Below are positions 1 through 64,000 of a stretch of 64,000 nucleotides of DNA, in pieces (the first letter of the stretch is position 1; the number at the start of each line of letters is the position of its first letter). The translations under genes were made by a program, and so were the position numbers. Location: the NCBI RefSeq assembly GCF_007991635.1, contig NZ_BJYS01000006.1:1-64000 (forward strand), written 5' to 3'. Source of the DNA: Adhaeribacter aerolatus. GTDB lineage: Bacteria > Bacteroidota > Bacteroidia > Cytophagales > Hymenobacteraceae. Under the pieces are notes generated by a model. It ran no database searches, was not told the origin of the DNA, and saw nothing but the letters and a program-made list of their open reading frames with translations.

Positions 1-357
1 ACTAGTTTTAGTTTTAATAAAGCGTTCCAATCTTCTACTGAAAAGTCAGAAGAAAAATGTAAGTCCTCATAGATCTTGTCTCGTTTCAAGTCTTCTTAAA
101 ATTACGCCTAACTAGCAGCTAAACCGAATATTCGGCTTATCTGCAATATACCCGGAGTTGCTGACAACTGAACCTGTCTATCGAATACACTATATAAAAA
201 TTAGTATAATGAAAAAGAATACCCTGCTTTGCTATTTTAGTTGGGTGCAGAAACAAGTTCCAGGTAGAATATCTACAGACTAGCTCCTCCCAACGAACGA
301 CCACACGCTCCCCCGGTCTTATAAGACTATATTAACCCGTACTACCGGCAATAATTA
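1..357. other. Intergenic, no gene recognised
   Basis: AT-rich sequence downstream of the minus-strand transporter gene. I see no convincing reading frame, RNA gene or terminator hairpin here. The upstream neighbour lies outside the window. Confidence 0.5.
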
Positions 358-1629
358 TTAAGCTATTTCCTCTGCCGGCACTAGGTCGCCGCCCGCTAAG
401 GCAATTTCGTGCTGCACCTGGTCAAATTCACCCTCACTCTTGGCTACCACAATGGTGGCCACCCCATTGCCAATCAGGTTGGTAATGGCCCGGGCCTCCG
501 ACATAAACCGGTCTACGCCCAATAAGAGCGCCATGCCTTCTACGGGTACTACTTTTAAGGCGCCCAGCGTTGAAGCCAGCACAATAAAGCCGCCGCCGGT
601 AACTGCTGCCGCACCTTTAGACGTAACCATTAAAATACCTATAATAGCCATTTCCTGTGAAAAACTTAACTCTACCCCAAAAACCTGCGCCAGAAATACG
701 ACAGCCATCGATAAATAAATAGTAGTGCCATCGAGGTTAAAAGAATAGCCCGTAGGAATCACCAGGCCTACTACCGATTTGGAACAGCCAAACCGTTCGA
801 GTTTACGCATTATCAGCGGCAGCACCGATTCGGAAGAAGAGGTACCCAGCACAATTAATATTTCTTCTTTTATAAACTTTAAATATTGCCACAAACTAAA
901 GCCGTACAGCCGGGAGATTAAATTAAGCACCACAAAAATAAACAGGAACATGGTGGCGTATACGCACAGCATGAGCTTACCCAACGGAATAAGCGTAGCC
1001 AGCCCAAATTTACCAACACTGTAGGCCATACCACCAAAAGCACCAAATGGTGCCAGTTTCATTACCACAGCTAAAATATTGAAAAATACTTTGGATAGCT
1101 TTTCGAAGGTGGTGATGATCGAATGGCCGGCTAAATCCATTTTGGATAGTCCTATCCCAAATAACACTGAGAACAAAAGCACCTGTAAAATATCGCCTTT
1201 GGCAAAGGCATCTACCACGTTGGCGGGTACAATGTGGGTAATAAACTCTACCCAGTTTATTTCCTGAGCGCCTTTCTGGTAAGCACTAATATCGCCTTTG
1301 GATAAATTATTTACTGCCAGTCCTACGCCAGGCTTGGTTACGTTGGCAATTACCAACCCAATCACCAAAGCAAAAGTGGTTACCACCTCAAAATACAACA
1401 GCGCCTTACCCCCTACCCGGCCCACTTTTTTCAGGTTGCCCATGCTGCTGATGCCCAACACAATGGTTAAAAAAATAACCGGGGCAATTACCATTTTTAT
1501 CAGGTTGATAAAAACATCGCCGATTGGTTTCATTTTAGCCCCAGTTTCCGGGAAAAATGCCCCCACTAAAATGCCGAGGGTAATGGCGACTAGCACCTGG
1601 AATGTAAGATTTTTGTAAACGCGTTTCAT
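358..1629 (-). CDS. dctA: Dicarboxylate/amino acid:cation symporter (DctA-like)
   Basis: The 423-residue integral membrane protein belongs to the dicarboxylate/amino acid:cation symporter (DAACS, SLC1-like) family and should import C4-dicarboxylates such as succinate, fumarate and malate with Na+ or H+. The start region KNLTFQVLVAITLGILVG, the serine-rich hairpin segment LGTSSSESVLPLIMRKLE and the conserved GYSFNLDGTTIYLSMAVVF segment are family hallmarks, and the length matches DctA/GltP proteins. About eight hydrophobic segments are visible. The ATG at 1629 fits the normal N-terminus. It stands alone, so expression is probably monocistronic. It could instead prefer glutamate or aspartate (GltP), because residues alone do not settle substrate choice. 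Confidence 0.93.
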   Translation of the reverse strand: MKRVYKNLTFQVLVAITLGILVGAFFPETGAKMKPIGDVFINLIKMVIAPVIFLTIVLGISSMGNLKKVGRVGGKALLYFEVVTTFALVIGLVIANVTKPGVGLAVNNLSKGDISAYQKGAQEINWVEFITHIVPANVVDAFAKGDILQVLLFSVLFGIGLSKMDLAGHSIITTFEKLSKVFFNILAVVMKLAPFGAFGGMAYSVGKFGLATLIPLGKLMLCVYATMFLFIFVVLNLISRLYGFSLWQYLKFIKEEILIVLGTSSSESVLPLIMRKLERFGCSKSVVGLVIPTGYSFNLDGTTIYLSMAVVFLAQVFGVELSFSQEMAIIGILMVTSKGAAAVTGGGFIVLASTLGALKVVPVEGMALLLGVDRFMSEARAITNLIGNGVATIVVAKSEGEFDQVQHEIALAGGDLVPAEEIA

Positions 1630-2062
1630 GTAGTTGTCAATCCGCTATCGGGAGATTACCAGGAGTAAATTTATCAAATTGTTGTGGGCTTGTTCTTTTA
1701 TCAGGAATAATATTCAAGGTTTTTATTGGGGTTTTCGCCGCCAACCTTCTCATGCATCTACAACCTAATTCTTAGAAAATTTATTTGTTACAGGAATTTC
1801 GCAAATTTATCCAAAGTCCCCCTTCGGAGGGGGCAAGGGGGAGGATTTACAATGTTAAAAAATCATTTTGCGAAAGTCCTATGTTAATTAATATTAGAAC
1901 TGCCGCAAAACTTTCGATTTATCTTTCTAAATCTTACCCTAAACCCTCCAAAGAGGGCTTTCCCATAACTATGCGAAAGCCCTCAATATATTATTATCCC
2001 GATTATTTAAATTTTTCAATTCATGATTTCTAATTTTTAATGGGGCGGAGCACCAGCACTTA
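1630..2062. other. Intergenic with palindromic G/C-rich repeats
   Basis: This 433-bp gap contains no credible gene. It holds a C5T/AG5 mini-hairpin at about 1818-1833 and a 10-bp perfect inverted repeat (listed separately), of the kind scattered between Bacteroidota genes. Confidence 0.45.
1953..1984. repeat. Inverted repeat, possible terminator of the esterase remnant
   Basis: Perfect 10-bp arms GAGGGCTTTC (1953-1962) and GAAAGCCCTC (1975-1984) enclose a 12-base loop. It lies 78 bp past the stop of the minus-strand esterase remnant, and on that strand the stem is followed by TTTGG. It may act as a weak terminator or be a palindromic repeat unit. Confidence 0.45.
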
Positions 2063-3143
2063 TCAGGTTTTTGGCTTGGCTTTCTTTCTGAAATGCTTTT
2101 GGGCGAAGGCTAGGTGCTGCTGCCAATCGTAAAGATTAATATCGTGCTTGCCGGTGCGGATATGATAACCAATGGTTTCTCCTACCGGCTTTTCTATAGC
2201 GGGCATCTGGGCCGTTCCCAAGCCTGTTTTCCCGTAAAGCTGGTAAACGGGCCCAGCGTGGACGGCACTTAAAAATTCACCTTGGGGGTCGGCCCATTGG
2301 TCTTCGGCGGCACTACATACATACAAAGGCCGGGGGGCTATGAGGGCCAGCAATTGGTGCTGGTCTACGGGTAACTTATCAGGGGCCTGGTTGTAGTTTT
2401 TATAAGCGGGACTAAACCAATGCGGAAAAGACCGGTTTAACTGGGCAATGGTTTCGCCGTAATTTCGCCGGGCCAGGGCAGCGCCACCTTCGCCGGATTC
2501 GTTGGATACCACCAAGGCGAACCGGGCATCGTTAGCGCCCGCCCAAACAGCAGCTTTACCAATGCGCGAAAGACCTGTTAAAGCTACTTGTTTGGAATTA
2601 ATTCTCTTTTCAGTTTCCAGGTAATCCATTATCCGGCTCATGCCCCAGGCCCAGGCGCCAATGGCTCCCCATTGATCCGGGGCCAGGTTTAATTCCTGCT
2701 GCAGGCTGGTCCGAATGCCCGTTTGCCAACCATCGGCATGGTCGGGTTCCAGGTCGCCGTAATAAGCTGTTACCAGGGCAAAACCATTTTTAAGCAGGGT
2801 TTCTACGGGCCAGCGGCTCGCCTGCGATCCCCGGGAAGCCTCGGTGGCCCGGTTACGCTGTATTCCTTTCTGGTTGTTGTTTATCCAGCGGTCCGACATA
2901 AATATTCCTTTATCGGGGTGCACACTTTGGTTACCGGAAAAATTAAGGCCGGCAAAAGCAGGTACCGGACCGGAAACATGATTGGGCAGATACAGCAAAA
3001 CTTCCATGCTGGGGGCATCTACTGCCTGGGTAAAATAAATGGTAATTTGTTTGCGCGTAGCTAATCCGCCCAGGGCATTTTTATTTTCATTTCTGACTTT
3101 AAAACGCATGCCCGCCGGTTTATCCGGCATCTGCCCGTAAATA

Positions 3144-3170
3144 TAGAATGCGTCATAACTTATCGGAAAT
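3144..3170. repeat. IS630 terminal inverted repeat (transposase 3' side)
   Basis: This 27-bp end matches the other terminus at 21 of 27 positions and contains the stop codon of the transposase frame (3153-3155). TA at 3142-3143 is the target duplication. Confidence 0.85.
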
Positions 3171-3959
3171 AGGTATAGGATAATTTTCGAATACCGGATT
3201 ATAGATGTTTTCAATCCAGCTTTTGGCAAAAGAGAGTTTGGTGCAACAACTTGCAAAAGTAGAATTAATAATTTCCTCTAACTGCTCCACCGTCTTGATA
3301 AGGGTTTGTTCACTTATGGCTTTCTTTACTTGCTTCCATATGCGTTCTATCGGGTTGAGGTCAGGGGAGTAGGGCGGCAGGTTCACCAACACTATTCCCA
3401 ACTCCCATGCTTTGGCTTCCACCGATGCTGTTAGGTGGGCACGGTGGTTGTCCCACACTACCACTATCGTCTCTGCCTGCTGGTTGGCGGCTCGTATGGC
3501 CTGGAGCATCTGCCTCATTGTCTGCTGGTTCCCCTTGCCAATAAAGTTAAGTACGCTGCAGCCCATCAGGGCATAGAAGCCAAAGCAATTACGTTTCTTC
3601 TTCTCTGTGTTCACCTGCTTGACAAGCCCCCTTTCAAATGACCATAGCCTGGCCGTGTTGCCATAGAGTTGCTGAGAACTCTCATCGGCAAAACCGATAC
3701 ACAGCTTGCTCAAGTCCCGGCCTCTCATGCCTAGTACATCCGCCACCGCCTGTATGCGCTCCTTGAGTCGGCAACTGGCACCATCCCGCTGCCGGTAGTC
3801 CCGTGGCTGAGGCTTATAGCAGTACATACCCAACTGCCTGGCCAAACGCAGCATCTGTCGTCGGCCGTAGTTTACCCCAAAATGCGCCTGGGCCAGTTGG
3901 CGCATCCGCCCAATGGTGTAAAAGGCACATTCACTTTGCAGCAACTGCTTGAACTGCAA
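3153..3959 (-). CDS. IS630-family transposase, DDE catalytic part (ORF B)
   Basis: This 268-residue frame encodes the RNase H-like DDE domain that cuts and joins DNA at TA sites. The acidic triad is visible in order: Asp in IGFADESSQQ, Asp in VVVWDNHRAH, and Glu in SPDLNPIERIWK; the PPYSPDLNPIERIW signature is diagnostic for IS630. The frame has no natural ATG (its first in-frame initiator is a TTG at 3959), and it is open upstream to the slippery site at about 4030. It is therefore probably translated only as a fusion with the upstream frame by a -1 ribosomal frameshift, giving a protein of about 374 residues. Confidence 0.92.
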   Translation of the reverse strand: MQFKQLLQSECAFYTIGRMRQLAQAHFGVNYGRRQMLRLARQLGMYCYKPQPRDYRQRDGASCRLKERIQAVADVLGMRGRDLSKLCIGFADESSQQLYGNTARLWSFERGLVKQVNTEKKKRNCFGFYALMGCSVLNFIGKGNQQTMRQMLQAIRAANQQAETIVVVWDNHRAHLTASVEAKAWELGIVLVNLPPYSPDLNPIERIWKQVKKAISEQTLIKTVEQLEEIINSTFASCCTKLSFAKSWIENIYNPVFENYPIPISDKL

Positions 3960-4015
3960 CTTCTGCTCTTTACTTAAGCGTGGCTTAGCCCCTCCTCCCT
4001 GGCCCTGGCAGTTGA

Positions 4016-4276
4016 CTAAGCCAACTTCTTTTTTTCATTCCACTGCCCTATCCATTCATAAAGCGTAGAGCAACTCACGCCCGTCAAAGCGCTCACTGAC
4101 TCTAGGCTTTGGCCTGTCCCGATTAACTGCAGACAAAGGCCCTTGAAGTCTTGGCTATGGCTGTCAAAGGATTGTACAAAGCGGCTCAACCGCTCTGGCT
4201 CACTTATCTCTTTGCGTTTCATTGGCAACAATAAACCTGAAATTTGCGGATAATACTCTTTACGAAACAAATGCAT
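4016..4276 (-). CDS. IS630-family transposase, DNA-binding part (ORF A)
   Basis: This 86-residue protein is the N-terminal helix-turn-helix half of the transposase: SVSALTGVSCSTLYEWIGQW is a typical recognition helix pair that would bind the terminal repeats. It ends in NEKKKLA followed by TAG. The codons GAA AAA AAG near the end form an A-AAA-AAG heptamer, and a -1 slip there continues into the catalytic frame without meeting a stop. If not frameshifted, the product would be a DNA-binding domain alone, which could repress transposition. Confidence 0.85.
   Translation of the reverse strand: MHLFRKEYYPQISGLLLPMKRKEISEPERLSRFVQSFDSHSQDFKGLCLQLIGTGQSLESVSALTGVSCSTLYEWIGQWNEKKKLA
4025..4034 (-). 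promoter_or_regulatory. Candidate -1 ribosomal frameshift site (A-AAA-AAG)
   Basis: On the minus strand the ORF A codons GAA AAA AAG contain the heptamer A AAA AAG in the right phase for tandem -1 slippage. After the slip the reading continues GAA GTT GGC TTA GTC and stays open through 23 codons into the TTG CAG TTC of ORF B. A G-rich run follows but I did not fold it. Confidence 0.72.
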
Positions 4277-4297
4277 TTTTTTACTATCCTTACATCA

Positions 4298-4324
4298 ATT
4301 TCCGATAGGTTCTGTCCCGGTCTA
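4298..4324. repeat. IS630 terminal inverted repeat (transposase 5' side)
   Basis: Partner of the repeat at 3144-3170. The shared inner block TATCGGAAAT is identical in both ends. TA at 4325-4326 is the second copy of the target duplication. Confidence 0.85.
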
Positions 4325-4754
4325 TATGTTCTTTAAATAAGGCCAGGGTATGCGGGCGGACCTGGGTTTCCCACTGCTGGGGGTTGGTTACAACCGAACC
4401 ATCCGGCAGCCGGAGCAGATCCGGCAAGGTATACGGGCCAACTTTTTCTTCTTCGTAGTTGATATTAATACCCTGGCTCCGGGCCAATTGGGTACTACCT
4501 ATGAAAGAAAACAGCCCCACTACCAGTATCCGGAAACAAGTTAAGTATATTTTATGCATAGAATGGAACAGCCAGAAGTGTTTAAATTCGGCCTTTTTTT
4601 TGATAAGGTAATTACTTTTGGCTTGCGCTGCAACTACCGGACTTAAACCAAATAACTTAAGCTTTTACGCTGCCTAATTATTATATGCCCCCGATGCAAC
4701 CCTCCGCCCCAAAACCGGCTCTTATTATAAAGGAACGCATTTATATTTAAAACC

Positions 4755-5354
4755 ATGAAATTAAAATTATCAGGAGCCGTGGTAGGGTTCCTGCTTATAC
4801 ACCTTAGCAGCTTTGCCCAGGATTCTACCCAAACCACTACAGATAAACCGCTAACTCATAATAGCTATAAAACGGCTATTGGTATTCAGCTAACCGGCAT
4901 CGGCTCGGCCTTCGCCAATCCCAAAGGTTTAAGTATTAAATATTTTGTTTCGCCGAAGGCCGCCCTGGAGTTTAATCTAACGCCGGGCGGGCGAAACATC
5001 CTCAGCAGCAACCTGGCGGTGCTGCGGCATTTTCCGGTATCTGATGCCCCGCAGGTGAAGTGGTATGCCGGAACCGGCTTAAATTTCGACGTATACAGGT
5101 ATCCCCGCAACCTAAATTCTAATCCAAATACAAATCCAAACAACCCGGACCCGCAGAAATCGATTATTGCCAACACCACAACCCTGATGGGGGTATTAGG
5201 GGCCGAATATCAACTCCCAAAATTACCTTTTACTATTTCGGGCGATATACGAAAAGGCTTTCTAGGTTTTACCCACCGGGGTGCCGAAAAACGGTATAAT
5301 ATTATTAACGGTCTGCGGCCCAGCATCTCGTTCCGTTATACTTTCAGAAAATAA
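4755..5354 (+). CDS. Outer-membrane beta-barrel-like protein
   Basis: The 199-residue protein starts with a clear Sec signal peptide (cleavage after SSFAQ near residue 22) and then alternating hydrophobic strands such as AIGIQLTGIGSAF, KGLSIKYFV, ALEFNLTP and a C-terminal strand GLRPSISFRYTFRK ending in an aromatic/basic residue, as in small outer-membrane barrels. A proline/asparagine-rich loop (NPNTNPNNPDP) lies in the middle. No enzymatic motif is visible. It is a single gene next to the IS-disrupted esterase, and its function is unknown. Confidence 0.7.
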   Translation: MKLKLSGAVVGFLLIHLSSFAQDSTQTTTDKPLTHNSYKTAIGIQLTGIGSAFANPKGLSIKYFVSPKAALEFNLTPGGRNILSSNLAVLRHFPVSDAPQVKWYAGTGLNFDVYRYPRNLNSNPNTNPNNPDPQKSIIANTTTLMGVLGAEYQLPKLPFTISGDIRKGFLGFTHRGAEKRYNIINGLRPSISFRYTFRK

Positions 5355-5400
5355 TATTTAAAAATCTAAATAAGGCTAACCTGTGCGCCAGATCTTTGCT

Positions 5401-5973
5401 TTAGTAATGTAGCCGGAGCAGCCGCACCACATCCAAAGCATCGTCGAGGGCATCGTGTGTAACCGTGGTATCCTCAAAACCAGCGCGTTTTTTACATTCT
5501 TCCAACGACGGCATTTTCTGATCTTCTTTAAAATTTAAATAATACATGGCCGGGTCCAGAATCTGCTGGCTTATCCGGATATGCTCGCGCCAGCCCGGCA
5601 GATTATTCAGGAAACCCAAATCAAAGGCCGCAAAGTTCTTGCCGGCCGCAATTATCCGCACGTAGCTTTTTTCTTCATCGGTTTCGTAGCCGTTATTTAA
5701 CAAAAAATCTTTAAACTGCGGAGCCAGTTCCGGTGCTTCGCACACCTGGGCTGCCCCCGACGGCTGTACCAATTCCTGAAAAATCCGGGCATTCAAATTT
5801 AAGGCAAAGGCCTGTCCGGTATATTCCGGATGTTTTACAATCCGTTTAAAACGCGGCAAATTCTGCAGGTCGGTATCTTTGTTCGTATTTTCTAAAACGG
5901 CCCCAAATTCAATAATCTGGTGCCTGCCCGGATTGGTTCCGGTGGTTTCGAGGTCGATGGAAACGTAGTGCAT
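5401..5973 (-). CDS. DEDDh-family 3'-5' exonuclease
   Basis: The 190-residue cytoplasmic protein has the ExoI motif SIDLETTGTNPG (Asp6/Glu8 of the first metal site), a central acidic region AAFDLGFLNNL, and a C-terminal THDALDDALDVVRLL carrying the His-x4-Asp of DEDDh nucleases. Such enzymes remove nucleotides from 3' ends of DNA or RNA (relatives include oligoribonuclease, RNase T and the DnaQ epsilon subunit). It lacks extra domains. Whether the substrate is RNA or DNA cannot be told from sequence. It is transcribed alone. Confidence 0.85.
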   Translation of the reverse strand: MHYVSIDLETTGTNPGRHQIIEFGAVLENTNKDTDLQNLPRFKRIVKHPEYTGQAFALNLNARIFQELVQPSGAAQVCEAPELAPQFKDFLLNNGYETDEEKSYVRIIAAGKNFAAFDLGFLNNLPGWREHIRISQQILDPAMYYLNFKEDQKMPSLEECKKRAGFEDTTVTHDALDDALDVVRLLRLHY

Positions 5974-6190
5974 GCCCTTTATACTCTTTTAAGGGCCTTT
6001 TGGATATTACGCGCAAAAAGAATATACCCATTTATGCTGAAGAATATTACCGGAAGCTCCTGCTTCCATTATACCAGCAAATAAACTTTTTACACCTAAA
6101 AGAGTCCGCGTTAGGCAACTTCATTCCGATAAAATTGGAATTGTATAATTAAATTTTTAGATTTTACCTTTAGATAAAAATTAAATTAAA

Positions 6191-6658
6191 ATGAAGCTAT
6201 TAAAAAGTAGTACCGCCATCATGGGTGCCACTGCCTTTTTATTTATAACGGGCTGCGTAAGGCCCAGTACTATCGCGGCCACCAACACCGCCAATCAGCA
6301 AGCTGCTAGCGTACCGGTAGCAGCCGAACGAACTACCCTGGAAGGAAAATGGGATTACACCATGAGCAACCCCGATCAGGATCCGTTCTCGGGCGTATTA
6401 ATGGTGCAGCGGGGCGGCTCGGCGGGCTACACCGGCTGGATATCGGTAAGCACCATTGATTACGAAGCCCAAACCAAAGTTACCAAAGCCGAAATACAAG
6501 GCGAAAAATTTACTTACATTGGCGAGGTGCAAACCCGGATGGGTTCCTATGGTTTTGAAATGACCGGAACTATTAGAGGTAATAAAATGACGGGCCAGAA
6601 TAAAGTAAGAACCGATAGTGGTCCTGTTGTTTTTAGTGTTACGGCCACCCGTAAGTAA
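6191..6658 (+). CDS. Small lipoprotein, first of a tandem paralogous pair
   Basis: This 155-residue protein has a lipoprotein signal with lipobox FITGC near residue 22, so it should be membrane-anchored. Its mature part begins at LEGKWDYTMSNP and contains FSGVLMVQRGGSAGY, TKAEIQGEKFTYIGEV and FEMTGTIRGNKMTGQ. The same blocks recur in the next gene (LEGKWEFTMTP, ISGVLTVKRG, TKAEVNGDKFVYAGEV, FEMTGTIKDGKLNGQ), so the two arose by duplication. The repeated beta-rich pattern suggests a lipocalin-like or small beta-sandwich fold. No function can be assigned. Confidence 0.75.
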   Translation: MKLLKSSTAIMGATAFLFITGCVRPSTIAATNTANQQAASVPVAAERTTLEGKWDYTMSNPDQDPFSGVLMVQRGGSAGYTGWISVSTIDYEAQTKVTKAEIQGEKFTYIGEVQTRMGSYGFEMTGTIRGNKMTGQNKVRTDSGPVVFSVTATRK

Positions 6659-6908
6659 TATAATTTAACCTAACCTGTATTTTATTGATGTTATTGTAGT
6701 CTGGCAGCGGTTGTTTTGTTCCGTTTCACTTATTTCTCCTGTTCGGAGTAGTTATGGGCATTTATTTCCTGATATAAGACAGCACTATTATTTTAACCCT
6801 TAGTGTTGTTCTTTTTTGCAGCTTATTTACGCAATGACTTTTATCTTATCTTCCACAATCAATAATATCAACGATTAAGTAATTAACTGTATTCACGAAA
6901 AAATATTT

Positions 6909-7355
6909 ATGAAAAAACTTACCTCCGTACTGGTTTTGGCTGTTTTCGCCGCTTTGTCTTTTAGCGCCGGCTCGGCCGTTGGTGCTAACCTAAATCTTCC
7001 TGGGGTTAATGCCTCAAAATTGCTGGCCGATTTGGAAGGCAAATGGGAGTTCACCATGACGCCTACCGAAAGGCAACCCATTTCCGGCGTGCTGACGGTA
7101 AAACGCGGCAACGGTCCGGCTGGCTACGAAGGCAGTATTCTGATAAACGAACTGCAGCAGGAAACCCCCACCAAAATAACAAAAGCCGAAGTAAATGGCG
7201 ATAAATTCGTATATGCCGGCGAAGTAAAGCTGGAGGATGGCACTTATATTTTTGAAATGACCGGGACCATTAAAGACGGAAAATTAAATGGCCAAACCAA
7301 GGTGCAGGAACCAGACGGCTTGGTGGTTTACAAGCTTCAGGCTACCCGCAAATAA
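6909..7355 (+). CDS. Secreted paralog of the preceding lipoprotein
   Basis: The 148-residue protein aligns along its whole mature length with the protein encoded 250 bp upstream and also ends in ATRK. Its signal peptide (MKKLTSVLVLAVFAALSFSA) lacks a lipobox cysteine, so this copy is probably released into the periplasm or outside, unlike its lipid-anchored sister. The 250-bp spacer suggests separate promoters. Function unknown; both may bind a common ligand in different locations. Confidence 0.75.
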   Translation: MKKLTSVLVLAVFAALSFSAGSAVGANLNLPGVNASKLLADLEGKWEFTMTPTERQPISGVLTVKRGNGPAGYEGSILINELQQETPTKITKAEVNGDKFVYAGEVKLEDGTYIFEMTGTIKDGKLNGQTKVQEPDGLVVYKLQATRK

Positions 7356-7407
7356 AACCTAAAGTTTTTCGAATAATAAACTAATCAGGAATCAAGGTTT
7401 GATATAA

Positions 7408-7473
7408 AATCAGTCAGGGTCATAAACCCCATTATAGGAAAGTTGATTTCCGGGATTAGGAGCCTGACTGATT
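7408..7473. terminator. Hairpin between convergent genes
   Basis: Arms AATCAGTCAGG (7408-7418) and CCTGACTGATT (7463-7473) pair perfectly over 11 bp. The stem lies 52 bp after the secreted paralog and just before the stop of a small minus-strand frame, so it could end transcription from both sides. Confidence 0.5.
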
Positions 7474-7500
7474 TGTATCTTCAATCTGGTATTTTTCGGT

Positions 7501-7701
7501 TCAGGCAAAATTAACGGTAAAGGCCGCCTCTTTATTATTTATAAAGGCACTGGTTGCGGTTGGAGCAGACCAGGTTGGGAAATCACCGACAAAATTTTCT
7601 CTTTCAAATTTAATAAACTGACTGCGGTATTGCTCCAAAAGATGTTCTTTATTCAGGTCGTAAAAAACAATGTGACGGAATATTTTACTGTTTAGCACCA
7701 T
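7501..7701 (-). CDS. Small hypothetical protein
   Basis: A 66-residue frame with mixed hydrophilic composition, containing HIVFYDLNKEHLLEQYRSQF and a C-terminal SAFINNKEAAFTVNFA. No family is recognised. A hairpin just beyond its stop supports a real minus-strand transcript, but codon support is limited and there is no ribosome-binding site. It could be a remnant of a longer gene. Confidence 0.35.
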   Translation of the reverse strand: MVLNSKIFRHIVFYDLNKEHLLEQYRSQFIKFERENFVGDFPTWSAPTATSAFINNKEAAFTVNFA

Positions 7702-8100
7702 GAGCTATTATTCTGGTTATAGAATTAGGTACCTTCTTTTTGCCCCGCGGGTTCAACAAGCCACTATAAATTAAGTAGTTAATCTGCTATATAAGTATTT
7801 TCCGCCCCAAGCCTAAAACCTACCGGTGTTTTTTCCGCTGATTGCTTTCCCATATTAACCGCAATCATTTAGTTCGTCTATATTTTCCTGAAACCTTTGT
7901 TTTTTTTACCCTGCTACTCAGAACCGAGGTTAGTGTCCGTATTTTTAAAGATATTAGCCTACATGCCGCCTTGCTAAAATCACTTATAAAGGAACAGTTA
8001 TTTGCCGAATTGGGTCAAATGTTTTAGGTAGAACAAAGTTAACCGCAACCGTCCGGGCTAAATCAGAGTTTAATTGGGGTTAAGCTTAAAAAACATAATA

Positions 8101-8535
8101 ATGGATGAATTTATGCAGGTGGCCATTGCGGAAGCGCAGAAAGGATTATGTGAAGGCGGGATTCCCATCGGTTCGGTACTGGTAAAAAATGGCCAGCTGA
8201 TAGCCCAGGGCCATAACAAACGGGTACAGGAAAACAATCCTATTCTGCACGGCGAAATGGATTGTCTATATAATGCGGGCCGGATTGGCAGTTACCGCGA
8301 TACGGTTATTTACTCTACCTTAATGCCCTGCTACATGTGTGCCGGAACCATTGTGCAGTTTAAAATACCCAAAGTAATTGTGGGTGAGTCGCAGACCTTT
8401 AGCGGCGCCCGCGAATTTATGGAAGCCCACGGCGTAGAAGTAATTGACCTAAACTTAGCCGAATGCATTACCATGATGCAGGATTTTATTCGGGAAAAGC
8501 CTCAGTTGTGGCACGAGGATATCATGGAACTATGA
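8101..8535 (+). CDS. Cytosine deaminase (yeast FCY1-like)
   Basis: The 144-residue protein is a CDA-superfamily zinc deaminase. The zinc site is formed by ILHGEMD (His plus catalytic Glu) and MPCYMC (two cysteines). Sequence landmarks resemble eukaryotic yeast cytosine deaminase rather than bacterial CodA or TadA: EGGIPIGSVLVKNG near the start, GHNKRVQENNPILHGE, and a C-terminal FIREKPQLWHEDI. It should convert cytosine to uracil in pyrimidine salvage. I take the ATG at 8101 instead of an upstream TTG at 8074 because the family starts close to this point. It stands alone, with no neighbouring nucleobase transporter. Confidence 0.85.
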   Translation: MDEFMQVAIAEAQKGLCEGGIPIGSVLVKNGQLIAQGHNKRVQENNPILHGEMDCLYNAGRIGSYRDTVIYSTLMPCYMCAGTIVQFKIPKVIVGESQTFSGAREFMEAHGVEVIDLNLAECITMMQDFIREKPQLWHEDIMEL

Positions 8536-8725
8536 TAATGACGATGCCAGCAGGCAGCTTTCAACTCTCCATCAAAGGTGTTTTATTGAATTATTGAGTC
8601 GTTCAAATGTTTGGTTAAACCTGATAATGAAAGTACGGTTTTAAGCTGGAGAAGCCCTTTATTTTTAGTTTATCGGAGTGAAACAGAACTTAAAACGACC
8701 AAAAGTACTGCTACTGGTAAGGCTT

Positions 8726-8959
8726 TTAAGTAATATTGCCCACTTCCCAGATGATTTCTCCGTTTTGTTCTTTTTTGTAAAATTCTATCTGGTGGGTGCT
8801 TTCGCCGAGGCCAGCGGTGTTGGGATTGCCGCTAAGCGTCACCTCCTCCTGGTGTTCTAATTCTTCCGGGGAAACCGATATTTTGATCCGGTCTTCGGGA
8901 TGTTCTTTCGGGGGCGGCAATTTTTTCCAGGCAACTATGAGTAATTTGGTCGTATCCAT
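8726..8959 (-). CDS. Small hypothetical cytoplasmic protein
   Basis: A 77-residue acidic protein starting with ATG (MDTTKLLIVAWKKLPPPKEH). It has an amphipathic, charged composition (SVSPEELEHQEEVTLSG) without a signal peptide or membrane segment, and ends EIIWEVGNIT. No family recognised. The natural amino-acid composition and the absence of competing frames make a real gene plausible. Confidence 0.5.
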   Translation of the reverse strand: MDTTKLLIVAWKKLPPPKEHPEDRIKISVSPEELEHQEEVTLSGNPNTAGLGESTHQIEFYKKEQNGEIIWEVGNIT

Positions 8960-9101
8960 AAGCTAAAGTTATACCCACCTTATACGGCAGCTTTGGAAAA
9001 ATGAAATCAGTTTATTTCAATTTCTGATTTATTACATTCAATAAGATACGGATGCATCTATTTTAAGACACTCCGGCACTCCCTAAAAAAGGAATATTTA
9101 A

Positions 9102-9287
9102 TCAAGGCAACTGGCTTTTCAGGTCTACCTTGCCCCAGTTTAGCACCTTGCTATTATTCGGCAATAAAGAATCAGAAAAAGTTAACAAGACATAAACCAA
9201 CAAGAGCCCCCCCAAGATAGCCCAGATAATTTGGGTAAGCGATCCAATACTCTCCAGCTTTGTTATGAAGCTTTTACCTTTCATCAA
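9102..9287 (-). CDS. Small single-pass membrane protein
   Basis: A 61-residue frame with one strong hydrophobic segment, TQIIWAILGGLLLVYVLLTF, preceded by a basic N-terminus (MMKGKSFITK). This suggests a small inner-membrane protein. No family recognised. It sits in a gene-poor region with other small frames. Confidence 0.45.
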   Translation of the reverse strand: MMKGKSFITKLESIGSLTQIIWAILGGLLLVYVLLTFSDSLLPNNSKVLNWGKVDLKSQLP

Positions 9288-9673
9288 TGTAAGTAAATTT
9301 AAGTTAAAAAATTCCCGGCACTTCTGATTTAGCTTATAACGTATAGGATTATAACTTAGATACCTTTGTCAGGCTATTTTTAAAGGCAACTTTGCATGGC
9401 ATTATTCCTTTTTAGCTTAATTGGGCTGGTCTGGTATAGGAATATATCAGACGGCTAAATTCTTAATCAATCGCTACTGCTAATAACTTAAATCCAGGTA
9501 TCTTAACCCAAGTACTTCTTTATCAGGAATATTTCCGGCTGCCTTAGCTTTTAACTTTCACTTCTCTTATTCCCGCCAAAAACAAACCTTTTATAAAGAA
9601 ATAAAGATAGCGGCAATGGCTGGCTTCCTTCTAAAATATATTTCTGCCAACACAAATTATCTATAGGTTGCAG
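9288..9673. other. Intergenic, nothing recognised
   Basis: This AT-rich 386-bp spacer between two small minus-strand membrane-protein frames has no supported gene, RNA or repeat. Confidence 0.45.
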
Positions 9674-9871
9674 CTAAGCTTTACCCGTTAAACGGGGCAA
9701 AACATAGAACAGCAGCGAATAACCCACCAGAGCTGTTAGTACAGATGCGCCGTGAAAGCTGGTCTGCCACCAAAGATGCGATTCCAGACCTATAAAAATC
9801 CAGATAAAAAGGCAAACCAACAAATGGGGTTCCTTCTTTTTATTCAAAAACGACATAAAGGTTTTAATCAT
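9674..9871 (-). CDS. Small membrane protein, two hydrophobic segments
   Basis: A 65-residue frame with a basic start (FLNKKKEPH) followed by LLVCLFIWIFIGLESHLWW and a second hydrophobic stretch VLTALVGYSLLFYVLPRL. The pattern fits a two-helix inner-membrane protein. No family recognised. Confidence 0.42.
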   Translation of the reverse strand: MIKTFMSFLNKKKEPHLLVCLFIWIFIGLESHLWWQTSFHGASVLTALVGYSLLFYVLPRLTGKA

Positions 9872-10551
9872 TTAATAAAGCTCAAACTGAATGACCAGAC
9901 AAACATATGTAAAACTTTATAATTAATAAAATACAAATTGTTATAATATTAGAAAATTATAATATTTTATTAATTTACTCTCTATTAAGTCTCTATTATT
10001 TTAAAATAACAGAATTTAAAAATCAATAAACAGCCAATACCACAAATAAATAAACCCTGAACCTTACTTAAATACAAGCTTTACTGTTTTGCACTTATAT
10101 ACCTCCCACGTTTAATGCCCCACTTTTGTAGTAAAAATATTCCTGCTTAAATTATATATTTACCAATCCCTGAATACCCTGATTATCTCTCGCGTACGCT
10201 AAGTTCACTTTAACAACGCCTTTTAGAAGAACCGACTTTCACCTATTTTTAATAAGCTGGCAGGTAGCTGCTATTAGAAAGCTTAAAGCAAATTTATTTA
10301 AGCCCGGCTTTCTGTGCAGGCTTATTGTACCGTTCTGCATAAATCCCAATAATAAGGTAGTGCTTCTGATTGACTTATATTAAATAGAAAAACAACATCA
10401 GATCCCAGACAATCCTAAAATTCTTTATTTAAGTAAAGATGTTCTTAGAATTGCCAAGCGATGGAATTTTTACAAAAAAGAGGAAGTCCGTAATTTTGGA
10501 AAGTTATTTGTTAGTAGGATTAAAAGAGCAAAAGCAATTACACCATAGCAC
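9872..10551. other. AT-rich gene-free stretch
   Basis: About 680 bp, very AT-rich around 9900-10080. No convincing gene except a possible 42-codon frame at 10439-10567 that overlaps the next gene by 16 bp and that I do not call. No hairpin or RNA gene was recognised. Confidence 0.4.
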
Positions 10552-10866
10552 ATGGCAACATTATTAATACAAGAAAACGTTACCGATATAGCTTATATTT
10601 TCGGCAAGCTGGCCGATACAGTTGAATCGCATTCTGAAAGGTATCCCGAGCTGATGTACATTACTGCTGGTTTGGAGTTGGTAAAAAAACAAAGCGTAAC
10701 CCGGGATGACCTGGCAGTACTGCTGAACCTGAGTAATTATATAAAAGATAACTTATCGCAATATTTGGTAGCCAGAAATTTAAACCACAAACTTCAGCAG
10801 GAACTGGAGTTGGTTAAAGCCGGAATCAGCCTTAACCGGGAAGAAGAATTATACCTGAACTTTTAA
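10552..10866 (+). CDS. Hypothetical cytoplasmic protein
   Basis: A 104-residue protein, predicted mostly helical (IAYIFGKLADTVESHSERYP, LNLSNYIKDNLSQYLVARN, LNHKLQQELELVKAGI). It has no signal peptide or recognisable catalytic motif. It starts with ATG and the composition looks genuinely coding. The function is not recognised. Confidence 0.6.
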   Translation: MATLLIQENVTDIAYIFGKLADTVESHSERYPELMYITAGLELVKKQSVTRDDLAVLLNLSNYIKDNLSQYLVARNLNHKLQQELELVKAGISLNREEELYLNF

Positions 10867-11235
10867 AAGAAAACGCCTTTCAGTGGCTGAAAAAACAGGA
10901 AAGAAGTGCCCCCAACGGGTACCTCTTCTTTTTGGCACGCGTGCTGCTTTTATCCGTTTAAAAAACAAGTTAATAATTAAAAGCATCTCCCCGCCTGACT
11001 GCGACGTAATTATACCCGCTTGCAAAACTTATTCCATCAGCAAGGTGGTTTAATTGTCCGCTGAACTGTTTCAGGAAGCTGGTGACGTCTCCTCAAAATA
11101 GATTTGTGATGAATGCTCCGGACCAGAATTTTAAATAGTTCCTACCAGTATAATTAAAGTCTAGCCCCAGCGTTTCATTTAAAATTATTTTAACAATACC
11201 CGTTATTATTTAGGTTAAGCAATTATTCCCGCAGC

Positions 11236-11799
11236 ATGAAAAAATGCCTTGCACTCGCTTTATTAGTACTTCTACCGTTGCTACCCTCTGCCTCCGGCGG
11301 ATATAATTTATACAACAAGAAAAATAATGCTGTTCTGTTAGAATACCTGAATAATTACAGAACTAGTTTGGGCTTGCCGCAAGTTACTTACGATTACGGA
11401 CTGGAAGAGGCCGCCCGGCTGCAGGTGCTCGATAATTATATTAAAAAGAAATTTAAAAACCGCGGCGATGATGTTAATAAGCTGCACCAGAACAGTCGCT
11501 TCCCTTTAATCCGGGACCGGGTAAAAGCCGTGGGCGTACCAACCGCCGGCGAATCCTGTGCCGAAATCTGCTATGCCAAAGCCGGCATGAAGAATCAGCC
11601 GCTGGCCGCGGCCATAAAGCCCTACAAAAGCCTGGAACAATTAATATTTACCCGTTACCGTAATTCCGCAGGACATCGCCATATTATAACCACCGCTAAG
11701 TTTACCAGGGTGGGCATTCACACCATTTATGATGGCAAATACGTGTATAATGCCGTTGTTTTCATGACCGGTAAACCCCTGTTGGCTAATAAAAATTAA
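11236..11799 (+). CDS. CAP-domain (SCP/PR1-like) secreted protein
   Basis: The 187-residue protein has an N-terminal signal peptide (basic MKKC followed by a leucine-rich core) and a CAP domain: LLEYLNNYRTSLGLPQVTYD opens the domain, GLEEAARLQ follows, NSAGHRHIIT carries the conserved His near the cavity, and RVGIHTIYDGKYVYNAVVF forms the C-terminal strands. CAP proteins are extracellular and bind lipids or act in cell-wall and interaction roles. The domain is somewhat divergent and contains two cysteines (ESCAEICYA) that could pair. It is monocistronic. Confidence 0.75.
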   Translation: MKKCLALALLVLLPLLPSASGGYNLYNKKNNAVLLEYLNNYRTSLGLPQVTYDYGLEEAARLQVLDNYIKKKFKNRGDDVNKLHQNSRFPLIRDRVKAVGVPTAGESCAEICYAKAGMKNQPLAAAIKPYKSLEQLIFTRYRNSAGHRHIITTAKFTRVGIHTIYDGKYVYNAVVFMTGKPLLANKN

Positions 11800-12601
11800 A
11801 ACCCAGTGGCTTTTCTAAAAGTCAAACCAGTAACGCCCTCCCATTATAGCAGCAGGCACAGTTACGATTTAGTTTACTGCCGGATTCCTGCCTGTCTAAA
11901 AAAGGTACTGAACCCAGGTCATTATTGCGAGTCTTTTGCCGGCCGGGTACAAGCAAGGATAATACAATCTAAACCGGTCTCGTATCAACTCCATATCCTG
12001 GGCAGCAAATAAACTACTGCTAGCCAGCGCCTTTAATTTAAAATAATATTCTAAACGGTCAGGCAAAGTTTTACCAACCGGTACTTCCGGAGTACAAATT
12101 TTGTATCCTGGCCCGCCAAAACAAAAACTTGCGGTAAATATTTCTTTAAACTCCTCCTTTTTAGCGTACTGTCGCAATTTCCCACGCAGAATGTCGGAAA
12201 CACCCCCGCTTTAACTTAAAGGATTGCGATACCTTTGAAACCATCAGACAGATATTTTTTCTGAAAAGAAATAAAGGCCAAATACCGTTGGCAGTCTGAG
12301 TTCAAGAGAATTAATGAAACTTTTATTTACCGGAATATCGCGAAAAGCTTAATATAGAACTTATGAAAAACAGTTAATATATTGGAAGAGACCGGCACTG
12401 CCACCTAAAATATTACCCAAACTTTTGTCGAGCCCCGTAAGCGCTTGCCAAAACCGTTTAACCAGAACGCAAAATTTTTGCAGCTATCTACCCCGCCACC
12501 AGGCAAGGCGCCGATGGCAGTGTTGACCAATTATACAATTATGAGGTCCAAAATGAGAACCGGAAAAAACGAATTATTTATTTACCTATAAACCCAAAAA
12601 A
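11800..12601. other. Gene-free stretch, possible decayed sequence
   Basis: An 800-bp region with overlapping short frames on both strands around 11800-12180 (68 and 93 codons) that match no family. Composition is coding-like near 11900-12180, so this may be decayed coding sequence, but no parent family is recognised. Confidence 0.35.
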
Positions 12602-13009
12602 ATGGCTACTAAAATATTTGTGAATTTACCCGTTAAAGACCTTAACCAGTCTGTTGCATTTTTCACGAAGCTCGGTTTTAGCTTCAACGCACAATTTACC
12701 AACGAAGACGCCACCTGCATGGTAATCAGCGAAGATATCTACGTGATGCTACTGGTTGAAAAATTCTTTAAAACATTTACGAAGAAAGAAATTGCGGATA
12801 CCGGCCGCACCACCGAAGTAATTGTTTGTCTATCGGCTGATAGCCGGGCCCAGGTAGATGAACTCGTAGATAAAGCTTTTGCGGCGGGCGCCACGGAATC
12901 TAACTTTACTACCGACCAGGGCTTTATGTACGGCCGGAGCTTCCAGGATTTAGATGGCCACCTCTGGGAAATTATGTACATGGACGCGAATGCCATTCAA
13001 CAGGGTTAA
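12602..13009 (+). CDS. VOC-family (glyoxalase-like) protein
   Basis: A 135-residue protein of the vicinal oxygen chelate fold: MATKIFVNLPVKDLNQSVAFFTKLGFSF is the typical first beta-alpha-beta module, and FQDLDGHLWEIMYMD the second with the metal-ligand Glu. Members include glyoxalases, dioxygenases and antibiotic-binding proteins; this single-subunit version probably dimerises to form the metal site. The substrate is unknown. It lies 43 bp upstream of the next small gene and may be co-transcribed with it. Confidence 0.85.
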   Translation: MATKIFVNLPVKDLNQSVAFFTKLGFSFNAQFTNEDATCMVISEDIYVMLLVEKFFKTFTKKEIADTGRTTEVIVCLSADSRAQVDELVDKAFAAGATESNFTTDQGFMYGRSFQDLDGHLWEIMYMDANAIQQG

Positions 13010-13052
13010 ACTGGTTCGGCCTATTTTTTAGAGATTAAAAACAGTAACGAAA

Positions 13053-13274
13053 ATGGTAGAAGTTTTTAAAACCAATGTGCATCACCCCGGTCAGGCCCAC
13101 ATGCTGCTGAACCAGATTCACCGGCTTTTCAAAAATTATAAAGCCAATTTCGACCTGGACGATTGCGATAAAATATTGCGCGTAAAGTGCGATTCCGGCT
13201 ACATTCAGCCCGCGGCCCTCATCAATTTATTACAGGACTTCGGTTTTAAAGCCGAAGTCCTGCCTGATGATTAA
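13053..13274 (+). CDS. Conserved-looking small protein, ferredoxin-like fold
   Basis: A 73-residue protein, MVEVFKTNVHHPGQAHMLLN at the start and ending LINLLQDFGFKAEVLPDD. The pattern (strand VEVFKTNV, helix AHMLLNQIHRLF, strand KILRVKC, helix ALINLLQDFGF, strand KAEVL) resembles heavy-metal-associated or ACT-like small ferredoxin folds, but the CxxC metal motif is missing. It lies 43 bp after the VOC gene. Function unknown. Confidence 0.65.
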   Translation: MVEVFKTNVHHPGQAHMLLNQIHRLFKNYKANFDLDDCDKILRVKCDSGYIQPAALINLLQDFGFKAEVLPDD

Positions 13275-13435
13275 ATATTGCCAAGGAAATCAACCCTAAC
13301 AGGCAATATTTTTAGAATAGCAATTATTTGCTGATGGTAAGTAGTTCTGCGACTAAGAACCGCTATTTTTACCGGGAGGCCTTTCATTATTAAGCAACAC
13401 TTCTAAGCGCATTTATTTAACTGGTTAACAACAAA

Positions 13436-13458
13436 AACGCCGGCTAAAAGCCGGCGTT
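13436..13458. terminator. Bidirectional Rho-independent terminator
   Basis: A perfect 10-bp stem AACGCCGGCT (13436-13445) / AGCCGGCGTT (13449-13458) with an AAA loop is preceded by a run of five A and followed by CTTTT. It separates the convergent small plus-strand gene and the minus-strand M28 peptidase, so it can end both transcripts. Confidence 0.88.
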
Positions 13459-13470
13459 CTTTTAAATATT

Positions 13471-15219
13471 TTAACTGCCACTGTCCTCTTTTTCCGTTTC
13501 GGGTTTATTTTTTTCGCCAAACTTGCCGCCGAAGAAATCACCCTTATTCCAGGTGGGGCGTTTAGATTCGTTAGCGGTGAGGTAACCAATCAGGAAATTG
13601 GTTTTTACGTGCATGGCCGCCGCGTTAAAATCAAACGGCTGGTTCATGTCGTCCTGCGGTTTGTGGTAAATGGTTTTGCGCCAATCCGCAATAATTTTAG
13701 CACCGTCTTTGTTCGGGTCGCCGGTAATAATGCCGCCTTTAATAAACAGCGCCGGAATGCCTTTCTTAATAAAGCTGTAATGGTCGCTGCGCGTAAATAC
13801 TACTTCTTCGGGAGCCGGGTCCGGGGTAATTTTGAGGCCTAAATATTGGGCGGTAGCTTCTACCGGGCCGCGCAAGCTGGAGTGCTGGATGCCGTGCGGA
13901 ATAATATCGCGGAGCGGGTAAAAGAAAAACGGCATATCAATCGCTAAATTAGCTACCAAACTGCCAGCGGGTACGGTGGGGTTACTGGCAAAATAATCGG
14001 AACCCTGCAAGCCCAGCTCTTCGCCGGTACACGACAAAAATATTATGGAGCGTTTGGGTGCTTTGGGCAGGCTTTTGAAAGCCCGGGCAGTTTCGATTAA
14101 AAACGCCGAACCCGAAGCATTGTCGTGGGCCCCGTTGTTAATGGAGTCGCCGTTTACGGGGGTGGATAGGCCCAAGTGATCGAGGTGCGCCGCGTAAACC
14201 ACGTATTCATGTTTTAATTGCGGATCGCTGCCGGGCAAAATAGCTACTACGTTATGGCTCGGAATATCGGAATATTTGGTGCTGGTAGTTAAGCTTACCG
14301 AAACCGGCAAATTAACCGAAGCAGGCTTACCATCTCTTAGCGCCGCGGCCGCTTGCAACAGGTTGGTACCGGTACCCGCAAAAAAGCTATCGCCTACGCC
14401 CTGCGACACAACCGCGAGGCCCTTCAGTTCCGGCAGGTATGTATTGGGAGTGCCATTAGGACCTGCCCACCAGGTACTGCCCGAGCGAACGCGTTTGGCA
14501 TAGGCGTTCCAGGTAGCGTTGTTTTCGCCGGCGGCTATTACCATAATAGCGCCCACGGCTCCTCTCTGGGCTGCGGTAGCGTTTTTAGTTGCCGGCGATG
14601 AAAAATAAGCTTTTTCGTTATTCGGGAATTTAGCGGGCGCGCCACTCAGGTACATTACAATTTTACCCCGCACATCCTGATTGGCGTAATCGTCGTACCC
14701 GAGTTCGGGAGCCGAAACGCCGTAACCCACAAATACCACCGGCGCGCTTACCTGGCTTTGCGCCTGACCCATATTGGGTTGCAGTACAAAATCTGTTAAA
14801 TAGGTTAAAGCCTGCTCCTGTCCGTTGCGGTTTACTTTAAAAGCACTCTGGGCTTCGGTTACTACGCCGGAGCGCAGCGGAACGGCCTGTAAGTAAGTAT
14901 TATTATCGCCACCGGGTTGCAAACCCAGGCCTTCAAACTGAGCCGCCATATAACGGGCGGCAATGCCGAATCCAGGTTTACCGGGCCGGCGGCCGGCGAG
15001 CAAGTCATCCGATAAAAAAGTCATGTGGGCTTTAATAGCTTCCGGATTTACCCCGCTTATGGCCTGCTTTACTTCTTTGGCTTTTAATTGCTTATGGTAC
15101 TGGGCCTGGCCGGGTAAAGAAAATACCAGGCTGCATAAAAAGAATATTGCCCCGGCAAAGGCCTTCCCGGTAAATCTATTTTTTGTTGGTTTGATTGAGC
15201 GATTTGAAAGTAATTGCAT
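13471..15219 (-). CDS. M28-family zinc aminopeptidase with PA domain
   Basis: The 582-residue secreted peptidase has a signal peptide (FFLCSLVFSLPGQAQ), a protease-associated (PA) domain inserted at about residues 150-280 (VVFVGYGVSAPELGYDDYAN, GKIVMYLSGAPAKF), and the M28 catalytic core: YAAHLDHLG, NGAHDNASGSAFLIE (bridging Asp), CTGEELGLQGSDYF (catalytic Glu) and RSDHYSFIKKGIPALFI (last His). Such enzymes remove N-terminal amino acids from peptides. The C-terminus ends in a low-complexity, charged tail (GEKNKPETEKEDSGS). It is one of three M28 peptidases in the window. Confidence 0.92.
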   Translation of the reverse strand: MQLLSNRSIKPTKNRFTGKAFAGAIFFLCSLVFSLPGQAQYHKQLKAKEVKQAISGVNPEAIKAHMTFLSDDLLAGRRPGKPGFGIAARYMAAQFEGLGLQPGGDNNTYLQAVPLRSGVVTEAQSAFKVNRNGQEQALTYLTDFVLQPNMGQAQSQVSAPVVFVGYGVSAPELGYDDYANQDVRGKIVMYLSGAPAKFPNNEKAYFSSPATKNATAAQRGAVGAIMVIAAGENNATWNAYAKRVRSGSTWWAGPNGTPNTYLPELKGLAVVSQGVGDSFFAGTGTNLLQAAAALRDGKPASVNLPVSVSLTTSTKYSDIPSHNVVAILPGSDPQLKHEYVVYAAHLDHLGLSTPVNGDSINNGAHDNASGSAFLIETARAFKSLPKAPKRSIIFLSCTGEELGLQGSDYFASNPTVPAGSLVANLAIDMPFFFYPLRDIIPHGIQHSSLRGPVEATAQYLGLKITPDPAPEEVVFTRSDHYSFIKKGIPALFIKGGIITGDPNKDGAKIIADWRKTIYHKPQDDMNQPFDFNAAAMHVKTNFLIGYLTANESKRPTWNKGDFFGGKFGEKNKPETEKEDSGS

Positions 15220-15548
15220 TTAAATTATATTTTTAAAAACAGGTTAGCGGCCATGCCTTTTTACTCCTACAAAATTTTACAAAATAAGTTTAAAACATCC
15301 GCTTTCCCTAACCAAAATATCCGATGCTTGAACAACCGCAGCGTTGAGTAAAACAATCGTGCATTTTCCTCTTTACCCTAATTTATAATTTACTAAATTA
15401 CCGCGGCGGGATAGTCCGGTAAACGAAATAGGTTTCCGGCGGGAGTTGGTATGAATCATTTCATATACCTGACCAGCCAACCCGATAAATTAAGTTTTAT
15501 CTTTTTCACCTTATATAAAGGCTTCGGCCGCCTTAAAAAGTTCTTTTG
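15220..15548. other. Divergent promoter region
   Basis: A 329-bp spacer between the divergently transcribed M28 peptidase and the dehydratase. It must hold both promoters. TATCTTTT near 15498 loosely resembles the Bacteroidota -7 box TAnnTTTG but is not a firm call. Confidence 0.35.
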
Positions 15549-17273
15549 ATGGAAAATTCTGAAAAAAAACTACGCAGCACCGAGTGGTTTGGCAAACGCG
15601 ATAAGATGGGTTTTATTTACCGGAGCTGGATGAAAAACCAGGGCCTGCCCGACCACGAATTTGACGGACGCCCGGTAATCGGTATCTGTAACACCTGGTC
15701 GGAGCTGACGCCTTGTAATGCCCACTTCCGCGAAATTGCCGAACGGGTTAAACGCGGCGTATACGAGGCCGGCGGCTTTCCGTTGGAGTTCCCGGTTACC
15801 TCCCTCGGCGAAACCCTGATGCGCCCAACAGCTATGCTTTACCGCAACCTGGCCAGTATGGACGTAGAGGAATCTATCCGGGCCAACCCGTTGGACGGCG
15901 TTATTCTGCTGGCCGGCTGCGACAAAACTACCCCGTCTACCCTGATGGGAGCCGTGAGTGTGGATATTCCGACTTTGGTAGTTTCGGGCGGGCCGATGCT
16001 GAATGGAAAATACCAGGGCCGCGATATTGGTTCGGGTACCGATGTGTGGAAGTTCAGCGATGATTTGCGCACCGGCAAAATTACCCTGAAGGATTTTATG
16101 CTCGCCGAAAACTGTATGTCCCGGAGCAGCGGCCACTGCATGACCATGGGTACCGCCTCTACCATGGCTTGTATGGTCGAGTCGTTGGGTATGACGTTAC
16201 CAGGCGGGGCGGCTATTCCGGCCGTGGATGCCCGCCGCAAAATATTGGCCCACATGGCCGGCATCCGCATCGTAGAAATGGTGCGCGAAGATTTACGTCC
16301 TTCTCAAATATTAACCCGCGAGGCTTTCGAGAATGCCATTATGGTAAATGCGGCCGTAGGGGGTTCCACCAATTTTATTATTCACTTATTGGCCATTGCC
16401 GGCCGCGTGGGCATAGAACTGGAACTCGAAGATTTTGACCGCATTGGCAGCCACATTCCGTTTTTAGTAAACCTGATGCCTTCGGGCAAATTTTTGATGG
16501 AAGACTTTTATTATGCCGGCGGCGTGCCGGTGGTAATGAAAGAACTGGGCGAGCGTTTGCACCTGGATGTAAAAACCATAAATGGCTTAACCCACCGCCA
16601 AAATATTGAAGATGCCGTTTGCTACAACCGCGAGGTAATCTTCCCGATTGAAAACCCAATTCTGGAACACGGTGGCACGGCCGTGGTAAAAGGTAATTTA
16701 TGCTCGAATGGCGCCGTCATCAAACCTTCGGCGGCCACTCCTGCTCTGATGCAGCACCGGGGCCGCGCTGTGGTATTCGAAAGCATCGAAGACTATCACG
16801 CCCGTATCGACGATCCGGACCTGGATATTGATGAAACCTGCGTAATGGTGCTAAAAGGCGTAGGTCCACGGGGTTATCCGGGTATGCCCGAAGTCGGTAA
16901 CATGGCCCTGCCGAAGAAATTATTAGCCCAGGGCGTTACGGATATGGTCCGGATTTCGGATGGCCGCATGAGCGGTACGGCTTTCGGCACGGTATTTCTG
17001 CACGTTTCGCCCGAATCGGCGATTGGCGGGACGCTGGCACTGGTTCAAAACGGCGACATGATAGAAGTGGACGTAGCTAACCGCCACCTGCACCTCGATA
17101 TTTCGGAAGATGAACTGGCCGCCCGCCGCGAACTATGGGTAGCACCGCCGCCGCACACCGACCGCGGTTACGTAGGCTTATATTGCCGCCACGTACAGCA
17201 AGCCCACCAGGGCGCCGATATGGATTACCTCGTTGGTAATTCCGGTTCGGCTGTTCCCCGCGACTCCCATTAG
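15549..17273 (+). CDS. IlvD/Edd-family sugar-acid dehydratase (pentonate type)
   Basis: The 574-residue enzyme belongs to the Fe-S dehydratases. Cluster cysteines lie in SELTPCN (about residue 56), LAGCDKTTPS (124) and SRSSGHC (197), which has the same spacing as the [2Fe-2S] ligands C59, C127 and C200 of L-arabinonate dehydratase. This and its neighbours favour a pentonate dehydratase (D-xylonate or L-arabinonate to 2-keto-3-deoxypentonate) over dihydroxy-acid dehydratase IlvD. I chose the ATG at 15549; a TTG directly precedes it. It heads a three-gene set for conversion of pentonate to 2-oxoglutarate, with unusual hairpins in the gaps. No sugar dehydrogenase or lactonase lies nearby, so these must be encoded elsewhere. 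Confidence 0.88.
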   Translation: MENSEKKLRSTEWFGKRDKMGFIYRSWMKNQGLPDHEFDGRPVIGICNTWSELTPCNAHFREIAERVKRGVYEAGGFPLEFPVTSLGETLMRPTAMLYRNLASMDVEESIRANPLDGVILLAGCDKTTPSTLMGAVSVDIPTLVVSGGPMLNGKYQGRDIGSGTDVWKFSDDLRTGKITLKDFMLAENCMSRSSGHCMTMGTASTMACMVESLGMTLPGGAAIPAVDARRKILAHMAGIRIVEMVREDLRPSQILTREAFENAIMVNAAVGGSTNFIIHLLAIAGRVGIELELEDFDRIGSHIPFLVNLMPSGKFLMEDFYYAGGVPVVMKELGERLHLDVKTINGLTHRQNIEDAVCYNREVIFPIENPILEHGGTAVVKGNLCSNGAVIKPSAATPALMQHRGRAVVFESIEDYHARIDDPDLDIDETCVMVLKGVGPRGYPGMPEVGNMALPKKLLAQGVTDMVRISDGRMSGTAFGTVFLHVSPESAIGGTLALVQNGDMIEVDVANRHLHLDISEDELAARRELWVAPPPHTDRGYVGLYCRHVQQAHQGADMDYLVGNSGSAVPRDSH

Positions 17274-17291
17274 TTTAAATATAAATTGCAA

Positions 17292-17362
17292 CCAAACCTG
17301 TTATTCAGCAGGAAACTTGTTCGTGGCCTACTAACAAGTTTCCTGCTGAATAACAGGTTTGG
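17292..17362. repeat. Long perfect palindrome after the dehydratase gene
   Basis: 30-bp arms at 17292-17321 and 17333-17362 are perfectly complementary around an 11-base loop (CGTGGCCTACT). No long T-run follows. The arms are homologous, with compensated changes, to the palindrome at 63084-63142. It could act as a terminator, protect the mRNA end, or be a dispersed palindromic element. Confidence 0.8.
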
Positions 17363-17468
17363 ACATCAAGAGCCAAAATAATAATGAGCCTTACGCTGTT
17401 ATCAACTGCAAGCTTTCTTGCTCACCCATAACAAAGTGTCGTACACTTAAAAAGTCTTAAACGTAGTT

Positions 17469-18305
17469 ATGAAATTATATCGTTTGAAAAGTGGTATCCT
17501 GCTGGAACACGAAAATCAATATTACCTGACCCTGGAAGTGGATTGGGATCGGCTGCTGAACCAGGAAAACCTTTACCAGGAATTGCAGTCTGAAATAAAC
17601 GGCAACAAACCCATTACAAATGCCGAAAAGTTACTTCGGGAAGAACTGTTACCGCCGATTTTAAGACAGGAAGTCTGGGCATCTGGGGTTACTTATTACC
17701 GCAGCCGCGACGCCCGCATGGAAGAATCGAAAGCCAGCGGCGGTGGCGACTTTTACGATAAGGTGTATGATGCGGAACGGCCCGAGTTATTCTTTAAAGC
17801 TACTGCGGCCCGCACCGTTGGTTCCGGCGATTTGGTAAACATCCGCAAAGACTCTACCTGGAATGTGCCGGAGCCGGAACTGACCCTATTTATTAATTCC
17901 AGGGGAGCCATCAGCGGTTATACCATTGGCAACGACATGAGTTCGCGCAGCATCGAAGGCGAAAACCCGTTGTACCTGCCGCAGGCCAAAACCTACGACC
18001 GCAGCGCTGCCTTAGGACCGGGCATTTTCGTGCCTCCCACCCGCATTTCGCCGGATACAAATATTACACTGGAAATAGTCCGCCAAGACAAAACCGTTTT
18101 TACCGACAGCATCCGGATAGACCAGATTAAGCGATCCCACGACGAACTGGTAGAATTTTTGTACCGCGAATGTTCTTTCCCGTACGGCTGTTTCCTGATG
18201 ACTGGCACCGGCATTATTCCGCCTTCTGATTTTACTTTAGCCGGCGGCGACGAAATCCGGATTTCCATTGATGAGATTGGCACCCTGATAAATAAAGTTG
18301 CTTAA
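17469..18305 (+). CDS. 2-keto-3-deoxypentonate dehydratase (FAH family)
   Basis: The 278-residue protein has a fumarylacetoacetate-hydrolase-type fold. The acidic metal ligands are visible in [12 protein letters not shown] and in [25 protein letters not shown], and the segment [17 protein letters not shown] resembles the 2-keto-3-deoxy-D-arabinonate dehydratase of the archaeal pentose pathway. It should dehydrate 2-keto-3-deoxypentonate to 2,5-dioxopentanoate (2-oxoglutarate semialdehyde), which the next enzyme oxidises. The context supports this over other FAH activities such as acylpyruvate hydrolase. Confidence 0.85.
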
Positions 18306-18368
18306 GGTGTTGACTATTTTAGCACCCGCTGGTTCAAGTTTAGCGAAGCGTAACCTGGACCTTTTGAT

Positions 18369-18410
18369 AAAAGGAAGTCTTTGACTTCCGGAAGGCAAAG
18401 ACTTCCTTTT
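18369..18410 (+). terminator. Hairpin after the keto-deoxypentonate dehydratase gene
   Basis: A perfect 15-bp stem AAAAGGAAGTCTTTG (18369-18383) / CAAAGACTTCCTTTT (18396-18410) surrounds a 12-base centre that is itself nearly palindromic (CTTCCGGAAG). The stem ends in TTTTCTAT, so it could be a terminator 64 bp after the stop codon. Confidence 0.65.
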
Positions 18411-18593
18411 CTATACCTAACAGGCGAAATTCAAGGTAAAATATTCGCAAGTCTTTAGACTTGCAAATTTATAGGCAAAAGTCACGCTTCGCTTCAGACT
18501 TGCGCCAGAAGTGGACATCAGAAGAAAAGATCCGGCCACTTAACATTATTTTGAAATACTACTTCCGATCAGAAGTATACATAAGCGTAAATT

Positions 18594-20153
18594 ATGACTG
18601 TAACACAAAATACCAAACCCAGAACTTTTTTCGGCATTAACCCAAAAACCGGCCGAGCCTTAACGCAGGAGTTCACCGAATCTACTACCGAAGAAATAAA
18701 TAATGCGGTAGAGGCGGCTGAAGCAGCATTTGAAGCTTACCGCGCTAAAACACCGCAGGAAAGAGCCGCTTTTCTGGATAAGATTGGGGAAGAAATAATG
18801 AATATTGGCGATGCGCTGCTAAAAACCTGCGCCGAAGAAACCGGCTTGCCCGAAGCCCGCCTGACGGGGGAACGGGGACGTACCGTAAACCAGTTAAAAT
18901 TATTCGCCGAATTACTGCGGGAAGGGTCTTGGGTGCAGGCCATCATCGAAACCACGCAACCCGACCGCCAGCCACTGCCCAAACCCGATACCCGGAGCAT
19001 GCAAATTCCGTTGGGGCCGGTAGGTGTTTTTGGGGCGAGTAATTTTCCGCTGGCATTCTCGGTTGCCGGCGGCGATACTGCTTCGGCCCTGGCCGCCGGT
19101 TGTCCGGTAGTAGCCAAAGCCCACCCGGCGCACCCGGCCACTTCGCAATTGGTCGGCGAGGCCATTTTGCGGGCTGCGGCCGCTACAAATATGCCAACGG
19201 GTGTATTCTCACTCATCCACGGGCCATCGGTAGAGGTAGGCATGACGCTGGTACAGCACCCGCTGATAAAAGCTATTGGGTTTACCGGTTCTTTCCGGGG
19301 CGGCAAAGCCATTTATGATGCAGCGGTGCGCCGACCGGAGCCTATTCCGGTTTACGCCGAAATGGGCAGTACCAACCCGGTGTTTGTTTTACCCGGTGTC
19401 TTAAGAGAACGTCGGGAGGCGCTGGCCCAGGGTTTGGTTAATTCTATTACCATGGGTGTCGGACAATTTTGTACCAATCCGGGTTTGGTTATTTCGCTTT
19501 CTTCTGACGAGACAAACACCTTTGTAACAAAAGCCGGCGAAATATTAGCCGCCGTGCAACCCGGCACCATGCTTACGCCGGCCATTAAAAATGCTTTCGA
19601 CCAGGGAGTGCAAAAACTAAGCAGCGTCAACAATGTGCAGGTAATCGCCCGCGGCCCGGCCACTGAAGATAGTTGTGCCGGTGCGGCCCATCTGTTAAAA
19701 ACCGATGCTGCCACCTTTGTAGCCAATCCCGAGTTGGCCGAAGAAGTTTTTGGCCCGTCGTCGGTAATTATTACGGCCGATTCCAAAGCGCAACTCCTGG
19801 AAATAGCCCGTAATCTGCACGGTCATTTAACCGCTACCATCCACGGCACGCCCGAAGATTTACAGGAATATTCCGAATTAATTAGTGTACTGGAGCGCAA
19901 AGTGGGCCGCTTACTCCTGAATGGTTATCCTACGGGCGTAGAAGTCGGCCACGCCATGGTGCACGGCGGCCCCTACCCCGCTACCACCGATGCCCGCAGT
20001 ACTTCGGTGGGTACTACCGCCATTTACCGTTTTGCGCGGCCCATCTGCTACCAGGATTTTCCAGAACAATTGTTACCCCCGGCCCTGCAAAATGCCAATC
20101 CCTTAAACATCTGGCGAAAAGTCAACGGCGCTTTTACCCAGGAGTCGGTTTAG
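18594..20153 (+). CDS. 2-oxoglutarate semialdehyde dehydrogenase (KGSADH)
   Basis: A 519-residue NAD(P)-dependent aldehyde dehydrogenase. The general base lies in YAEMGSTNPVFV, the catalytic Cys293 in GVGQFCTNPG, and the nucleotide-binding segment FGASNFPLAFSVAGGDTASA in the middle. The length and these landmarks match the 2,5-dioxovalerate dehydrogenase branch, which oxidises 2,5-dioxopentanoate to 2-oxoglutarate. This is the last step of the Weimberg-type pathway whose two preceding enzymes are encoded just upstream, delivering carbon directly to the TCA cycle. Minor alternatives are hydroxyproline or glucarate catabolism, which share this last step. Confidence 0.9.
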   Translation: MTVTQNTKPRTFFGINPKTGRALTQEFTESTTEEINNAVEAAEAAFEAYRAKTPQERAAFLDKIGEEIMNIGDALLKTCAEETGLPEARLTGERGRTVNQLKLFAELLREGSWVQAIIETTQPDRQPLPKPDTRSMQIPLGPVGVFGASNFPLAFSVAGGDTASALAAGCPVVAKAHPAHPATSQLVGEAILRAAAATNMPTGVFSLIHGPSVEVGMTLVQHPLIKAIGFTGSFRGGKAIYDAAVRRPEPIPVYAEMGSTNPVFVLPGVLRERREALAQGLVNSITMGVGQFCTNPGLVISLSSDETNTFVTKAGEILAAVQPGTMLTPAIKNAFDQGVQKLSSVNNVQVIARGPATEDSCAGAAHLLKTDAATFVANPELAEEVFGPSSVIITADSKAQLLEIARNLHGHLTATIHGTPEDLQEYSELISVLERKVGRLLLNGYPTGVEVGHAMVHGGPYPATTDARSTSVGTTAIYRFARPICYQDFPEQLLPPALQNANPLNIWRKVNGAFTQESV

Positions 20154-20555
20154 ATAACCCTTGTTCCGCAAAGTTTATTTAAGCGGTATCATCTAATCAA
20201 TTTCTAATCAATTATTGTCCTTCTGAAAATCTAAGGGTTTCCAGAAGGACAATAATTGATTTTTCTATAATTTATTCGACCAGGTCTTTGTCTTGCGTAA
20301 CGCCTGTCACATAAATCCGAGGTTATTTAATAATATTACAACAATAATTTTAGCGGGCAGCCATAAACTGGTGAGTCCTATTATTTCTCCTTCGGGTGCG
20401 TGGCTCAAATAATTCAAGTCGAAAATTTAGCTGGCCTGAATTAAGACACGGCTGTTTTTCAAAAATCAATTTTTAATCCGATAAAGGCGCAAGCCGCTGT
20501 AAACAGCTTTTATTAATTCTGTAATTTGGCAGGATAAAAATCCGCATCAGATAAC
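20154..20555. other. Intergenic with terminator hairpin
   Basis: A 402-bp spacer between the aldehyde dehydrogenase and the M28 peptidase. The only structure seen is the hairpin at 20206-20261; the remainder presumably holds the peptidase promoter. Confidence 0.4.
20206..20265 (+). terminator. Terminator hairpin after the aldehyde dehydrogenase gene
   Basis: 20-bp perfect arms, AATCAATTATTGTCCTTCTG (20206-20225) and CAGAAGGACAATAATTGATT (20242-20261), are followed by T residues to 20265. The loop partly continues the stem (GAAA/TTTC with a bulge). This is the third hairpin in this gene set, one after each gene. Confidence 0.75.
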
Positions 20556-22109
20556 ATGATAAAAAAAATTAGATTTTTCTTCTTTCTCGCATTTATATTA
20601 AACGGAAGCCTCGCTTTTGCCCAAAGTAACCAACCGGTGGTTAACAACATTATAAAAGAGGCGCAGGAGAATTCACAATTAGAAAAATTAGCCCACGAGT
20701 TAATGGATGTGATTGGCCCCCGGTTAGTAGGCACACCCCAAATGAAAAGAGCCAATGATTGGGCCGTGGCTAAGTATACGGACTGGGGCATAGCGGCCCG
20801 TACCGAAAAATGGGGAGAGTGGCGCGGTTGGGAAAGAGGAACCTCGCATATTGATATGGTGTACCCCCGGACCAAGACCCTGGAAGGCATGCAATTAGCC
20901 TGGAGCCCAAACATGAAAAAAGCGGTAACAGCCGAAGTAATCATTATTCCGGAGGTAGCGGATTCTTTGGCTTTTCAGAAATGGATGCCGGCGGTAAAAG
21001 GAAAATTCGTTCTGGTTTCAATGCACCAGCCTACCGGCCGGCCAGATTACAACTGGCAGGAATTTGCCACCCCTGAATCGTTGGAGAAAATGAAGAAGCA
21101 ACGCACGGTGCAAACCGAAGCCTGGCAGAAACGCCTGCGTAAAACCGGCTACACGGCTCGTACCTTACCGGTTGCTCTGGAAAAAGCGGGTGCTGCTGGT
21201 GTTGTGCAATCAAACTGGTCTAATGGTTTTGGGGTAAATAAAATATTTGGTGCCTTCACCAAAAAAATACCAACGGTAGATATTTCTCTGGAAGATTATG
21301 GATTGCTTTACCGGCTAACAGAATCCGGACATAAACCAAAAATTAAGGTGCACACGGAGTCGAAAGAAAACGGAGTGGTACCTGCCTTTAACACTATTGC
21401 CGAAATTAAAGGCACCGAAAAACCAGAGGAATATGTTATTCTATCGGCGCATTTTGATTCGTGGGATGGTGGTACGGGGGCTACCGATAATGGTACCGGT
21501 ACCTTAACCATGATGGAAGCTATGCGCATTCTGAAAAAGGTATATCCCAATCCCAAGCGTACTATTTTAGTGGGGCATTGGGGCAGCGAAGAGCAGGGCT
21601 TAAACGGTTCACGGGCCTTTGTGGAAGACCATCCGGAAATGATACCCAATATTCAGGCGGTATTTAATCAGGATAACGGAACCGGGCGGGTGGTAAACAT
21701 TTCGGGACAAGGATTTTTAAATGCGTATGAATATGTAGGCCGCTGGTTAACCGAAGTACCCCAGCCCATCCGGTCTCAGATCCAAACCAGTTTCCCGGGC
21801 ACTCCCGGCACGGGTGGCTCAGATTTCGCTTCGTTTGTAGCGGCGGGCGTACCGGCCTTTTCCTTAAGTTCGTTAAGCTGGTCTTACGGCACTTATACCT
21901 GGCACACTAACCGCGATACCTACGATAAAATCGTGTTCGATGATGTCCGCAACAATGCAATCCTAACGGCTATCCTCGCCTACATGGCCAGCGAAGACCC
22001 GAATAAGACATCGCGGGAGAAAAGCGTTTTACCCATTAATGTCAGAACCGGCGAACCCGCTAAATGGCCCGTGCCCGCAAAACCTACCCGCAGGGGTGGC
22101 TTAAACTAA
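20556..22109 (+). CDS. M28-family peptidase (carboxypeptidase Q-like)
   Basis: The 517-residue secreted zinc peptidase has a signal peptide ending FAQ at about residue 22. The core shows SAHFDSWDGGTGATDNGTG (His and bridging Asp), GSEEQGLNGSRAF (catalytic Glu), AVFNQDNGTG (Asp) and YTWHTNRDTYDK (last His), as in the PGCP/carboxypeptidase Q branch that cleaves dipeptides. The C-terminal tail ends in a basic stretch (KPTRRGGLN). It is related to, but distinct from, the other two M28 enzymes in the window. Confidence 0.92.
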   Translation: MIKKIRFFFFLAFILNGSLAFAQSNQPVVNNIIKEAQENSQLEKLAHELMDVIGPRLVGTPQMKRANDWAVAKYTDWGIAARTEKWGEWRGWERGTSHIDMVYPRTKTLEGMQLAWSPNMKKAVTAEVIIIPEVADSLAFQKWMPAVKGKFVLVSMHQPTGRPDYNWQEFATPESLEKMKKQRTVQTEAWQKRLRKTGYTARTLPVALEKAGAAGVVQSNWSNGFGVNKIFGAFTKKIPTVDISLEDYGLLYRLTESGHKPKIKVHTESKENGVVPAFNTIAEIKGTEKPEEYVILSAHFDSWDGGTGATDNGTGTLTMMEAMRILKKVYPNPKRTILVGHWGSEEQGLNGSRAFVEDHPEMIPNIQAVFNQDNGTGRVVNISGQGFLNAYEYVGRWLTEVPQPIRSQIQTSFPGTPGTGGSDFASFVAAGVPAFSLSSLSWSYGTYTWHTNRDTYDKIVFDDVRNNAILTAILAYMASEDPNKTSREKSVLPINVRTGEPAKWPVPAKPTRRGGLN

Positions 22110-22654
22110 TACAGCGCAGCCTCAAAGGATTACAAGCATTCGTCTTCGAACCTTAATTATTAGACTTAATAGTACTTCATCAAAAATTAAATGAGGAGTG
22201 TACTAATGGATACAGCCATTGGTGCATCCCACTTTTAATAATTTAAAGATTGTTTTTCCATCAGTTTGTAGTTTATAAAATTCCAGTTAATGCTTCTTCG
22301 GTTTTTTCTACCTATTAATGGCAAGTACTTTAGCGTATTTAGCTTACAATCTCCCTAATACCAAATTTCTTCAACGCTCTTCCATAGCAGAACTACGGTT
22401 ATCCTGGTTGCACAAACCTCACAAGTATTTAGGACCTGTGAGGTTTTAACCTATGGCAGCTGGTTTATGCGATTTGGTATAAGCCGGCTCCCAGTGCATC
22501 CGTTGTTATTATCAGCCGTAAGTAAACTTCAAACATTTATCCGGATGCTAAACAAGTATTATTTTCTCTGACTTTTACCAGACATTCCGGCCAACTATTT
22601 GCCTGGTAAATGTGTTGTTGAAGAATACGGAGTTAAAGAATCCTGAAAGCATTT
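22110..22654. other. Intergenic with nested palindrome
   Basis: A 545-bp spacer without a supported gene. It contains the nested inverted repeat at 22358-22480, listed separately. Confidence 0.45.
22358..22480. repeat. Nested palindromic element, 123 bp
   Basis: Outer arms ATACCAAAT (22358-22366) and ATTTGGTAT (22472-22480), middle arms CCATAG (22382-22387) and CTATGG (22451-22456), and inner arms AAACCTCACAAGT (22414-22426) and ACCTGTGAGGTTT (22434-22446, one mismatch) fold into one long interrupted hairpin. The inner unit resembles AACCTGTGAGGT-type palindromes common between Bacteroidota genes. No target duplication is visible. Confidence 0.6.
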
Positions 22655-24016
22655 ATGATTTTAAATAATATAACCCGGGTAATCCGCCCAACCTTTTATT
22701 TCCTACTATTAACTTTATTCCTGGCCAGTTGCGGGGGCAAAGAAGCTGTTAAAACTATTTTTCAGAAACGAACCCCTTACGAGGCTTACGAGCATGGTTT
22801 GCGGGAAGCTAAATTAGACCGGACGGCTTTGGGACAAGCCTGGCTAACGGCCGGTCAGCGGGCGCTGCGCGATTCGGTGCAGGTTAGCTTGCCTTTTCAG
22901 GAGACAGCTTATTTCCGGGCTGACAAACCAACCGCCGGCAGTTACAGCTTTCTGGCCAAACACGGCGAATTGATTCATATTAAGGTAAATACCCGTACGC
23001 AGCAGGATATTAAATTATTTATTGATTTATTCGAACTAAGCCAGACATCGCCCTGCGAAACCAAACATGTAGCCGCCGCCGATACCACTTCTTTAAGCCT
23101 GGAATACCGGGTAGCCGACACCATGCCCCACCTGGTGCGCGTACAACCGGAATTGCTGCGCAGCGGCAGCTATACCATTACGATTGTAACCAGGCCCTCG
23201 CTCTCTTTCCCCGTAAAAGGTAAAAACAGCCGGGCTATTCAGAGTTACTGGGGAGCCGAACGAGATGCAGGCGCGCGAAAGCACGAAGGAGTGGATATTT
23301 TTGCCCCGCGGGGTACGCCAGTGCTGGCCGCCGCCCCGGGTTTTGTCAGCCGGGTAAGTACTACACCAATTGGCGGCAAAGTGGTGTGGCTATCGGATAT
23401 TAACAACCGGCAAAGTTTGTACTACGCCCACTTGGATTCTCAACTGGTACAGGCCGGGCAGCAGGTAAATATTGGCGATACCCTGGGTCTGGTAGGTAAT
23501 ACTGGTAATGCCAGAGGCACCGTACCACACTTGCATTTTGGGGTCTACGCTTTCGGCCAGGGAGCGGTAGATCCATTTCCGTTTATTAACGATATTCGTC
23601 AGCAACCTACGCCGGTACAGGTGCCCGAGGAACAATTGGGCAAGTGGGGGCGTACAGCTAAAAATAATAGTACCCTCCGGTTAACGCCCTCGGCTAAAGC
23701 AACTGCGGTAACCACGCTGCCGAAAAATACCGCTCTGCAAATAACGGGTGGCGCGGGTAATTGGTACCGGGTACAATTGCCGAGCGGCTTAACCGGCTAC
23801 CTGCCCCAGAGTAGCCTCGAAAGCATTACCAAACCGCTGCGCACCGAAAAGCTAAAAACCGATGTGGAACTGGTTGAGTTGCCCGATACCCTGGCCCCGG
23901 CCATTGCTTTGGCAAAAAAAGATTCAACGCTGGCCATCGTAGCCGTTTACGATACTTTCCGGTTGGTTCAGTTAGCCGATGGCAGCTATGGTTGGTTATT
24001 ACAAGATCAATCGTAA
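22655..24016 (+). CDS. M23 peptidase lipoprotein with SH3 domain
   Basis: The 453-residue lipoprotein (lipobox LFLASC near residue 26) carries an M23/LytM zinc endopeptidase domain at about residues 195-310: RKHEGVDIFAPRGTPVLAAA gives the first His and Asp, LYYAHLDSQ and PHLHFGVYAF the rest of the site. A bacterial SH3 domain follows (about 330-390: LRLTPSAKATAVTTLPKNTA) with a second, shorter SH3-like repeat at the end. It should cut peptidoglycan cross-links or interpeptide bonds from the periplasmic face. The N-terminal 190 residues are a beta-rich domain without an assigned role. Confidence 0.88.
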   Translation: MILNNITRVIRPTFYFLLLTLFLASCGGKEAVKTIFQKRTPYEAYEHGLREAKLDRTALGQAWLTAGQRALRDSVQVSLPFQETAYFRADKPTAGSYSFLAKHGELIHIKVNTRTQQDIKLFIDLFELSQTSPCETKHVAAADTTSLSLEYRVADTMPHLVRVQPELLRSGSYTITIVTRPSLSFPVKGKNSRAIQSYWGAERDAGARKHEGVDIFAPRGTPVLAAAPGFVSRVSTTPIGGKVVWLSDINNRQSLYYAHLDSQLVQAGQQVNIGDTLGLVGNTGNARGTVPHLHFGVYAFGQGAVDPFPFINDIRQQPTPVQVPEEQLGKWGRTAKNNSTLRLTPSAKATAVTTLPKNTALQITGGAGNWYRVQLPSGLTGYLPQSSLESITKPLRTEKLKTDVELVELPDTLAPAIALAKKDSTLAIVAVYDTFRLVQLADGSYGWLLQDQS

Positions 24017-24166
24017 TTTAATTTGCCCCATCCGCTTTAAGAAAAGAAACTCCTGCTTAAATAACTCAGAAGCGACTAAACAAGTCAGAAGAATCTTTCC
24101 CAATGATAGGTTTAAATGGCGTTAGTTTTGATTTTACCGATTGCCTAGGGTTCATCCAACAAAGTA

Positions 24167-25777
24167 TTATTCGATGGGCTTGTTCTCGAAAATATCAATG
24201 ACCTCGGGTCGGCTGGCTGGCTGTAATGGATTGTAAAAATAAATATCCTGCTGCCGGTAAAGCTCCAGATGTTTGGTCAGGCGCGTTTTAAAAGTTCCGA
24301 AATTCCGGCTGCCCGGTGGAGTCCAGGCGGCTTCGGCCAGAGCGCTGATTCTGGGGAAGAGCATAAACTCCAGCCGTTTTTTCGATGAAATTGTTTCGGT
24401 CCAGAGCGCGGCCTGAATACCTGCTACTAAGTTTTTGTTCTTTTCAGTTATAATACCCGGAAAAGCAGCCGTAGAAAAGTTATAAAGTTTTTCCAGTGAG
24501 CTGTAATCGCCTTTCCACCTGCGGCCTGAAAAATGCGAACTGTCCTGCACAAAATCCAAGTAAAACGGAATTCGCGGGCAAAGCACCGTCTGGTATCCTT
24601 TTTCCAAAGCTAGTTTCAGTTGCTGGGGCTGGTCGTGGCGCCACCAGAAAATAATGGTATTTTTTACCGGTAAAGCCGCACTTACCACTTCGTCCCAGGC
24701 CAATATTTTACTATTGAGTTTGCTTAGCGAATCGGTCATCCGCTGAATAAAATAAAATTCTACCGCTTTTAAATCAGGTAATTTCTGTGCCTGCATCAGT
24801 TGTTGCACCGCTTGGTTCGTTTGCCATTGCTTGTTCCCAAAGTGCACCTCGTCGCCACCCAGGTGAATCTTTTTAGCTGGAAAAAGCACATCCACTTCTT
24901 TCAGGATGCGAGTAAGGTAACCATAGGTTTCTTCTTTGCCAGGGTTAAAAGTAAATTCCGGGTACCTTTCGGAACCTCCGCCACTAAATTCGGGGTAAGC
25001 CCGGTTCGCTGCTGCGGCATGGCCCGGCATGTCAATTTCCGGAATCACTTCGATAAACCTTTCTGCCGCGTAACTAACTATTTCTTTAATATCTTCCTGG
25101 GTATAATATTGCGCCGGCACATCGGGGTTACCATGATTGCCCACGCCGCCTACCAGGGCCAAACGCGGATAGCTCTTAATTTCTAGGCGCCAGCCGGGCG
25201 TATCGGTCAAATGCCAGTGAAACCGGTTGAGCTTGTAAAAGGCCATCCAGTCTAATATTTCTTTCACCGTTTCTTTCCCGAAAAAGAAACGCGACTCGTC
25301 CAGCATCACTCCGCGCCATGCTAATGCTGGGGCATCGGTAATTTCCCAACCGCTCAGGGTAATATTTTTTGCCTGTACCGGCGCCTGCCGGATAAGCTGT
25401 AGCAGCGAATTAACACCGTTGAAAACCCCGTGCGGTGCAGCGGCGCTAATTTGCGTGCCACTGGCATTTATCGCCAGGTAGTAAGCTTCGGGCCTGGCAT
25501 TCTTAGCCTTCTTAAGTTCTAACGAAATAGTATTTTTAGCCTGCCGGGTAAGAATGGGAATTGTCATACCAGTATGTTTCAGAATTTCTCTCTGCAAAAA
25601 ATTCGCGATGGGATACAACTCCGGCTGGCCGACAAACAGATTGGTTTGGGCGTCAATGGTAAAACTTCCAGGAGTATTTTTATACGCGGCTGGCAGGGGA
25701 ATAATAGGGCAATTAGCCTGCGCCCACGCAACTTGTTGCATGGAAAACAGGATCAGGAGGAGTAATAATTTCTTCAT
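24167..25777 (-). CDS. Beta-N-acetylhexosaminidase, GH20
   Basis: The 536-residue secreted enzyme removes terminal GlcNAc or GalNAc from glycans by substrate-assisted catalysis. A GH20b-type N-domain (residues about 20-135) precedes the GH20 barrel, where WRGVMLDESRFFFGKETVKE, FHWHLTDTPGWRLEIKSYP and the catalytic Asp-Glu pair in IHLGGDEVHFGNKQW are visible. The start at 25777 (MKKLLLLLILFSMQQVAWAQ) gives a proper signal peptide; a longer in-frame extension to 25885 has none. It lies on the opposite strand from the SusC/D genes but close to them, and with the sulfatase it suggests sulfated amino-sugar glycans as target. Confidence 0.92.
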   Translation of the reverse strand: MKKLLLLLILFSMQQVAWAQANCPIIPLPAAYKNTPGSFTIDAQTNLFVGQPELYPIANFLQREILKHTGMTIPILTRQAKNTISLELKKAKNARPEAYYLAINASGTQISAAAPHGVFNGVNSLLQLIRQAPVQAKNITLSGWEITDAPALAWRGVMLDESRFFFGKETVKEILDWMAFYKLNRFHWHLTDTPGWRLEIKSYPRLALVGGVGNHGNPDVPAQYYTQEDIKEIVSYAAERFIEVIPEIDMPGHAAAANRAYPEFSGGGSERYPEFTFNPGKEETYGYLTRILKEVDVLFPAKKIHLGGDEVHFGNKQWQTNQAVQQLMQAQKLPDLKAVEFYFIQRMTDSLSKLNSKILAWDEVVSAALPVKNTIIFWWRHDQPQQLKLALEKGYQTVLCPRIPFYLDFVQDSSHFSGRRWKGDYSSLEKLYNFSTAAFPGIITEKNKNLVAGIQAALWTETISSKKRLEFMLFPRISALAEAAWTPPGSRNFGTFKTRLTKHLELYRQQDIYFYNPLQPASRPEVIDIFENKPIE

Positions 25778-26197
25778 TATGCCGGGGATAATAAGGTTAT
25801 AAGTGGCTGTATTTGCCATTATTAACACGGACCTTGTTTTGGTGCCGCGCCCAATAATAGCAAAAAAATCAGCGTGTTCGTACACACAAGTATATAGATT
25901 TTTATTATTTAAAAGGAACCGAGCGGCTTTTTTTATTTACCAAAGCCCCATATCTCCCGAAGTTCTATTTGCGGGTGCTGAAACTTGCCGGATATTGGCT
26001 GATTAAAGGCCACCACTTGTCGGCAGCAAGCTACAACAGATGGCCGCTTGGCAACAAGACGCAAACGTAATATTTTAGCGATGCAGACAGGTAGCAGGTA
26101 GAAGAACTCCGGAAAATAGAAACTTCAGCAGGCCAATTTTCTGCTGGCAGAATTGGCTAGTCAGATTAAATTAAATCCGGAATCAGGCAGTAATATT
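25778..26197. other. Intergenic between sigma factor and GH20
   Basis: A 420-bp spacer on the upstream side of the hexosaminidase. No gene or repeat is recognised. The hexosaminidase promoter, possibly the sigma-factor target, should be here. Confidence 0.4.
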
Positions 26198-26785
26198 TTA
26201 AGCACCCAAATAGATCAACAGGCAATACCATTCGATGTGATACTGCTTAAATTTTTTGCGGAAAACGCGCAAGGCCTTATTCAGATGATTTTCGATGTTG
26301 GACGTGCTGGTTTGCAGGAGTTCGGCTATTTCGGAGTTGCTGCGCCCTTCAAAGCGGCTGAGCGTAAACACCTGCTTGCGTACAGGCGGCAATGAATCGT
26401 AAATAACATCTATTAATTGCTGTAGTTCGTTAAACTGCACCTGGTTGGCGGTGAGCTCGGCAAAGCTGGCAGTGTTTTCTTTCAGGTACCGGATGTAGGC
26501 AAACTCATAAGCCCGCCGCCGCGCTTTATCAAAGACCAGGTTCCGGGCAATCGAAAAAAGATAATTATCCAGGTTTTGGGTAGGATCTAAAAAATGCTTC
26601 TTTTCCCAAAACTTTACAAAAACTTCCTGCACCAACTCTTCGGCCTCTTCCCGGTTCGGTAACAATTTAAAAATAAAGGCAAATAACTTTTCTTGATGCG
26701 AGTAAAACAGCTTTTCAAAAGCCGCTTTATCGCCTTCACGCAAAGCGTTAAGCTCTTTAACCGATAACGGGCAGTTGTTGGACAT
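26198..26785 (-). CDS. ECF RNA polymerase sigma factor (FecI-like, Bacteroidota type)
   Basis: A 195-residue ECF sigma factor. Region 2 (EKLFYSHQEKLFAFIFKLLP, EELVQEVFVKFWE, NYLFSIARNLVFDKAR) and region 4 (DSLPPVRKQVFTLSRFEGRS with HTH NSEIAELLQTSTSNIENHLN) are clear. It is expected to be held by the FecR protein encoded divergently 250 bp away and released when the SusC transporter senses its glycan. It then would activate genes such as those of the SusC/D pair. In the usual layout sigma and FecR share an operon; here they diverge. Confidence 0.92.
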   Translation of the reverse strand: MSNNCPLSVKELNALREGDKAAFEKLFYSHQEKLFAFIFKLLPNREEAEELVQEVFVKFWEKKHFLDPTQNLDNYLFSIARNLVFDKARRRAYEFAYIRYLKENTASFAELTANQVQFNELQQLIDVIYDSLPPVRKQVFTLSRFEGRSNSEIAELLQTSTSNIENHLNKALRVFRKKFKQYHIEWYCLLIYLGA

Positions 26786-26847
26786 TAATTAACCAATTAT
26801 CTGATTTGAAAATATTGTAACGGAAGAAGAGAAGCTGGTAAAATTCG

Positions 26848-26888
26848 TCGTCCTGATGCGGTCATAAACCGTGGCTCAGCCAGGACGA
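26848..26888. other. Possible small branched structure in sigma/FecR spacer
   Basis: Outer arms TCGTCCT (26848-26854) and AGGACGA (26882-26888) enclose two mini-hairpins, CGGT-CATAA-ACCG (26859-26871) and GGC-TCA-GCC (26873-26881). The inner stems are short, so this is weak support for a structured element. Confidence 0.25.
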
Positions 26889-26950
26889 TAAGGCAAAAAT
26901 CTGCCGGAACGACGGTTAATTTAGAATTTATATTTTACAATACAAACGGC

Positions 26951-26974
26951 AAAAATTATTTAAAAATAATTTTT
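26951..26974. repeat. AT-rich palindrome upstream of fecR
   Basis: AAAAATTATT and AATAATTTTT form a perfect 10-bp dyad around TAAA, 62 bp before the FecR start in the divergent promoter region. It could be a regulator site or merely AT-rich promoter DNA. Confidence 0.35.
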
Positions 26975-27035
26975 GACACGAGGTGGTGCTGGGGCCGGCT
27001 TGTTAGTAACTGTTATATAACCCGCCCAATCTTAC

Positions 27036-28070
27036 ATGGACAGCCAGCTTATACAGAAATATTTTGAAGGAAAATGTACCCCGGAAGAGGTAAAGCAGGT
27101 TTTAGCCTGGTTCAGGCGCGGCGAGACCGACGCAACGGTAAAGCAAGATATTGAAAACTTCTGGAAGCAGGCAGCTACCGCTGGCGTTAACCCGGTTCCG
27201 CGTTCGAGCCCTGCGCAACTACTGGCCAAAATAAATGCCACCATTGGCCACCAGGAAAATAAGGCCAGTACCCAGGCTGGTCAGGAGAGAAAAATAATTC
27301 CCCTCCGATTACGATTAAAGCAAAAAGGATGGCACGTAGCGGCTGCGGTACTGCTGCCGCTGTTGCTGGTGGGCCTGTACCTCTTCTTTTTCAGGGCCGA
27401 ACCAACCCGTATAGTAGTTGTGCAGACCGGTGCCGGACAACAGCGGGAAATAAAACTACCAGATGGCTCGCGGGTAACGCTTAATGCCCAAAGCAAGCTC
27501 ACTTACCATGTTCCTTTCGGCCGGCAGCGTCGCGAACTGGACTTAACCGGCGAAGCCTTTTTTGAGGTGGCCCGGGATACAGCTCATCCGTTTATAGTCC
27601 GGACCGGTAAAATTGCCACCCAGGCGCTGGGAACTTCCTTTAATATTAACTACCGCTCCAACGATCCGGTTATCCGGGTGGCCCTGGTAACCGGCAAAGT
27701 AAGCGTAACCGAGCAGATTAATGGTGCTGCGGAGCAAACGGCTATTCTGGTCCCGGGCCGGCAACTTTCCTATCATAAACAGAACCGGCAGGTTCAGCAA
27801 CAGGCGTTTCATGCCAAAGAAGCTTTGGGTTGGCGCAACGGCTTGTTGTATTTCCGGAATGCTGATTTACAACAGATAATAACCCGGCTCGAAAACTGGT
27901 ATGGCGTGGAGATTCAGTTAAGCGGGCAATTACCGGCTGGTGCAACTACCTGGCAATATTCAGGCGAATACGACCAAGCCAGCCTCGATAAAGTGCTGAC
28001 AGGTATTGGCTTCGTGAAAGACTTTACTTACGAACGGAACGGGAATAAAGTAATACTAAGATTTAATTAA
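27036..28070 (+). CDS. FecR-family anti-sigma factor
   Basis: The 344-residue single-pass inner-membrane protein has a cytoplasmic N-domain that binds sigma (LIQKYFEGKCTPEEVKQVLAWF), a transmembrane helix at about residues 96-113 (AAAVLLPLLLVGLYLFFF), a periplasmic FecR domain (VVQTGAGQQREIKLPDGSRVTLNAQSKL, DLTGEAFFEV, GTSFNINY) and a C-terminal DUF4974 region (LYFRNADLQQIITRLENWYG) that contacts the TonB-dependent receptor. It relays the signal from the STN-bearing SusC protein encoded 204 bp downstream to the divergently encoded sigma factor. Confidence 0.92.
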   Translation: MDSQLIQKYFEGKCTPEEVKQVLAWFRRGETDATVKQDIENFWKQAATAGVNPVPRSSPAQLLAKINATIGHQENKASTQAGQERKIIPLRLRLKQKGWHVAAAVLLPLLLVGLYLFFFRAEPTRIVVVQTGAGQQREIKLPDGSRVTLNAQSKLTYHVPFGRQRRELDLTGEAFFEVARDTAHPFIVRTGKIATQALGTSFNINYRSNDPVIRVALVTGKVSVTEQINGAAEQTAILVPGRQLSYHKQNRQVQQQAFHAKEALGWRNGLLYFRNADLQQIITRLENWYGVEIQLSGQLPAGATTWQYSGEYDQASLDKVLTGIGFVKDFTYERNGNKVILRFN

Positions 28071-28274
28071 ATAAAATCCGGCCCGCAGGGGCTAGGAACC
28101 TAAAGTAAAACTAAAAAGATAAACAGATGACCGAGCCATAAAAATAAAGCGGTTAAACTTCCGGAACAGAAGCCTAACCGCCCCAGCCGGCTAAAGAAAT
28201 ATCTGTTGGCGAACGGAATCTTTAACCGGCACCGTGTTTTAAACTTCATTTAAAAAATTAAAACAGACCAATAT

Positions 28275-31200
28275 ATGCACCAATATTTATATTATCAACC
28301 ACCACAAGTATTAAAACGAGCCCGATATGCCGTGTTCATCCTTTTTATGTTGGCACCAGGCTTCTTGACCGCTAACGGCGGCCGGCAAAACAACAACCTG
28401 CAAGTTACCCGCATTAGCTTAAACCTGAGCAATGCTTCTCTGCAGGAGTTTATCCGGGCCGTAGAAGCCAGCACCGTTTTCCGGTTTACCCTCGACGAAA
28501 ATGAAATTGGCCGGGTACCGGCTATTACGGTCCAGTCTCAGGAAGAATCGCTGAAAAATGTACTGGATAAAGTGGCCGGCCATACCGGTTTGGAATTTAA
28601 ACAAGTAGATAAAAATATTCACATCCGCCGCTCCAAAAACAAATCGAGCAGCCTGCCGGCAGCCCCCCTGCCGGTAGCCAAGACAACTGAAGTAGCCCAG
28701 ATTATAACCGGTAATGTGGTCTCGGGTAAGGGCGAGCCTTTGCCGGGCGTAACGGTTTTACTCAAAGGTACCAGCGTAGGCACGAGTACCGATGGCAGCG
28801 GAAAATTTAGCCTGGAGGTGCCAGAGACCGGTGGAACTTTGATATTTACTTTTATAGGCTTTGTTACGCAGGAGGTAGCCATAGCGGGACAGAGTATGGT
28901 AACAGTTACGCTACGCGAAGATGCCAAACAACTCGAAGAAGTGGTAGTAGTAGGCTACGGTACCACCAAAAAAAGCGACGTAACCGGCTCGGTGGTATCG
29001 CTGCAGCAGGAAGATTTTACCCAGGGCGTTAATACCTCGGCTTTGCAGCTGCTGAATGGGCGGGCACCCGGCGTGCAGGTAAGCCAGGCCAGCTCGGCGC
29101 CGGGCGGTGGGGTAACCGTGCGGGTACGGGGAGCCGGTTCTATTAATGGCAGCAACGATGTACTGGTGGTAATCGACGGTTTGCCGGGCGGCTCTGCCAC
29201 GGCCATTAGCCCGCAGGATATAGAATCTATTGAGGTGCTGAAAGATGCCTCGGCCGCCGCAATTTACGGTACCCGGGCCGCCAATGGCGTAATTCTGATT
29301 ACCACCAAAAAGGGCAGCAAAGGCAAACCACGGGTAGAATACAGCAGCTATGTGGGGCTGCAGCAGGTAGCGCGTAAGCTGGATGTGCTGGAGGCCGGCG
29401 AATACATCCAAGTACTAAACGGTATTCTGGCCGACCAGGGGCAGGCGCCTAAATTTACCCCGGAGCAGATTAGTGCCATTGGCAAAGGAACCGACTGGCA
29501 GGACGAAATATTTCAATCGGCATTGGCGCACAACAACCAATTATCTTTTTCGGGCGGCTCCGATAATGCCACTTATTACGTTGGCTTAAATTACCTGAAT
29601 CAGGGTGGCGTAGTTAAAGGCTCGGAATTCGAAAAATATAACTTAAGGGTTAATTATCAGATAAATCCTTCCGATAAGCTTAAAGTAGGCATGGCTTTAA
29701 ACCTGAACCGGATTACGAATAAGAGCATTTTATCTTCCAATGCCGCTAATGAAAATGCCGGGCCCATCAATACTGCTCTTCAGTTCGACCCTACCCTATC
29801 CACGGCCCTGGATGCCACCGGTCAGTATCCGCGTAACCCTTTAATAGCCCTGGACAACCCGCTGGCCCTGATCAACGGCATAAAAGAGCAGGATCTTTCT
29901 AACCGGATGTACAGCACTATTACAGCCGATTATACGATTGTAAGCGGTTTAACCGCAACGCTAAGGTTGGGCGTAGATGTGGCCAACGGCCGTTTCGATA
30001 GCTATACCAGCCGCATTACCGAAAAAGGCAAAGCCGCCGGCGGAATCGCCTCGGCCTCTACAAACGAAAACTACCATTGGCTGATAGAATATTTAACCAA
30101 ATACGAAAAGAAGCTGAACGACATCCATCACTTCACATTACTGGGCGGTGTTACCCTCGAAGAGTTTGATACCCGGACATTGGGCGCTTCTTCGCGTAAT
30201 TTTCTTTCGGATGTAACCGCTACCAACCTGCTCCAAAGCGGCGACGGCGACAGCAACGATAACGTAACCAGTGGCAGAAACGCCAACCGGTTAAATGGGT
30301 TTATTGGGCGGGCGAACTATAGCCTGTACGACCGGTATATTTTTACAGCCTCGGTAAGAGCCGATGGTACTTCGCGGTTTGCCGAAGGAAACAAATATGC
30401 CGTGTTCCCCTCTTTTGCTTTTGCCTGGCGTATTTCGGAAGAGCCGGTGCTGGCCAATACTACATTATTTAATAACCTGAAACTGCGTATGGGATACGGT
30501 CAGTTAGGCAACCAGGGTATCCAGAACTTCGAAACTATCCAGACCTTTGTGGCCGGCCAGCCGGCTGTTTTGGGTAATACCGTTATTCAGGGTGCCTCGC
30601 CGGCCCGCCTGCCCAACACCAATATACAGTGGGAGACTACCGAAGAATACAACGTGGGGGTAGATTTTGGTTTCCTGCGGGGAAGGTTAAGCGGCTCGGT
30701 TGATTATTACGTAAAAAATACCAAAGACCAGTTATTCAGCAAACCCTTGCCCTTGTCGAGCGGCTTCAGTACCATCCGGGTAAATTTTGGCGAGGTCCGG
30801 AACCAAGGCTTAGAGTTATTACTCGAATCAATCAATACCGAAGGTGCTTTTAAGTGGAATACGGCCTTTACCTTATCTACCCTGAAAAATAAAGTAGTAG
30901 AGCTGCCCGATTTTATCCCGCAGATTATTACGGGCAATATTGCCACCTTCGTGAATAATTACTCGATTGTGCGGGAAGGCGTAACCATGAACTCGTTTTA
31001 CGGCTACGAAATTACGGGTATTTTTCAGCAGAACGACGACATTGCCAACTCTGCCCAGCCCAATGCCAAGCCCGGCCATCCTATTTTTAAAGACCAGAAT
31101 AACAACGGGGTTATCGATCCCGACGACCGGATAATATTGGGTAACCCGCTGCCCCGCTTAAACCTGGGCCTGAATAATAGTTTCTCCTACAAGGGTTTAT

Positions 31201-31649
31201 CGCTCGATGTATTTTTGGTGGCTGTGCAGGGTGTAAAGGCGCTGGATGCAAATATTATCGAATCTTTATACCCTACTAATTTCGACAGGAACCGGATTGC
31301 CAAATATTACCTCGATCGCTGGACCCCCGCTAACCCCGGCGCTAAATATCCCTCGGGCATCAACCCCAGTTCTTACGGTGGCGCCCTGGCGGTTAACTCC
31401 CTCACAGTTACCGACGCTTCGTTTCTGCGGTTAAGAACTTTAACACTCTCTTACCAGTTGCCGCTGCCGGCGAAGAAATTCGTGAACAATGCTGCTGTTT
31501 ATGTATCCGGCGACAACCTGTTTACCCTAACCAGTTTTGGCGGATTTGATCCGGATGCCAATGCTACGGGCGGCTCGGTGTCCAAGACTTCCTACAACAG
31601 CTACCCCCTGAGCCGGACTTTTCGGTTAGGCGTTAATTTAACTTTTTAG
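28275..31649 (+). CDS. SusC/RagA-type TonB-dependent transporter with STN domain
   Basis: The 1124-residue outer-membrane glycan importer has a signal peptide, an STN signalling domain at about residues 45-118 (ISLNLSNASLQEFIRAVEAS, NVLDKVAGHTGLEF), a carboxypeptidase-D-like regulatory domain at about 140-210 (GNVVSGKGEPLPGVTVLLKG), the SusC plug (EEVVVVGYGTTKKSDVTGSV, GSINGSNDVLVVIDG, VLKDASAAAIYGTRAANGVI) and a 22-strand-type barrel ending SRTFRLGVNLTF. The STN domain marks it as a transducer acting on FecR, in line with its neighbours. It is followed 31 bp later by the SusD partner. The substrate is probably an amino-sugar or sulfated glycan, judging from nearby enzymes. Confidence 0.95.
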   Translation: MHQYLYYQPPQVLKRARYAVFILFMLAPGFLTANGGRQNNNLQVTRISLNLSNASLQEFIRAVEASTVFRFTLDENEIGRVPAITVQSQEESLKNVLDKVAGHTGLEFKQVDKNIHIRRSKNKSSSLPAAPLPVAKTTEVAQIITGNVVSGKGEPLPGVTVLLKGTSVGTSTDGSGKFSLEVPETGGTLIFTFIGFVTQEVAIAGQSMVTVTLREDAKQLEEVVVVGYGTTKKSDVTGSVVSLQQEDFTQGVNTSALQLLNGRAPGVQVSQASSAPGGGVTVRVRGAGSINGSNDVLVVIDGLPGGSATAISPQDIESIEVLKDASAAAIYGTRAANGVILITTKKGSKGKPRVEYSSYVGLQQVARKLDVLEAGEYIQVLNGILADQGQAPKFTPEQISAIGKGTDWQDEIFQSALAHNNQLSFSGGSDNATYYVGLNYLNQGGVVKGSEFEKYNLRVNYQINPSDKLKVGMALNLNRITNKSILSSNAANENAGPINTALQFDPTLSTALDATGQYPRNPLIALDNPLALINGIKEQDLSNRMYSTITADYTIVSGLTATLRLGVDVANGRFDSYTSRITEKGKAAGGIASASTNENYHWLIEYLTKYEKKLNDIHHFTLLGGVTLEEFDTRTLGASSRNFLSDVTATNLLQSGDGDSNDNVTSGRNANRLNGFIGRANYSLYDRYIFTASVRADGTSRFAEGNKYAVFPSFAFAWRISEEPVLANTTLFNNLKLRMGYGQLGNQGIQNFETIQTFVAGQPAVLGNTVIQGASPARLPNTNIQWETTEEYNVGVDFGFLRGRLSGSVDYYVKNTKDQLFSKPLPLSSGFSTIRVNFGEVRNQGLELLLESINTEGAFKWNTAFTLSTLKNKVVELPDFIPQIITGNIATFVNNYSIVREGVTMNSFYGYEITGIFQQNDDIANSAQPNAKPGHPIFKDQNNNGVIDPDDRIILGNPLPRLNLGLNNSFSYKGLSLDVFLVAVQGVKALDANIIESLYPTNFDRNRIAKYYLDRWTPANPGAKYPSGINPSSYGGALAVNSLTVTDASFLRLRTLTLSYQLPLPAKKFVNNAAVYVSGDNLFTLTSFGGFDPDANATGGSVSKTSYNSYPLSRTFRLGVNLTF

Positions 31650-31680
31650 AAAGCATTACTTTCATTCAGGCAATATTTAC

Positions 31681-33135
31681 ATGAAAAAGATATTTCGATT
31701 CATTTATAGCGCTACCCTGGTTCTGGGGTTAAGCTTATTTCCGGGTTGCCAGGGCTTTCTGGAAGAAGAGGTTTTTACAGAATTTGCCCCGGACGAACTA
31801 TTGCAAACCGAGGATGGCATTAACCGCGTGTTAATTGGCGCCTACAGCGAGTTGCGGCCGTCGGTCCGGGATTATTTCTTCACGCTTTCGGAGTTTCCTA
31901 CCGATATTACCCTCGAAAGCGGGGGCGGCTTTGAACGGGAAGCGGTAGTTTACATGAATTTTCAATGGGACCCCAGTCACCCGTTTTTTCAGAATCATTG
32001 GGCCAGCATGTACCGGGCGGTGCGCAATGCCAACGCTTTGTTAGATAATATTGGCAAGGTACAATCGATTCCGACTCAGCGGTTAGCCCAGCTAACGGCC
32101 GAAGCCCAGTTCATCCGGGCTGCTGCTTATTTACATTTGTACGATATTTTTGGTCCTGTACCGCTGGTAATCACCACTAACAGTACCGATTTAGAACCAG
32201 CCAAACCCACCAACGACGAATTTGTGACGTTTCTGGCCAAAGAGCTGCGGTCGGCCGCCGATAACCTGCCGGTGCAACAGGCCCTGAGCGGAAAAGCCAC
32301 CAAGGGGGCAGCCCTGGCTGTGTTGTGTAAGCTTTATTTAAACACCAAACAATGGCAGCCATGCGCAGACGTGGCAAAAGAAATTATGGACCTGAATACC
32401 TACGCCCTGTTCGGCCAGATCGAGAACCTGTTTTCGGTGGCTAACGAAAACAACAAGGAATATATTTACTTGTTTTCGTTTGTGCCGCAGCCTGGCCTGG
32501 GCAATGTGTACATGCCGCACGCTTTTCCGCCCAACTATCCTATTCAGGCTAACTGGATTAACTACGGCGCCCAGTTTCGCACCTATACCGCCTTTGTTAA
32601 GTCTTTTCATAGCAGCGACCGGCGGTTAAAAATGATTATTACCCAGTACACCGATACCAAGGGAGCTAATATCCGGTTGCTCGAAGACGCTCAGGGCAAA
32701 CCCCTGGATAATGCCCGCAGCTTTAAATATACCCCGGATCCGAACGCGGCCATCGAACATAACGGTAACGATATTCCGTATGTGCGCTACGCCGATATTT
32801 TGCTGAGCCGGGCCGAAGCGCTGAATGAAATCCAGGGTCCGAATGCCGAATCGGTGAGCCTGCTAAAACAGATAAGAGACCGGGCGGGCGTGCCGGTACT
32901 GCAATTAGCCGATTTTCCGACGAAAGAGGCATTCCGGAACCATATATTACAGGAGAGGGGCTGGGAATTTTTTACCGAGGGCAAGCGCCGCGAAGATTTA
33001 ATCCGCCACGGCAAATTTATTTCGAGTGCCGTAGGCCGGGGAAAAGCCGCTAAACCTTACCACGTTCTGTACCCGATTCCGCAACGGGAGATAGAGGCCA
33101 ATGCCAACCTGGAACAGAATGAGGGCTACCGTTAA
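31681..33135 (+). CDS. SusD/RagB-type glycan-binding lipoprotein
   Basis: The 484-residue surface lipoprotein (lipobox LFPGCQGF near residue 24) caps the SusC transporter and captures oligosaccharides. Typical SusD segments are seen: EEEVFTEFAPDELLQTEDGI, MYRAVRNANALLDNIGKV, AEAQFIRAAAYLHLYDIFG and the C-terminal ILQERGWEFFTEGKRREDLIRHG. It is 31 bp downstream of susC and should share its transcript. The shorter-than-average length is still within family range. Confidence 0.94.
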   Translation: MKKIFRFIYSATLVLGLSLFPGCQGFLEEEVFTEFAPDELLQTEDGINRVLIGAYSELRPSVRDYFFTLSEFPTDITLESGGGFEREAVVYMNFQWDPSHPFFQNHWASMYRAVRNANALLDNIGKVQSIPTQRLAQLTAEAQFIRAAAYLHLYDIFGPVPLVITTNSTDLEPAKPTNDEFVTFLAKELRSAADNLPVQQALSGKATKGAALAVLCKLYLNTKQWQPCADVAKEIMDLNTYALFGQIENLFSVANENNKEYIYLFSFVPQPGLGNVYMPHAFPPNYPIQANWINYGAQFRTYTAFVKSFHSSDRRLKMIITQYTDTKGANIRLLEDAQGKPLDNARSFKYTPDPNAAIEHNGNDIPYVRYADILLSRAEALNEIQGPNAESVSLLKQIRDRAGVPVLQLADFPTKEAFRNHILQERGWEFFTEGKRREDLIRHGKFISSAVGRGKAAKPYHVLYPIPQREIEANANLEQNEGYR

Positions 33136-33338
33136 ATAAATCTGAATTGTTACCCACGCACCAGATTGTGATCATAACTGGTAGCTAAATATTTTAACAA
33201 TGACTGCAACTTGCCAGAAAAGGGTCTGATAAAGCGATGGCTTAGTTTTCTCATTTATTGAGAGAGTTGTATTTATTGTCAATGCTACTTCCGCCAAACT
33301 GGTCGAATATTATCACCTTTGTAACATTTTTATGCTTT

Positions 33339-34772
33339 ATGAACACAGATAAAATTTTTCTTCGGATTATAAGCTTGCTGGTGCTGCTGGTTTTAAGCAC
33401 AGCCGGCCGGGCTGCCGCGCCCAAACCCAATATTATAATTATTAATGTAGATGATTTGGGTTGGTCTGATTTGGGTTGCTACGGCAGCGATTATTACGAA
33501 ACAAAACACATCGACCGGCTGGCCCGGGAAGGCGTGCGGTTTACCAAAGCATACGCCGCCGCCGCCATCTGCTCTCCTACCCGCGCCGCTTTGCTTACCG
33601 GCAAATATCCGGCCCGCGTGGGCATCACCGATTGGATTCGGGCGGAATTTCAGGGAGGCGTAGTGCCGCCGTCCGGTAAAAACCCTACCGAGTACGTAAC
33701 CCAGGCCGGTAAAAGCCTCAAGACCCCACCCAACCCCTTGTTTATGGAACTAGCCCAAATGACCAGCGCCGAATACCTGCAAAAGCAAGGATACGCTACC
33801 TGCCACGTGGGCAAATGGCACCTGGGTCCCGAGCAATGGTACCCCACCAGCCAAGGATTTAATATCAATATTGCCGGCTCCGACCTGGGGCAGCCGCCTT
33901 CTTATTTCGATCCGTACGTAAATAATAATAAAGGCAAGAGCTACAATATTCCTACGCTGGCACCCCGCAAGGAAGGTGAATTTTTAACCGACCGGCTGGG
34001 CGATGAGGTAGTTACATTTGTGCAACAGCATGCCGGTAAACCATTTTTTATTAGCTGGAATCCCTACGCCGTACACACACCCATTCAGGGTAAAAAAGAA
34101 TACATAGAGAAGTACCGGCAAAAGCAGGGAGGCAATCATAAAAACCCGGTTTATGCAGCCTTAATCCAAAGTTTAGACGACAACGTAGGCAAATTGGTCC
34201 GGTGCCTCGATAGTTTAAAGCTTACCCAGAATACCCTTTTAATATTTACTTCGGATAACGGCGGACTCCTGCCCATCACCAGTAACCTGCCGCTCCGCAG
34301 CGGCAAGGGTTATCCGTACGAAGGGGGCCTGCGCGTGCCGCTGATCGTGAAATGGCCTGGCGTAGCCAAAGCCGGCTCCTTAATAGACGAGCCTACTATT
34401 TCCATGGATGTATTTGCTACGGTAATGGACGCCGCCGGCGTAGGCAAAACCAGCAGCGACGGCCTGAGTCTGCTGCCTCTGCTCCGGAACGCCAACCAGC
34501 ATTTTAACCGCGATCTGTTCTGGCATTTTCCGCATTACCGCGAGACCGATGTGGTTCCTTACAGTATTATCCGGTCCGGAAATTACAAACTGATAAAATA
34601 CTACGACGGCACAAAAAATGAGCTTTACAACCTGGCCAAGGACCCAACCGAAAAGACGAACCTCTACGAAACCAGTAATAAAGAAGCGAACCGACTGGAA
34701 TCTAGTTTGAGTAACTGGCTTAAAAAGGTTAATGCCAAAATACCCGAAAATACAACCGCCAAGCGGCAATAA
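33339..34772 (+). CDS. Secreted sulfatase (S1 family)
   Basis: A 477-residue sulfatase. INVDDLGWSDLGCYG holds the first Ca ligands (Asp38, Asp39); AICSPTRAALLTG carries Cys78, which a maturase must convert to formylglycine; HVGKWHLGPEQW and FTSDNGGLLP complete the site. The ATG at 33339 gives a good signal peptide (IFLRIISLLVLLVLSTAGRA); an upstream TTG extension does not. It follows susD by 203 bp and, with the GH20 enzyme, suggests removal of sulfate from N-acetylhexosamine-type glycans. The exact linkage cannot be predicted. No formylglycine-generating maturase is encoded in the window. Confidence 0.92.
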   Translation: MNTDKIFLRIISLLVLLVLSTAGRAAAPKPNIIIINVDDLGWSDLGCYGSDYYETKHIDRLAREGVRFTKAYAAAAICSPTRAALLTGKYPARVGITDWIRAEFQGGVVPPSGKNPTEYVTQAGKSLKTPPNPLFMELAQMTSAEYLQKQGYATCHVGKWHLGPEQWYPTSQGFNINIAGSDLGQPPSYFDPYVNNNKGKSYNIPTLAPRKEGEFLTDRLGDEVVTFVQQHAGKPFFISWNPYAVHTPIQGKKEYIEKYRQKQGGNHKNPVYAALIQSLDDNVGKLVRCLDSLKLTQNTLLIFTSDNGGLLPITSNLPLRSGKGYPYEGGLRVPLIVKWPGVAKAGSLIDEPTISMDVFATVMDAAGVGKTSSDGLSLLPLLRNANQHFNRDLFWHFPHYRETDVVPYSIIRSGNYKLIKYYDGTKNELYNLAKDPTEKTNLYETSNKEANRLESSLSNWLKKVNAKIPENTTAKRQ

Positions 34773-34812
34773 TGGTAGGTAATACCAATCCATCAGCCTA
34801 TTAGATAAAGAG

Positions 34813-34845
34813 AACCGCACCGGTCTTTTTCAGATTGGTGCGGTT
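34813..34845 (+). terminator. Terminator hairpin after the sulfatase gene
   Basis: AACCGCACCGGTCT pairs with AGATTGGTGCGGTT (14 bp including a G-U wobble) around a TTTTC loop and is followed by TTT AATC. It separates the glycan locus from queA and shows that queA starts later than the longest frame allows. Confidence 0.72.
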
Positions 34846-34909
34846 TAATCCAAATAATAAGCAGAGTTATATTAATTTTGCCTTCCTAATTGTTGCAGGC
34901 AAAAACCAT

Positions 34910-36139
34910 ATGGCCACCGACCCAAAGGCATTAAAGATTAAAGATTTCATTTACCCGTTACCAGAAGATCGCATTGCGAAATTCCCATTGGCCGATCGGG
35001 CTGCCTCTAAGCTGCTTTTCTACCAAAAGGGAAATATTCAGGACAAATCATTTACCGCTTTACCCGACTTACTGCCACCCGATGCGTTGCTGGTGTTTAA
35101 CAATACCAAAGTAGTACAAGCCCGCTTGTTTTTTAAACGGCCATCCGGCGCTACTATCGAAATATTTTGCCTGGAGCCGGTAGCACCGGTAACTGATATG
35201 CAACTGGCCATGCAACAAACCGGCGCCTGCACCTGGAAATGCCTGGTAGGTAATGCCAAACGCTGGAAAGAAGAATCCTTAGAACTGGAAATTACTTTAC
35301 CCGAGCAATCTACCGGCCGTTTAAAGGTTACCAAATGCGAAAAACTAGAAGACAGCTACTTTATTCATTTTACCTGGGAGCCCGTCGGCCTCACTTTTGC
35401 TGATATTCTGGCAACGGCCGGCAACCTGCCCCTACCGCCCTATCTCAACCGCTTAGCGACCGAACAAGATAAACAAACTTACCAAACAGTATATGCCCGC
35501 CAGGAAGGTGCCGTAGCTGCTCCAACCGCCGGTCTGCATTTTACCCAGGAAATTTTCGAGGCATTGGCTGCCCGGCAAATTAAAACGCTCCAAGTAACGC
35601 TGCACGTAGGAGCCGGCACGTTTAAGCCGGTAAAAGCCGAGGAGATGGCGCAGCACAATATGCACGGCGAAGAAATATTTGTATCGGCGGCAGCCATCAA
35701 CCAAATCCGGAACCACTTGCCGCGCCCGGTTATTCCAGTGGGCACCACTTCTTTGCGCACGCTCGAAAGTTTGTATTGGCTGGGTGTTATGCTCATTCAA
35801 GAGCCGGAATTATCTCTACCAGATTTATGCGTGCCCCAATGGCTGCCCTACGAAACTTTAAATATTCCGGAGCCGGCCGAAGCGCTTTCTGCCTTGACTG
35901 ATTATTTACAAAAAAATCAATTGGAATACTTGTCGGCCAATACTCAAATAATAATTGCGCCGGGCTATAGTTTTAAATTGGTTAGGGGCCTGGTTACTAA
36001 TTTTCATCAGCCTGAAAGCACTTTGTTGTTGCTGGTATCGGCGCTTATTGGGGAAGATTGGCGGCGGATTTACGACCACGGACTGGCCAATAATTACCGT
36101 TTTTTAAGCTACGGCGATTCTTCGCTTCTGCTGCCTTAA
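34910..36139 (+). CDS. queA: tRNA preQ1(34) S-adenosylmethionine ribosyltransferase-isomerase
   Basis: The 409-residue QueA transfers and isomerises the ribosyl part of SAM onto preQ1-modified tRNA, the penultimate step of queuosine synthesis. Family motifs include FIYPLPEDRIAKFPLADRAAS, LLVFNNTKVVQARLFF, ATAGNLPLPPYLNR, AAPTAGLHFTQEIFEALAA and the C-terminal NFHQPESTLLLLVSALIG. The ATG at 34910 gives KIKDFIYPLPEDRIA near the N-terminus as usual; an upstream extension would run over the terminator at 34813-34845. The protein is longer than enterobacterial QueA (about 356), as in other Bacteroidota. Confidence 0.95.
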   Translation: MATDPKALKIKDFIYPLPEDRIAKFPLADRAASKLLFYQKGNIQDKSFTALPDLLPPDALLVFNNTKVVQARLFFKRPSGATIEIFCLEPVAPVTDMQLAMQQTGACTWKCLVGNAKRWKEESLELEITLPEQSTGRLKVTKCEKLEDSYFIHFTWEPVGLTFADILATAGNLPLPPYLNRLATEQDKQTYQTVYARQEGAVAAPTAGLHFTQEIFEALAARQIKTLQVTLHVGAGTFKPVKAEEMAQHNMHGEEIFVSAAAINQIRNHLPRPVIPVGTTSLRTLESLYWLGVMLIQEPELSLPDLCVPQWLPYETLNIPEPAEALSALTDYLQKNQLEYLSANTQIIIAPGYSFKLVRGLVTNFHQPESTLLLLVSALIGEDWRRIYDHGLANNYRFLSYGDSSLLLP

Positions 36140-36312
36140 TTCAAATACCCATTATTGCTTAAAGAATTTAATTAAGCATTAGTTTGGGATTAAGGTAATG
36201 GGCTGTCAGTTGAAGTATTATTTACTATTCTTTAGTGCTTTTCCTATTAACCGGCTTTCGCGTGTGCAACTGCAATTACTTTTCTCCTGGATTGGCTTAA
36301 CCCTTCCGCCCT

Positions 36313-36347
36313 CCGAACTCCTTCCCTGAATCAGTGAAGGAGTTCGG
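36313..36347. terminator. Hairpin between convergent genes
   Basis: CCGAACTCCTTC (36313-36324) and GAAGGAGTTCGG (36336-36347) form a perfect 12-bp stem with an 11-base loop, 173 bp past queA. There is no T-run, so it may be a palindromic repeat rather than a terminator. Confidence 0.5.
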
Positions 36348-36394
36348 CCGAACCTGCACGTCACCGATTAACTAGTTGCGGAGGCTTATTATTC

Positions 36395-36603
36395 AATAAA
36401 GATTGAACCTGGTAAGGCAGCAGCTAAGCGCATACAACAGAAGTTTGGACAGCGAGGGCCTTTCAGCTTACCGGTGCTTTAGCATTCCGACGAAGGAGGA
36501 AAGGAAAGATGAGCAGCCCGAGTGGCCAAACGATACCGGAAGGCTTCTTATACCTCTAAATACAGTTAGCACCCGCCCATTGAAGGATGTAATCTTTCAA
36601 AAG
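36395..36603 (+). repeat. Dispersed repeat family, copy A
   Basis: This stretch aligns with the reverse complement of 62810-63043. The core AGCATTCCGACGAAGGAGGA to GAGCAGCCCGAGTG (36481-36524) is nearly identical over 44 bp in both copies. Both also share a downstream (C/T)AGTTAGCACC box and a 9-bp hairpin TTGAAGGAT-GTA-ATCTTTCAA (36580-36600 here). It contains AGGAGGAAAGGAAAG before an ATG opening a 16-codon frame (36509-36559). An 80-codon frame also crosses it but is not conserved in the other copy. Confidence 0.75.
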
Positions 36604-36675
36604 AAGCATATATTTAAGTCATACCATTCAGGAGAGTTGGTATAATAAGGTTACAGGCTAAGAAACAGATTAAAC

Positions 36676-37275
36676 TTATTGCGCTACCTGGCTGGTTAAA
36701 TTAAAATCGAGCTGAAGATTAAGCTTGCCGTCCACTTCGGCCATGTAACTCAAAGTAGTTCTTTCGTTATCAAAAGCCAGCGACCAGACGTAGTTCATTT
36801 CGGGGCCCATTAACTGCTTTGTATATCCATCGGCCGGAAACACCAACAAGTAGCCTGTATCCGGTTCTGTGGTATGGCCACCGTACAACGAGAAATCGGC
36901 CTGGGTACCATTCGGGCGTTTATTTTCGTGGCGAAGCGAGTAGCCGTTTTCATCGCGGCCTAATATTAAAGTGCGGTATATTTTATGGTCAATGTAAATC
37001 GGCATTCTGATTTCCCGGTCGTTGCATTGGGTTACCTCCAGCCAAATGTCCATTCCCCGGAAGGGCGCTTCTGCCCCGGCCGGGTAAAGTACCTCGCCCG
37101 TAATTCTTTTGCCGCACAGCAGCCGGATCTGTTTATAAAAACTGGGCGTACTGCCCGCCGCTACTAATTTGCCGGGGCTACAACCTGGCAGCATTGCCAG
37201 CAAACAGCATAGCCCAAACAGACATAAGCCATAGCGCACTGCTAAATAGAACCGGCCAAAAGACCCGCGCTTCAC
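36676..37275 (-). CDS. Hypothetical lipoprotein
   Basis: About 199 residues with a lipoprotein signal (GLCLFGLCCLLAMLPGC). The mature part contains QIRLLCGKRITGEVLYPAG, IYIDHKIYRTLILGRDENGY and FSLYGGHTTEPDTGYLLVFP, beta-rich and of unknown family. No ATG is available before the lipobox; GTG at 37275 gives a basic N-region (KRGSFGRFYLA), and a GTG at 37239 or a TTG at 37299 are alternatives. It stands alone between queA and the aromatic operon. Confidence 0.7.
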   Translation of the reverse strand: MKRGSFGRFYLAVRYGLCLFGLCCLLAMLPGCSPGKLVAAGSTPSFYKQIRLLCGKRITGEVLYPAGAEAPFRGMDIWLEVTQCNDREIRMPIYIDHKIYRTLILGRDENGYSLRHENKRPNGTQADFSLYGGHTTEPDTGYLLVFPADGYTKQLMGPEMNYVWSLAFDNERTTLSYMAEVDGKLNLQLDFNLTSQVAQ

Positions 37276-37520
37276 CCTACTGCTATCCTTCCACGGCAAC
37301 CAGCCCGATTTAAAAAAAAATGTTTTCAGAATTAAGAAATCTAAATCTGCTTCAAAAATATTAAAATTACTTTAACCAACCCCCAAAATAAAACTAAAAA
37401 CCAGCTAATTAATAAGATTATTTAAAGAAGCTATAATTACAAACGGGCTAATTTCTAAAGATTACCGGAAAAGAATGAATTTTTTTATACCATTTACTAG
37501 ATTTTTAAAATATTCTTCCT

Positions 37521-37528
37521 TATAATTG
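37521..37528 (+). promoter_or_regulatory. Possible -7 element of the phe operon
   Basis: TATAATTG differs by one base from the Bacteroidota -7 consensus TAnnTTTG and lies 18 bp before the leader-peptide ATG. The matching -33 box is not clear, so this is tentative. Confidence 0.3.
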
Positions 37529-37546
37529 CTGCCACAAACACAAATT

Positions 37547-37612
37547 ATGAAAACCAGACAGAACGCTGCTTTTTATTACTACTTCTTTTTTAGTACCTCA
37601 TCGGGGTGTTAA
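37547..37612 (+). CDS. Aromatic leader peptide of the pheA attenuator
   Basis: This 21-codon frame reads MKTRQNAAFYYYFFFSTSSG plus Cys and stops at TAA 37610-37612. Seven consecutive codons (37571-37591) specify Phe-Tyr-Tyr-Tyr-Phe-Phe-Phe, the products of the operon that follows. The design equals that of classical pheL leader peptides: when charged Phe or Tyr tRNA is scarce the ribosome stalls on these codons, otherwise it finishes and lets the terminator at 37650-37678 form. Its stop codon lies inside the candidate antiterminator strand (37601-37614). The peptide itself need have no function. Confidence 0.85.
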   Translation: MKTRQNAAFYYYFFFSTSSGC

Positions 37613-37659
37613 GGAAAAGTATTGCGTTCAAAAACAAGATATAAAACCTAAAGCCCCGA
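37601..37659 (+). promoter_or_regulatory. Candidate antiterminator pairing of the phe attenuator
   Basis: TCGGGGTGTTAAGG (37601-37614) can pair with CCTAAAGCCCCGA (37647-37659): a continuous TCGGGG/CCCCGA helix, a T-G wobble, then TTAAGG against CCTAAA with one bulge and one mismatch. This would occupy the 5' arm of the terminator and prevent its formation. A ribosome ending at 37612 would cover the first strand. Confidence 0.65.
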
Positions 37660-37678
37660 ATTTCGGGGCTTTTTTTTT
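37650..37678 (+). terminator. Attenuator terminator upstream of pheA
   Basis: AAAGCCCCGAA (37650-37660) and TTCGGGGCTTT (37662-37672) form a GC-rich stem (9-10 pairs once a loop is allowed) followed by T to 37678. It ends only 4 bases before the pheA ATG (37683), so it cannot end a previous gene: the previous gene is on the other strand and 400 bp away. It must act in the leader of the phe operon. Confidence 0.92.
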
Positions 37679-37682
37679 AACT

Positions 37683-38516
37683 ATGAATTCAAAACCAGTA
37701 ATCGCTATTCAGGGCGGACCCGCTTCTTTCCACGATGTAGTGGCGCAGCAATATTTTGCGCCTACCGAAATTCAGTCTTTGCCGTGCATGACTTTTCAAA
37801 GAGTTTTTGCCAGCGTTAAAAACGGCGAGTCGGATTTTGGCGTGCTGGCAATCGAGAATTCGCTGGCCGGTAGCATTTTGGGCAATTACTCGCTGCTGCA
37901 CGATTACCCGGTTTCGATTATCGGTGAAGCTTATTTGCCGATTGAACAAAATTTATTGGCTTTGCCGGGACAATCGGTAAAAGATATCCGGGTGGTGCGC
38001 TCCCACCCCATGGCGTTGCTGCAGTGCAGCAATTTCCTGGAAGAGCACCCGCACCTGCAGGCCCTGGAAGCTGCCGATACCGCCGAAAGCGCCCGCGAAA
38101 TCCGGGAAAATAATTTAACCGGGGTCGCCGCTGTAGCCAGCCGGGCTGCCGCCGCCCGTTACGGACTGGATATTCTGGAAGAATGTATTCAGAATTACAA
38201 AGATAATTACACCCGGTTTTTAATTATTTCGCGCCAGGCGGCCAAGGATTTGAGCACGGCTAATAAAGCTTCGGTTAATTTCCGGTTGCACCACCGGGCC
38301 GGCGAACTGGCCAAAATATTAGATGTGTTCCGCGATTTACATATTAACCTGTCGCTGATTCAGTCTATACCCATTATGAGCAAGCCCAGCGAGTTTACCA
38401 TTCTGCTAGATTTGGAGTGGGACAATTACGAAGATTTTAAGGCCGCCATTGCCAAAGTAGAACCCATGACGGTAGAAATAAAAATATTAGGCATCTATAA
38501 AAGAGGAGTTAAATAA
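37683..38516 (+). CDS. pheA: Prephenate dehydratase
   Basis: The 277-residue enzyme converts prephenate to phenylpyruvate in phenylalanine synthesis. The PDT domain (IAIQGGPASFHDVVAQQYF, ENSLAGSILGNYSLL, TAESAREIRENNLTGVAAVA, KDNYTRFLII with the catalytic TRF motif) is followed by an ACT domain (about 195-277: ELAKILDVFRDLHINLSLIQ) that normally senses Phe for feedback inhibition. It lacks a fused chorismate mutase, which is instead on the third gene of the operon. The aminotransferase gene starts one base after its stop. Expression is probably set by the upstream attenuator. Confidence 0.95.
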   Translation: MNSKPVIAIQGGPASFHDVVAQQYFAPTEIQSLPCMTFQRVFASVKNGESDFGVLAIENSLAGSILGNYSLLHDYPVSIIGEAYLPIEQNLLALPGQSVKDIRVVRSHPMALLQCSNFLEEHPHLQALEAADTAESAREIRENNLTGVAAVASRAAAARYGLDILEECIQNYKDNYTRFLIISRQAAKDLSTANKASVNFRLHHRAGELAKILDVFRDLHINLSLIQSIPIMSKPSEFTILLDLEWDNYEDFKAAIAKVEPMTVEIKILGIYKRGVK

Positions 38517-38517
38517 A

Positions 38518-39690
38518 ATGATTATCCCGAAGGCAAATCGCTTAGATCACGTACAGGAATATTATTTCGCCCGCAAGCTGGCGGAAGTACAGAACCTGAT
38601 GGCGCAGGGCCACGATATTATTAACCTGGGCATTGGCGACCCGGATATGCCCGCCTCCGACGAAACCGTAGCGGCCCTGACCGAATCGGCGCAGAACAAG
38701 AAAAATCACGGCTACCAGGCTTACCGCTCTATTCCGGCTTTGCGCAACGCAATGGCTAAGTGGTACCAGCAGGTTTACAGTGTTTCGCTTAACCCCGATA
38801 CCGAAATATTGCCGTTGCTGGGCTCCAAAGAAGGTATTTTTCATATTGCCATGGCGTTCCTAAACCCCGGCGACCAGGTGCTGGTACCAAACCCAGGTTA
38901 TCCGGCTTATGCCGCCGTTACCAAACTGGTAAATGCCGAACCGGTCTTCTTTGATTTGACCGAAGAAAATAACTGGTTACCCGATTTGGATGCGCTCCGG
39001 AAACTAGATACTACCAAAGTAAAACTAATGTGGCTGAACTACCCGAATATGCCAACAGGTGCTTTGGCTTCGGAAGCCGACTTCGAGAAAATAATAGAAT
39101 TTGCTAAAGAACGGCAGATTTTAATTGTACACGACAATCCTTATAGCCTGGTTTTGAACGAAAAAGCGCCCATTAGCATTTTACACGCTAACGGAGCGAT
39201 GGATTGTTGCCTGGAACTGAACTCTTTAAGTAAGTCCTTTAACATGGCGGGTTGGCGCGTGGGTATGGTAGCCGGAAAACAGGAATATATTGATGCCATT
39301 ATTGCCATCAAAAGCAATCTGGACTCCGGTATGTTTTTACCTATCCAGCACGCGGCTATTCAGGCTTTGGCCAACCCCGAGAGCTGGCACGAAGAGCGCA
39401 ACAATGTATACCGCAAGCGCCGCGAACTGATTTACGAACTGCTGGATGTACTCAACTGCAAATATTCGAAAGAAGCGACCGGTATGTTTGTGTGGGGCCG
39501 GGTGCCCGACGAAGTGGAAGACGTGGAAGCCTACTTAAACCAGATATTGTACGAAGCCCATGTTTTCCTGACGCCGGGTAAAATATTCGGCAGCAACGGT
39601 GAGCGCTACGTCCGGGTTTCGGTTTGCGCCACAGAAGAAAATATTCAAAAAGCGATTAGCAACATCAAGAAATTACTAATAAATGCTTGA
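38518..39690 (+). CDS. PLP-dependent class I/II aminotransferase (aromatic)
   Basis: The 390-residue fold-type I aminotransferase has the N-terminal substrate segment INLGIGDPDMPASDETVAAL, YPNMPTGALAS (Asn contacting PLP), HDNPYSLVL (Asp) and the Schiff-base lysine in LNSLSKSFNMAGWRVGMVAG. Its position directly behind pheA with a one-base gap suggests it transaminates phenylpyruvate and 4-hydroxyphenylpyruvate to Phe and Tyr. It resembles the LL-diaminopimelate/aspartate aminotransferase group, so a wider specificity is possible. Confidence 0.88.
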   Translation: MIIPKANRLDHVQEYYFARKLAEVQNLMAQGHDIINLGIGDPDMPASDETVAALTESAQNKKNHGYQAYRSIPALRNAMAKWYQQVYSVSLNPDTEILPLLGSKEGIFHIAMAFLNPGDQVLVPNPGYPAYAAVTKLVNAEPVFFDLTEENNWLPDLDALRKLDTTKVKLMWLNYPNMPTGALASEADFEKIIEFAKERQILIVHDNPYSLVLNEKAPISILHANGAMDCCLELNSLSKSFNMAGWRVGMVAGKQEYIDAIIAIKSNLDSGMFLPIQHAAIQALANPESWHEERNNVYRKRRELIYELLDVLNCKYSKEATGMFVWGRVPDEVEDVEAYLNQILYEAHVFLTPGKIFGSNGERYVRVSVCATEENIQKAISNIKKLLINA

Positions 39691-39779
39691 TATCAGCTAA
39701 TTAGCTTTAACAGAATAGAAATATTAAAAATATTATACCTTAAATTTGTAACCTATAACTTTTAACCATATTTATTGCC

Positions 39780-40883
39780 ATGAGTAAACCAACCATCGAC
39801 CTGCTGCCTACTTCAGCCTTAATTAATGAGGACAGGTCACCCCTAATTATTGCCGGCCCTTGCAGCGCGGAATCCGAAGAGCAAGTAATGGAAACGGCTC
39901 GCCTGATTAAAGAAGTACCAGGTGTTACCGTGTACCGGGCTGGTATCTGGAAACCCCGCACGCGTCCGAACAGCTTCGAAGGTATTGGTGTACCCGGCCT
40001 GAAATGGTTAAAGCGGGTAAAACAGGAAACTGGATTAAAAGTAGCCTGCGAAGTTGCCAACACCGCCCAGGTTTTCGAAGCCCTGAAAGCAGGTATTGAT
40101 ATTCTGTGGATTGGTGCTCGTACTACGGTAAACCCTTTCACCGTTCAGGAAATTGCCGATGCTTTGCGCGGCGTAGATATTCCGGTATTGGTGAAAAACC
40201 CGGTAAACCCGGATTTACAATTGTGGTTAGGAGCTATTGAGCGTTTAAACCAGGCGGGTTTAAAACAATTAGGCGGTATTCACAGAGGTTTCTCTACTTT
40301 CGATAATGCCCCTTACCGGAACATGCCGAAATGGAACAGTGCTATTGAATTCAAACGTTTAGTACCAGAGCTGCCTTTAATCTGCGACCCGAGCCACATT
40401 GCCGGTAACCGCGAATTATTGCAACCAATTGCCCAGCGTGCCATGGATTTGGCTTTCGAAGGTTTAATGATCGAAACCCACGTAGATCCATCTGTAGCGT
40501 TGAGCGATGCTTCGCAGCAGGTTACCCCGGCCGATCTGAAAAAATTATTAGCCAGTCTGCGTTTCAGCAAGGTAGATCCCGAAACCGAAGACGATCATTA
40601 TCAACTGGAAGAAATGCGCCGCAACATCGACCAGTTAGATAAAGAGTTAATGGAAGTGTTTGCACGTCGGGCCCGGTTATCGCGTAAAATTGGCGAATAC
40701 AAGAAAGAGCACAACATGGCTATTCTGCAGGTAAAACGTTGGGACCAAATTCTGGAAGATATCCTGGAAAAAGCCAACAAAGAAGGTTTAGACGAAAAGT
40801 TTGTACGTTCCATTTTCCAGACCGTACACCACTATTCTATCAATATCCAGACTGAAATTGTAAACGGTAAAGCCGACGCTTAA
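39780..40883 (+). CDS. Bifunctional DAHP synthase / chorismate mutase
   Basis: The 367-residue protein combines a class I-beta 3-deoxy-7-phosphoheptulonate synthase (residues about 15-265: IIAGPCSAESEEQVMETARL, YRAGIWKPRTRPNSFEGIG, CDPSHIAGNRELLQPIAQRA, IETHVDPSVALSD) with a C-terminal AroQ chorismate mutase domain (about 285-360: MRRNIDQLDKELMEVFARRA, RKIGEYKKEHNM). It supplies both the first step of the shikimate pathway and the branch to prephenate, feeding pheA. An 89-bp gap separates it from the aminotransferase; I see no tyrA gene in this operon. Confidence 0.95.
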   Translation: MSKPTIDLLPTSALINEDRSPLIIAGPCSAESEEQVMETARLIKEVPGVTVYRAGIWKPRTRPNSFEGIGVPGLKWLKRVKQETGLKVACEVANTAQVFEALKAGIDILWIGARTTVNPFTVQEIADALRGVDIPVLVKNPVNPDLQLWLGAIERLNQAGLKQLGGIHRGFSTFDNAPYRNMPKWNSAIEFKRLVPELPLICDPSHIAGNRELLQPIAQRAMDLAFEGLMIETHVDPSVALSDASQQVTPADLKKLLASLRFSKVDPETEDDHYQLEEMRRNIDQLDKELMEVFARRARLSRKIGEYKKEHNMAILQVKRWDQILEDILEKANKEGLDEKFVRSIFQTVHHYSINIQTEIVNGKADA

Positions 40884-40922
40884 TCCTATTTTATAGCTGC
40901 TTTCCGGAGCAGTTTTACTGAG

Positions 40923-40992
40923 TGCCATTCTGAAAAATTGGAGTTCTGCTGTTAAAAGCAGGAGCCAATCTATCAGGATGGCATTTTTTTTT
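40923..40992 (+). terminator. Terminator of the phe/aro operon
   Basis: Arms TGCCATTCTGA (40923-40933) and TCAGGATGGCA (40973-40983, one G-U wobble) enclose nested stems (TTGG/CCAA, CTGCT/AGCAG) and are followed by nine T residues to 40992. It begins 40 bp after the stop codon. Confidence 0.88.
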
Positions 40993-41231
40993 GCGCAATC
41001 CAATAAAATGTGGATAACTTTTATTTGTTTTAAATGCAATTAAATATAAAATTTTAAAGAATTTTAATTTTAGCAATTTGTTAAGTACAACTGTTAAATA
41101 ATTTAAGTACAATAATTAAAAAGCAATTTATTAGCTAATATATTATAAATCAATTACATATAATAAATTTAATTATTTAATCAGCCATATTCCATAGAAT
41201 ACGCAAACATTTCCATTTTATGGATTTTTCC

Positions 41232-41239
41232 TATCTTTG
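41232..41239 (+). promoter_or_regulatory. Bacteroidota -7 promoter element upstream of subtilase gene
   Basis: TATCTTTG is an exact match to the TAnnTTTG -7 consensus of Bacteroidota vegetative promoters, 101 bp before the start codon. The -33 TTG box is not clear. Confidence 0.5.
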
Positions 41240-41339
41240 ATACCGAATTACAAACAGCACAAAGGTTTATTTTACTCTTATTTCAAATATAAGTTTCTTA
41301 AGAAAGCCTTTTTGCAAAAAAAATTTTGGTAGGTATTAT

Positions 41340-44300
41340 ATGATAAGAATTTTACGCCGGGTTTTCATTTTAAGTCAATTAGTATTTTTATCAGGATTAA
41401 GTCAGGCGCAGCAACTTCGCCCCTTAGTTCCGGCCAAAACAGATTTAAATAAGCTACAGAAGATTGCTACTGACCAGAATCAGAGTTATAAGCTGAAACA
41501 AGATAAAATTCTGAAGCTCGCTCAAAAACACAAGTGGGTAATAAACCACACGCTGCCTAACGGTTCTTATATTTCGTTACAAGATGTAGCCGAAAACGGT
41601 CGGCCCATTTATTACGAAACACTATCTAACGTAAATTCTGCTATTACTACCGGTACGAATCAGGTTTGGCAGGGCGGTAATGCCGGCCTGAACCTGAGCG
41701 GGGCAAATCCACTGCTATCGGGTAAATTGGGCATTTGGGATGGCGGTGCCGTTCGGAAGACGCACCAGGAACTAACCGGCCGCATTGTGCAGCGCGACGG
41801 AGCTACGGCCCTGAATGACCATGCTACCCACGTAGCCGGCACCATGGTTGCCAGTGGGGTTTACGCCATTGCCAAAGGCATGGCCCACGGCGCCCTAAAC
41901 CTGCAAGCCTGGAACTTTAACAACGATAATTCTGAAATTGCCAATGCGGCCAGTGGTTTATTGGTATCGAATCACTCGTACGGCAATGTAGCGGGTTGGC
42001 GTTTAATTGGCTCTAACTGGTATTGGTACGGTGATATAAACGTAAACGATAAAGACGATGTAAACTTTGGTTACTACAGCAGCACCTCGCAGTTATGGGA
42101 TAATATTGCCTTTAACGCGCCTTATTACTTAATGGTAAAAGCTGCCGGCAACAGCCGGAATATGCCCGAGCCAGCTGTAGGACAACCGTATTACCGCTAC
42201 AACCCTGCTGTTGGTAATTACGAATTAATACCCGGCCGTACTGCCGATATGCGCTTTTACAACGGCTATGATGTTATTCCGGACCATAGCGTTGCCAAAA
42301 ATATTCTGACCGTTGGGGCGATACAGGCTATCACCAATGGCTATAAGCAACCTTCGGATGCAGTTATTTACGCCGCCGGCAGTTGGGGCCCTACCGATGA
42401 CGGCCGGATTAAACCAGACTTAGTAGGCAGCGGCGTGGGCGTTACCTCTACCATGGCAGCATCTGATAATAACTATAATTACGCCACCGGCACCTCTATG
42501 GCGGCACCCAATGTAACCGGCTCTTTGTTTTTATTGCAGGAGCATTTTGCCAACCGCACTAACGGCCGGTTTATGCTGGCTGCCACCCTTAAAGGATTAG
42601 CTATCCACACCACCAACGAAGCTGGCAGCGCTCCTGGCCCCGATTATATGTACGGCTGGGGTGTTTTGAACACTGAGCAGGCGGCTAAAGTAATATCCAA
42701 TCCGCAGCAGAAATACCAGCTAACCGAACAAACTTTAATCCAGGGCCAGACTTATACCCAAACCGTAGTAGCCGCGGGGGGTACCGAGCCTTTAAAGGTT
42801 ACCATCGCCTGGACCGACCCGGCTGGTACTGTATTACCTATGATACCTTCTACCCTGAATAACCGGACACCCCGCCTCGTAAACGACCTGGATGTTCGGG
42901 TAAGTAATTCCCAGAAAGTTTCCCAACCCTGGATTCTGGACCCGAGCAACCCGTCGGCACCGGCTACCACCGGCGATAATATCCGGGATAACGTAGAACA
43001 AATATTAGTTACCAATCCGGTTCCGGGCGAAACGTACACCATTACCGTTTCTCATAAAGGCACTTTAAAGAACAGCATCCAGAATTATTCACTTATTGTA
43101 AGCGGGCTGCAAGGTATTCCTTATTGCGCATCTGCCCCGGCTTCTGCTGCCGGTGCCCGCATCGAAAATGTGGCAATCGATAGAATTAACAATAACAGCG
43201 CTGCTACCTGCGGCACTTACACCGATTTCACGAATTTGTCGGCCAATGCCCAGGTGGGCCAGGAGCTGCCATTAACCGTAAAGTTTGGTACCTGCGACGC
43301 TCCCGCCAGCGTTATTCTGAAAGTATTTGCCGACTGGAACGAAGACGGTGACTTTACCGACAACAACGAACTGGCAGCCACTTCGGGTGTATTATCAACG
43401 GCCAGTACCTATACTACAAATATTGCCATACCTACTACGGTACAAAGCGGCAACAGCGCCCGGTTGCGGTTGGTACTGGTAGAAACCGATATTGCCGAAA
43501 CCGTGAGCAGCTGCGGCACTTACGACAAAGGCGAAACCGAAGATTATATTTTAAACTTTACTACCCCGGTAAACGATGTGGGTATTTCGGCGGTAAGTAT
43601 ACCGGCTGCCGGTACGCTTCACGCCAACCCGGACCAGGGTGTAACGGTGAAGATCAAAAACTTTGGCAGCGCTACACAAACAAATATTCCGGTTTCGGTT
43701 ACAGTTGCCAAAGGCTCCGAGGTGAAAGCTACCCTTTCGGGCATCTATACCGGTACTATTAGCAACAACCAGGAAAAAACGTTTACGCTGCCCGGCTCTT
43801 TCCCCGTTGCAGCCAACACTACCTATACCATTACGGCTGCTACTTCGCTTTCTTCGGATTTAGTAGCACCTAATAATCAATATCAAACAACGGTTACTTC
43901 CCAGTCGGTTGCGCAAGCGCCGGTTATTTCGGCCACCAGTTGCGATGTTAACGGCAATGTAACGTTAAGTGGTACCGGCAACGGCACTTTATTCTGGTAC
44001 GATGCCCTGGTGGGTGGCAATTTAATTGGCGTGGGTAATACTACTACCAGCTTTAAACCCGCCGATAAAACTTATTATGCCGCCCTGAACGAGTTTACCG
44101 GTACCACTGCCTTGATAAATAATACCACGGCCGGCTCTTACTCCAGCCAAACGCAGGATACCGTCTATTTTAATGCGGCCATACCTTTTATTCTGGACAG
44201 AGTAACCGTAAATACGGGCGCTACCGGTGCCGCTACCGTAAGCCTTTACAATGCCAGCAATACTTTACTCGGCTCCGCTGAAATAAACTTAATACCAGGC

Positions 44301-46433
44301 GTTGCGCAATATGCTATTAACTTGTCGGTGCCGGCCGGCGAAAATCACCGGATATTAATTTCTGCATTTACGGGTGGTGCTACCGCCAACAGCAACGACG
44401 GTGCCGGCACCCTGGCTTACCCTTATTCCATTCCGAATATTTTAAAAGTCACTAAATCGAAAACCGGAGCGCTCTATTTTTATAACTGGGTAATTAAAGC
44501 CGCCGGGGTACCAAGTGCCCGTAGCCAGACGAAGTTAAATGGCAGCATTACCGCCAGCGTAACAAATGTATGCGCCTCGAATAATTCCGGTACCGTTACG
44601 CTAACCGGCGGTGGCCCTATTATTCGCTGGGAACTGTCTCCCGACGGCATAACCTGGACGAGCCTGGCCCATACCCAAAGCACTTACACCTTTACCAACC
44701 TAAACAACACGACACATTACCGGGTAATATTTAGTAATAGCACCTGCGGCGAAATTCCTTCGGAAGTGGTTACCATTAATGTAAACCCTGTGCCGGTAGC
44801 TACTATTACTGCCAATGGGTCTACCAAAATTTGCACCGGCACCAGCTTAATTTTAACCGCTAGCCCGGGTAGCGAATATTTGTGGTCTACCGGCGAGAAA
44901 ACCCAGAGCATTACGGTTACAGCACCGGGCAACTACAAGGTACAGGTAAAAAATGCCAGCGGCTGCTCGGCAGAATCGGCGGTACTGGCGGTTACCAACT
45001 GCTTAACCACCTGGACCGGAACCACCGACACCAACTGGAACAATACGGCTAACTGGTCCAATGGCGTACCGGATGCCGAAATGGACGTGAACATACCGGC
45101 CAATGTAACTTTTTCGCCGGCAGTAAGTACCGGTACGGCTACTTGCAAAAGCATTACCATTGCGGGTAGCTTAACCATAAACGGTGGTACTGTAAAAGTA
45201 AACGAAAACTTTACGAACAACGGCACTTTCAATCAAACTGCCGGCACCCTGGAAATGACCGGCAAAGGCGCGCAGAAAATTAAAGGCAATAGCTTCTTAA
45301 ACCTGCGCATGGGGGGAGCCAGTACCAAAACCCTGACATCTGATATTACAGTAACCGGTAGCCTGACCGTAACCGAAGGCGTGGTAAACACCGGTGCTTA
45401 CAAAATAATCCTGGACCAGGCCGCTACCCTTTCCGAGACCCAAAGTAATTATGTGGTAGGTAAGGTAATGTCTACGCGTGCTTTCAGCAAAAACAGCGCC
45501 ACGCATACGTTTGGTAATATGGGCTTATCTTTAACCACCACCGCCAGCCCGGCTCCTACCATTGAAGTAACCCGCGTTACCGGTACCCCAGGCAATTCTA
45601 TCTGGTCGGTGAAGCGCCAATTTGAAATACACGTGACCAACGGTAAAAGCACCGACCTGAATGCGACCATGGAATTTACTTACCTGCCCGGCGAATTAAA
45701 CGGACTGGTTAAAGAAAAACTGGCCCTTTACCGCTCCACGGACGATGGCCTTACCTGGACGGTACAGCCAAATTCAATTGCCGATGTAGATGCAGCCAAT
45801 CACAAAGTAACATTAAGCAATATTAGCGCTTTCTCTACCTGGACTGCCGCCGACCGCGATCCGAGTATGGTGTTGCCGGTATCGCTGATAGCTTTTAAAG
45901 CTACAAAACAAAAACAGGATGTGCTCCTAACCTGGGAAACGGCCACGGAGAAAAATGCGGCTGGTATGGAAATAGAAGTTTCGACGGATGCTAAAAACTA
46001 CCGTACCCTAGGCTTTGTTGCCGCCACCGGCATTAATACCAACATGCGCCAGCAATACCAGTTTACCGATACCGAAAACGATAAAGCCGGCACCCGCTAC
46101 TACCGCTTAAAGCAATTAGATATAGACGGCAAATTCACGTATTACGGACCTAAAACCGTTACTTTTAACGAGCCGGTAGCTGCCAGCCTGGTTGCTTATC
46201 CCAACCCTTCCAACGGTACTTTTGCTTTATCGCTACAGGCCAACGAGGCTGCACTGATGCAACTGGAAGTCAGAAATATCTCCGGCCAGTCGGTTTTCAG
46301 CACGCAGCAGCAACTTAACAAAGGCGGAAACAACGTACCGGTTGCACTGCCGGCCGGTACCAAACCTGGGGTTTACGTCCTGTCAGCCCGCTATAATAAC
46401 GCCCTGCATACTCAAAAACTGGTGGTGGAATAA
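41340..46433 (+). CDS. Large S8 subtilisin-like protease, type IX secreted
   Basis: A 1697-residue secreted protease. A signal peptide (FLSGLSQAQ) and pro-region precede the S8 domain with Asp134 (GIWDGGAV), His161 (DHATHVAGT) and Ser386 (GTSMAAPNV). A proprotein-convertase-like beta domain follows, then a GEVED domain at about 600-740 (VFADWNEDGDFTDNNE, YDKGETEDYIL), CARDB/Ig-like domains, and adhesin-like repeats. The C-terminal 90 residues (VAYPNPSNGTFALSL to THQKLVVE-like end) are a type A T9SS sorting domain, so the protein should cross the outer membrane and be released or anchored. It probably degrades extracellular protein. Confidence 0.93.
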   Translation: MIRILRRVFILSQLVFLSGLSQAQQLRPLVPAKTDLNKLQKIATDQNQSYKLKQDKILKLAQKHKWVINHTLPNGSYISLQDVAENGRPIYYETLSNVNSAITTGTNQVWQGGNAGLNLSGANPLLSGKLGIWDGGAVRKTHQELTGRIVQRDGATALNDHATHVAGTMVASGVYAIAKGMAHGALNLQAWNFNNDNSEIANAASGLLVSNHSYGNVAGWRLIGSNWYWYGDINVNDKDDVNFGYYSSTSQLWDNIAFNAPYYLMVKAAGNSRNMPEPAVGQPYYRYNPAVGNYELIPGRTADMRFYNGYDVIPDHSVAKNILTVGAIQAITNGYKQPSDAVIYAAGSWGPTDDGRIKPDLVGSGVGVTSTMAASDNNYNYATGTSMAAPNVTGSLFLLQEHFANRTNGRFMLAATLKGLAIHTTNEAGSAPGPDYMYGWGVLNTEQAAKVISNPQQKYQLTEQTLIQGQTYTQTVVAAGGTEPLKVTIAWTDPAGTVLPMIPSTLNNRTPRLVNDLDVRVSNSQKVSQPWILDPSNPSAPATTGDNIRDNVEQILVTNPVPGETYTITVSHKGTLKNSIQNYSLIVSGLQGIPYCASAPASAAGARIENVAIDRINNNSAATCGTYTDFTNLSANAQVGQELPLTVKFGTCDAPASVILKVFADWNEDGDFTDNNELAATSGVLSTASTYTTNIAIPTTVQSGNSARLRLVLVETDIAETVSSCGTYDKGETEDYILNFTTPVNDVGISAVSIPAAGTLHANPDQGVTVKIKNFGSATQTNIPVSVTVAKGSEVKATLSGIYTGTISNNQEKTFTLPGSFPVAANTTYTITAATSLSSDLVAPNNQYQTTVTSQSVAQAPVISATSCDVNGNVTLSGTGNGTLFWYDALVGGNLIGVGNTTTSFKPADKTYYAALNEFTGTTALINNTTAGSYSSQTQDTVYFNAAIPFILDRVTVNTGATGAATVSLYNASNTLLGSAEINLIPGVAQYAINLSVPAGENHRILISAFTGGATANSNDGAGTLAYPYSIPNILKVTKSKTGALYFYNWVIKAAGVPSARSQTKLNGSITASVTNVCASNNSGTVTLTGGGPIIRWELSPDGITWTSLAHTQSTYTFTNLNNTTHYRVIFSNSTCGEIPSEVVTINVNPVPVATITANGSTKICTGTSLILTASPGSEYLWSTGEKTQSITVTAPGNYKVQVKNASGCSAESAVLAVTNCLTTWTGTTDTNWNNTANWSNGVPDAEMDVNIPANVTFSPAVSTGTATCKSITIAGSLTINGGTVKVNENFTNNGTFNQTAGTLEMTGKGAQKIKGNSFLNLRMGGASTKTLTSDITVTGSLTVTEGVVNTGAYKIILDQAATLSETQSNYVVGKVMSTRAFSKNSATHTFGNMGLSLTTTASPAPTIEVTRVTGTPGNSIWSVKRQFEIHVTNGKSTDLNATMEFTYLPGELNGLVKEKLALYRSTDDGLTWTVQPNSIADVDAANHKVTLSNISAFSTWTAADRDPSMVLPVSLIAFKATKQKQDVLLTWETATEKNAAGMEIEVSTDAKNYRTLGFVAATGINTNMRQQYQFTDTENDKAGTRYYRLKQLDIDGKFTYYGPKTVTFNEPVAASLVAYPNPSNGTFALSLQANEAALMQLEVRNISGQSVFSTQQQLNKGGNNVPVALPAGTKPGVYVLSARYNNALHTQKLVVE

Positions 46434-46474
46434 GAGAGAGTAAACTTAAGAAACGCACACTTTTGTTTTATTAA

Positions 46475-46510
46475 AACCCGGTAGGTTTAAATACTTGCCG
46501 GTTTTTATTT
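46475..46510 (+). terminator. Terminator after the subtilase gene
   Basis: AACCCGGTAGGT and ACTTGCCGGTTT form a 12-bp stem with one mismatch and two G-U wobbles around TTAAAT, followed by TTATTT. It lies 41 bp after the stop and before a convergent gene. Confidence 0.6.
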
Positions 46511-46650
46511 ATCTGGATAGTGAAAATCTAGAACAAATGAAAGCTTTAAGCTTGAAAATAAGGGTTTTGCCTCTTGGCCAGGAAATAATTCAGCAAACAG
46601 GCTCAGGGCCAAATCAGGAAAAGGTTTTTCAAACGACAAAGCAAAAAGAA

Positions 46651-48036
46651 TTACAACCCATATTTATCGATTAAATAAACCAATGCGGCCATTGCGGCGC
46701 CGCCCAGTTCCAGTTCGCGTTGGTTTACGCGGTCGAAAGTATCGGAGGCGGCGTGGTGAACTTCAAAATAGCGCTGCGAATCAGGGCGGAAGCCAATCAG
46801 AGCAATTTTATCGTTCTTCAAGGGGCCTATATCGGCTCCGCCGCCGCCAGCGCCAATATTATTTAAACCGTAAGGCGCCAGTAAAGCTTTCCAACGAGCT
46901 ACTTCGGCTATTTTATTCGGCGTGGCATCAATGCTAAAGCCGCGGGGCGTAAAACCACCGGCATCCGATTCCAGGGCCGCAATATGATTTTCCTTATTGG
47001 TCAACGCTACCTCGGCGTATTTGCGGCCACCGCGCAAGCCGTTTTCCTCGTTCATGTACATCACCGCCCGGATGGTACGTTTGGGTTTAATATTTAAAGC
47101 TTTCAGCAACCGCAGCACCTCAATAGCCTGCATACAACCCGTGCCATCGTCGTGCGCACCCTGGGCCAAATCCCAGGAATCGAGGTGCCCACCTACTACA
47201 ATAATTTCTTCCGGATGTTCGCTGCCTTTTATTTCACCGATTACATTGTGCGATAGCGCATCCGGTAAAGTTTCGGGGTTCATCTTAAAATAAAATGCCA
47301 GGTTCGGGTCGGCTTTTAGTTGCCGGCTTAATAATTCGGCGCCGTTGGTGCTGATGGCGGCCGCTGGAATTTTAGTTATGCCGTCTTCGTAACGGGTGGT
47401 GCCGGTATGCGGAAAATCATCGAGGGCCAGGTTCATGGAGCGGACAATAGCGCCCACGGCACCCAGTTTAGCAGCCTCAATGGCGCCGGAGCCCCGCTGA
47501 TCCACAGCATCGCGATAAGCCATAAACGTTTCAATATAGGCCGGGTTCATGGGCCGGTTGAAAAATACCACTTTGCCCTGCACCTTTACCCGGCCCAGTT
47601 GGCGTAATTCTTCAAACGACCGAACTTCTACTACCTGGGCTTTTATTCCTTTTTTTCCGGTGCCCACCGCGCCACCCAAAGCACAAATAGGTACCATCTG
47701 CCTGCCTTTGGTTGATTGAATTTGCGCTTTTTCTTTTTCGCCGCGTACCCAATGCGGCACCATTACTTCCTGCAGGTACACCCGGTCGAAACCGTAGCTT
47801 TCCATGAGCTTTTTGGTGTAGGTAACCGCTTGGGCCGCTCCTGCCGAGCCACTTAGCCGCGGCCCGATTTGGGTACACAAATACCGCAGGTTCTCATAGC
47901 TTTTACCCTGGGTTAAAGCCTCCCGGAAAATATGCCGGATAACGGCAGAATCGGGTTGCTGGCTTTGGGCCTGAACTGAGATGAAACGAAAACTAAAGGC
48001 AAAGGCAAATATTATTCGACTCGGTTTATAAAACAT
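46651..48036 (-). CDS. M28-family peptidase
   Basis: The 461-residue secreted zinc peptidase has a signal peptide (FAFAFSFRFISVQAQ) and the M28 core: GGHLDSWDLAQGAHDDGTG (His and bridging Asp), YMNEENGLRGGRKYAE (catalytic Glu), ALESDAGGF (Asp) and a C-terminal EVHHAASDTFDRV (last His). The carboxypeptidase Q-like pattern with a PA-type insertion is the same as in the 20.5-kb gene. It is convergent to the subtilase gene and probably works with it in peptide degradation. Confidence 0.92.
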   Translation of the reverse strand: MFYKPSRIIFAFAFSFRFISVQAQSQQPDSAVIRHIFREALTQGKSYENLRYLCTQIGPRLSGSAGAAQAVTYTKKLMESYGFDRVYLQEVMVPHWVRGEKEKAQIQSTKGRQMVPICALGGAVGTGKKGIKAQVVEVRSFEELRQLGRVKVQGKVVFFNRPMNPAYIETFMAYRDAVDQRGSGAIEAAKLGAVGAIVRSMNLALDDFPHTGTTRYEDGITKIPAAAISTNGAELLSRQLKADPNLAFYFKMNPETLPDALSHNVIGEIKGSEHPEEIIVVGGHLDSWDLAQGAHDDGTGCMQAIEVLRLLKALNIKPKRTIRAVMYMNEENGLRGGRKYAEVALTNKENHIAALESDAGGFTPRGFSIDATPNKIAEVARWKALLAPYGLNNIGAGGGGADIGPLKNDKIALIGFRPDSQRYFEVHHAASDTFDRVNQRELELGGAAMAALVYLIDKYGL

Positions 48037-48136
48037 ACAGGAAAAATTTTACCAAAAATAAGTTTTCCCGGCAAATATTCTAAGAAACAGATTAAAGCTT
48101 TAATTAAAGTATAAATAATAAGCTAATCAAAATATT

Positions 48137-48152
48137 AACTAAACTTTTAGTT
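48137..48152. promoter_or_regulatory. Candidate BlaI operator 1
   Basis: AACTAAACTTTTAGTT is a 16-bp palindrome (7-bp arms AACTAAA/TTTAGTT, 2-bp centre) located 53 bp before the blaI-like start. The centre is 20 bp from that of operator 2. Confidence 0.65.
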
Positions 48153-48156
48153 TATC

Positions 48157-48172
48157 AACTAAGTATTTAGTT
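48157..48172. promoter_or_regulatory. Candidate BlaI operator 2
   Basis: AACTAAGTATTTAGTT is a 16-bp palindrome with AACTAA/TTAGTT arms, the same half-sites as operator 1. It ends 32 bp before the start codon. Two such sites two helical turns apart fit binding of two repressor dimers to one DNA face. Confidence 0.65.
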
Positions 48173-48204
48173 ATATATTTATCAATCTAACTAACCGCTT
48201 ACAA

Positions 48205-48582
48205 ATGAAAGAATTAACCAAAGCCGAAGAACAAGTAATGCAGGTTCTTTGGGAAATACAGAAAGGGTTTGTGAAAGATATTCTGGAGAAATTACCGGAA
48301 CCCAAACCCGCTTACAACACTGTCTCTACAATTGTGCGGATTCTGGAGAAAAAAGGTTTTGTGGGCTACCAGGCTTATGGTAAAACCCACGAATATTTCC
48401 CGCTTATAGAAAAAGAAAAATATACCCGCCAATTCCTGAGAAATTTTGTCGGCAACTATTTCGGGGGCTCTTACCAGCAACTGGTAAGTTTTTTTGCCAA
48501 AGAAGAGAACATGAACCTGCAGGAGTTAGACGAACTAATGAAACACGTGAAAAAAGACTTAGACTCGTCAGAAAATGAATAA
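48205..48582 (+). CDS. BlaI/MecI-family repressor
   Basis: The 125-residue winged-helix repressor has the family pattern LTKAEEQVMQVLWEIQKGFV, then the recognition region KPAYNTVSTIVRILEKKGFV and a C-terminal dimerisation helix region. It should bind the twin palindromes upstream of its own gene and be cut or inactivated through the M56 sensor, whose gene overlaps it by 8 bases (ATGAATAA). No beta-lactamase gene is nearby, so the regulon is probably envelope-related rather than antibiotic resistance. Confidence 0.92.
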   Translation: MKELTKAEEQVMQVLWEIQKGFVKDILEKLPEPKPAYNTVSTIVRILEKKGFVGYQAYGKTHEYFPLIEKEKYTRQFLRNFVGNYFGGSYQQLVSFFAKEENMNLQELDELMKHVKKDLDSSENE

Positions 48583-51500
48583 TCTGCTGTTGTACCTGGC
48601 CGAATCCAGTCTGGCTCTTTTGTTATTTTATGCGGTATATGCCTTATTATTAAGCCACCAGACCTGTTTTACGTTTAACCGGTTTTATCTCCTGGCCGCC
48701 TTACTATTCTCCCTGGTTATTCCTTTCCTGGAATTGCCCGCCTGGCCACCAGAACCGACTTTACCAACGAACACCATGGTGGTACAGGTGCAACCCGCAG
48801 GAGTTGTGTACCAGACGCCCATAATAACGGCAACCCTAACGGAAACAGAGACCTTAAATATTGGGGCCTGGCTCTATGGAATGTATGCGACTGGGGTTTT
48901 GATAGCCATTATTTTCTTCTGTTGCCAGTTTCTGCGGCTTTACACTTTCATTTACAGCCACGCCGCCGCAGGCTATTACTGGCAACGCATTAAAATAATC
49001 CCCACCCACGGCGAAATGGCTACCTTTTCTTTCCTGCACTATATTTTATTCGACAACAGCCAACCGCATACGCCCGCCGAAAAAGAATTAATCCTGCGGC
49101 ACGAGCAGGCCCACTTAGCGCAAAAGCATACTTTCGATATTCTCTATTTGAAACTATTAACCATTATTTTCTGGTTTAACCCCCTCCTCTATTTCTATAA
49201 AAAAGCCTTAGAAAGTACCCACGAATATTTAGCCGATGCCGAAGTGCTGCAAGACGAAGAGGTAGATACCTACGCAACTTTGCTGGTGCAACAGGTCTTT
49301 AATAAAACCGATTCTTCCTTTGGGAATTTCTTTCACCTCCATCAATCCTTGTTATTAAAACGACTAAACATGATGAGAAAATTTAAAAGCCATTATTCGT
49401 TAATCCAGCCATTATTGGCCCTACCGGTGATTTGCGTAATTGCCGGGGCCTTAGCTGCCAACCGGCCGGTCTCCGTTCCGGATTTAATGCCTACTCCTTC
49501 TGCTAGTGAAAAAACCGAAAGCTCAGCCTTTTCCAACGCAGATAAAAGAAACATTTTTGCGCAAACAGTAGCTAATTCGGGAACATCTGACAATGAAATT
49601 TCAGAGCCTTCCTTTCCGAATGGTAAAGAGCAGTTGTACCGTTTTTTGTTACAGCACCTGAAGTTTAAGCCGGAAGAATTCGGGAAAGATGCTGTCCGGG
49701 GAACGGTGGTATCTATAAAACTAGATGAGGAAGGAAATCCGGAAAATGCATTTGCCGAAAACGAAGATTTAGTTAACCAGGAAATTAACCGGGTAATCCG
49801 CCTGATGCCCCGCTGGATTCCAGCCTACCAAAATGGGAAAGGAATACCCTCCCGATACGAGCTTCACTTTTTAATTAATCGAAACGCTAAACATTCCGTT
49901 ATTACGCCTAATAAGTTAGCTAGGAACGGGGCGCTGAATTCGGAGGGAGTACCAACATTCAGTTCCGAAATAATCCACCTGGGTTTAAACCCCAATACCG
50001 GTACGCCGAAAAATTTTGAAAATCAAGAAGCCATAGTAGTAGGAGAAATAACAGAGCCCAATTTCCCCGGCGGCCAGGCAGCGATGGATAATTATTTCAG
50101 AGAAAATCTTAATCTGGGAAAAGTTGTTGGTAATGAGTTAGCCAAAGCAAAAGAGTTTGGCTTAGGTAGTGCGTTTACTCTAGAAATTGACCAAAACGGA
50201 AATATTAAGAAATTACCTCTTGAGATTAATGGGTTTGCAAAAATGGATTTAAACCTACCACCTGAAAAAGTAAATGTAAAAGCAGTAGGAAACAAATTTA
50301 GTAACGAGGTAATACGCTTAATTAATAATATGCCGCAATGGAGTCCGGCTACTAAAGATGGTAAACCTATAAGCGCAAAGATTATGGTAGGTTTTGGGCT
50401 TCGTCATAGTTCCCAACCATCGAAACCATTAAAAAGGGACGAAGTTTATTCAACTACCCCGGAAGGCAAACTTATTTTCCAAACTGATCAAATTGTATTC
50501 TGGATTCCTTATCAGAACGACAACCAAAAGAGGGATGAAGGGGTTCAAACTATTCAAGAAATTAAGCCGCCCCTATTCCCCGGTGGTGAACCGGAATTGT
50601 ATAAGTTTTTAAGCAAACATATTAAGTATCCTACTGGTGGTTTAGAGTTGAACGATAGTTTTACCTGGACGATGATTACTGTAAAAATTGATAAGAACGG
50701 TAACCCGGAAACTTATAATAAATTCATAAAAGACCCATTCATTAAAGAAGCTTATCGGGTTAAAAATTTATTACCAAAATTTGAGCCCGCCACGAAAAAT
50801 GGAGAACCTGTAACCTCAGATTATATAATTCCAATTTATTTCCGCTATAGCTCAGATACAACTAAAATAGATGATGCAAAAAATCAAGCTACTTTTAAGA
50901 TAACTAACGGCGTGCCTACTGCTAAAAGCAGACCAATAGTGGTTACCATTTACACTGATAAGTCGGCTCCTGACAAAGCAATTAATAATATTCCGAATGG
51001 AGATAAAACGCTTAAGCCCATCGGTAATCAAAAACTACCTCAGTTTCCGGGTGGTAAAAACGGATTAAGAGAATTTCTATCGAGCCGCATTCAATTTCCG
51101 GCAACGGCTCTAAAGAATAAACTATCTGGTCAGGCCATTCTGCAGGCTACTATTGATGCGGACGGCAAGGTTACAAATTTCAAAACCCTGCACACCGATA
51201 ACGCATATTTTGAACAGGAAGCCCTTTCGGTATTGCGGGAAATGCCCCGCTGGGAGCCGGCTTTAACAGAAGGCAAGGCCGTGCCGTTTAACCTGGTATT
51301 TCCGTTTGTTTTCGCGCTGGAGAGCAAGCAAAATATACCCGCCCTGCGCTTACCCGCTAACCGCAGCCAATTATACGTGCAGGATGCTATTACCATAACC
51401 GGTTACAGTCAGGTTATTCCGGGCAAAACTTTTGTTAAAAAAGAAAGTCTGCCAACCCCCACTAATCCGAAGCCCCAAAACCCGGCACAAGCTGATGATA

Positions 51501-52210
51501 AAGTGTTCACCTTTGTAGAACAAATGGCAACCTTCCCGGGTGGAGAAACGGCTTTAAATAATTTAATCCGGCAAAACTTAAAATACCCGGCAGAAGCCCT
51601 GCGCCAGGGTGTATCGGGTTTAGTAGTAGCCCAGTTTACCGTAGACAAAACCGGCAAAATACGGAACCCGCAGGTAGTAAAATCGTTGGGTGGCGGTACC
51701 GACGAAGAAGTTCTCCGGTTAATTAAATTAATGCCGAATTTTAGTCCGGCCCGGCAAAATGGCAAACCGGTAAATTTCCGCTACACCATTCCTATCCGCT
51801 TTGGGTTAACGGCCACTACACCCGAGCCGGGTACCGGGGCGGCGCCAGCGCCCACTATGCCCGATAAAGTTTTTACCTTTGTGGAGGTGCAGCCCCAGTT
51901 TCCGGGTGGTACAACGGCCCTGAATGAATTTATAAAAAAGAACCTGCAATACCCGGCAGAAGCGGTTACCCGCAAAGTGGAGGGCCTCGTGGTAGTACAG
52001 TTTGTGGTAGATACTACCGGCAAAATAATGGAGCCCAAAGTAGTAAAATCGCTAGACCCTAAGTTAGACGAAGAAGCCCTGCGGGTGGTAAAAACCATGC
52101 CGGAATTCCAGCCGGCCCGGCAAAATAACCGGAAAGTTGCTTTCCGCTATACAATGCCTTTCCGCTTTGCCCTGCCTGCAGAACCAATGAATAACAAGAA
52201 GGACAAATAA
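48575..52210 (+). CDS. M56 (BlaR1-like) membrane metallopeptidase with six TonB C-terminal domains
   Basis: The 1211-residue protein starts with membrane helices (LLLYLAESSLALLLFYAVYA; AIIFFCCQFLRLYTFIY) and an M56 peptidase site HEQAH (His176, Glu177, His180) with a downstream ESTHEYLADAEVL. A transmembrane helix near 290 leads to the periplasm. Then come six TonB C-terminal-like units, each opening with a FPGG or FPNG motif: about residues 343, 492, 662, 822, 984 and 1106. The last two are canonical (YPAEALRQGVSGLVVAQFTV; YPAEAVTRKVEGLVVVQFVV), the first three diverged. The protein should sense an envelope signal and cleave the BlaI-type repressor. Family members more often have one or two TonB domains. 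Confidence 0.9.
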   Translation: MNNLLLYLAESSLALLLFYAVYALLLSHQTCFTFNRFYLLAALLFSLVIPFLELPAWPPEPTLPTNTMVVQVQPAGVVYQTPIITATLTETETLNIGAWLYGMYATGVLIAIIFFCCQFLRLYTFIYSHAAAGYYWQRIKIIPTHGEMATFSFLHYILFDNSQPHTPAEKELILRHEQAHLAQKHTFDILYLKLLTIIFWFNPLLYFYKKALESTHEYLADAEVLQDEEVDTYATLLVQQVFNKTDSSFGNFFHLHQSLLLKRLNMMRKFKSHYSLIQPLLALPVICVIAGALAANRPVSVPDLMPTPSASEKTESSAFSNADKRNIFAQTVANSGTSDNEISEPSFPNGKEQLYRFLLQHLKFKPEEFGKDAVRGTVVSIKLDEEGNPENAFAENEDLVNQEINRVIRLMPRWIPAYQNGKGIPSRYELHFLINRNAKHSVITPNKLARNGALNSEGVPTFSSEIIHLGLNPNTGTPKNFENQEAIVVGEITEPNFPGGQAAMDNYFRENLNLGKVVGNELAKAKEFGLGSAFTLEIDQNGNIKKLPLEINGFAKMDLNLPPEKVNVKAVGNKFSNEVIRLINNMPQWSPATKDGKPISAKIMVGFGLRHSSQPSKPLKRDEVYSTTPEGKLIFQTDQIVFWIPYQNDNQKRDEGVQTIQEIKPPLFPGGEPELYKFLSKHIKYPTGGLELNDSFTWTMITVKIDKNGNPETYNKFIKDPFIKEAYRVKNLLPKFEPATKNGEPVTSDYIIPIYFRYSSDTTKIDDAKNQATFKITNGVPTAKSRPIVVTIYTDKSAPDKAINNIPNGDKTLKPIGNQKLPQFPGGKNGLREFLSSRIQFPATALKNKLSGQAILQATIDADGKVTNFKTLHTDNAYFEQEALSVLREMPRWEPALTEGKAVPFNLVFPFVFALESKQNIPALRLPANRSQLYVQDAITITGYSQVIPGKTFVKKESLPTPTNPKPQNPAQADDKVFTFVEQMATFPGGETALNNLIRQNLKYPAEALRQGVSGLVVAQFTVDKTGKIRNPQVVKSLGGGTDEEVLRLIKLMPNFSPARQNGKPVNFRYTIPIRFGLTATTPEPGTGAAPAPTMPDKVFTFVEVQPQFPGGTTALNEFIKKNLQYPAEAVTRKVEGLVVVQFVVDTTGKIMEPKVVKSLDPKLDEEALRVVKTMPEFQPARQNNRKVAFRYTMPFRFALPAEPMNNKKDK

Positions 52211-52264
52211 TTATTAAAACGCGGGCGTTACCTTTATACCCTTATAGAGCGAGAAAAGAAAGAA

Positions 52265-52302
52265 CCCAGCTCCCCCACTTGAAAATAAGCAGGAGCGCTG
52301 GG
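52265..52302. terminator. Possible weak hairpin between convergent genes
   Basis: CCCAGC-TCC and GGA-GC-GCTGGG can pair with a two-base bulge, in the 213-bp gap between the M56 gene and ispH. No T-run is visible. Confidence 0.3.
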
Positions 52303-52422
52303 CCGCTGCTTAAACTTTGGCTTGTCTGGGATATTTTGGTGCGGTCTGCCCTAATTCAGATTATAAATGCTTTGCTGCCCGGCAATGGAATATTTTGCGT
52401 CAACTCTATTTTGCTGTTCAGG

Positions 52423-53268
52423 TTAATAGGCCAGCAGCACGTCGCGGACGTTTTCCATGAGCCACATAGGGGTAGAGGTAGCACCGCAAATGCCAATGGT
52501 GTCGCCAGGGGTAAATAGGTCCGGCGAAAGCTCTTCTACCTTGGAAATAAAATACGTATGCGGATTGGTATTTTTGCAGACCTGGTAAAGCACCTTGCCG
52601 TTAGAAGACTTGGTACCCGAAACAAATACAATTTTATCGAAGCGGCTGGCGAAAACGCGCAAATCCTTATCGCGGTTAGAAACCTGGCGGCAAATGGTGT
52701 CGTTGGCATCTACCGCGTAGCCTTTTTCTTCGAGGTAATTTTTTATTTTATAAAAATTATCGGTGCTTTTGGTGGTTTGGCTGTACAGGGTAATATTGGG
52801 AGGTAACTCGTGTTGCAGCAGCTCGTCTATATTTTCGAATACCACTGCCTGATTATGTGTCTGGCCCAGCAAACCTTTTACTTCGGCGTGGCCGTGCTTG
52901 CCGTAAATATATATTTTCTCTTGCTTGTCGTAAGAAGTTTTAATGCGGTTTTGCAGTTTCAACACCACCGGGCACGAAGCATCAATTAAATTCAGGTTGT
53001 TTTCGAGGGCAATCTGGTAAGTAGCCGGCGGCTCGCCGTGCGCCCTTATGAGAACGTGTTCATTTTTCAAACCCCGGTAGGTTTCGTAATCTATAATGCG
53101 CAAGCCCTTTTTCTCCAGACGCTCCACTTCCTCATCGTTATGCACAATATCGCCCAGGCAGTATAAATAGCCTTGCTCCGCCAAAATATCCTCGGCCATT
53201 TGAATGGCATAAATTACGCCAAAGCAAAAGCCGGAATTGGGATCGATTTGTACCTGGAGGTTATACAT
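52423..53268 (-). CDS. ispH: 4-hydroxy-3-methylbut-2-enyl diphosphate reductase
   Basis: The 281-residue IspH makes IPP and DMAPP from HMBPP, the last step of the MEP isoprenoid pathway. The three [4Fe-4S] cysteines are in NSGFCFGV (Cys15), IDASCPVV (about 101) and TIGICGATSTPMW (about 266), with substrate histidines in DIVHNDEEV and AHGEPP. The last gene of the carotenoid run, 5 bp after the lycopene cyclase gene, it would raise precursor supply when pigments are made. Confidence 0.95.
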   Translation of the reverse strand: MYNLQVQIDPNSGFCFGVIYAIQMAEDILAEQGYLYCLGDIVHNDEEVERLEKKGLRIIDYETYRGLKNEHVLIRAHGEPPATYQIALENNLNLIDASCPVVLKLQNRIKTSYDKQEKIYIYGKHGHAEVKGLLGQTHNQAVVFENIDELLQHELPPNITLYSQTTKSTDNFYKIKNYLEEKGYAVDANDTICRQVSNRDKDLRVFASRFDKIVFVSGTKSSNGKVLYQVCKNTNPHTYFISKVEELSPDLFTPGDTIGICGATSTPMWLMENVRDVLLAY

Positions 53269-53273
53269 ACTGG

Positions 53274-53969
53274 TTAAACCACTAAAGCATTATTTTGTTT
53301 AGCCTTTCGGCGCCGCAGCCACTCGTACACCGAGATGGTGATTAAGAGCATTAGCATCGAATACATGGTATCTTCGATGGGAATGGTTGTAAGGCGCACG
53401 CCCAGGTTATAATTATTGTTATACAGCACCACCGGTAAAGCGGTTAATACCCCGTTTACCAGTAGGAATGGTATTAAATGTACGAAATAAGTAACGTAAA
53501 ATCTACCTAAAACCTGGTTTTTTAAAAGCCGGTAGTGCAGTAATTGCATAACACTTAAGCCTAAAAAAGTAATAGAAGTATAGAGCCTCGGCAGGAAAAA
53601 TAAGCCCAAAGGAATTAAAACTATTACAAGCGCTAAAGATAATCCTGTGGCATACGGCCGAAAGAAATCTTTGGGAATATACGCGTTAAGGCACTCATAA
53701 ATAAATACGCAGGCGTAAGGCACCGTAATAAAAAACAATATTTCTTCTAGTGGTAACCCAAAGAAATAAATGCCTAATAAATATTCGGGGTTAAAGTCCC
53801 ACACGCCCAAGTGGGTAAAATAAATATCCCAGATAATAAATATCAACGCGTTCACGGTCATAGCCGGAAACAGGTAAGGCCAATTTTTGTAAAAGGCTAC
53901 CCGCTTATCAAAAGACAAGACCAACGGAAAAAAAATGGTGAATAAGTTTAAGTACAAATAAATATACAT
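53274..53969 (-). CDS. Lycopene beta-cyclase, fused CrtYc/CrtYd type
   Basis: The 231-residue integral membrane protein has seven or so hydrophobic segments and two copies of the lycopene cyclase domain: the first ends with GLPLEEILFFITVPYACVFIYE, the second with TIPIEDTMYSMLMLLITISVYEWLR. The repeated P(L/I)E(E/D) motif holds the acidic residues typical of heterodimeric CrtYc/CrtYd cyclases in a single chain. It cyclises lycopene to beta-carotene, the substrate of CrtZ. It overlaps the preceding gene by ATGA. Confidence 0.92.
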   Translation of the reverse strand: MYIYLYLNLFTIFFPLVLSFDKRVAFYKNWPYLFPAMTVNALIFIIWDIYFTHLGVWDFNPEYLLGIYFFGLPLEEILFFITVPYACVFIYECLNAYIPKDFFRPYATGLSLALVIVLIPLGLFFLPRLYTSITFLGLSVMQLLHYRLLKNQVLGRFYVTYFVHLIPFLLVNGVLTALPVVLYNNNYNLGVRLTTIPIEDTMYSMLMLLITISVYEWLRRRKAKQNNALVV

Positions 53970-54499
53970 CAGGCTTTCAGGTTATAAAGTAGTTTCTTTT
54001 CCTGTTCGGTTAACCCTTCGGGGTGTTTTAATAAAAAATGCCGGATGGCCTGGTAAACATCTGCTTCAATATCAGAATTCGGGTACCGGAACAAGCTGTT
54101 CAGAAATATCTTTTTATCTTCTTCCAGGTGGTGGCTCATGTTTAAATACCGCGGAATAAAAAACTCCAGCGAGTACCGCAGAAAACGCACCTCGGCTACC
54201 AGAGGATGTTTTTTGATAACTTCATCAAAAAGCTGAGAAGAAGTGCGTAGATGTTTTATTTTAGCATAAGGCCCCCACGCAAATTTGGCCAGCATGCCCT
54301 GCGTACCGGCCCTGAAACCCAGCACCACCGGGTCTTGCCCTTTGTAATTATGCAAGTGCCGGGCCAGCCTCTCGCAGGTAGCTTCGTCTTTCGCTCCCTT
54401 CTCGTAAAGCCGGCGCAGGTCTGGCACCTGGTAGGTATATTCTGTTTGAAAAAATAAACTCGTAATTGTTAAGCAAAAAGTAAGTAGTAATAAATGCAC
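53969..54499 (-). CDS. Uncharacterised protein in the carotenoid operon
   Basis: A 176-residue protein starting at GTG with an N-terminal hydrophobic segment (HLLLLTFCLTITSLFFQTEY) that may be a signal peptide or anchor. The remainder is helical and charged, containing LRRLYEKGAKDEATCERLAR, VVLGFRAGTQGMLAKFAW, EVIKKHPLVAEVRFLRYSLE and FLLKHPEGLTEQEKKLL. It starts 6 bp after crtB and overlaps the cyclase gene by ATGA, so it is translated with pigment enzymes. No known carotenoid activity matches; a chaperone, transport or assembly role is a guess. Confidence 0.75.
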   Translation of the reverse strand: MHLLLLTFCLTITSLFFQTEYTYQVPDLRRLYEKGAKDEATCERLARHLHNYKGQDPVVLGFRAGTQGMLAKFAWGPYAKIKHLRTSSQLFDEVIKKHPLVAEVRFLRYSLEFFIPRYLNMSHHLEEDKKIFLNSLFRYPNSDIEADVYQAIRHFLLKHPEGLTEQEKKLLYNLKA

Positions 54500-54505
54500 G
54501 ATAGG

Positions 54506-55342
54506 TTAAATTGTGTTAAAACGGTACCGCAGGTAAGACCCCACCAATAACGCCAATTTGGTGTTATCGGGTACTCTTACGCGTTCCGACAGAATTCGTG
54601 CCGCCGGCAGGAGCTGAATTTTGCGAAAAAGCTTTAAATAATAGATATAAGCCAAGTAAACCCCCATCCGGGCCGACCTCGGCAGTTGCAAAATACCTTC
54701 GTAAGCCTGATCAAAGTCGTTTTGAATATCCTGTTCAATGGCGGCTTTGCAATTATTATCGAACGAGGCAAAATCTATTTTGGGAAAGTAAACCCGTCCC
54801 CGTTCTTTGTAATCGCTTTTCATGTCGCGCAGAAAATTTACTTTCTGGAAAGCCGCGCCTAAACTGCGGGCCGGGGCTTTCAGTTTCTCGAACAATGCTT
54901 CGTCGCCTTCGCAAAAAACCCGTAAACACATTAGTCCCACTACTTCGGCCGAGCCGTAAATATATTCGTCGTACAAATCTTTGTTATAGCGCTGTTCCAG
55001 CAAATCCATGCGCATACTTTTCAGAAAAGCATCAATATAGGTTGAATCGATTTTGTACTGATGCACCACCGCCTGGAAAGAATGTAAAACCGGATTTAAA
55101 CTAATGCGCTTTTGAATAGCCTCGTAAGTGCAGGACTCAAAATCGTCGAGTAAGTCGGCTTTGTTATGCTCATGAAACGTGTCCACAATCTCGTCGGCGA
55201 ACCGCACAAAACCATAAATACCATATATGGGATAATGGAATTTTTTATCGAGGGTTTTAATACCCAGCGTAAAAGAAGTGCTGTATTGCTGGGTTATCAG
55301 CTTGCTGCATTTGTAGCTAGTCTCGTCAAATAACGCCATCAT
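54506..55342 (-). CDS. crtB: Phytoene synthase
   Basis: The 278-residue trans-isoprenyl diphosphate synthase condenses two GGPP into phytoene. Both aspartate-rich motifs are seen: IYGFVRFADEIVDTFHEH (first) and NFLRDMKSDYKERGRVYFPK (second), together with SYKCSKLITQQYSTSFTLGI near the start. The protein is soluble and membrane-associated. It is the second gene after crtI and is followed closely by the unknown gene and the cyclase. GGPP synthase is not encoded in the window. Confidence 0.95.
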   Translation of the reverse strand: MMALFDETSYKCSKLITQQYSTSFTLGIKTLDKKFHYPIYGIYGFVRFADEIVDTFHEHNKADLLDDFESCTYEAIQKRISLNPVLHSFQAVVHQYKIDSTYIDAFLKSMRMDLLEQRYNKDLYDEYIYGSAEVVGLMCLRVFCEGDEALFEKLKAPARSLGAAFQKVNFLRDMKSDYKERGRVYFPKIDFASFDNNCKAAIEQDIQNDFDQAYEGILQLPRSARMGVYLAYIYYLKLFRKIQLLPAARILSERVRVPDNTKLALLVGSYLRYRFNTI

Positions 55343-55439
55343 GGGTCAATATCGTTTAAGTACGTCATATAAAATTAAAATATTACCCTGCCTGCCATTT
55401 CTCCTATGTGTTTATCTTAATAAAACAGGCATTTAAGTT

Positions 55440-56918
55440 CTAAGAATAAGCCAACCCGATTTCGTGGGCCACCACCTGCCCCGATATAAGCGAGGGCGGC
55501 ACGCCTGGCCCAGGCACGGTTAACTGGCCGGTATAATATAAGTTTTTAACTTTTTTGCTGTGTAAACCGGGCTTTAAAATGGCCGTTTGCATTAAGGTAT
55601 TGGCCAAACCGTAAGCATTGCCTTTAAAAGCATGGTAATCGCTGATAAAATCCTGGTGCGCGTAGCTGCGCTTGAACACCACGTGTTCCCGCACCGCTTG
55701 CCCGGTTAAACGCTCCAGCCGTTGCATTACCAAATCATAGTATTTTTCGCGGGTGGTTTCGTTATCTTCCAAATCCGGTGCTACCGGAATCAGGATAAAT
55801 AAATTTTCGCAGCCGGGCGGCGCTACCGAAGCATCGGTAACCGATGGCGCAGACACGTAAAACAGCGGGTTGGTGGGCCACTTCGGATTCTCATAAATTT
55901 CGCGGGCATGCGGCTCAAAATCCTCGTCGAAAAACAAGTTATGATGCTGCAAATTTTTCACCCGTTTGTTTATGCCCAGGTAAAATATTAACGACGAAGG
56001 CGCCATAACCCGTTTTTGCCAGTAAGCCTCCGAATAACTCCGCTGGGCCGGCAACAACAATTTTTCTTCTACGTGGTGATAATCGGCCCCGGCCACTACA
56101 ATATCGGCCGCAAAAGAGTCAGTGGCGGTAATTACCCGGGTTATATTTTTCTTTTCAGTTTCAAACGAAGTTACCTCCTGGTTGTAAGCAAAAGTTACGC
56201 CTTGCTGCTTTGCCAAAGCTTCCATGCCTTCCACAATTTTATACATACCGCCCATGGGGTACCAGGTTCCCAAAGCAATATCAGCGTAGTTCATCAGGCT
56301 ATACAGGGCCGGGGTATTTTGGGGCAAAGCCCCCAGAAACAGTACCGGAAACTCCATCAGCTTGATTATTTTGTCGTGCCGGAAAAATTTACGAACGTGC
56401 CGGTGCATCGACTGAAAAACATCTAACCGGAAAACATCCAGCATTAATTTCCAATCCAGAAATTCGGTTAAGGAGCGACCGGGTTTATAAACCAGTTTAT
56501 TAATGCCTACTTCGTACTTGTAAGCAGCCTGTTTCAGAAAAGTTTTTAAGCGGGCACTGCTACCGGGCTCCAGCGACTCAAATAATTGGTAAAGCTGGGG
56601 CAACTGCGCCGGTATGGGCATGAAATCATCTTCACCGAAGATAATGGTGTAGGACGGATCCAGGCGCTGCAGTTGGTAAAAGTCGGCGGTGGTTCTGTTG
56701 AATTTATTAAAGTATTTTTCAAACACATCGGGCATCCAGTACCAACTGGGCCCCATATCGAAGGTAAAGCCTTGGGCAGAAAACGAGCGGGCACGGCCTC
56801 CCGGCCGGTCGTGTTTTTCGAGCACCGTAACCCGAAAACCACTTTGCGCCAGACTCGTAGCGGCAGCCATGCCGGAAAAGCCGGCCCCTATTACCACTAC
56901 ATTTTTCTGCGCTGCCAT
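55440..56918 (-). CDS. crtI: Phytoene desaturase (CrtI-type)
   Basis: The 492-residue FAD enzyme introduces four double bases-pairs of conjugation, turning phytoene into lycopene. The N-terminal dinucleotide fold VVIGAGFSGMAAATSLAQ followed by VLEKHDRPGGRARSF, the FTFDMGPSWYWMPDVFEKYF segment and the C-terminal YYTGQLTVPGPGVPPSLISG are typical. It begins 87 bp after the sigma factor gene. CrtI homologs with other numbers of desaturations exist, but the neighbouring cyclase and CrtZ favour lycopene as product. Confidence 0.95.
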   Translation of the reverse strand: MAAQKNVVVIGAGFSGMAAATSLAQSGFRVTVLEKHDRPGGRARSFSAQGFTFDMGPSWYWMPDVFEKYFNKFNRTTADFYQLQRLDPSYTIIFGEDDFMPIPAQLPQLYQLFESLEPGSSARLKTFLKQAAYKYEVGINKLVYKPGRSLTEFLDWKLMLDVFRLDVFQSMHRHVRKFFRHDKIIKLMEFPVLFLGALPQNTPALYSLMNYADIALGTWYPMGGMYKIVEGMEALAKQQGVTFAYNQEVTSFETEKKNITRVITATDSFAADIVVAGADYHHVEEKLLLPAQRSYSEAYWQKRVMAPSSLIFYLGINKRVKNLQHHNLFFDEDFEPHAREIYENPKWPTNPLFYVSAPSVTDASVAPPGCENLFILIPVAPDLEDNETTREKYYDLVMQRLERLTGQAVREHVVFKRSYAHQDFISDYHAFKGNAYGLANTLMQTAILKPGLHSKKVKNLYYTGQLTVPGPGVPPSLISGQVVAHEIGLAYS

Positions 56919-57005
56919 AAGTGTTAAACCAATATTAAGAATGCTAGATTACGCAAATCCGGCCCGGAAAGGCCATAATCAAAAAAGAAATGTTTATAAA
57001 AGAAC

Positions 57006-57521
57006 TTAAACAACCGGATTATAAACCCGGAGCTTATCTTTTAGCTCCTTACGGGCAATGTGGATGCGGTTTTTTACCGTACCAATCGGAATTTGCAGGT
57101 GTTCAGCAATTTCGAGGTATTTATAACCGGTATAATACATCATAAAAGGTTTCCGGTACTCATCGTTCAGGTGTTCAATGGCCTGGTTAATGTCGTTCAG
57201 GGCAAAGCTGGAAACAGCGTTGTTTTGCGCCACAAAACGGTCATCGGTGTTCAGGAAAGTTATTTGGTCGGTATTATCGAGGGTAGTGCTGCGCTTGGTA
57301 ATTTTATTATAATTATTAATAAAAGAGTTGCGCATAATGGTATATAACCAGGCTTTCAAATTAGTCCCGGCTTTAAATTTTTCTTTGTTCTGCAACGCTT
57401 TCACCAGGGTTTCCTGAATCAGGTCCTTGGCATCGTCTAAATCGCGGGTAAGATTAAGGGCAACGGGTTTTAGGGAGTAAGAGAGGGTTTGAACCTGGTT
57501 GGTAAATTCAATTGCAGTCAT
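57006..57521 (-). CDS. ECF RNA polymerase sigma factor in carotenoid cluster
   Basis: A 171-residue ECF sigma factor. Region 2 is NLTRDLDDAKDLIQETLVKA with AWLYTIMRNSFINNYNK; region 4 is YRKPFMMYYTGYKYLEIAEH followed by IPIGTVKNRIHIARKELK. I use the ATG at 57521; an upstream TTG would add 11 residues that lie inside a dyad. It is encoded between the B12-type MerR regulator and crtI, an arrangement suggesting that it drives the crt genes. No anti-sigma factor is adjacent, so its control may be transcriptional. Confidence 0.9.
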   Translation of the reverse strand: MTAIEFTNQVQTLSYSLKPVALNLTRDLDDAKDLIQETLVKALQNKEKFKAGTNLKAWLYTIMRNSFINNYNKITKRSTTLDNTDQITFLNTDDRFVAQNNAVSSFALNDINQAIEHLNDEYRKPFMMYYTGYKYLEIAEHLQIPIGTVKNRIHIARKELKDKLRVYNPVV

Positions 57522-57962
57522 TCTGTTTAGAGTTAATAGCCAATCACTAAACAATAATACTAACTTTATTTAAATAAGTTGCTATTATGTTTAACTTTTT
57601 TTTACACAGATTAAACAAAATATTTTTTTTGGCTATTCCAGGTTCGTCCTACACCCTTAACATACGTTTTTATCGGGTTCTACAGACATAAAATATTGAT
57701 TTTAAGTTAAATAAAATTTAGTAGGCAAATATAAACCCGGAAAGCACCCATCCGGAAAGTAAAAAAAACAAGAGAGAATAAATTTATAGTAGTATTAAGG
57801 GGTTGGTTCGCGGCAATGATTTGCGTCTGGCTGCGCTAACCTGAGTTTTGTGGCGAATGCTAAATAAGCAGCCCGACTTTTCCCTGGAGGTAACAGATCC
57901 TTCGGCAAACGCCGGAAAGCCACCAGCATACTTTAAAGTGCCAGTACTGTTTTATAAGAATA
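57522..57962. other. Regulatory region between MerR regulator and sigma factor
   Basis: A 441-bp spacer downstream of the merR stop and upstream of the sigma gene. It contains a 46-bp dyad (57548-57593) and AT-rich sequence; a promoter for the sigma-crt transcript should lie here. Confidence 0.5.
57548..57593. promoter_or_regulatory. 46-bp dyad upstream of the sigma factor gene
   Basis: TAAACAATAATA and TATTATGTTTA form the outer half-sites, AACTTTATTT and AAATAAGTT the inner ones; the arms align over 22-24 bases with two small indels and two mismatches. It ends 27 bp upstream of the sigma ATG. It is a candidate operator for the neighbouring MerR/CarH-type regulator or for the sigma factor itself. 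Confidence 0.55.
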
Positions 57963-58850
57963 TTATTTAGACACGTCCTGAATGTGCCCGATAAATTCCG
58001 GCAAAGAAGTTATGCGCACAATATTGGGAGGAAAGATGAGATGTTCGAATTGTACCTGGTGACCGGCCAGGTAAACAATAATTTCGTTGGCCAGACAGGC
58101 TAAGCGGTTAATATAATCCTGTACTTTGTCGCGCTCGGGCATGTAAGTAAAGGCCGTACATATAAAATGGGGCTTATAAAAATTTACGCAAATTTCTAAA
58201 TCCGGGAAAGGCAGATTCTGGCCCAGATACATCACGTGGTTGCCCCGGCTGCGGATAACGTAATTACTAAAAAGTAATCCAATTTCGTGCAGCTCCCCTT
58301 CGGGCAAATACAATAAAAAACGCTGGGATGTTAGCTTTTCCGGAATCACCTGCCCGTCGATGGCTACCAATAACTTCTGCCGGATCAGGTTGCTGATAAA
58401 ATGCTCGTGCGCGGGGTTAATGCTGCCGGTTTGCCACAATAACCCGGTTTTTACCAGAAAAGGACAAATAATATCGAGCATGGTTTTCTCCAGACCTCTT
58501 TGCAGAATGGCAGTGGTCAGTAGTTTATCAAACTTCTGCTCATCCATTTCCATCATGGCCAGCAACAAGCCATTTAACTGCTGCGGATAAGCGATGTTGC
58601 CTTGGGTCAGCGTGAGCACTTCGTCTGCTATTGCCTGCTCCGACATTTTGGCAATGCGCGATATTTTATATCCCTGTTCGTTCAGAAAGGAGATATTCAG
58701 AATATTTTTTAAATCCGTATCGTCGTAAAAGCGGATGTTGGTCTCAGTGCGTTTGGGTTGCAGAATACCGTACCGTTGTTCCCAAATACGGATCGTGTGC
58801 GCTTTAATGCCTGATAAATGCTCCAGTTCCCGGATTGAATATTGCGCCAC
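57963..58850 (-). CDS. MerR-family regulator with B12-binding domain (CarH-like)
   Basis: A 295-residue regulator. The N-terminal MerR HTH (YSIRELEHLSGIKAHTIRIW EQRYG) is followed by a B12-binding module: the cap helix motif W-x9-E-H is present as Trp139, Glu149, His150, and the cobalamin-ligand motif E-x-H-x-x-G as Glu186, His188, Gly191. These are the residues by which CarH binds adenosylcobalamin and responds to light. The protein would repress carotenoid genes in the dark and be released by light. It starts with GTG 6 bp after crtZ. Its neighbours are crtZ and the sigma/crt genes. Confidence 0.9.
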   Translation of the reverse strand: MAQYSIRELEHLSGIKAHTIRIWEQRYGILQPKRTETNIRFYDDTDLKNILNISFLNEQGYKISRIAKMSEQAIADEVLTLTQGNIAYPQQLNGLLLAMMEMDEQKFDKLLTTAILQRGLEKTMLDIICPFLVKTGLLWQTGSINPAHEHFISNLIRQKLLVAIDGQVIPEKLTSQRFLLYLPEGELHEIGLLFSNYVIRSRGNHVMYLGQNLPFPDLEICVNFYKPHFICTAFTYMPERDKVQDYINRLACLANEIIVYLAGHQVQFEHLIFPPNIVRITSLPEFIGHIQDVSK

Positions 58851-58856
58851 GTTCGT

Positions 58857-59321
58857 TTAATTATTTTTAATTTTCTTTTTGCGGGCTAACGCAAAATATT
58901 TAGTTGGTACCCATAACATACCAAATACCTCGGAGCCTTCGCGCCCGGTGGTTTTATGGTGTACCTTGTGGCCAATGTTAAGCGCTCTTAAATAAGTATT
59001 AGAGGTATTTTTAAATATTTTAATGCGCCGGTGAATAAAAATATCGTGCACCAGAAAATACGTTAAACCATACAAACTAATGCCCGTGCCAATCCAGAAG
59101 CGGTAATCCAGGTTTTCGCTGCCGTAAATAAAAAACAGCATAGCCAACACACCATAATACAGAAAAAACAAATCATTTTTTTCAAAAACATGGTGGTGCC
59201 GCACATGGTGTGAGCGATGCAAAAACCATAAAAAGCCGTGCAAAATATATTTATGGGTAAACCACGCCACCCCCTCCATGAGCAAAAATGTGCCTAACAC
59301 GATGCAAATATTGGTGAGCAT
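58857..59321 (-). CDS. crtZ: Beta-carotene hydroxylase
   Basis: The 154-residue membrane enzyme belongs to the fatty acid hydroxylase superfamily and adds hydroxyls to the beta-carotene rings to yield zeaxanthin. The histidine clusters for the di-iron site are HKYILHG, HRSHHVRHHH, HDIFIHRR and HKVHHK, in four membrane segments. It precedes the MerR regulator by 6 bp and is thus co-transcribed with it. Together with crtB, crtI and the cyclase it closes the route from GGPP to zeaxanthin. Confidence 0.94.
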   Translation of the reverse strand: MLTNICIVLGTFLLMEGVAWFTHKYILHGFLWFLHRSHHVRHHHVFEKNDLFFLYYGVLAMLFFIYGSENLDYRFWIGTGISLYGLTYFLVHDIFIHRRIKIFKNTSNTYLRALNIGHKVHHKTTGREGSEVFGMLWVPTKYFALARKKKIKNN

Positions 59322-59390
59322 ACTTTTACAACCTTAAAGTATTTAATATGTTTTTAATTCTACTTTAATTTTATTTTAATAACTACAGGT

Positions 59391-60164
59391 TTACCACCAG
59401 AATTTTTCTTTCTGTAAAAAAGCCGCCATACCGCGCTGGCAATCGGCTGTGCCGCGGGCCAGCGCATTCATTTCGGCGGCGTAGTGCAGTCCCCGGTTCA
59501 GTTTCATGTCGGGCAACCGGTACAACATTTCTTTTACCATCTCCATACTCTGGGCCGAATTTTCCCGGCAAAGCTTTTGGGCAAAATCGAACACGGCCTG
59601 GTTCAGGTCGGCGGCCGGAACAATGTTATTAATTAAACCAATTTCCCGGGCTTTTGCCGCCGACACCAAATCGCCGGTTAATAATAATTCTTTTGTGCAG
59701 GCTTCGCCAATTTTGCGCAGCAGAAAAACACTGACAATGGCCGGCACGAATCCGATTTTTACTTCAGTATAACCAAAATTAGCCTCCGGCACCGAAAACA
59801 CCAGGTCGCAGATAGAAGCCAACCCGCAGCCCCCGGCAATGGCGTGGCCGTGCACTTTGGCTATTACAACTTTTTTAAGGGTATAAATTTGCCGGAATAA
59901 TTGCATCAGGTGCGAAGAGTCGTACAAATTCTCGTCGAACGTATTCTGGGCCAGGGTTTGCATGTAAGCTAAATCTACGCCGGCGCAAAATACCTCGCCG
60001 GTAGCCTGCAATACCACTACTTTGCAAGATTCGTCGTTCTCGGCAAAATCAAAAGCGTGTTTTAACTGGCGCACCACTTCAAAATTGAGGGCATTCCTCT
60101 TTTCGGGGCGGTTTAAAGTTATGTAGCCCACCCGTTCTACCACGCTGTACTGTACGTATTCCAT
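59391..60164 (-). CDS. Enoyl-CoA hydratase/isomerase family protein
   Basis: A 257-residue crotonase-fold enzyme. The CoA-binding and oxyanion segments ATGEVFCAGVDLAYMQTLAQ and HGHAIAGGCGLASICDLVFS are visible, with the acid residues in YTEVKIGFVPAIVSVFLLRK. The closest group appears to be methylglutaconyl-CoA hydratase/enoyl-CoA hydratase, used in leucine or fatty acid breakdown, but the specificity is not settled. It is in the same direction as comEC (12 bp gap) and as crtZ (69 bp). Confidence 0.88.
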   Translation of the reverse strand: MEYVQYSVVERVGYITLNRPEKRNALNFEVVRQLKHAFDFAENDESCKVVVLQATGEVFCAGVDLAYMQTLAQNTFDENLYDSSHLMQLFRQIYTLKKVVIAKVHGHAIAGGCGLASICDLVFSVPEANFGYTEVKIGFVPAIVSVFLLRKIGEACTKELLLTGDLVSAAKAREIGLINNIVPAADLNQAVFDFAQKLCRENSAQSMEMVKEMLYRLPDMKLNRGLHYAAEMNALARGTADCQRGMAAFLQKEKFWW

Positions 60165-60175
60165 TTTCCCGAATT

Positions 60176-62299
60176 TTAATTTTTAAGCGGCAGCAACTGC
60201 ACCAGGGCGCCGCTTTTGTTTAGATTATAACAATTAATACCGGCTTTGGTTAATTTCTGTTCCACCCGTTGCTGATAAGGCCGGCTGTTGGTGCCATCCA
60301 GGATTACGGTGGTATTCTTTAAGGCAGGCGCCAAGGCATCTACCGCCAGATAAGGCCGGTTAGAAACCAGCAAATAGGTAGGTTTTACTTTCTGCAGCGT
60401 TTGTGCATCCAATGGTCGGCGGCAAAGCAGTATTTTTACACCCTGCCACTGCAGTAACTGGTTACCATCGGGCAGTTGCATAGCCGGAATGGTTTCAGGG
60501 ATTTTTTTTCCTAAGGTATCGGTGTGGGTAACAGTAAGGCCTAACTCCTGCCAATGCGGCTGAATAATATACTGATGATTTTTCGGATTAGTGTAAAAAG
60601 CGCTGTCGGCGAGCAGTTGGCCCTGATGGCCCGAGATAAAAGCCAGTGCAGTAGCGCGGGGCACCTGGTATACCACTAACAACTGGTTAGCCTGCCGCTG
60701 ATTAGTCGCTTTAATTTTTAAGCTCGAAAAAAGCAAGAACACCCCCGCAAATAAAGAGAAATAAATTAATTTTTTCCGGGCGAAGAACAAACCCAGCAGG
60801 CCTAGCAAGCCATACAACACCCACGTTTGCAGCGTTGTCAGGCTGATGCCTTCTATCACCGGAAATGGTGCCTGCAGCAGCCAGGCATTGCTTTCGTGCA
60901 TAAACCGGAGCAGCCCCGTTAAAACCCAACCCAGGAAAACCGGCACCATGGGCAACCAGGAAAGCGCCAGCAACAGCAAACCCACCACCAGCGCCCCACT
61001 CGATACGGTAATAGCCACCACATTAGCCGCCAGAAAATAAACCGGGAACTGGTGAAAATAATAAAGCGTGAGCGGCAGCGTGGTTAGTTGGGCAGCCACG
61101 GAAGCACAAAGCATTTTCCAGAGAAACCGTGCCACGTACGTTTCGGGAGCCAGCCAGCTCTCAAATATCGGGCTGAAATACAAAATGCCCAGCACCGCCA
61201 GAAACGACAACTGAAAACCCACCTCTATTAAAAAATAAGGATTGTACAGCAGCAGGAAAAAGGCGGCGGCGGCCAGCGTATTGTAAATATTGGTTTGCCG
61301 GCGAAAGGTTTCGGCCGCCACCAGCAACAAAAACATACCTACCGCCCGCAGTACCGAAGCCGACAAAGCCGTAACAAAGGCATAGGAGCCAAAAATACCC
61401 AGCAGTACCAGAAACCGGAACCATTTAAAACCGCGCTGCCGGCTCCATTTACCCAGCAAAAGATTAAGTACGTAAAAAATAACGCCCACGTGCAAACCCG
61501 AAACAGCCAGTACGTGCATGGTACCCGACTGGGAATAAGCAGCTTTAATATCTTCGGGCAGAAAATCTTTGATGCCCAGCAACAGGGCCGCCGCTACGCC
61601 ATATTCCCGCTCCGATGGCATAGCCGCCCGTAACCGATCATCTAAATAATTCCGGACTCCAATGCTCCAGGCCTTTAACCTATTACCCGGCTCGTACCCC
61701 ACTTGTATGAACCAAGGGCCCGGCAAATATTGCTGGTAATATACCTGGCTGTTGGCCAGATAACGGCGGTAATCAAACTGGGCCGGGTTCAGGGGTGGTT
61801 TTACCGGCTCCGGCGCACCTTTTACCAGCAGCACCGCGCCGTAACGGAACGGCATTATCTCCTGCGCCCGCTTTATTGTTAGCCGCACTTTACCCGCCGC
61901 CGGCTGCCAGGTTCCCGCCCGTTTTACGGCTTTAACTTGAATAATAGAACTAACCGAGGTAGGTTTTTGGGTAATGTAATCATCCACCACCCCCACATAA
62001 TGGCTAATAGCATCGTTGGATGGTGCTAAGTTTACAGGCTGTTGTCGGGAAGTGAAGGTATGTGTAACCAGGTAACCGGCCGCCGCGAGCAGCAGCATAC
62101 CCGTAATACCCGCCAGGTTATTCAGGTGCACCGACTTGTTTTTCCGGGACAGATAATACAGGAATAAATATAATACCAATAACAGCCCGGCGAGCAGACT
62201 GACCGGCAAAGCCAATTCATTCGCCTGCAAATAAGTTAAAATGCCGGCGCTAAAGAAAAAAATAAGGCGTAAGAAAGGATAAGGCCCCCACCTAATCAC
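60176..62299 (-). CDS. comEC: ComEC/Rec2-family DNA-uptake channel protein
   Basis: The 707-residue membrane protein carries an N-terminal DUF4131-type domain with two helices, an OB-like segment, and the competence domain (MPSEREYGVAAALLLGIKDF, YSQSGTMHVLAVSGLHVGVI, ALSASVLRAVGMFLLLVAAE) with multiple helices. It forms the channel for single-strand DNA import. The C-terminal 170 residues contain no HxHxDH metallo-beta-lactamase signature, so the nuclease domain is degenerate or absent, as in part of the Bacteroidota. A GTG start overlaps the GNAT gene by 8 bp. Confidence 0.9.
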   Translation of the reverse strand: MIRWGPYPFLRLIFFFSAGILTYLQANELALPVSLLAGLLLVLYLFLYYLSRKNKSVHLNNLAGITGMLLLAAAGYLVTHTFTSRQQPVNLAPSNDAISHYVGVVDDYITQKPTSVSSIIQVKAVKRAGTWQPAAGKVRLTIKRAQEIMPFRYGAVLLVKGAPEPVKPPLNPAQFDYRRYLANSQVYYQQYLPGPWFIQVGYEPGNRLKAWSIGVRNYLDDRLRAAMPSEREYGVAAALLLGIKDFLPEDIKAAYSQSGTMHVLAVSGLHVGVIFYVLNLLLGKWSRQRGFKWFRFLVLLGIFGSYAFVTALSASVLRAVGMFLLLVAAETFRRQTNIYNTLAAAAFFLLLYNPYFLIEVGFQLSFLAVLGILYFSPIFESWLAPETYVARFLWKMLCASVAAQLTTLPLTLYYFHQFPVYFLAANVVAITVSSGALVVGLLLLALSWLPMVPVFLGWVLTGLLRFMHESNAWLLQAPFPVIEGISLTTLQTWVLYGLLGLLGLFFARKKLIYFSLFAGVFLLFSSLKIKATNQRQANQLLVVYQVPRATALAFISGHQGQLLADSAFYTNPKNHQYIIQPHWQELGLTVTHTDTLGKKIPETIPAMQLPDGNQLLQWQGVKILLCRRPLDAQTLQKVKPTYLLVSNRPYLAVDALAPALKNTTVILDGTNSRPYQQRVEQKLTKAGINCYNLNKSGALVQLLPLKN

Positions 62300-62729
62300 G
62301 CAGTATCATTTTAAAATGCTCAATATCGCACTCGGTAAATAAATCGCCAACGGTTTCGAAACCATGACGGGTGTAAAACGCAACGGCCGGCAACTGGGCG
62401 TGCAGGTAAACCCCTTTCTCGGGGTGCCTGGCTTTTACGTCCTGCAGCACCTTGTGGAGCAAGTGGCTTCCTACTTCTTGGTTCCGGTACGCGGGCAAAA
62501 CGGCAAAACGCTCCAGTTTAATGCCTTTATCGGTTTCCCGCCAGCGCGCCGCACCACAAGGTATTCCGTTGCAGGTGGCTAAATAATGGTGCGCGGTTTT
62601 TTCGTACTGGTCGTATTCGTCTTCACTGGGCACACCTTGTTCTTCCACAAAAACTTTCTCGCGAATGGTAAAAGCGGCGTCCAGGTCGCGGATGTCTTCT
62701 ATTTTACTTACCAGAATTCTGTTTTGCAC
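62292..62729 (-). CDS. GNAT-family N-acetyltransferase (ElaA-like)
   Basis: A 145-residue GNAT protein. The start EIRDLDAAFTIREKVFVEEQ is typical of this branch, the acetyl-CoA loop is FAVLPAYRNQEVGSHLLHKV and the C-terminal strand region LPAVAFYTRHGFETVGDLF. The substrate is unknown. It starts at GTG and its stop overlaps the comEC start, so the two are probably translationally coupled. Confidence 0.87.
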   Translation of the reverse strand: MQNRILVSKIEDIRDLDAAFTIREKVFVEEQGVPSEDEYDQYEKTAHHYLATCNGIPCGAARWRETDKGIKLERFAVLPAYRNQEVGSHLLHKVLQDVKARHPEKGVYLHAQLPAVAFYTRHGFETVGDLFTECDIEHFKMILRD

Positions 62730-62809
62730 TTATTTTAATTAAATTTTTAATGATGTAATACGTAAAATTTGCTCTTTTGTAATGGGGAAGTAAGGCTGTA
62801 ATTTAGGTC

Positions 62810-63043
62810 TTTTGAAAGATTACATCTTTCAAGGTTTAGGTGCTAACTAGCTTTACATGCCTAAGAAGCCTCCCGCCCGGCGGGGCCCGTTTGTTCACTC
62901 GGGCTGCTCATCTTTCCTTTCCTCCTGCGTCGGAATGCTGCGCACCGGAAACCCAGAAGAGCATCTTCCAAAAGGCCCTCATCGCCCAAACTGATGTAGT
63001 CTGCCTGTAGATACTGCCATTCTGGTCAAATATTATTTGGCGT
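62810..63043 (-). repeat. Dispersed repeat family, copy B
   Basis: Read on the minus strand it matches copy A at about 36395-36603. It carries the same nearly invariant core, the AGGAGGAAAGGAAAG before ATG, and a 16-codon frame MSSPSEQTGPAGREAS (62861-62911; copy A has MSSPSGQTIPEGFLYL). The terminal hairpin TTGAAAGAT/ATCTTTCAA (62812-62832) is perfect here. It is in the same position relative to a strong palindrome as copy A. Confidence 0.75.
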
Positions 63044-63083
63044 ACAGCATGGTTTGGTAGGGCAGAAACCGGTAAAATCAAAA

Positions 63084-63142
63084 CTGTCATTCTAAAGGAA
63101 ATTTATTGGCACGTGGCTAATAAATTTCCTTTAGAATGACAG
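63084..63142. repeat. Long perfect palindrome downstream of phoH
   Basis: 24-bp arms at 63084-63107 and 63119-63142 pair perfectly around GGCACGTGGCT, which itself can extend the stem with one G-U wobble. On the minus strand the stem is followed by TTTTGATTTT, so it could end phoH transcription. It is homologous to the palindrome at 17292-17362. Confidence 0.75.
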
Positions 63143-63160
63143 CTTAGATACTAAAAAAAT

Positions 63161-64000
63161 TTACTCGCCGGTGTTCGCGCTTTCGGCGGTGCGGTAGCTG
63201 TTGCGGGGGCGGTAATCTTTATCCCGCTGGTTCCCGTTGCTGCTCAGGGCATTTTCTTCGGCTTTGGTATAAGCCTCAATAATTTCGCGTACCAGGCGGT
63301 GGCGCACCACGTCTTCCGGCTTCAGTTCTACCATTACAATACCCTTCACGTCGCGCAGAATATGTATGGCCTCTATTAAGCCCGATTTCTGTTTCGTTGG
63401 TAAATCTATCTGCGAGCGGTCGCCGTTAATCATTACCTTCGAGTTCGGGCCCATCCGGGTCAAAAACATTTTAATCTGCATCGGAGTGGTATTCTGAGCC
63501 TCATCGAGCAACACAAACGCATTGTTCAGGGTGCGGCCGCGCATATACGCCAGCGGTGCTATTTCAATTATTTTGTTTTCGTAATAATATTTCAGCTTCT
63601 CCACCGGAATCATGTCTTCCAGGGCATCGTAAATCGGGCGCAAATAAGGGTCTACTTTATCTTTCATATCGCCGGGCAAAAAGCCCAGGTTTTCACCAGC
63701 TTCTACAACGGGGCGCGAAATAATAATTTTCTTAACCTCCTTGTTTTTTAAAGCCCGCACCGCTAATGCTACCGAAATATAAGTTTTACCAGTTCCGGCC
63801 GGCCCCAAGGCAAACACCAGGTCGTTTTTATCTACGGCATCTACCAGGCGCTGCTGGTTCGGACTTTTGGCTTTTATTACGCCACCCTTGCTGCCGTACA
63901 ACAAAACATCCTGCGACGACGGGTGCGGAATTTCGTCTGGCGCGTCCAGGTCCGGTGATATATATTTATCCACGTTGGTGTGGGTTATTTTGCCAAATTT
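63161..64000 (-). CDS. PhoH-family ATPase (5' end outside the window)
   Basis: A partial cytoplasmic ATPase of at least 279 residues. Walker A is FALGPAGTGKTYISVA, Walker B VLLDEAQNTTPMQ, and the conserved RHRLVREIIEAY follows. PhoH proteins are about 315-320 residues; here the frame stays open (KFGKITHTN) to the window edge beyond a GTG at 63973, so the N-terminal 40 or so residues are missing. The role is linked to RNA metabolism and phosphate starvation in other bacteria. The C-terminal tail is low-complexity and basic. Confidence 0.9.
   Translation of the reverse strand, partial: KFGKITHTNVDKYISPDLDAPDEIPHPSSQDVLLYGSKGGVIKAKSPNQQRLVDAVDKNDLVFALGPAGTGKTYISVALAVRALKNKEVKKIIISRPVVEAGENLGFLPGDMKDKVDPYLRPIYDALEDMIPVEKLKYYYENKIIEIAPLAYMRGRTLNNAFVLLDEAQNTTPMQIKMFLTRMGPNSKVMINGDRSQIDLPTKQKSGLIEAIHILRDVKGIVMVELKPEDVVRHRLVREIIEAYTKAEENALSSNGNQRDKDYRPRNSYRTAESANTGE

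Follow-up and report, generated by a model that had tools for sequence, protein, structure and literature searches.

A probable four-segment attenuator that would read phenylalanine and tyrosine together, upstream of pheA in Adhaeribacter aerolatus and many other Bacteroidia

The pheA operon of Adhaeribacter aerolatus is, we are strongly persuaded from sequence comparison and modelled folds, controlled by a four-segment ribosome-mediated attenuator. This element would sense charged tRNA-Phe and tRNA-Tyr, and would act on pheA, an aminotransferase gene and a gene for DAHP synthase fused to chorismate mutase. We infer that the operon is regulated by the supply of Phe and Tyr itself, and that in the cell the leader is translated, the ribosome stalls in a supply-dependent manner, base pairing follows the order in which the RNA is made, and transcription is terminated. 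What is new is the apparently widespread dual Phe/Tyr form, together with its putative His and Trp counterparts.

Classical attenuation needs a ribosome close behind the RNA polymerase. The anatomy of the attenuator is conserved across many Bacteroidia, where leaders for several amino acids are seen, and this makes transcription-translation coupling directly testable in this phylum. The element would further extend the range of sensors by one that responds to two aromatic amino acids together, and it is an RNA element that Rfam misses in the window at curated scores. By the window we mean the whole stretch of DNA that was analysed, 64,000 nucleotides in length.

The leader, the terminator and the operon

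The features of the locus are collected in Table 1. Read directly, the leader frame opens with the ATG at 37547 and closes with the TAA at 37610-37612. Its run of seven TWY codons is the only one on either strand of the 64 kb window; 100 shuffles give a mean of 0.01. A GC-rich terminator hairpin follows, in which 37650-37659 pairs with 37663-37672 ahead of nine T, and the T-run ends 4 nt upstream of the pheA ATG (37683). A sequence-only reading of this DNA had described the 21-residue leader with its F-YYY-FFF run, the terminator and a competing pairing before pheA; direct reading and folds confirm all of these.

Table 1. Features of the attenuator and the operon, in positions of the window
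Feature	Position	Strand	Basis
Candidate sigma-A -7 box TATAATTG, one mismatch to TAnnTTTG	37521..37528	+	inferred from sequence
Leader peptide ORF, 21 codons, MKTRQNAAFYYYFFFSTSSGC	37547..37612	+	direct reading; aromatic-rich leader in 141/191 pheA loci
Segment 1, protector strand (37561-37566 and 37580-37599)	37561..37599	+	folds, duplex, synonymous control
Control codons Phe-Tyr-Tyr-Tyr-Phe-Phe-Phe	37571..37591	+	direct reading; Phe and Tyr in 130/130 runs
Segment 2	37601..37629	+	folds, duplex; in relatives, partner swaps and pair counts
Segment 3, antiterminator 3' strands (37633-37635, 37638-37642, 37647-37649, 37653-37659)	37633..37659	+	folds
Segment 4, terminator 3' arm (37663-37672) and T-run (37670-37678)	37663..37678	+	
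pheA, prephenate dehydratase with ACT-like C-terminus	37683..38516	+	Pfam PF00800 E 1.5e-59
Class I/II aminotransferase	38518..39690	+	Pfam PF00155 E 2e-67
DAHP synthase fused to chorismate mutase	39780..40883	+	Pfam PF00793 E 3.8e-40, PF01817 E 2.3e-23

The ACT match of pheA (E 0.00079) lies under its Pfam cut-off. The window operon has no tyrA; the genome carries one PDH_N match, on a different contig, and a leader scan upstream of this tyrA gave no convincing candidate. Among 80 named loci tyrA lies 3' of the aminotransferase gene in 73, the window gene order without tyrA is found in four, and three have neither tyrA nor DAHP synthase within the available stretch. The nearest named locus is that of A. 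rhizoryzae, with a PheA 98.9% identical to the window's. Joint control by Phe and Tyr fits the common tyrA-containing operon, and would have been kept in the lineage of the window.

Alternative pairings and the presumed order in which they form

Segment 2 has two competing partners. In the antiterminator, 37601-37607 pairs with 37653-37659 of segment 3, with a further pairing inward (37612-37614 with 37647-37649) and two small helices; 37650-37659, part of segment 3, doubles as the terminator 5' arm. In the protector, according to folds and duplex calculations, 37603-37621 pairs with 37580-37599 and 37624-37629 with 37561-37566 of segment 1. The protector uses the Phe and Tyr codons themselves and masks the GGGG of segment 2. 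RNA free of ribosomes folds with the protector, both up to 37640 and at full length, and only one of 200 synonymous recodings of the window leader pairs equally well. The earlier reading had found the 1:2 protector unclear and thought that the design might be reduced. The duplex, the folds and the synonymous control rule out a design without a protector for the window, and the pairing covaries in relatives.

The effect of a ribosome was approximated by a footprint that covers 15 nt behind and 12 nt in front of the first base of the A-site. With the ribosome on the aromatic run and segment 4 not yet made, the antiterminator forms at all four codons tested, one pair shorter when the ribosome sits on the last aromatic codon. 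With the ribosome at the stop codon the antiterminator is absent, and the full RNA folds into the terminator.

Two equilibrium results count against this picture. Once the window RNA is complete, the terminator has the lowest energy even when a ribosome is stalled, at 4/4 positions, so the antiterminator must win by forming first. Free RNA that ends at 37660, once segment 3 is out, favours the antiterminator at equilibrium (MFE; P 0.96), hence the protector must also act by forming first. Taken together, these results mean that the switch depends on which hairpin forms first during transcription. The order of hairpin formation is likewise assumed to be decisive in classical attenuators.

The proposed mechanism runs as follows. 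When Phe and Tyr are plentiful, the leading ribosome would reach the stop codon at 37610 and cover segment 2; the terminator would then form and RNA polymerase would stop near 37678. When Phe or Tyr is scarce, the ribosome would stall on 37571-37591 and block the pairing of segments 1 and 2. Segment 2 could then pair with segment 3, which would pre-empt the terminator and let the operon be read. If there is no translation, the protector hairpin would form first and favour termination.

In the window, the probability that segment 2 is paired upstream is 0.47 in free RNA, 0.21 with a stall on the last aromatic codon and 0.32 with a stall on the first. The corresponding values for 42 representatives, sequences with a mutual alignment score of at most 0.62, are 0.63, 0.53 and 0.22; here the first-codon stall releases segment 2 from upstream pairing more than the last-codon stall does. 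The most weighty control codons may differ between lineages.

The same representatives, which are treated as independent in the p-values, were used to compare each element with swapped partners. An element's own 2:3 antiterminator is stronger by a mean of 6.9 kcal/mol (Wilcoxon p 6e-12, 42 representatives), and its own 1:2 protector by a mean of 5.2 kcal/mol (Wilcoxon p 1e-7, 42 representatives). For the window, swapped partners are as good in 5% (antiterminator) and 2% (protector) of cases; taken singly, 25/42 representatives are within the best 5% for the antiterminator and 14/42 for the protector. When the same peptides are recoded at random with synonymous codons, the 2:3 pairing (p 6e-8) and the 1:2 pairing (p 3e-8) both become weaker in the representatives.

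The sequence-only reading had also proposed that base-pair covariation be sought in the leaders and terminators of relatives, and this has been found for 1:2, 2:3 and 3:4. The covariation alignment holds 53 sequences, mostly of the Chitinophagales type, and the helices scored are those chosen on the consensus of this same alignment. The covariation score of each of the three helices was reached by 0/500 shuffles, and all slid versions scored lower. These helix results rest on explicit pair counts. The count of pairs changed on both sides is less telling, as it was reached by 54, 37 and 136 of 500 shuffles for the three helices. A compensatory change can be seen within Adhaeribacter, where locus L003 has AAACGC/GCGTTT and the window GAACGC/GCGTTC.

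Aromatic leaders before pheA in other genomes

We define an aromatic leader as at least six F, Y or W codons out of eight upstream of pheA. The loci comprise the best 30 from 194 genomes of the order, the 80 named loci, 25 new ones from 395 genomes of the phylum and 60 stretches chosen for diversity. This makes 195 loci after removal of L001, a duplicate of the window locus L002. Of these, 191 combine a PheA match with 300 nt or more of upstream sequence; L190 was dropped for want of a PheA match and L061, L085 and L097 for having less than 300 nt. The 191 include the window itself and L032, from a near-identical genome. PheA matches were found in 146/194 order genomes and 325/395 phylum genomes, and the loci read are a part of these, mostly the better ones, so the fractions below are not estimates of prevalence.

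An aromatic leader is present at 141/191 loci, compared with 1/191 on the reverse strand and a shuffle mean of 2.1. One stretch was found twice (L089 and L145), and with one copy removed the count is 140/190. At a stricter threshold of at least seven of eight codons, 129 of the 191 loci have a leader, versus none on the reverse strand and 0.1 in shuffles. These counts bear on the simplest alternative, a constitutive terminator preceded by an AT-rich stretch that has no connection with it and spells Phe and Tyr codons by chance. The stretch upstream of the leader is visibly AT-rich, as this would require, but conservation already contradicts such a chance reading, the alternative pairings covary, and we give it next to no credence.

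Aromatic leaders are common in the sampled Bacteroidia of other orders (39/44) and patchy in the window's own order (21/45), while they are found at 76/77 loci of the named set and 5/25 of other classes of the phylum. The expectation that the leader would be conserved in relatives among the Cytophagales is therefore borne out for 21 of the 45 same-order loci and fails for the other 24; it is absent in several families of the order. The PheA proteins of the five out-of-class loci with an aromatic leader (L112, L113, L117, L177 and L178) share 42-52% identity with that of the window, in the upper part of the range for genomes of other classes. The operon could have been transferred together with its attenuator in these cases.

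The anatomy expected of a ribosome-mediated transcription attenuator is found well beyond the window. A terminator is present in the window and was detected after 130 of the 141 aromatic leaders, the remaining 11 being excluded from the pairing tests. The ORF has clustered codons for the product amino acids, the antiterminator covaries and is mutually exclusive with the terminator, and the 1:2 protector is found in the window and in relatives, its order of formation being assumed.

A different use of the hairpin deserves consideration here, namely that it hides the start site of pheA and regulates translation instead of transcription. The window's T-run, ending so close to the ATG, would suit this. 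Across the 42 representatives, however, the GC stem ends anywhere between 5 and 223 nt ahead of the inferred start of pheA, and we regard translational control as highly unlikely. The T-rich tract is demanded by our terminator search and is hence not independent evidence on this point.

The spacing of the elements agrees with transcription attenuation by a stalled ribosome. In 112/130 elements the run is followed by an exact copy, 5 nt or longer, of the strand pairing with the terminator 5' arm. In 99 of these 112, and in 24/34 representatives, segment 2 starts 7-12 nt past the last aromatic codon, roughly the position expected for the leading edge of a ribosome stalled on that codon. Attenuation by stalling at Phe and Tyr codons, as originally suggested for this locus, draws support from this spacing, from the conservation of the leader and from the three covarying alternative pairings.

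Phe and Tyr occur together in all 130 runs with a terminator and in 42/42 representatives, while Trp is found in 21/130 runs and 8/42 representatives. The leader filter did not force this combination, and a Phe-only run like that of pheL would pass it. The suggestion of joint Phe and Tyr sensing is thus strengthened, also by the presence of tyrA in most of the named operons.

In 45 pairs of similar runs, drawn from loci already filtered for aromatic leaders, 97 codons have changed; 43 changes are synonymous and 41 exchange one aromatic residue for another, so that 84/97 keep an aromatic residue, when equal rates would give about 22% for the two kinds combined. An alternative is a TnaC-like arrest, in which a nascent chain rich in aromatic residues would halt the ribosome via the exit tunnel and sense free Phe or Tyr rather than tRNA charging. 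Such an arrest is conceivable, and the run is indeed strongly conserved as aromatic. Arrest peptides of the TnaC type, however, require particular residues at set distances. The runs differ widely in how many F, Y and W they have and in what order, while the density of these residues is kept, with swaps among the three making up the 41 changes above, and we think such an arrest very improbable indeed.

The attenuator model does not describe every element equally well. The stop codon lies more than 18 nt past the start of segment 2 in 76/129 elements, so that a ribosome at the stop codon need not cover segment 2; termination in such elements may depend on the protector folding again in the wake of the ribosome. 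The probability of 2:3 pairing is higher with a stalled ribosome than with one at the stop codon in 34/42 representatives, but only in 78/130 elements.

Known attenuators and other amino acid operons

At gathering scores, Rfam gives no match in the whole 64 kb window, the T-box (RF00230) included. The best of 56 lax matches (E<=10) in the window is Phe_leader (RF01859) at 37555-37678, which covers model positions 1-125 of 125, with several model pairs flagged as non-standard in the alignment. It scores 39.2 bits, with E 1.7e-5 for 201 bases and 1.3e-5 for 151 bases, where the gathering score is 55. E. coli pheL scores 132.3 with this model, and 3/20 relatives match it at E<=1, all under threshold. 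A search of the A. aerolatus genome for the T-box gave no match at E<=0.001; this search was a weak one, since the control exceeded the cut-off in only 2/14 genomes.

The enterobacterial pheL (RF01859) shares with the window a leader ORF, a protector, an antiterminator, a terminator and pheA downstream. Read by eye, the GGGAGGC strand of E. coli pheL lies 8 nt past the last Phe codon, inside the range of the relatives. The two differ in phylum, in operon and in control codons, which are Phe only in E. coli and both Phe and Tyr in the window. In addition, the antiterminator strand of the window lies inside the coding tail of the leader, before the stop codon, whereas that of E. coli starts after the stop. 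The window element works like pheL but scores under the RF01859 gathering threshold, and is not filed as a member of that family.

Leaders that carry control codons for several amino acids of the same operon are familiar from the enterobacterial ilvL and thrL. Likened without sequence comparison, these share multi-amino-acid sensing with the window leader; theirs concerns branched-chain amino acids or Thr and Ile, not aromatic ones. Work by Lopatovskaya et al. in 2010, cited in PMC4833913, may cover some of the same ground as ours.

A precedent within Bacteroidota is a 2021 Flavobacterium paper (PMC9723704). In the part of it available to us, conserved structured 5' elements without Rfam hits are reported upstream of pheA and hisG in Flavobacterium psychrophilum, the pheA element being conserved in Flavobacteriaceae, along with clues to leader-peptide attenuation before amino acid operons. 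Its pheA element resembles that of the window in phylum, gene, structured 5' region and suggested attenuation, while that part of its text gives no peptide, pairings or distribution beyond the family. The paper is prior art for the general idea of attenuation as far as that text goes, and no other report of a Phe/Tyr leader of Bacteroidota turned up in searches of open-licence PMC papers. A 2010 survey (PMC2965389) states, in the portion at hand, that before its Firmicutes case the authors knew of no leader-peptide system outside Proteobacteria and Actinobacteria except ermC.

Similar leaders precede other operons. In 60 genomes of Bacteroidia hisG was found in 29 and a trpE-family match in 35. 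His leaders (at least four His in seven codons) lie upstream of hisG at 18/29 loci, and Trp leaders (at least two Trp in four codons) upstream of trpE at 17 of the 19 loci with upstream room, both with none on the reverse strand; these counts concern the ORF only, with no terminator criterion. The hisG scan took in 29/30 loci, omitting L236 (a second fragment), and the trpE scan 22/30, omitting L258-L265 (short partial matches), with three of the 22 lacking upstream room. Two of the Trp leaders end at the assigned start of trpE.

Many of the leaders lie close behind a promoter-like box. In 61/130 elements (shuffles 1.0), all of them loci within L002-L178, and in 12/42 representatives (shuffles 0.4), the Phe/Tyr leader ATG is preceded by an exact TAnnTTTG whose first base lies 11-20 nt away. 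The box is likewise found in 9/21 His and 8/14 Trp leaders, at hisG and trpE loci picked for having a leader. Given this consensus and its placement at -12 to -5, both from the available part of PMC9723704, transcription would begin 0-8 nt upstream of those leaders, and their control peptides would be read from leaderless or almost leaderless RNA. For comparison, excerpts of two papers put leaderless mRNAs at 5.5% of those examined in F. psychrophilum (PMC9723704) and 5' UTRs under 10 nt at about 3.7% in B. thetaiotaomicron (PMC7366714).

We lean slightly towards a broader view, that leader-peptide attenuators are the standard control of amino acid operons in Bacteroidia (Phe and Tyr at pheA, His at hisG, Trp at trpE), with a leader ORF that is often 0-8 nt from the predicted start. 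If true, the control peptide would be read from a leaderless or nearly leaderless transcript, and transcription and translation would be tightly coupled in a phylum whose promoters and translation starts are unusual. The window's own leader would not be near-leaderless: the 26 nt from the start of its best TAnnTTTG-like box (one mismatch) to the leader ATG predict about 14 nt of RNA ahead of the ATG. Nearly the same box occurs at a similar place in L032, L033 and L034, and a similar one in L003.

Within the A. aerolatus genome, no convincing leader was seen at a second chorismate-binding gene (C19), two further ilvD copies or a homoserine dehydrogenase gene (C8), nor, by eye, at a thrA-type gene (C50). 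Candidate leaders do occur at three other genes. The hisG leader (L198, C7) ends in HCFHHHHSSHEE, with no terminator passing the search criteria. The trpE-like gene (L199, C16) has the leader MKNITLHTAGWWHLLEN, then a terminator, GCCCAAGT(TCAC)ACTTGGGC plus a T-run. At one ilvD copy (L201 / L206, C50) the leader MNFRHVILSQIIFSVIIDAKRLMV, containing VILSQIIFSVII, comes with the terminator GCGCCATTC(CCGAAA)GAGTGGCGC and a T-run, and makes a candidate Ile/Leu/Val attenuator.
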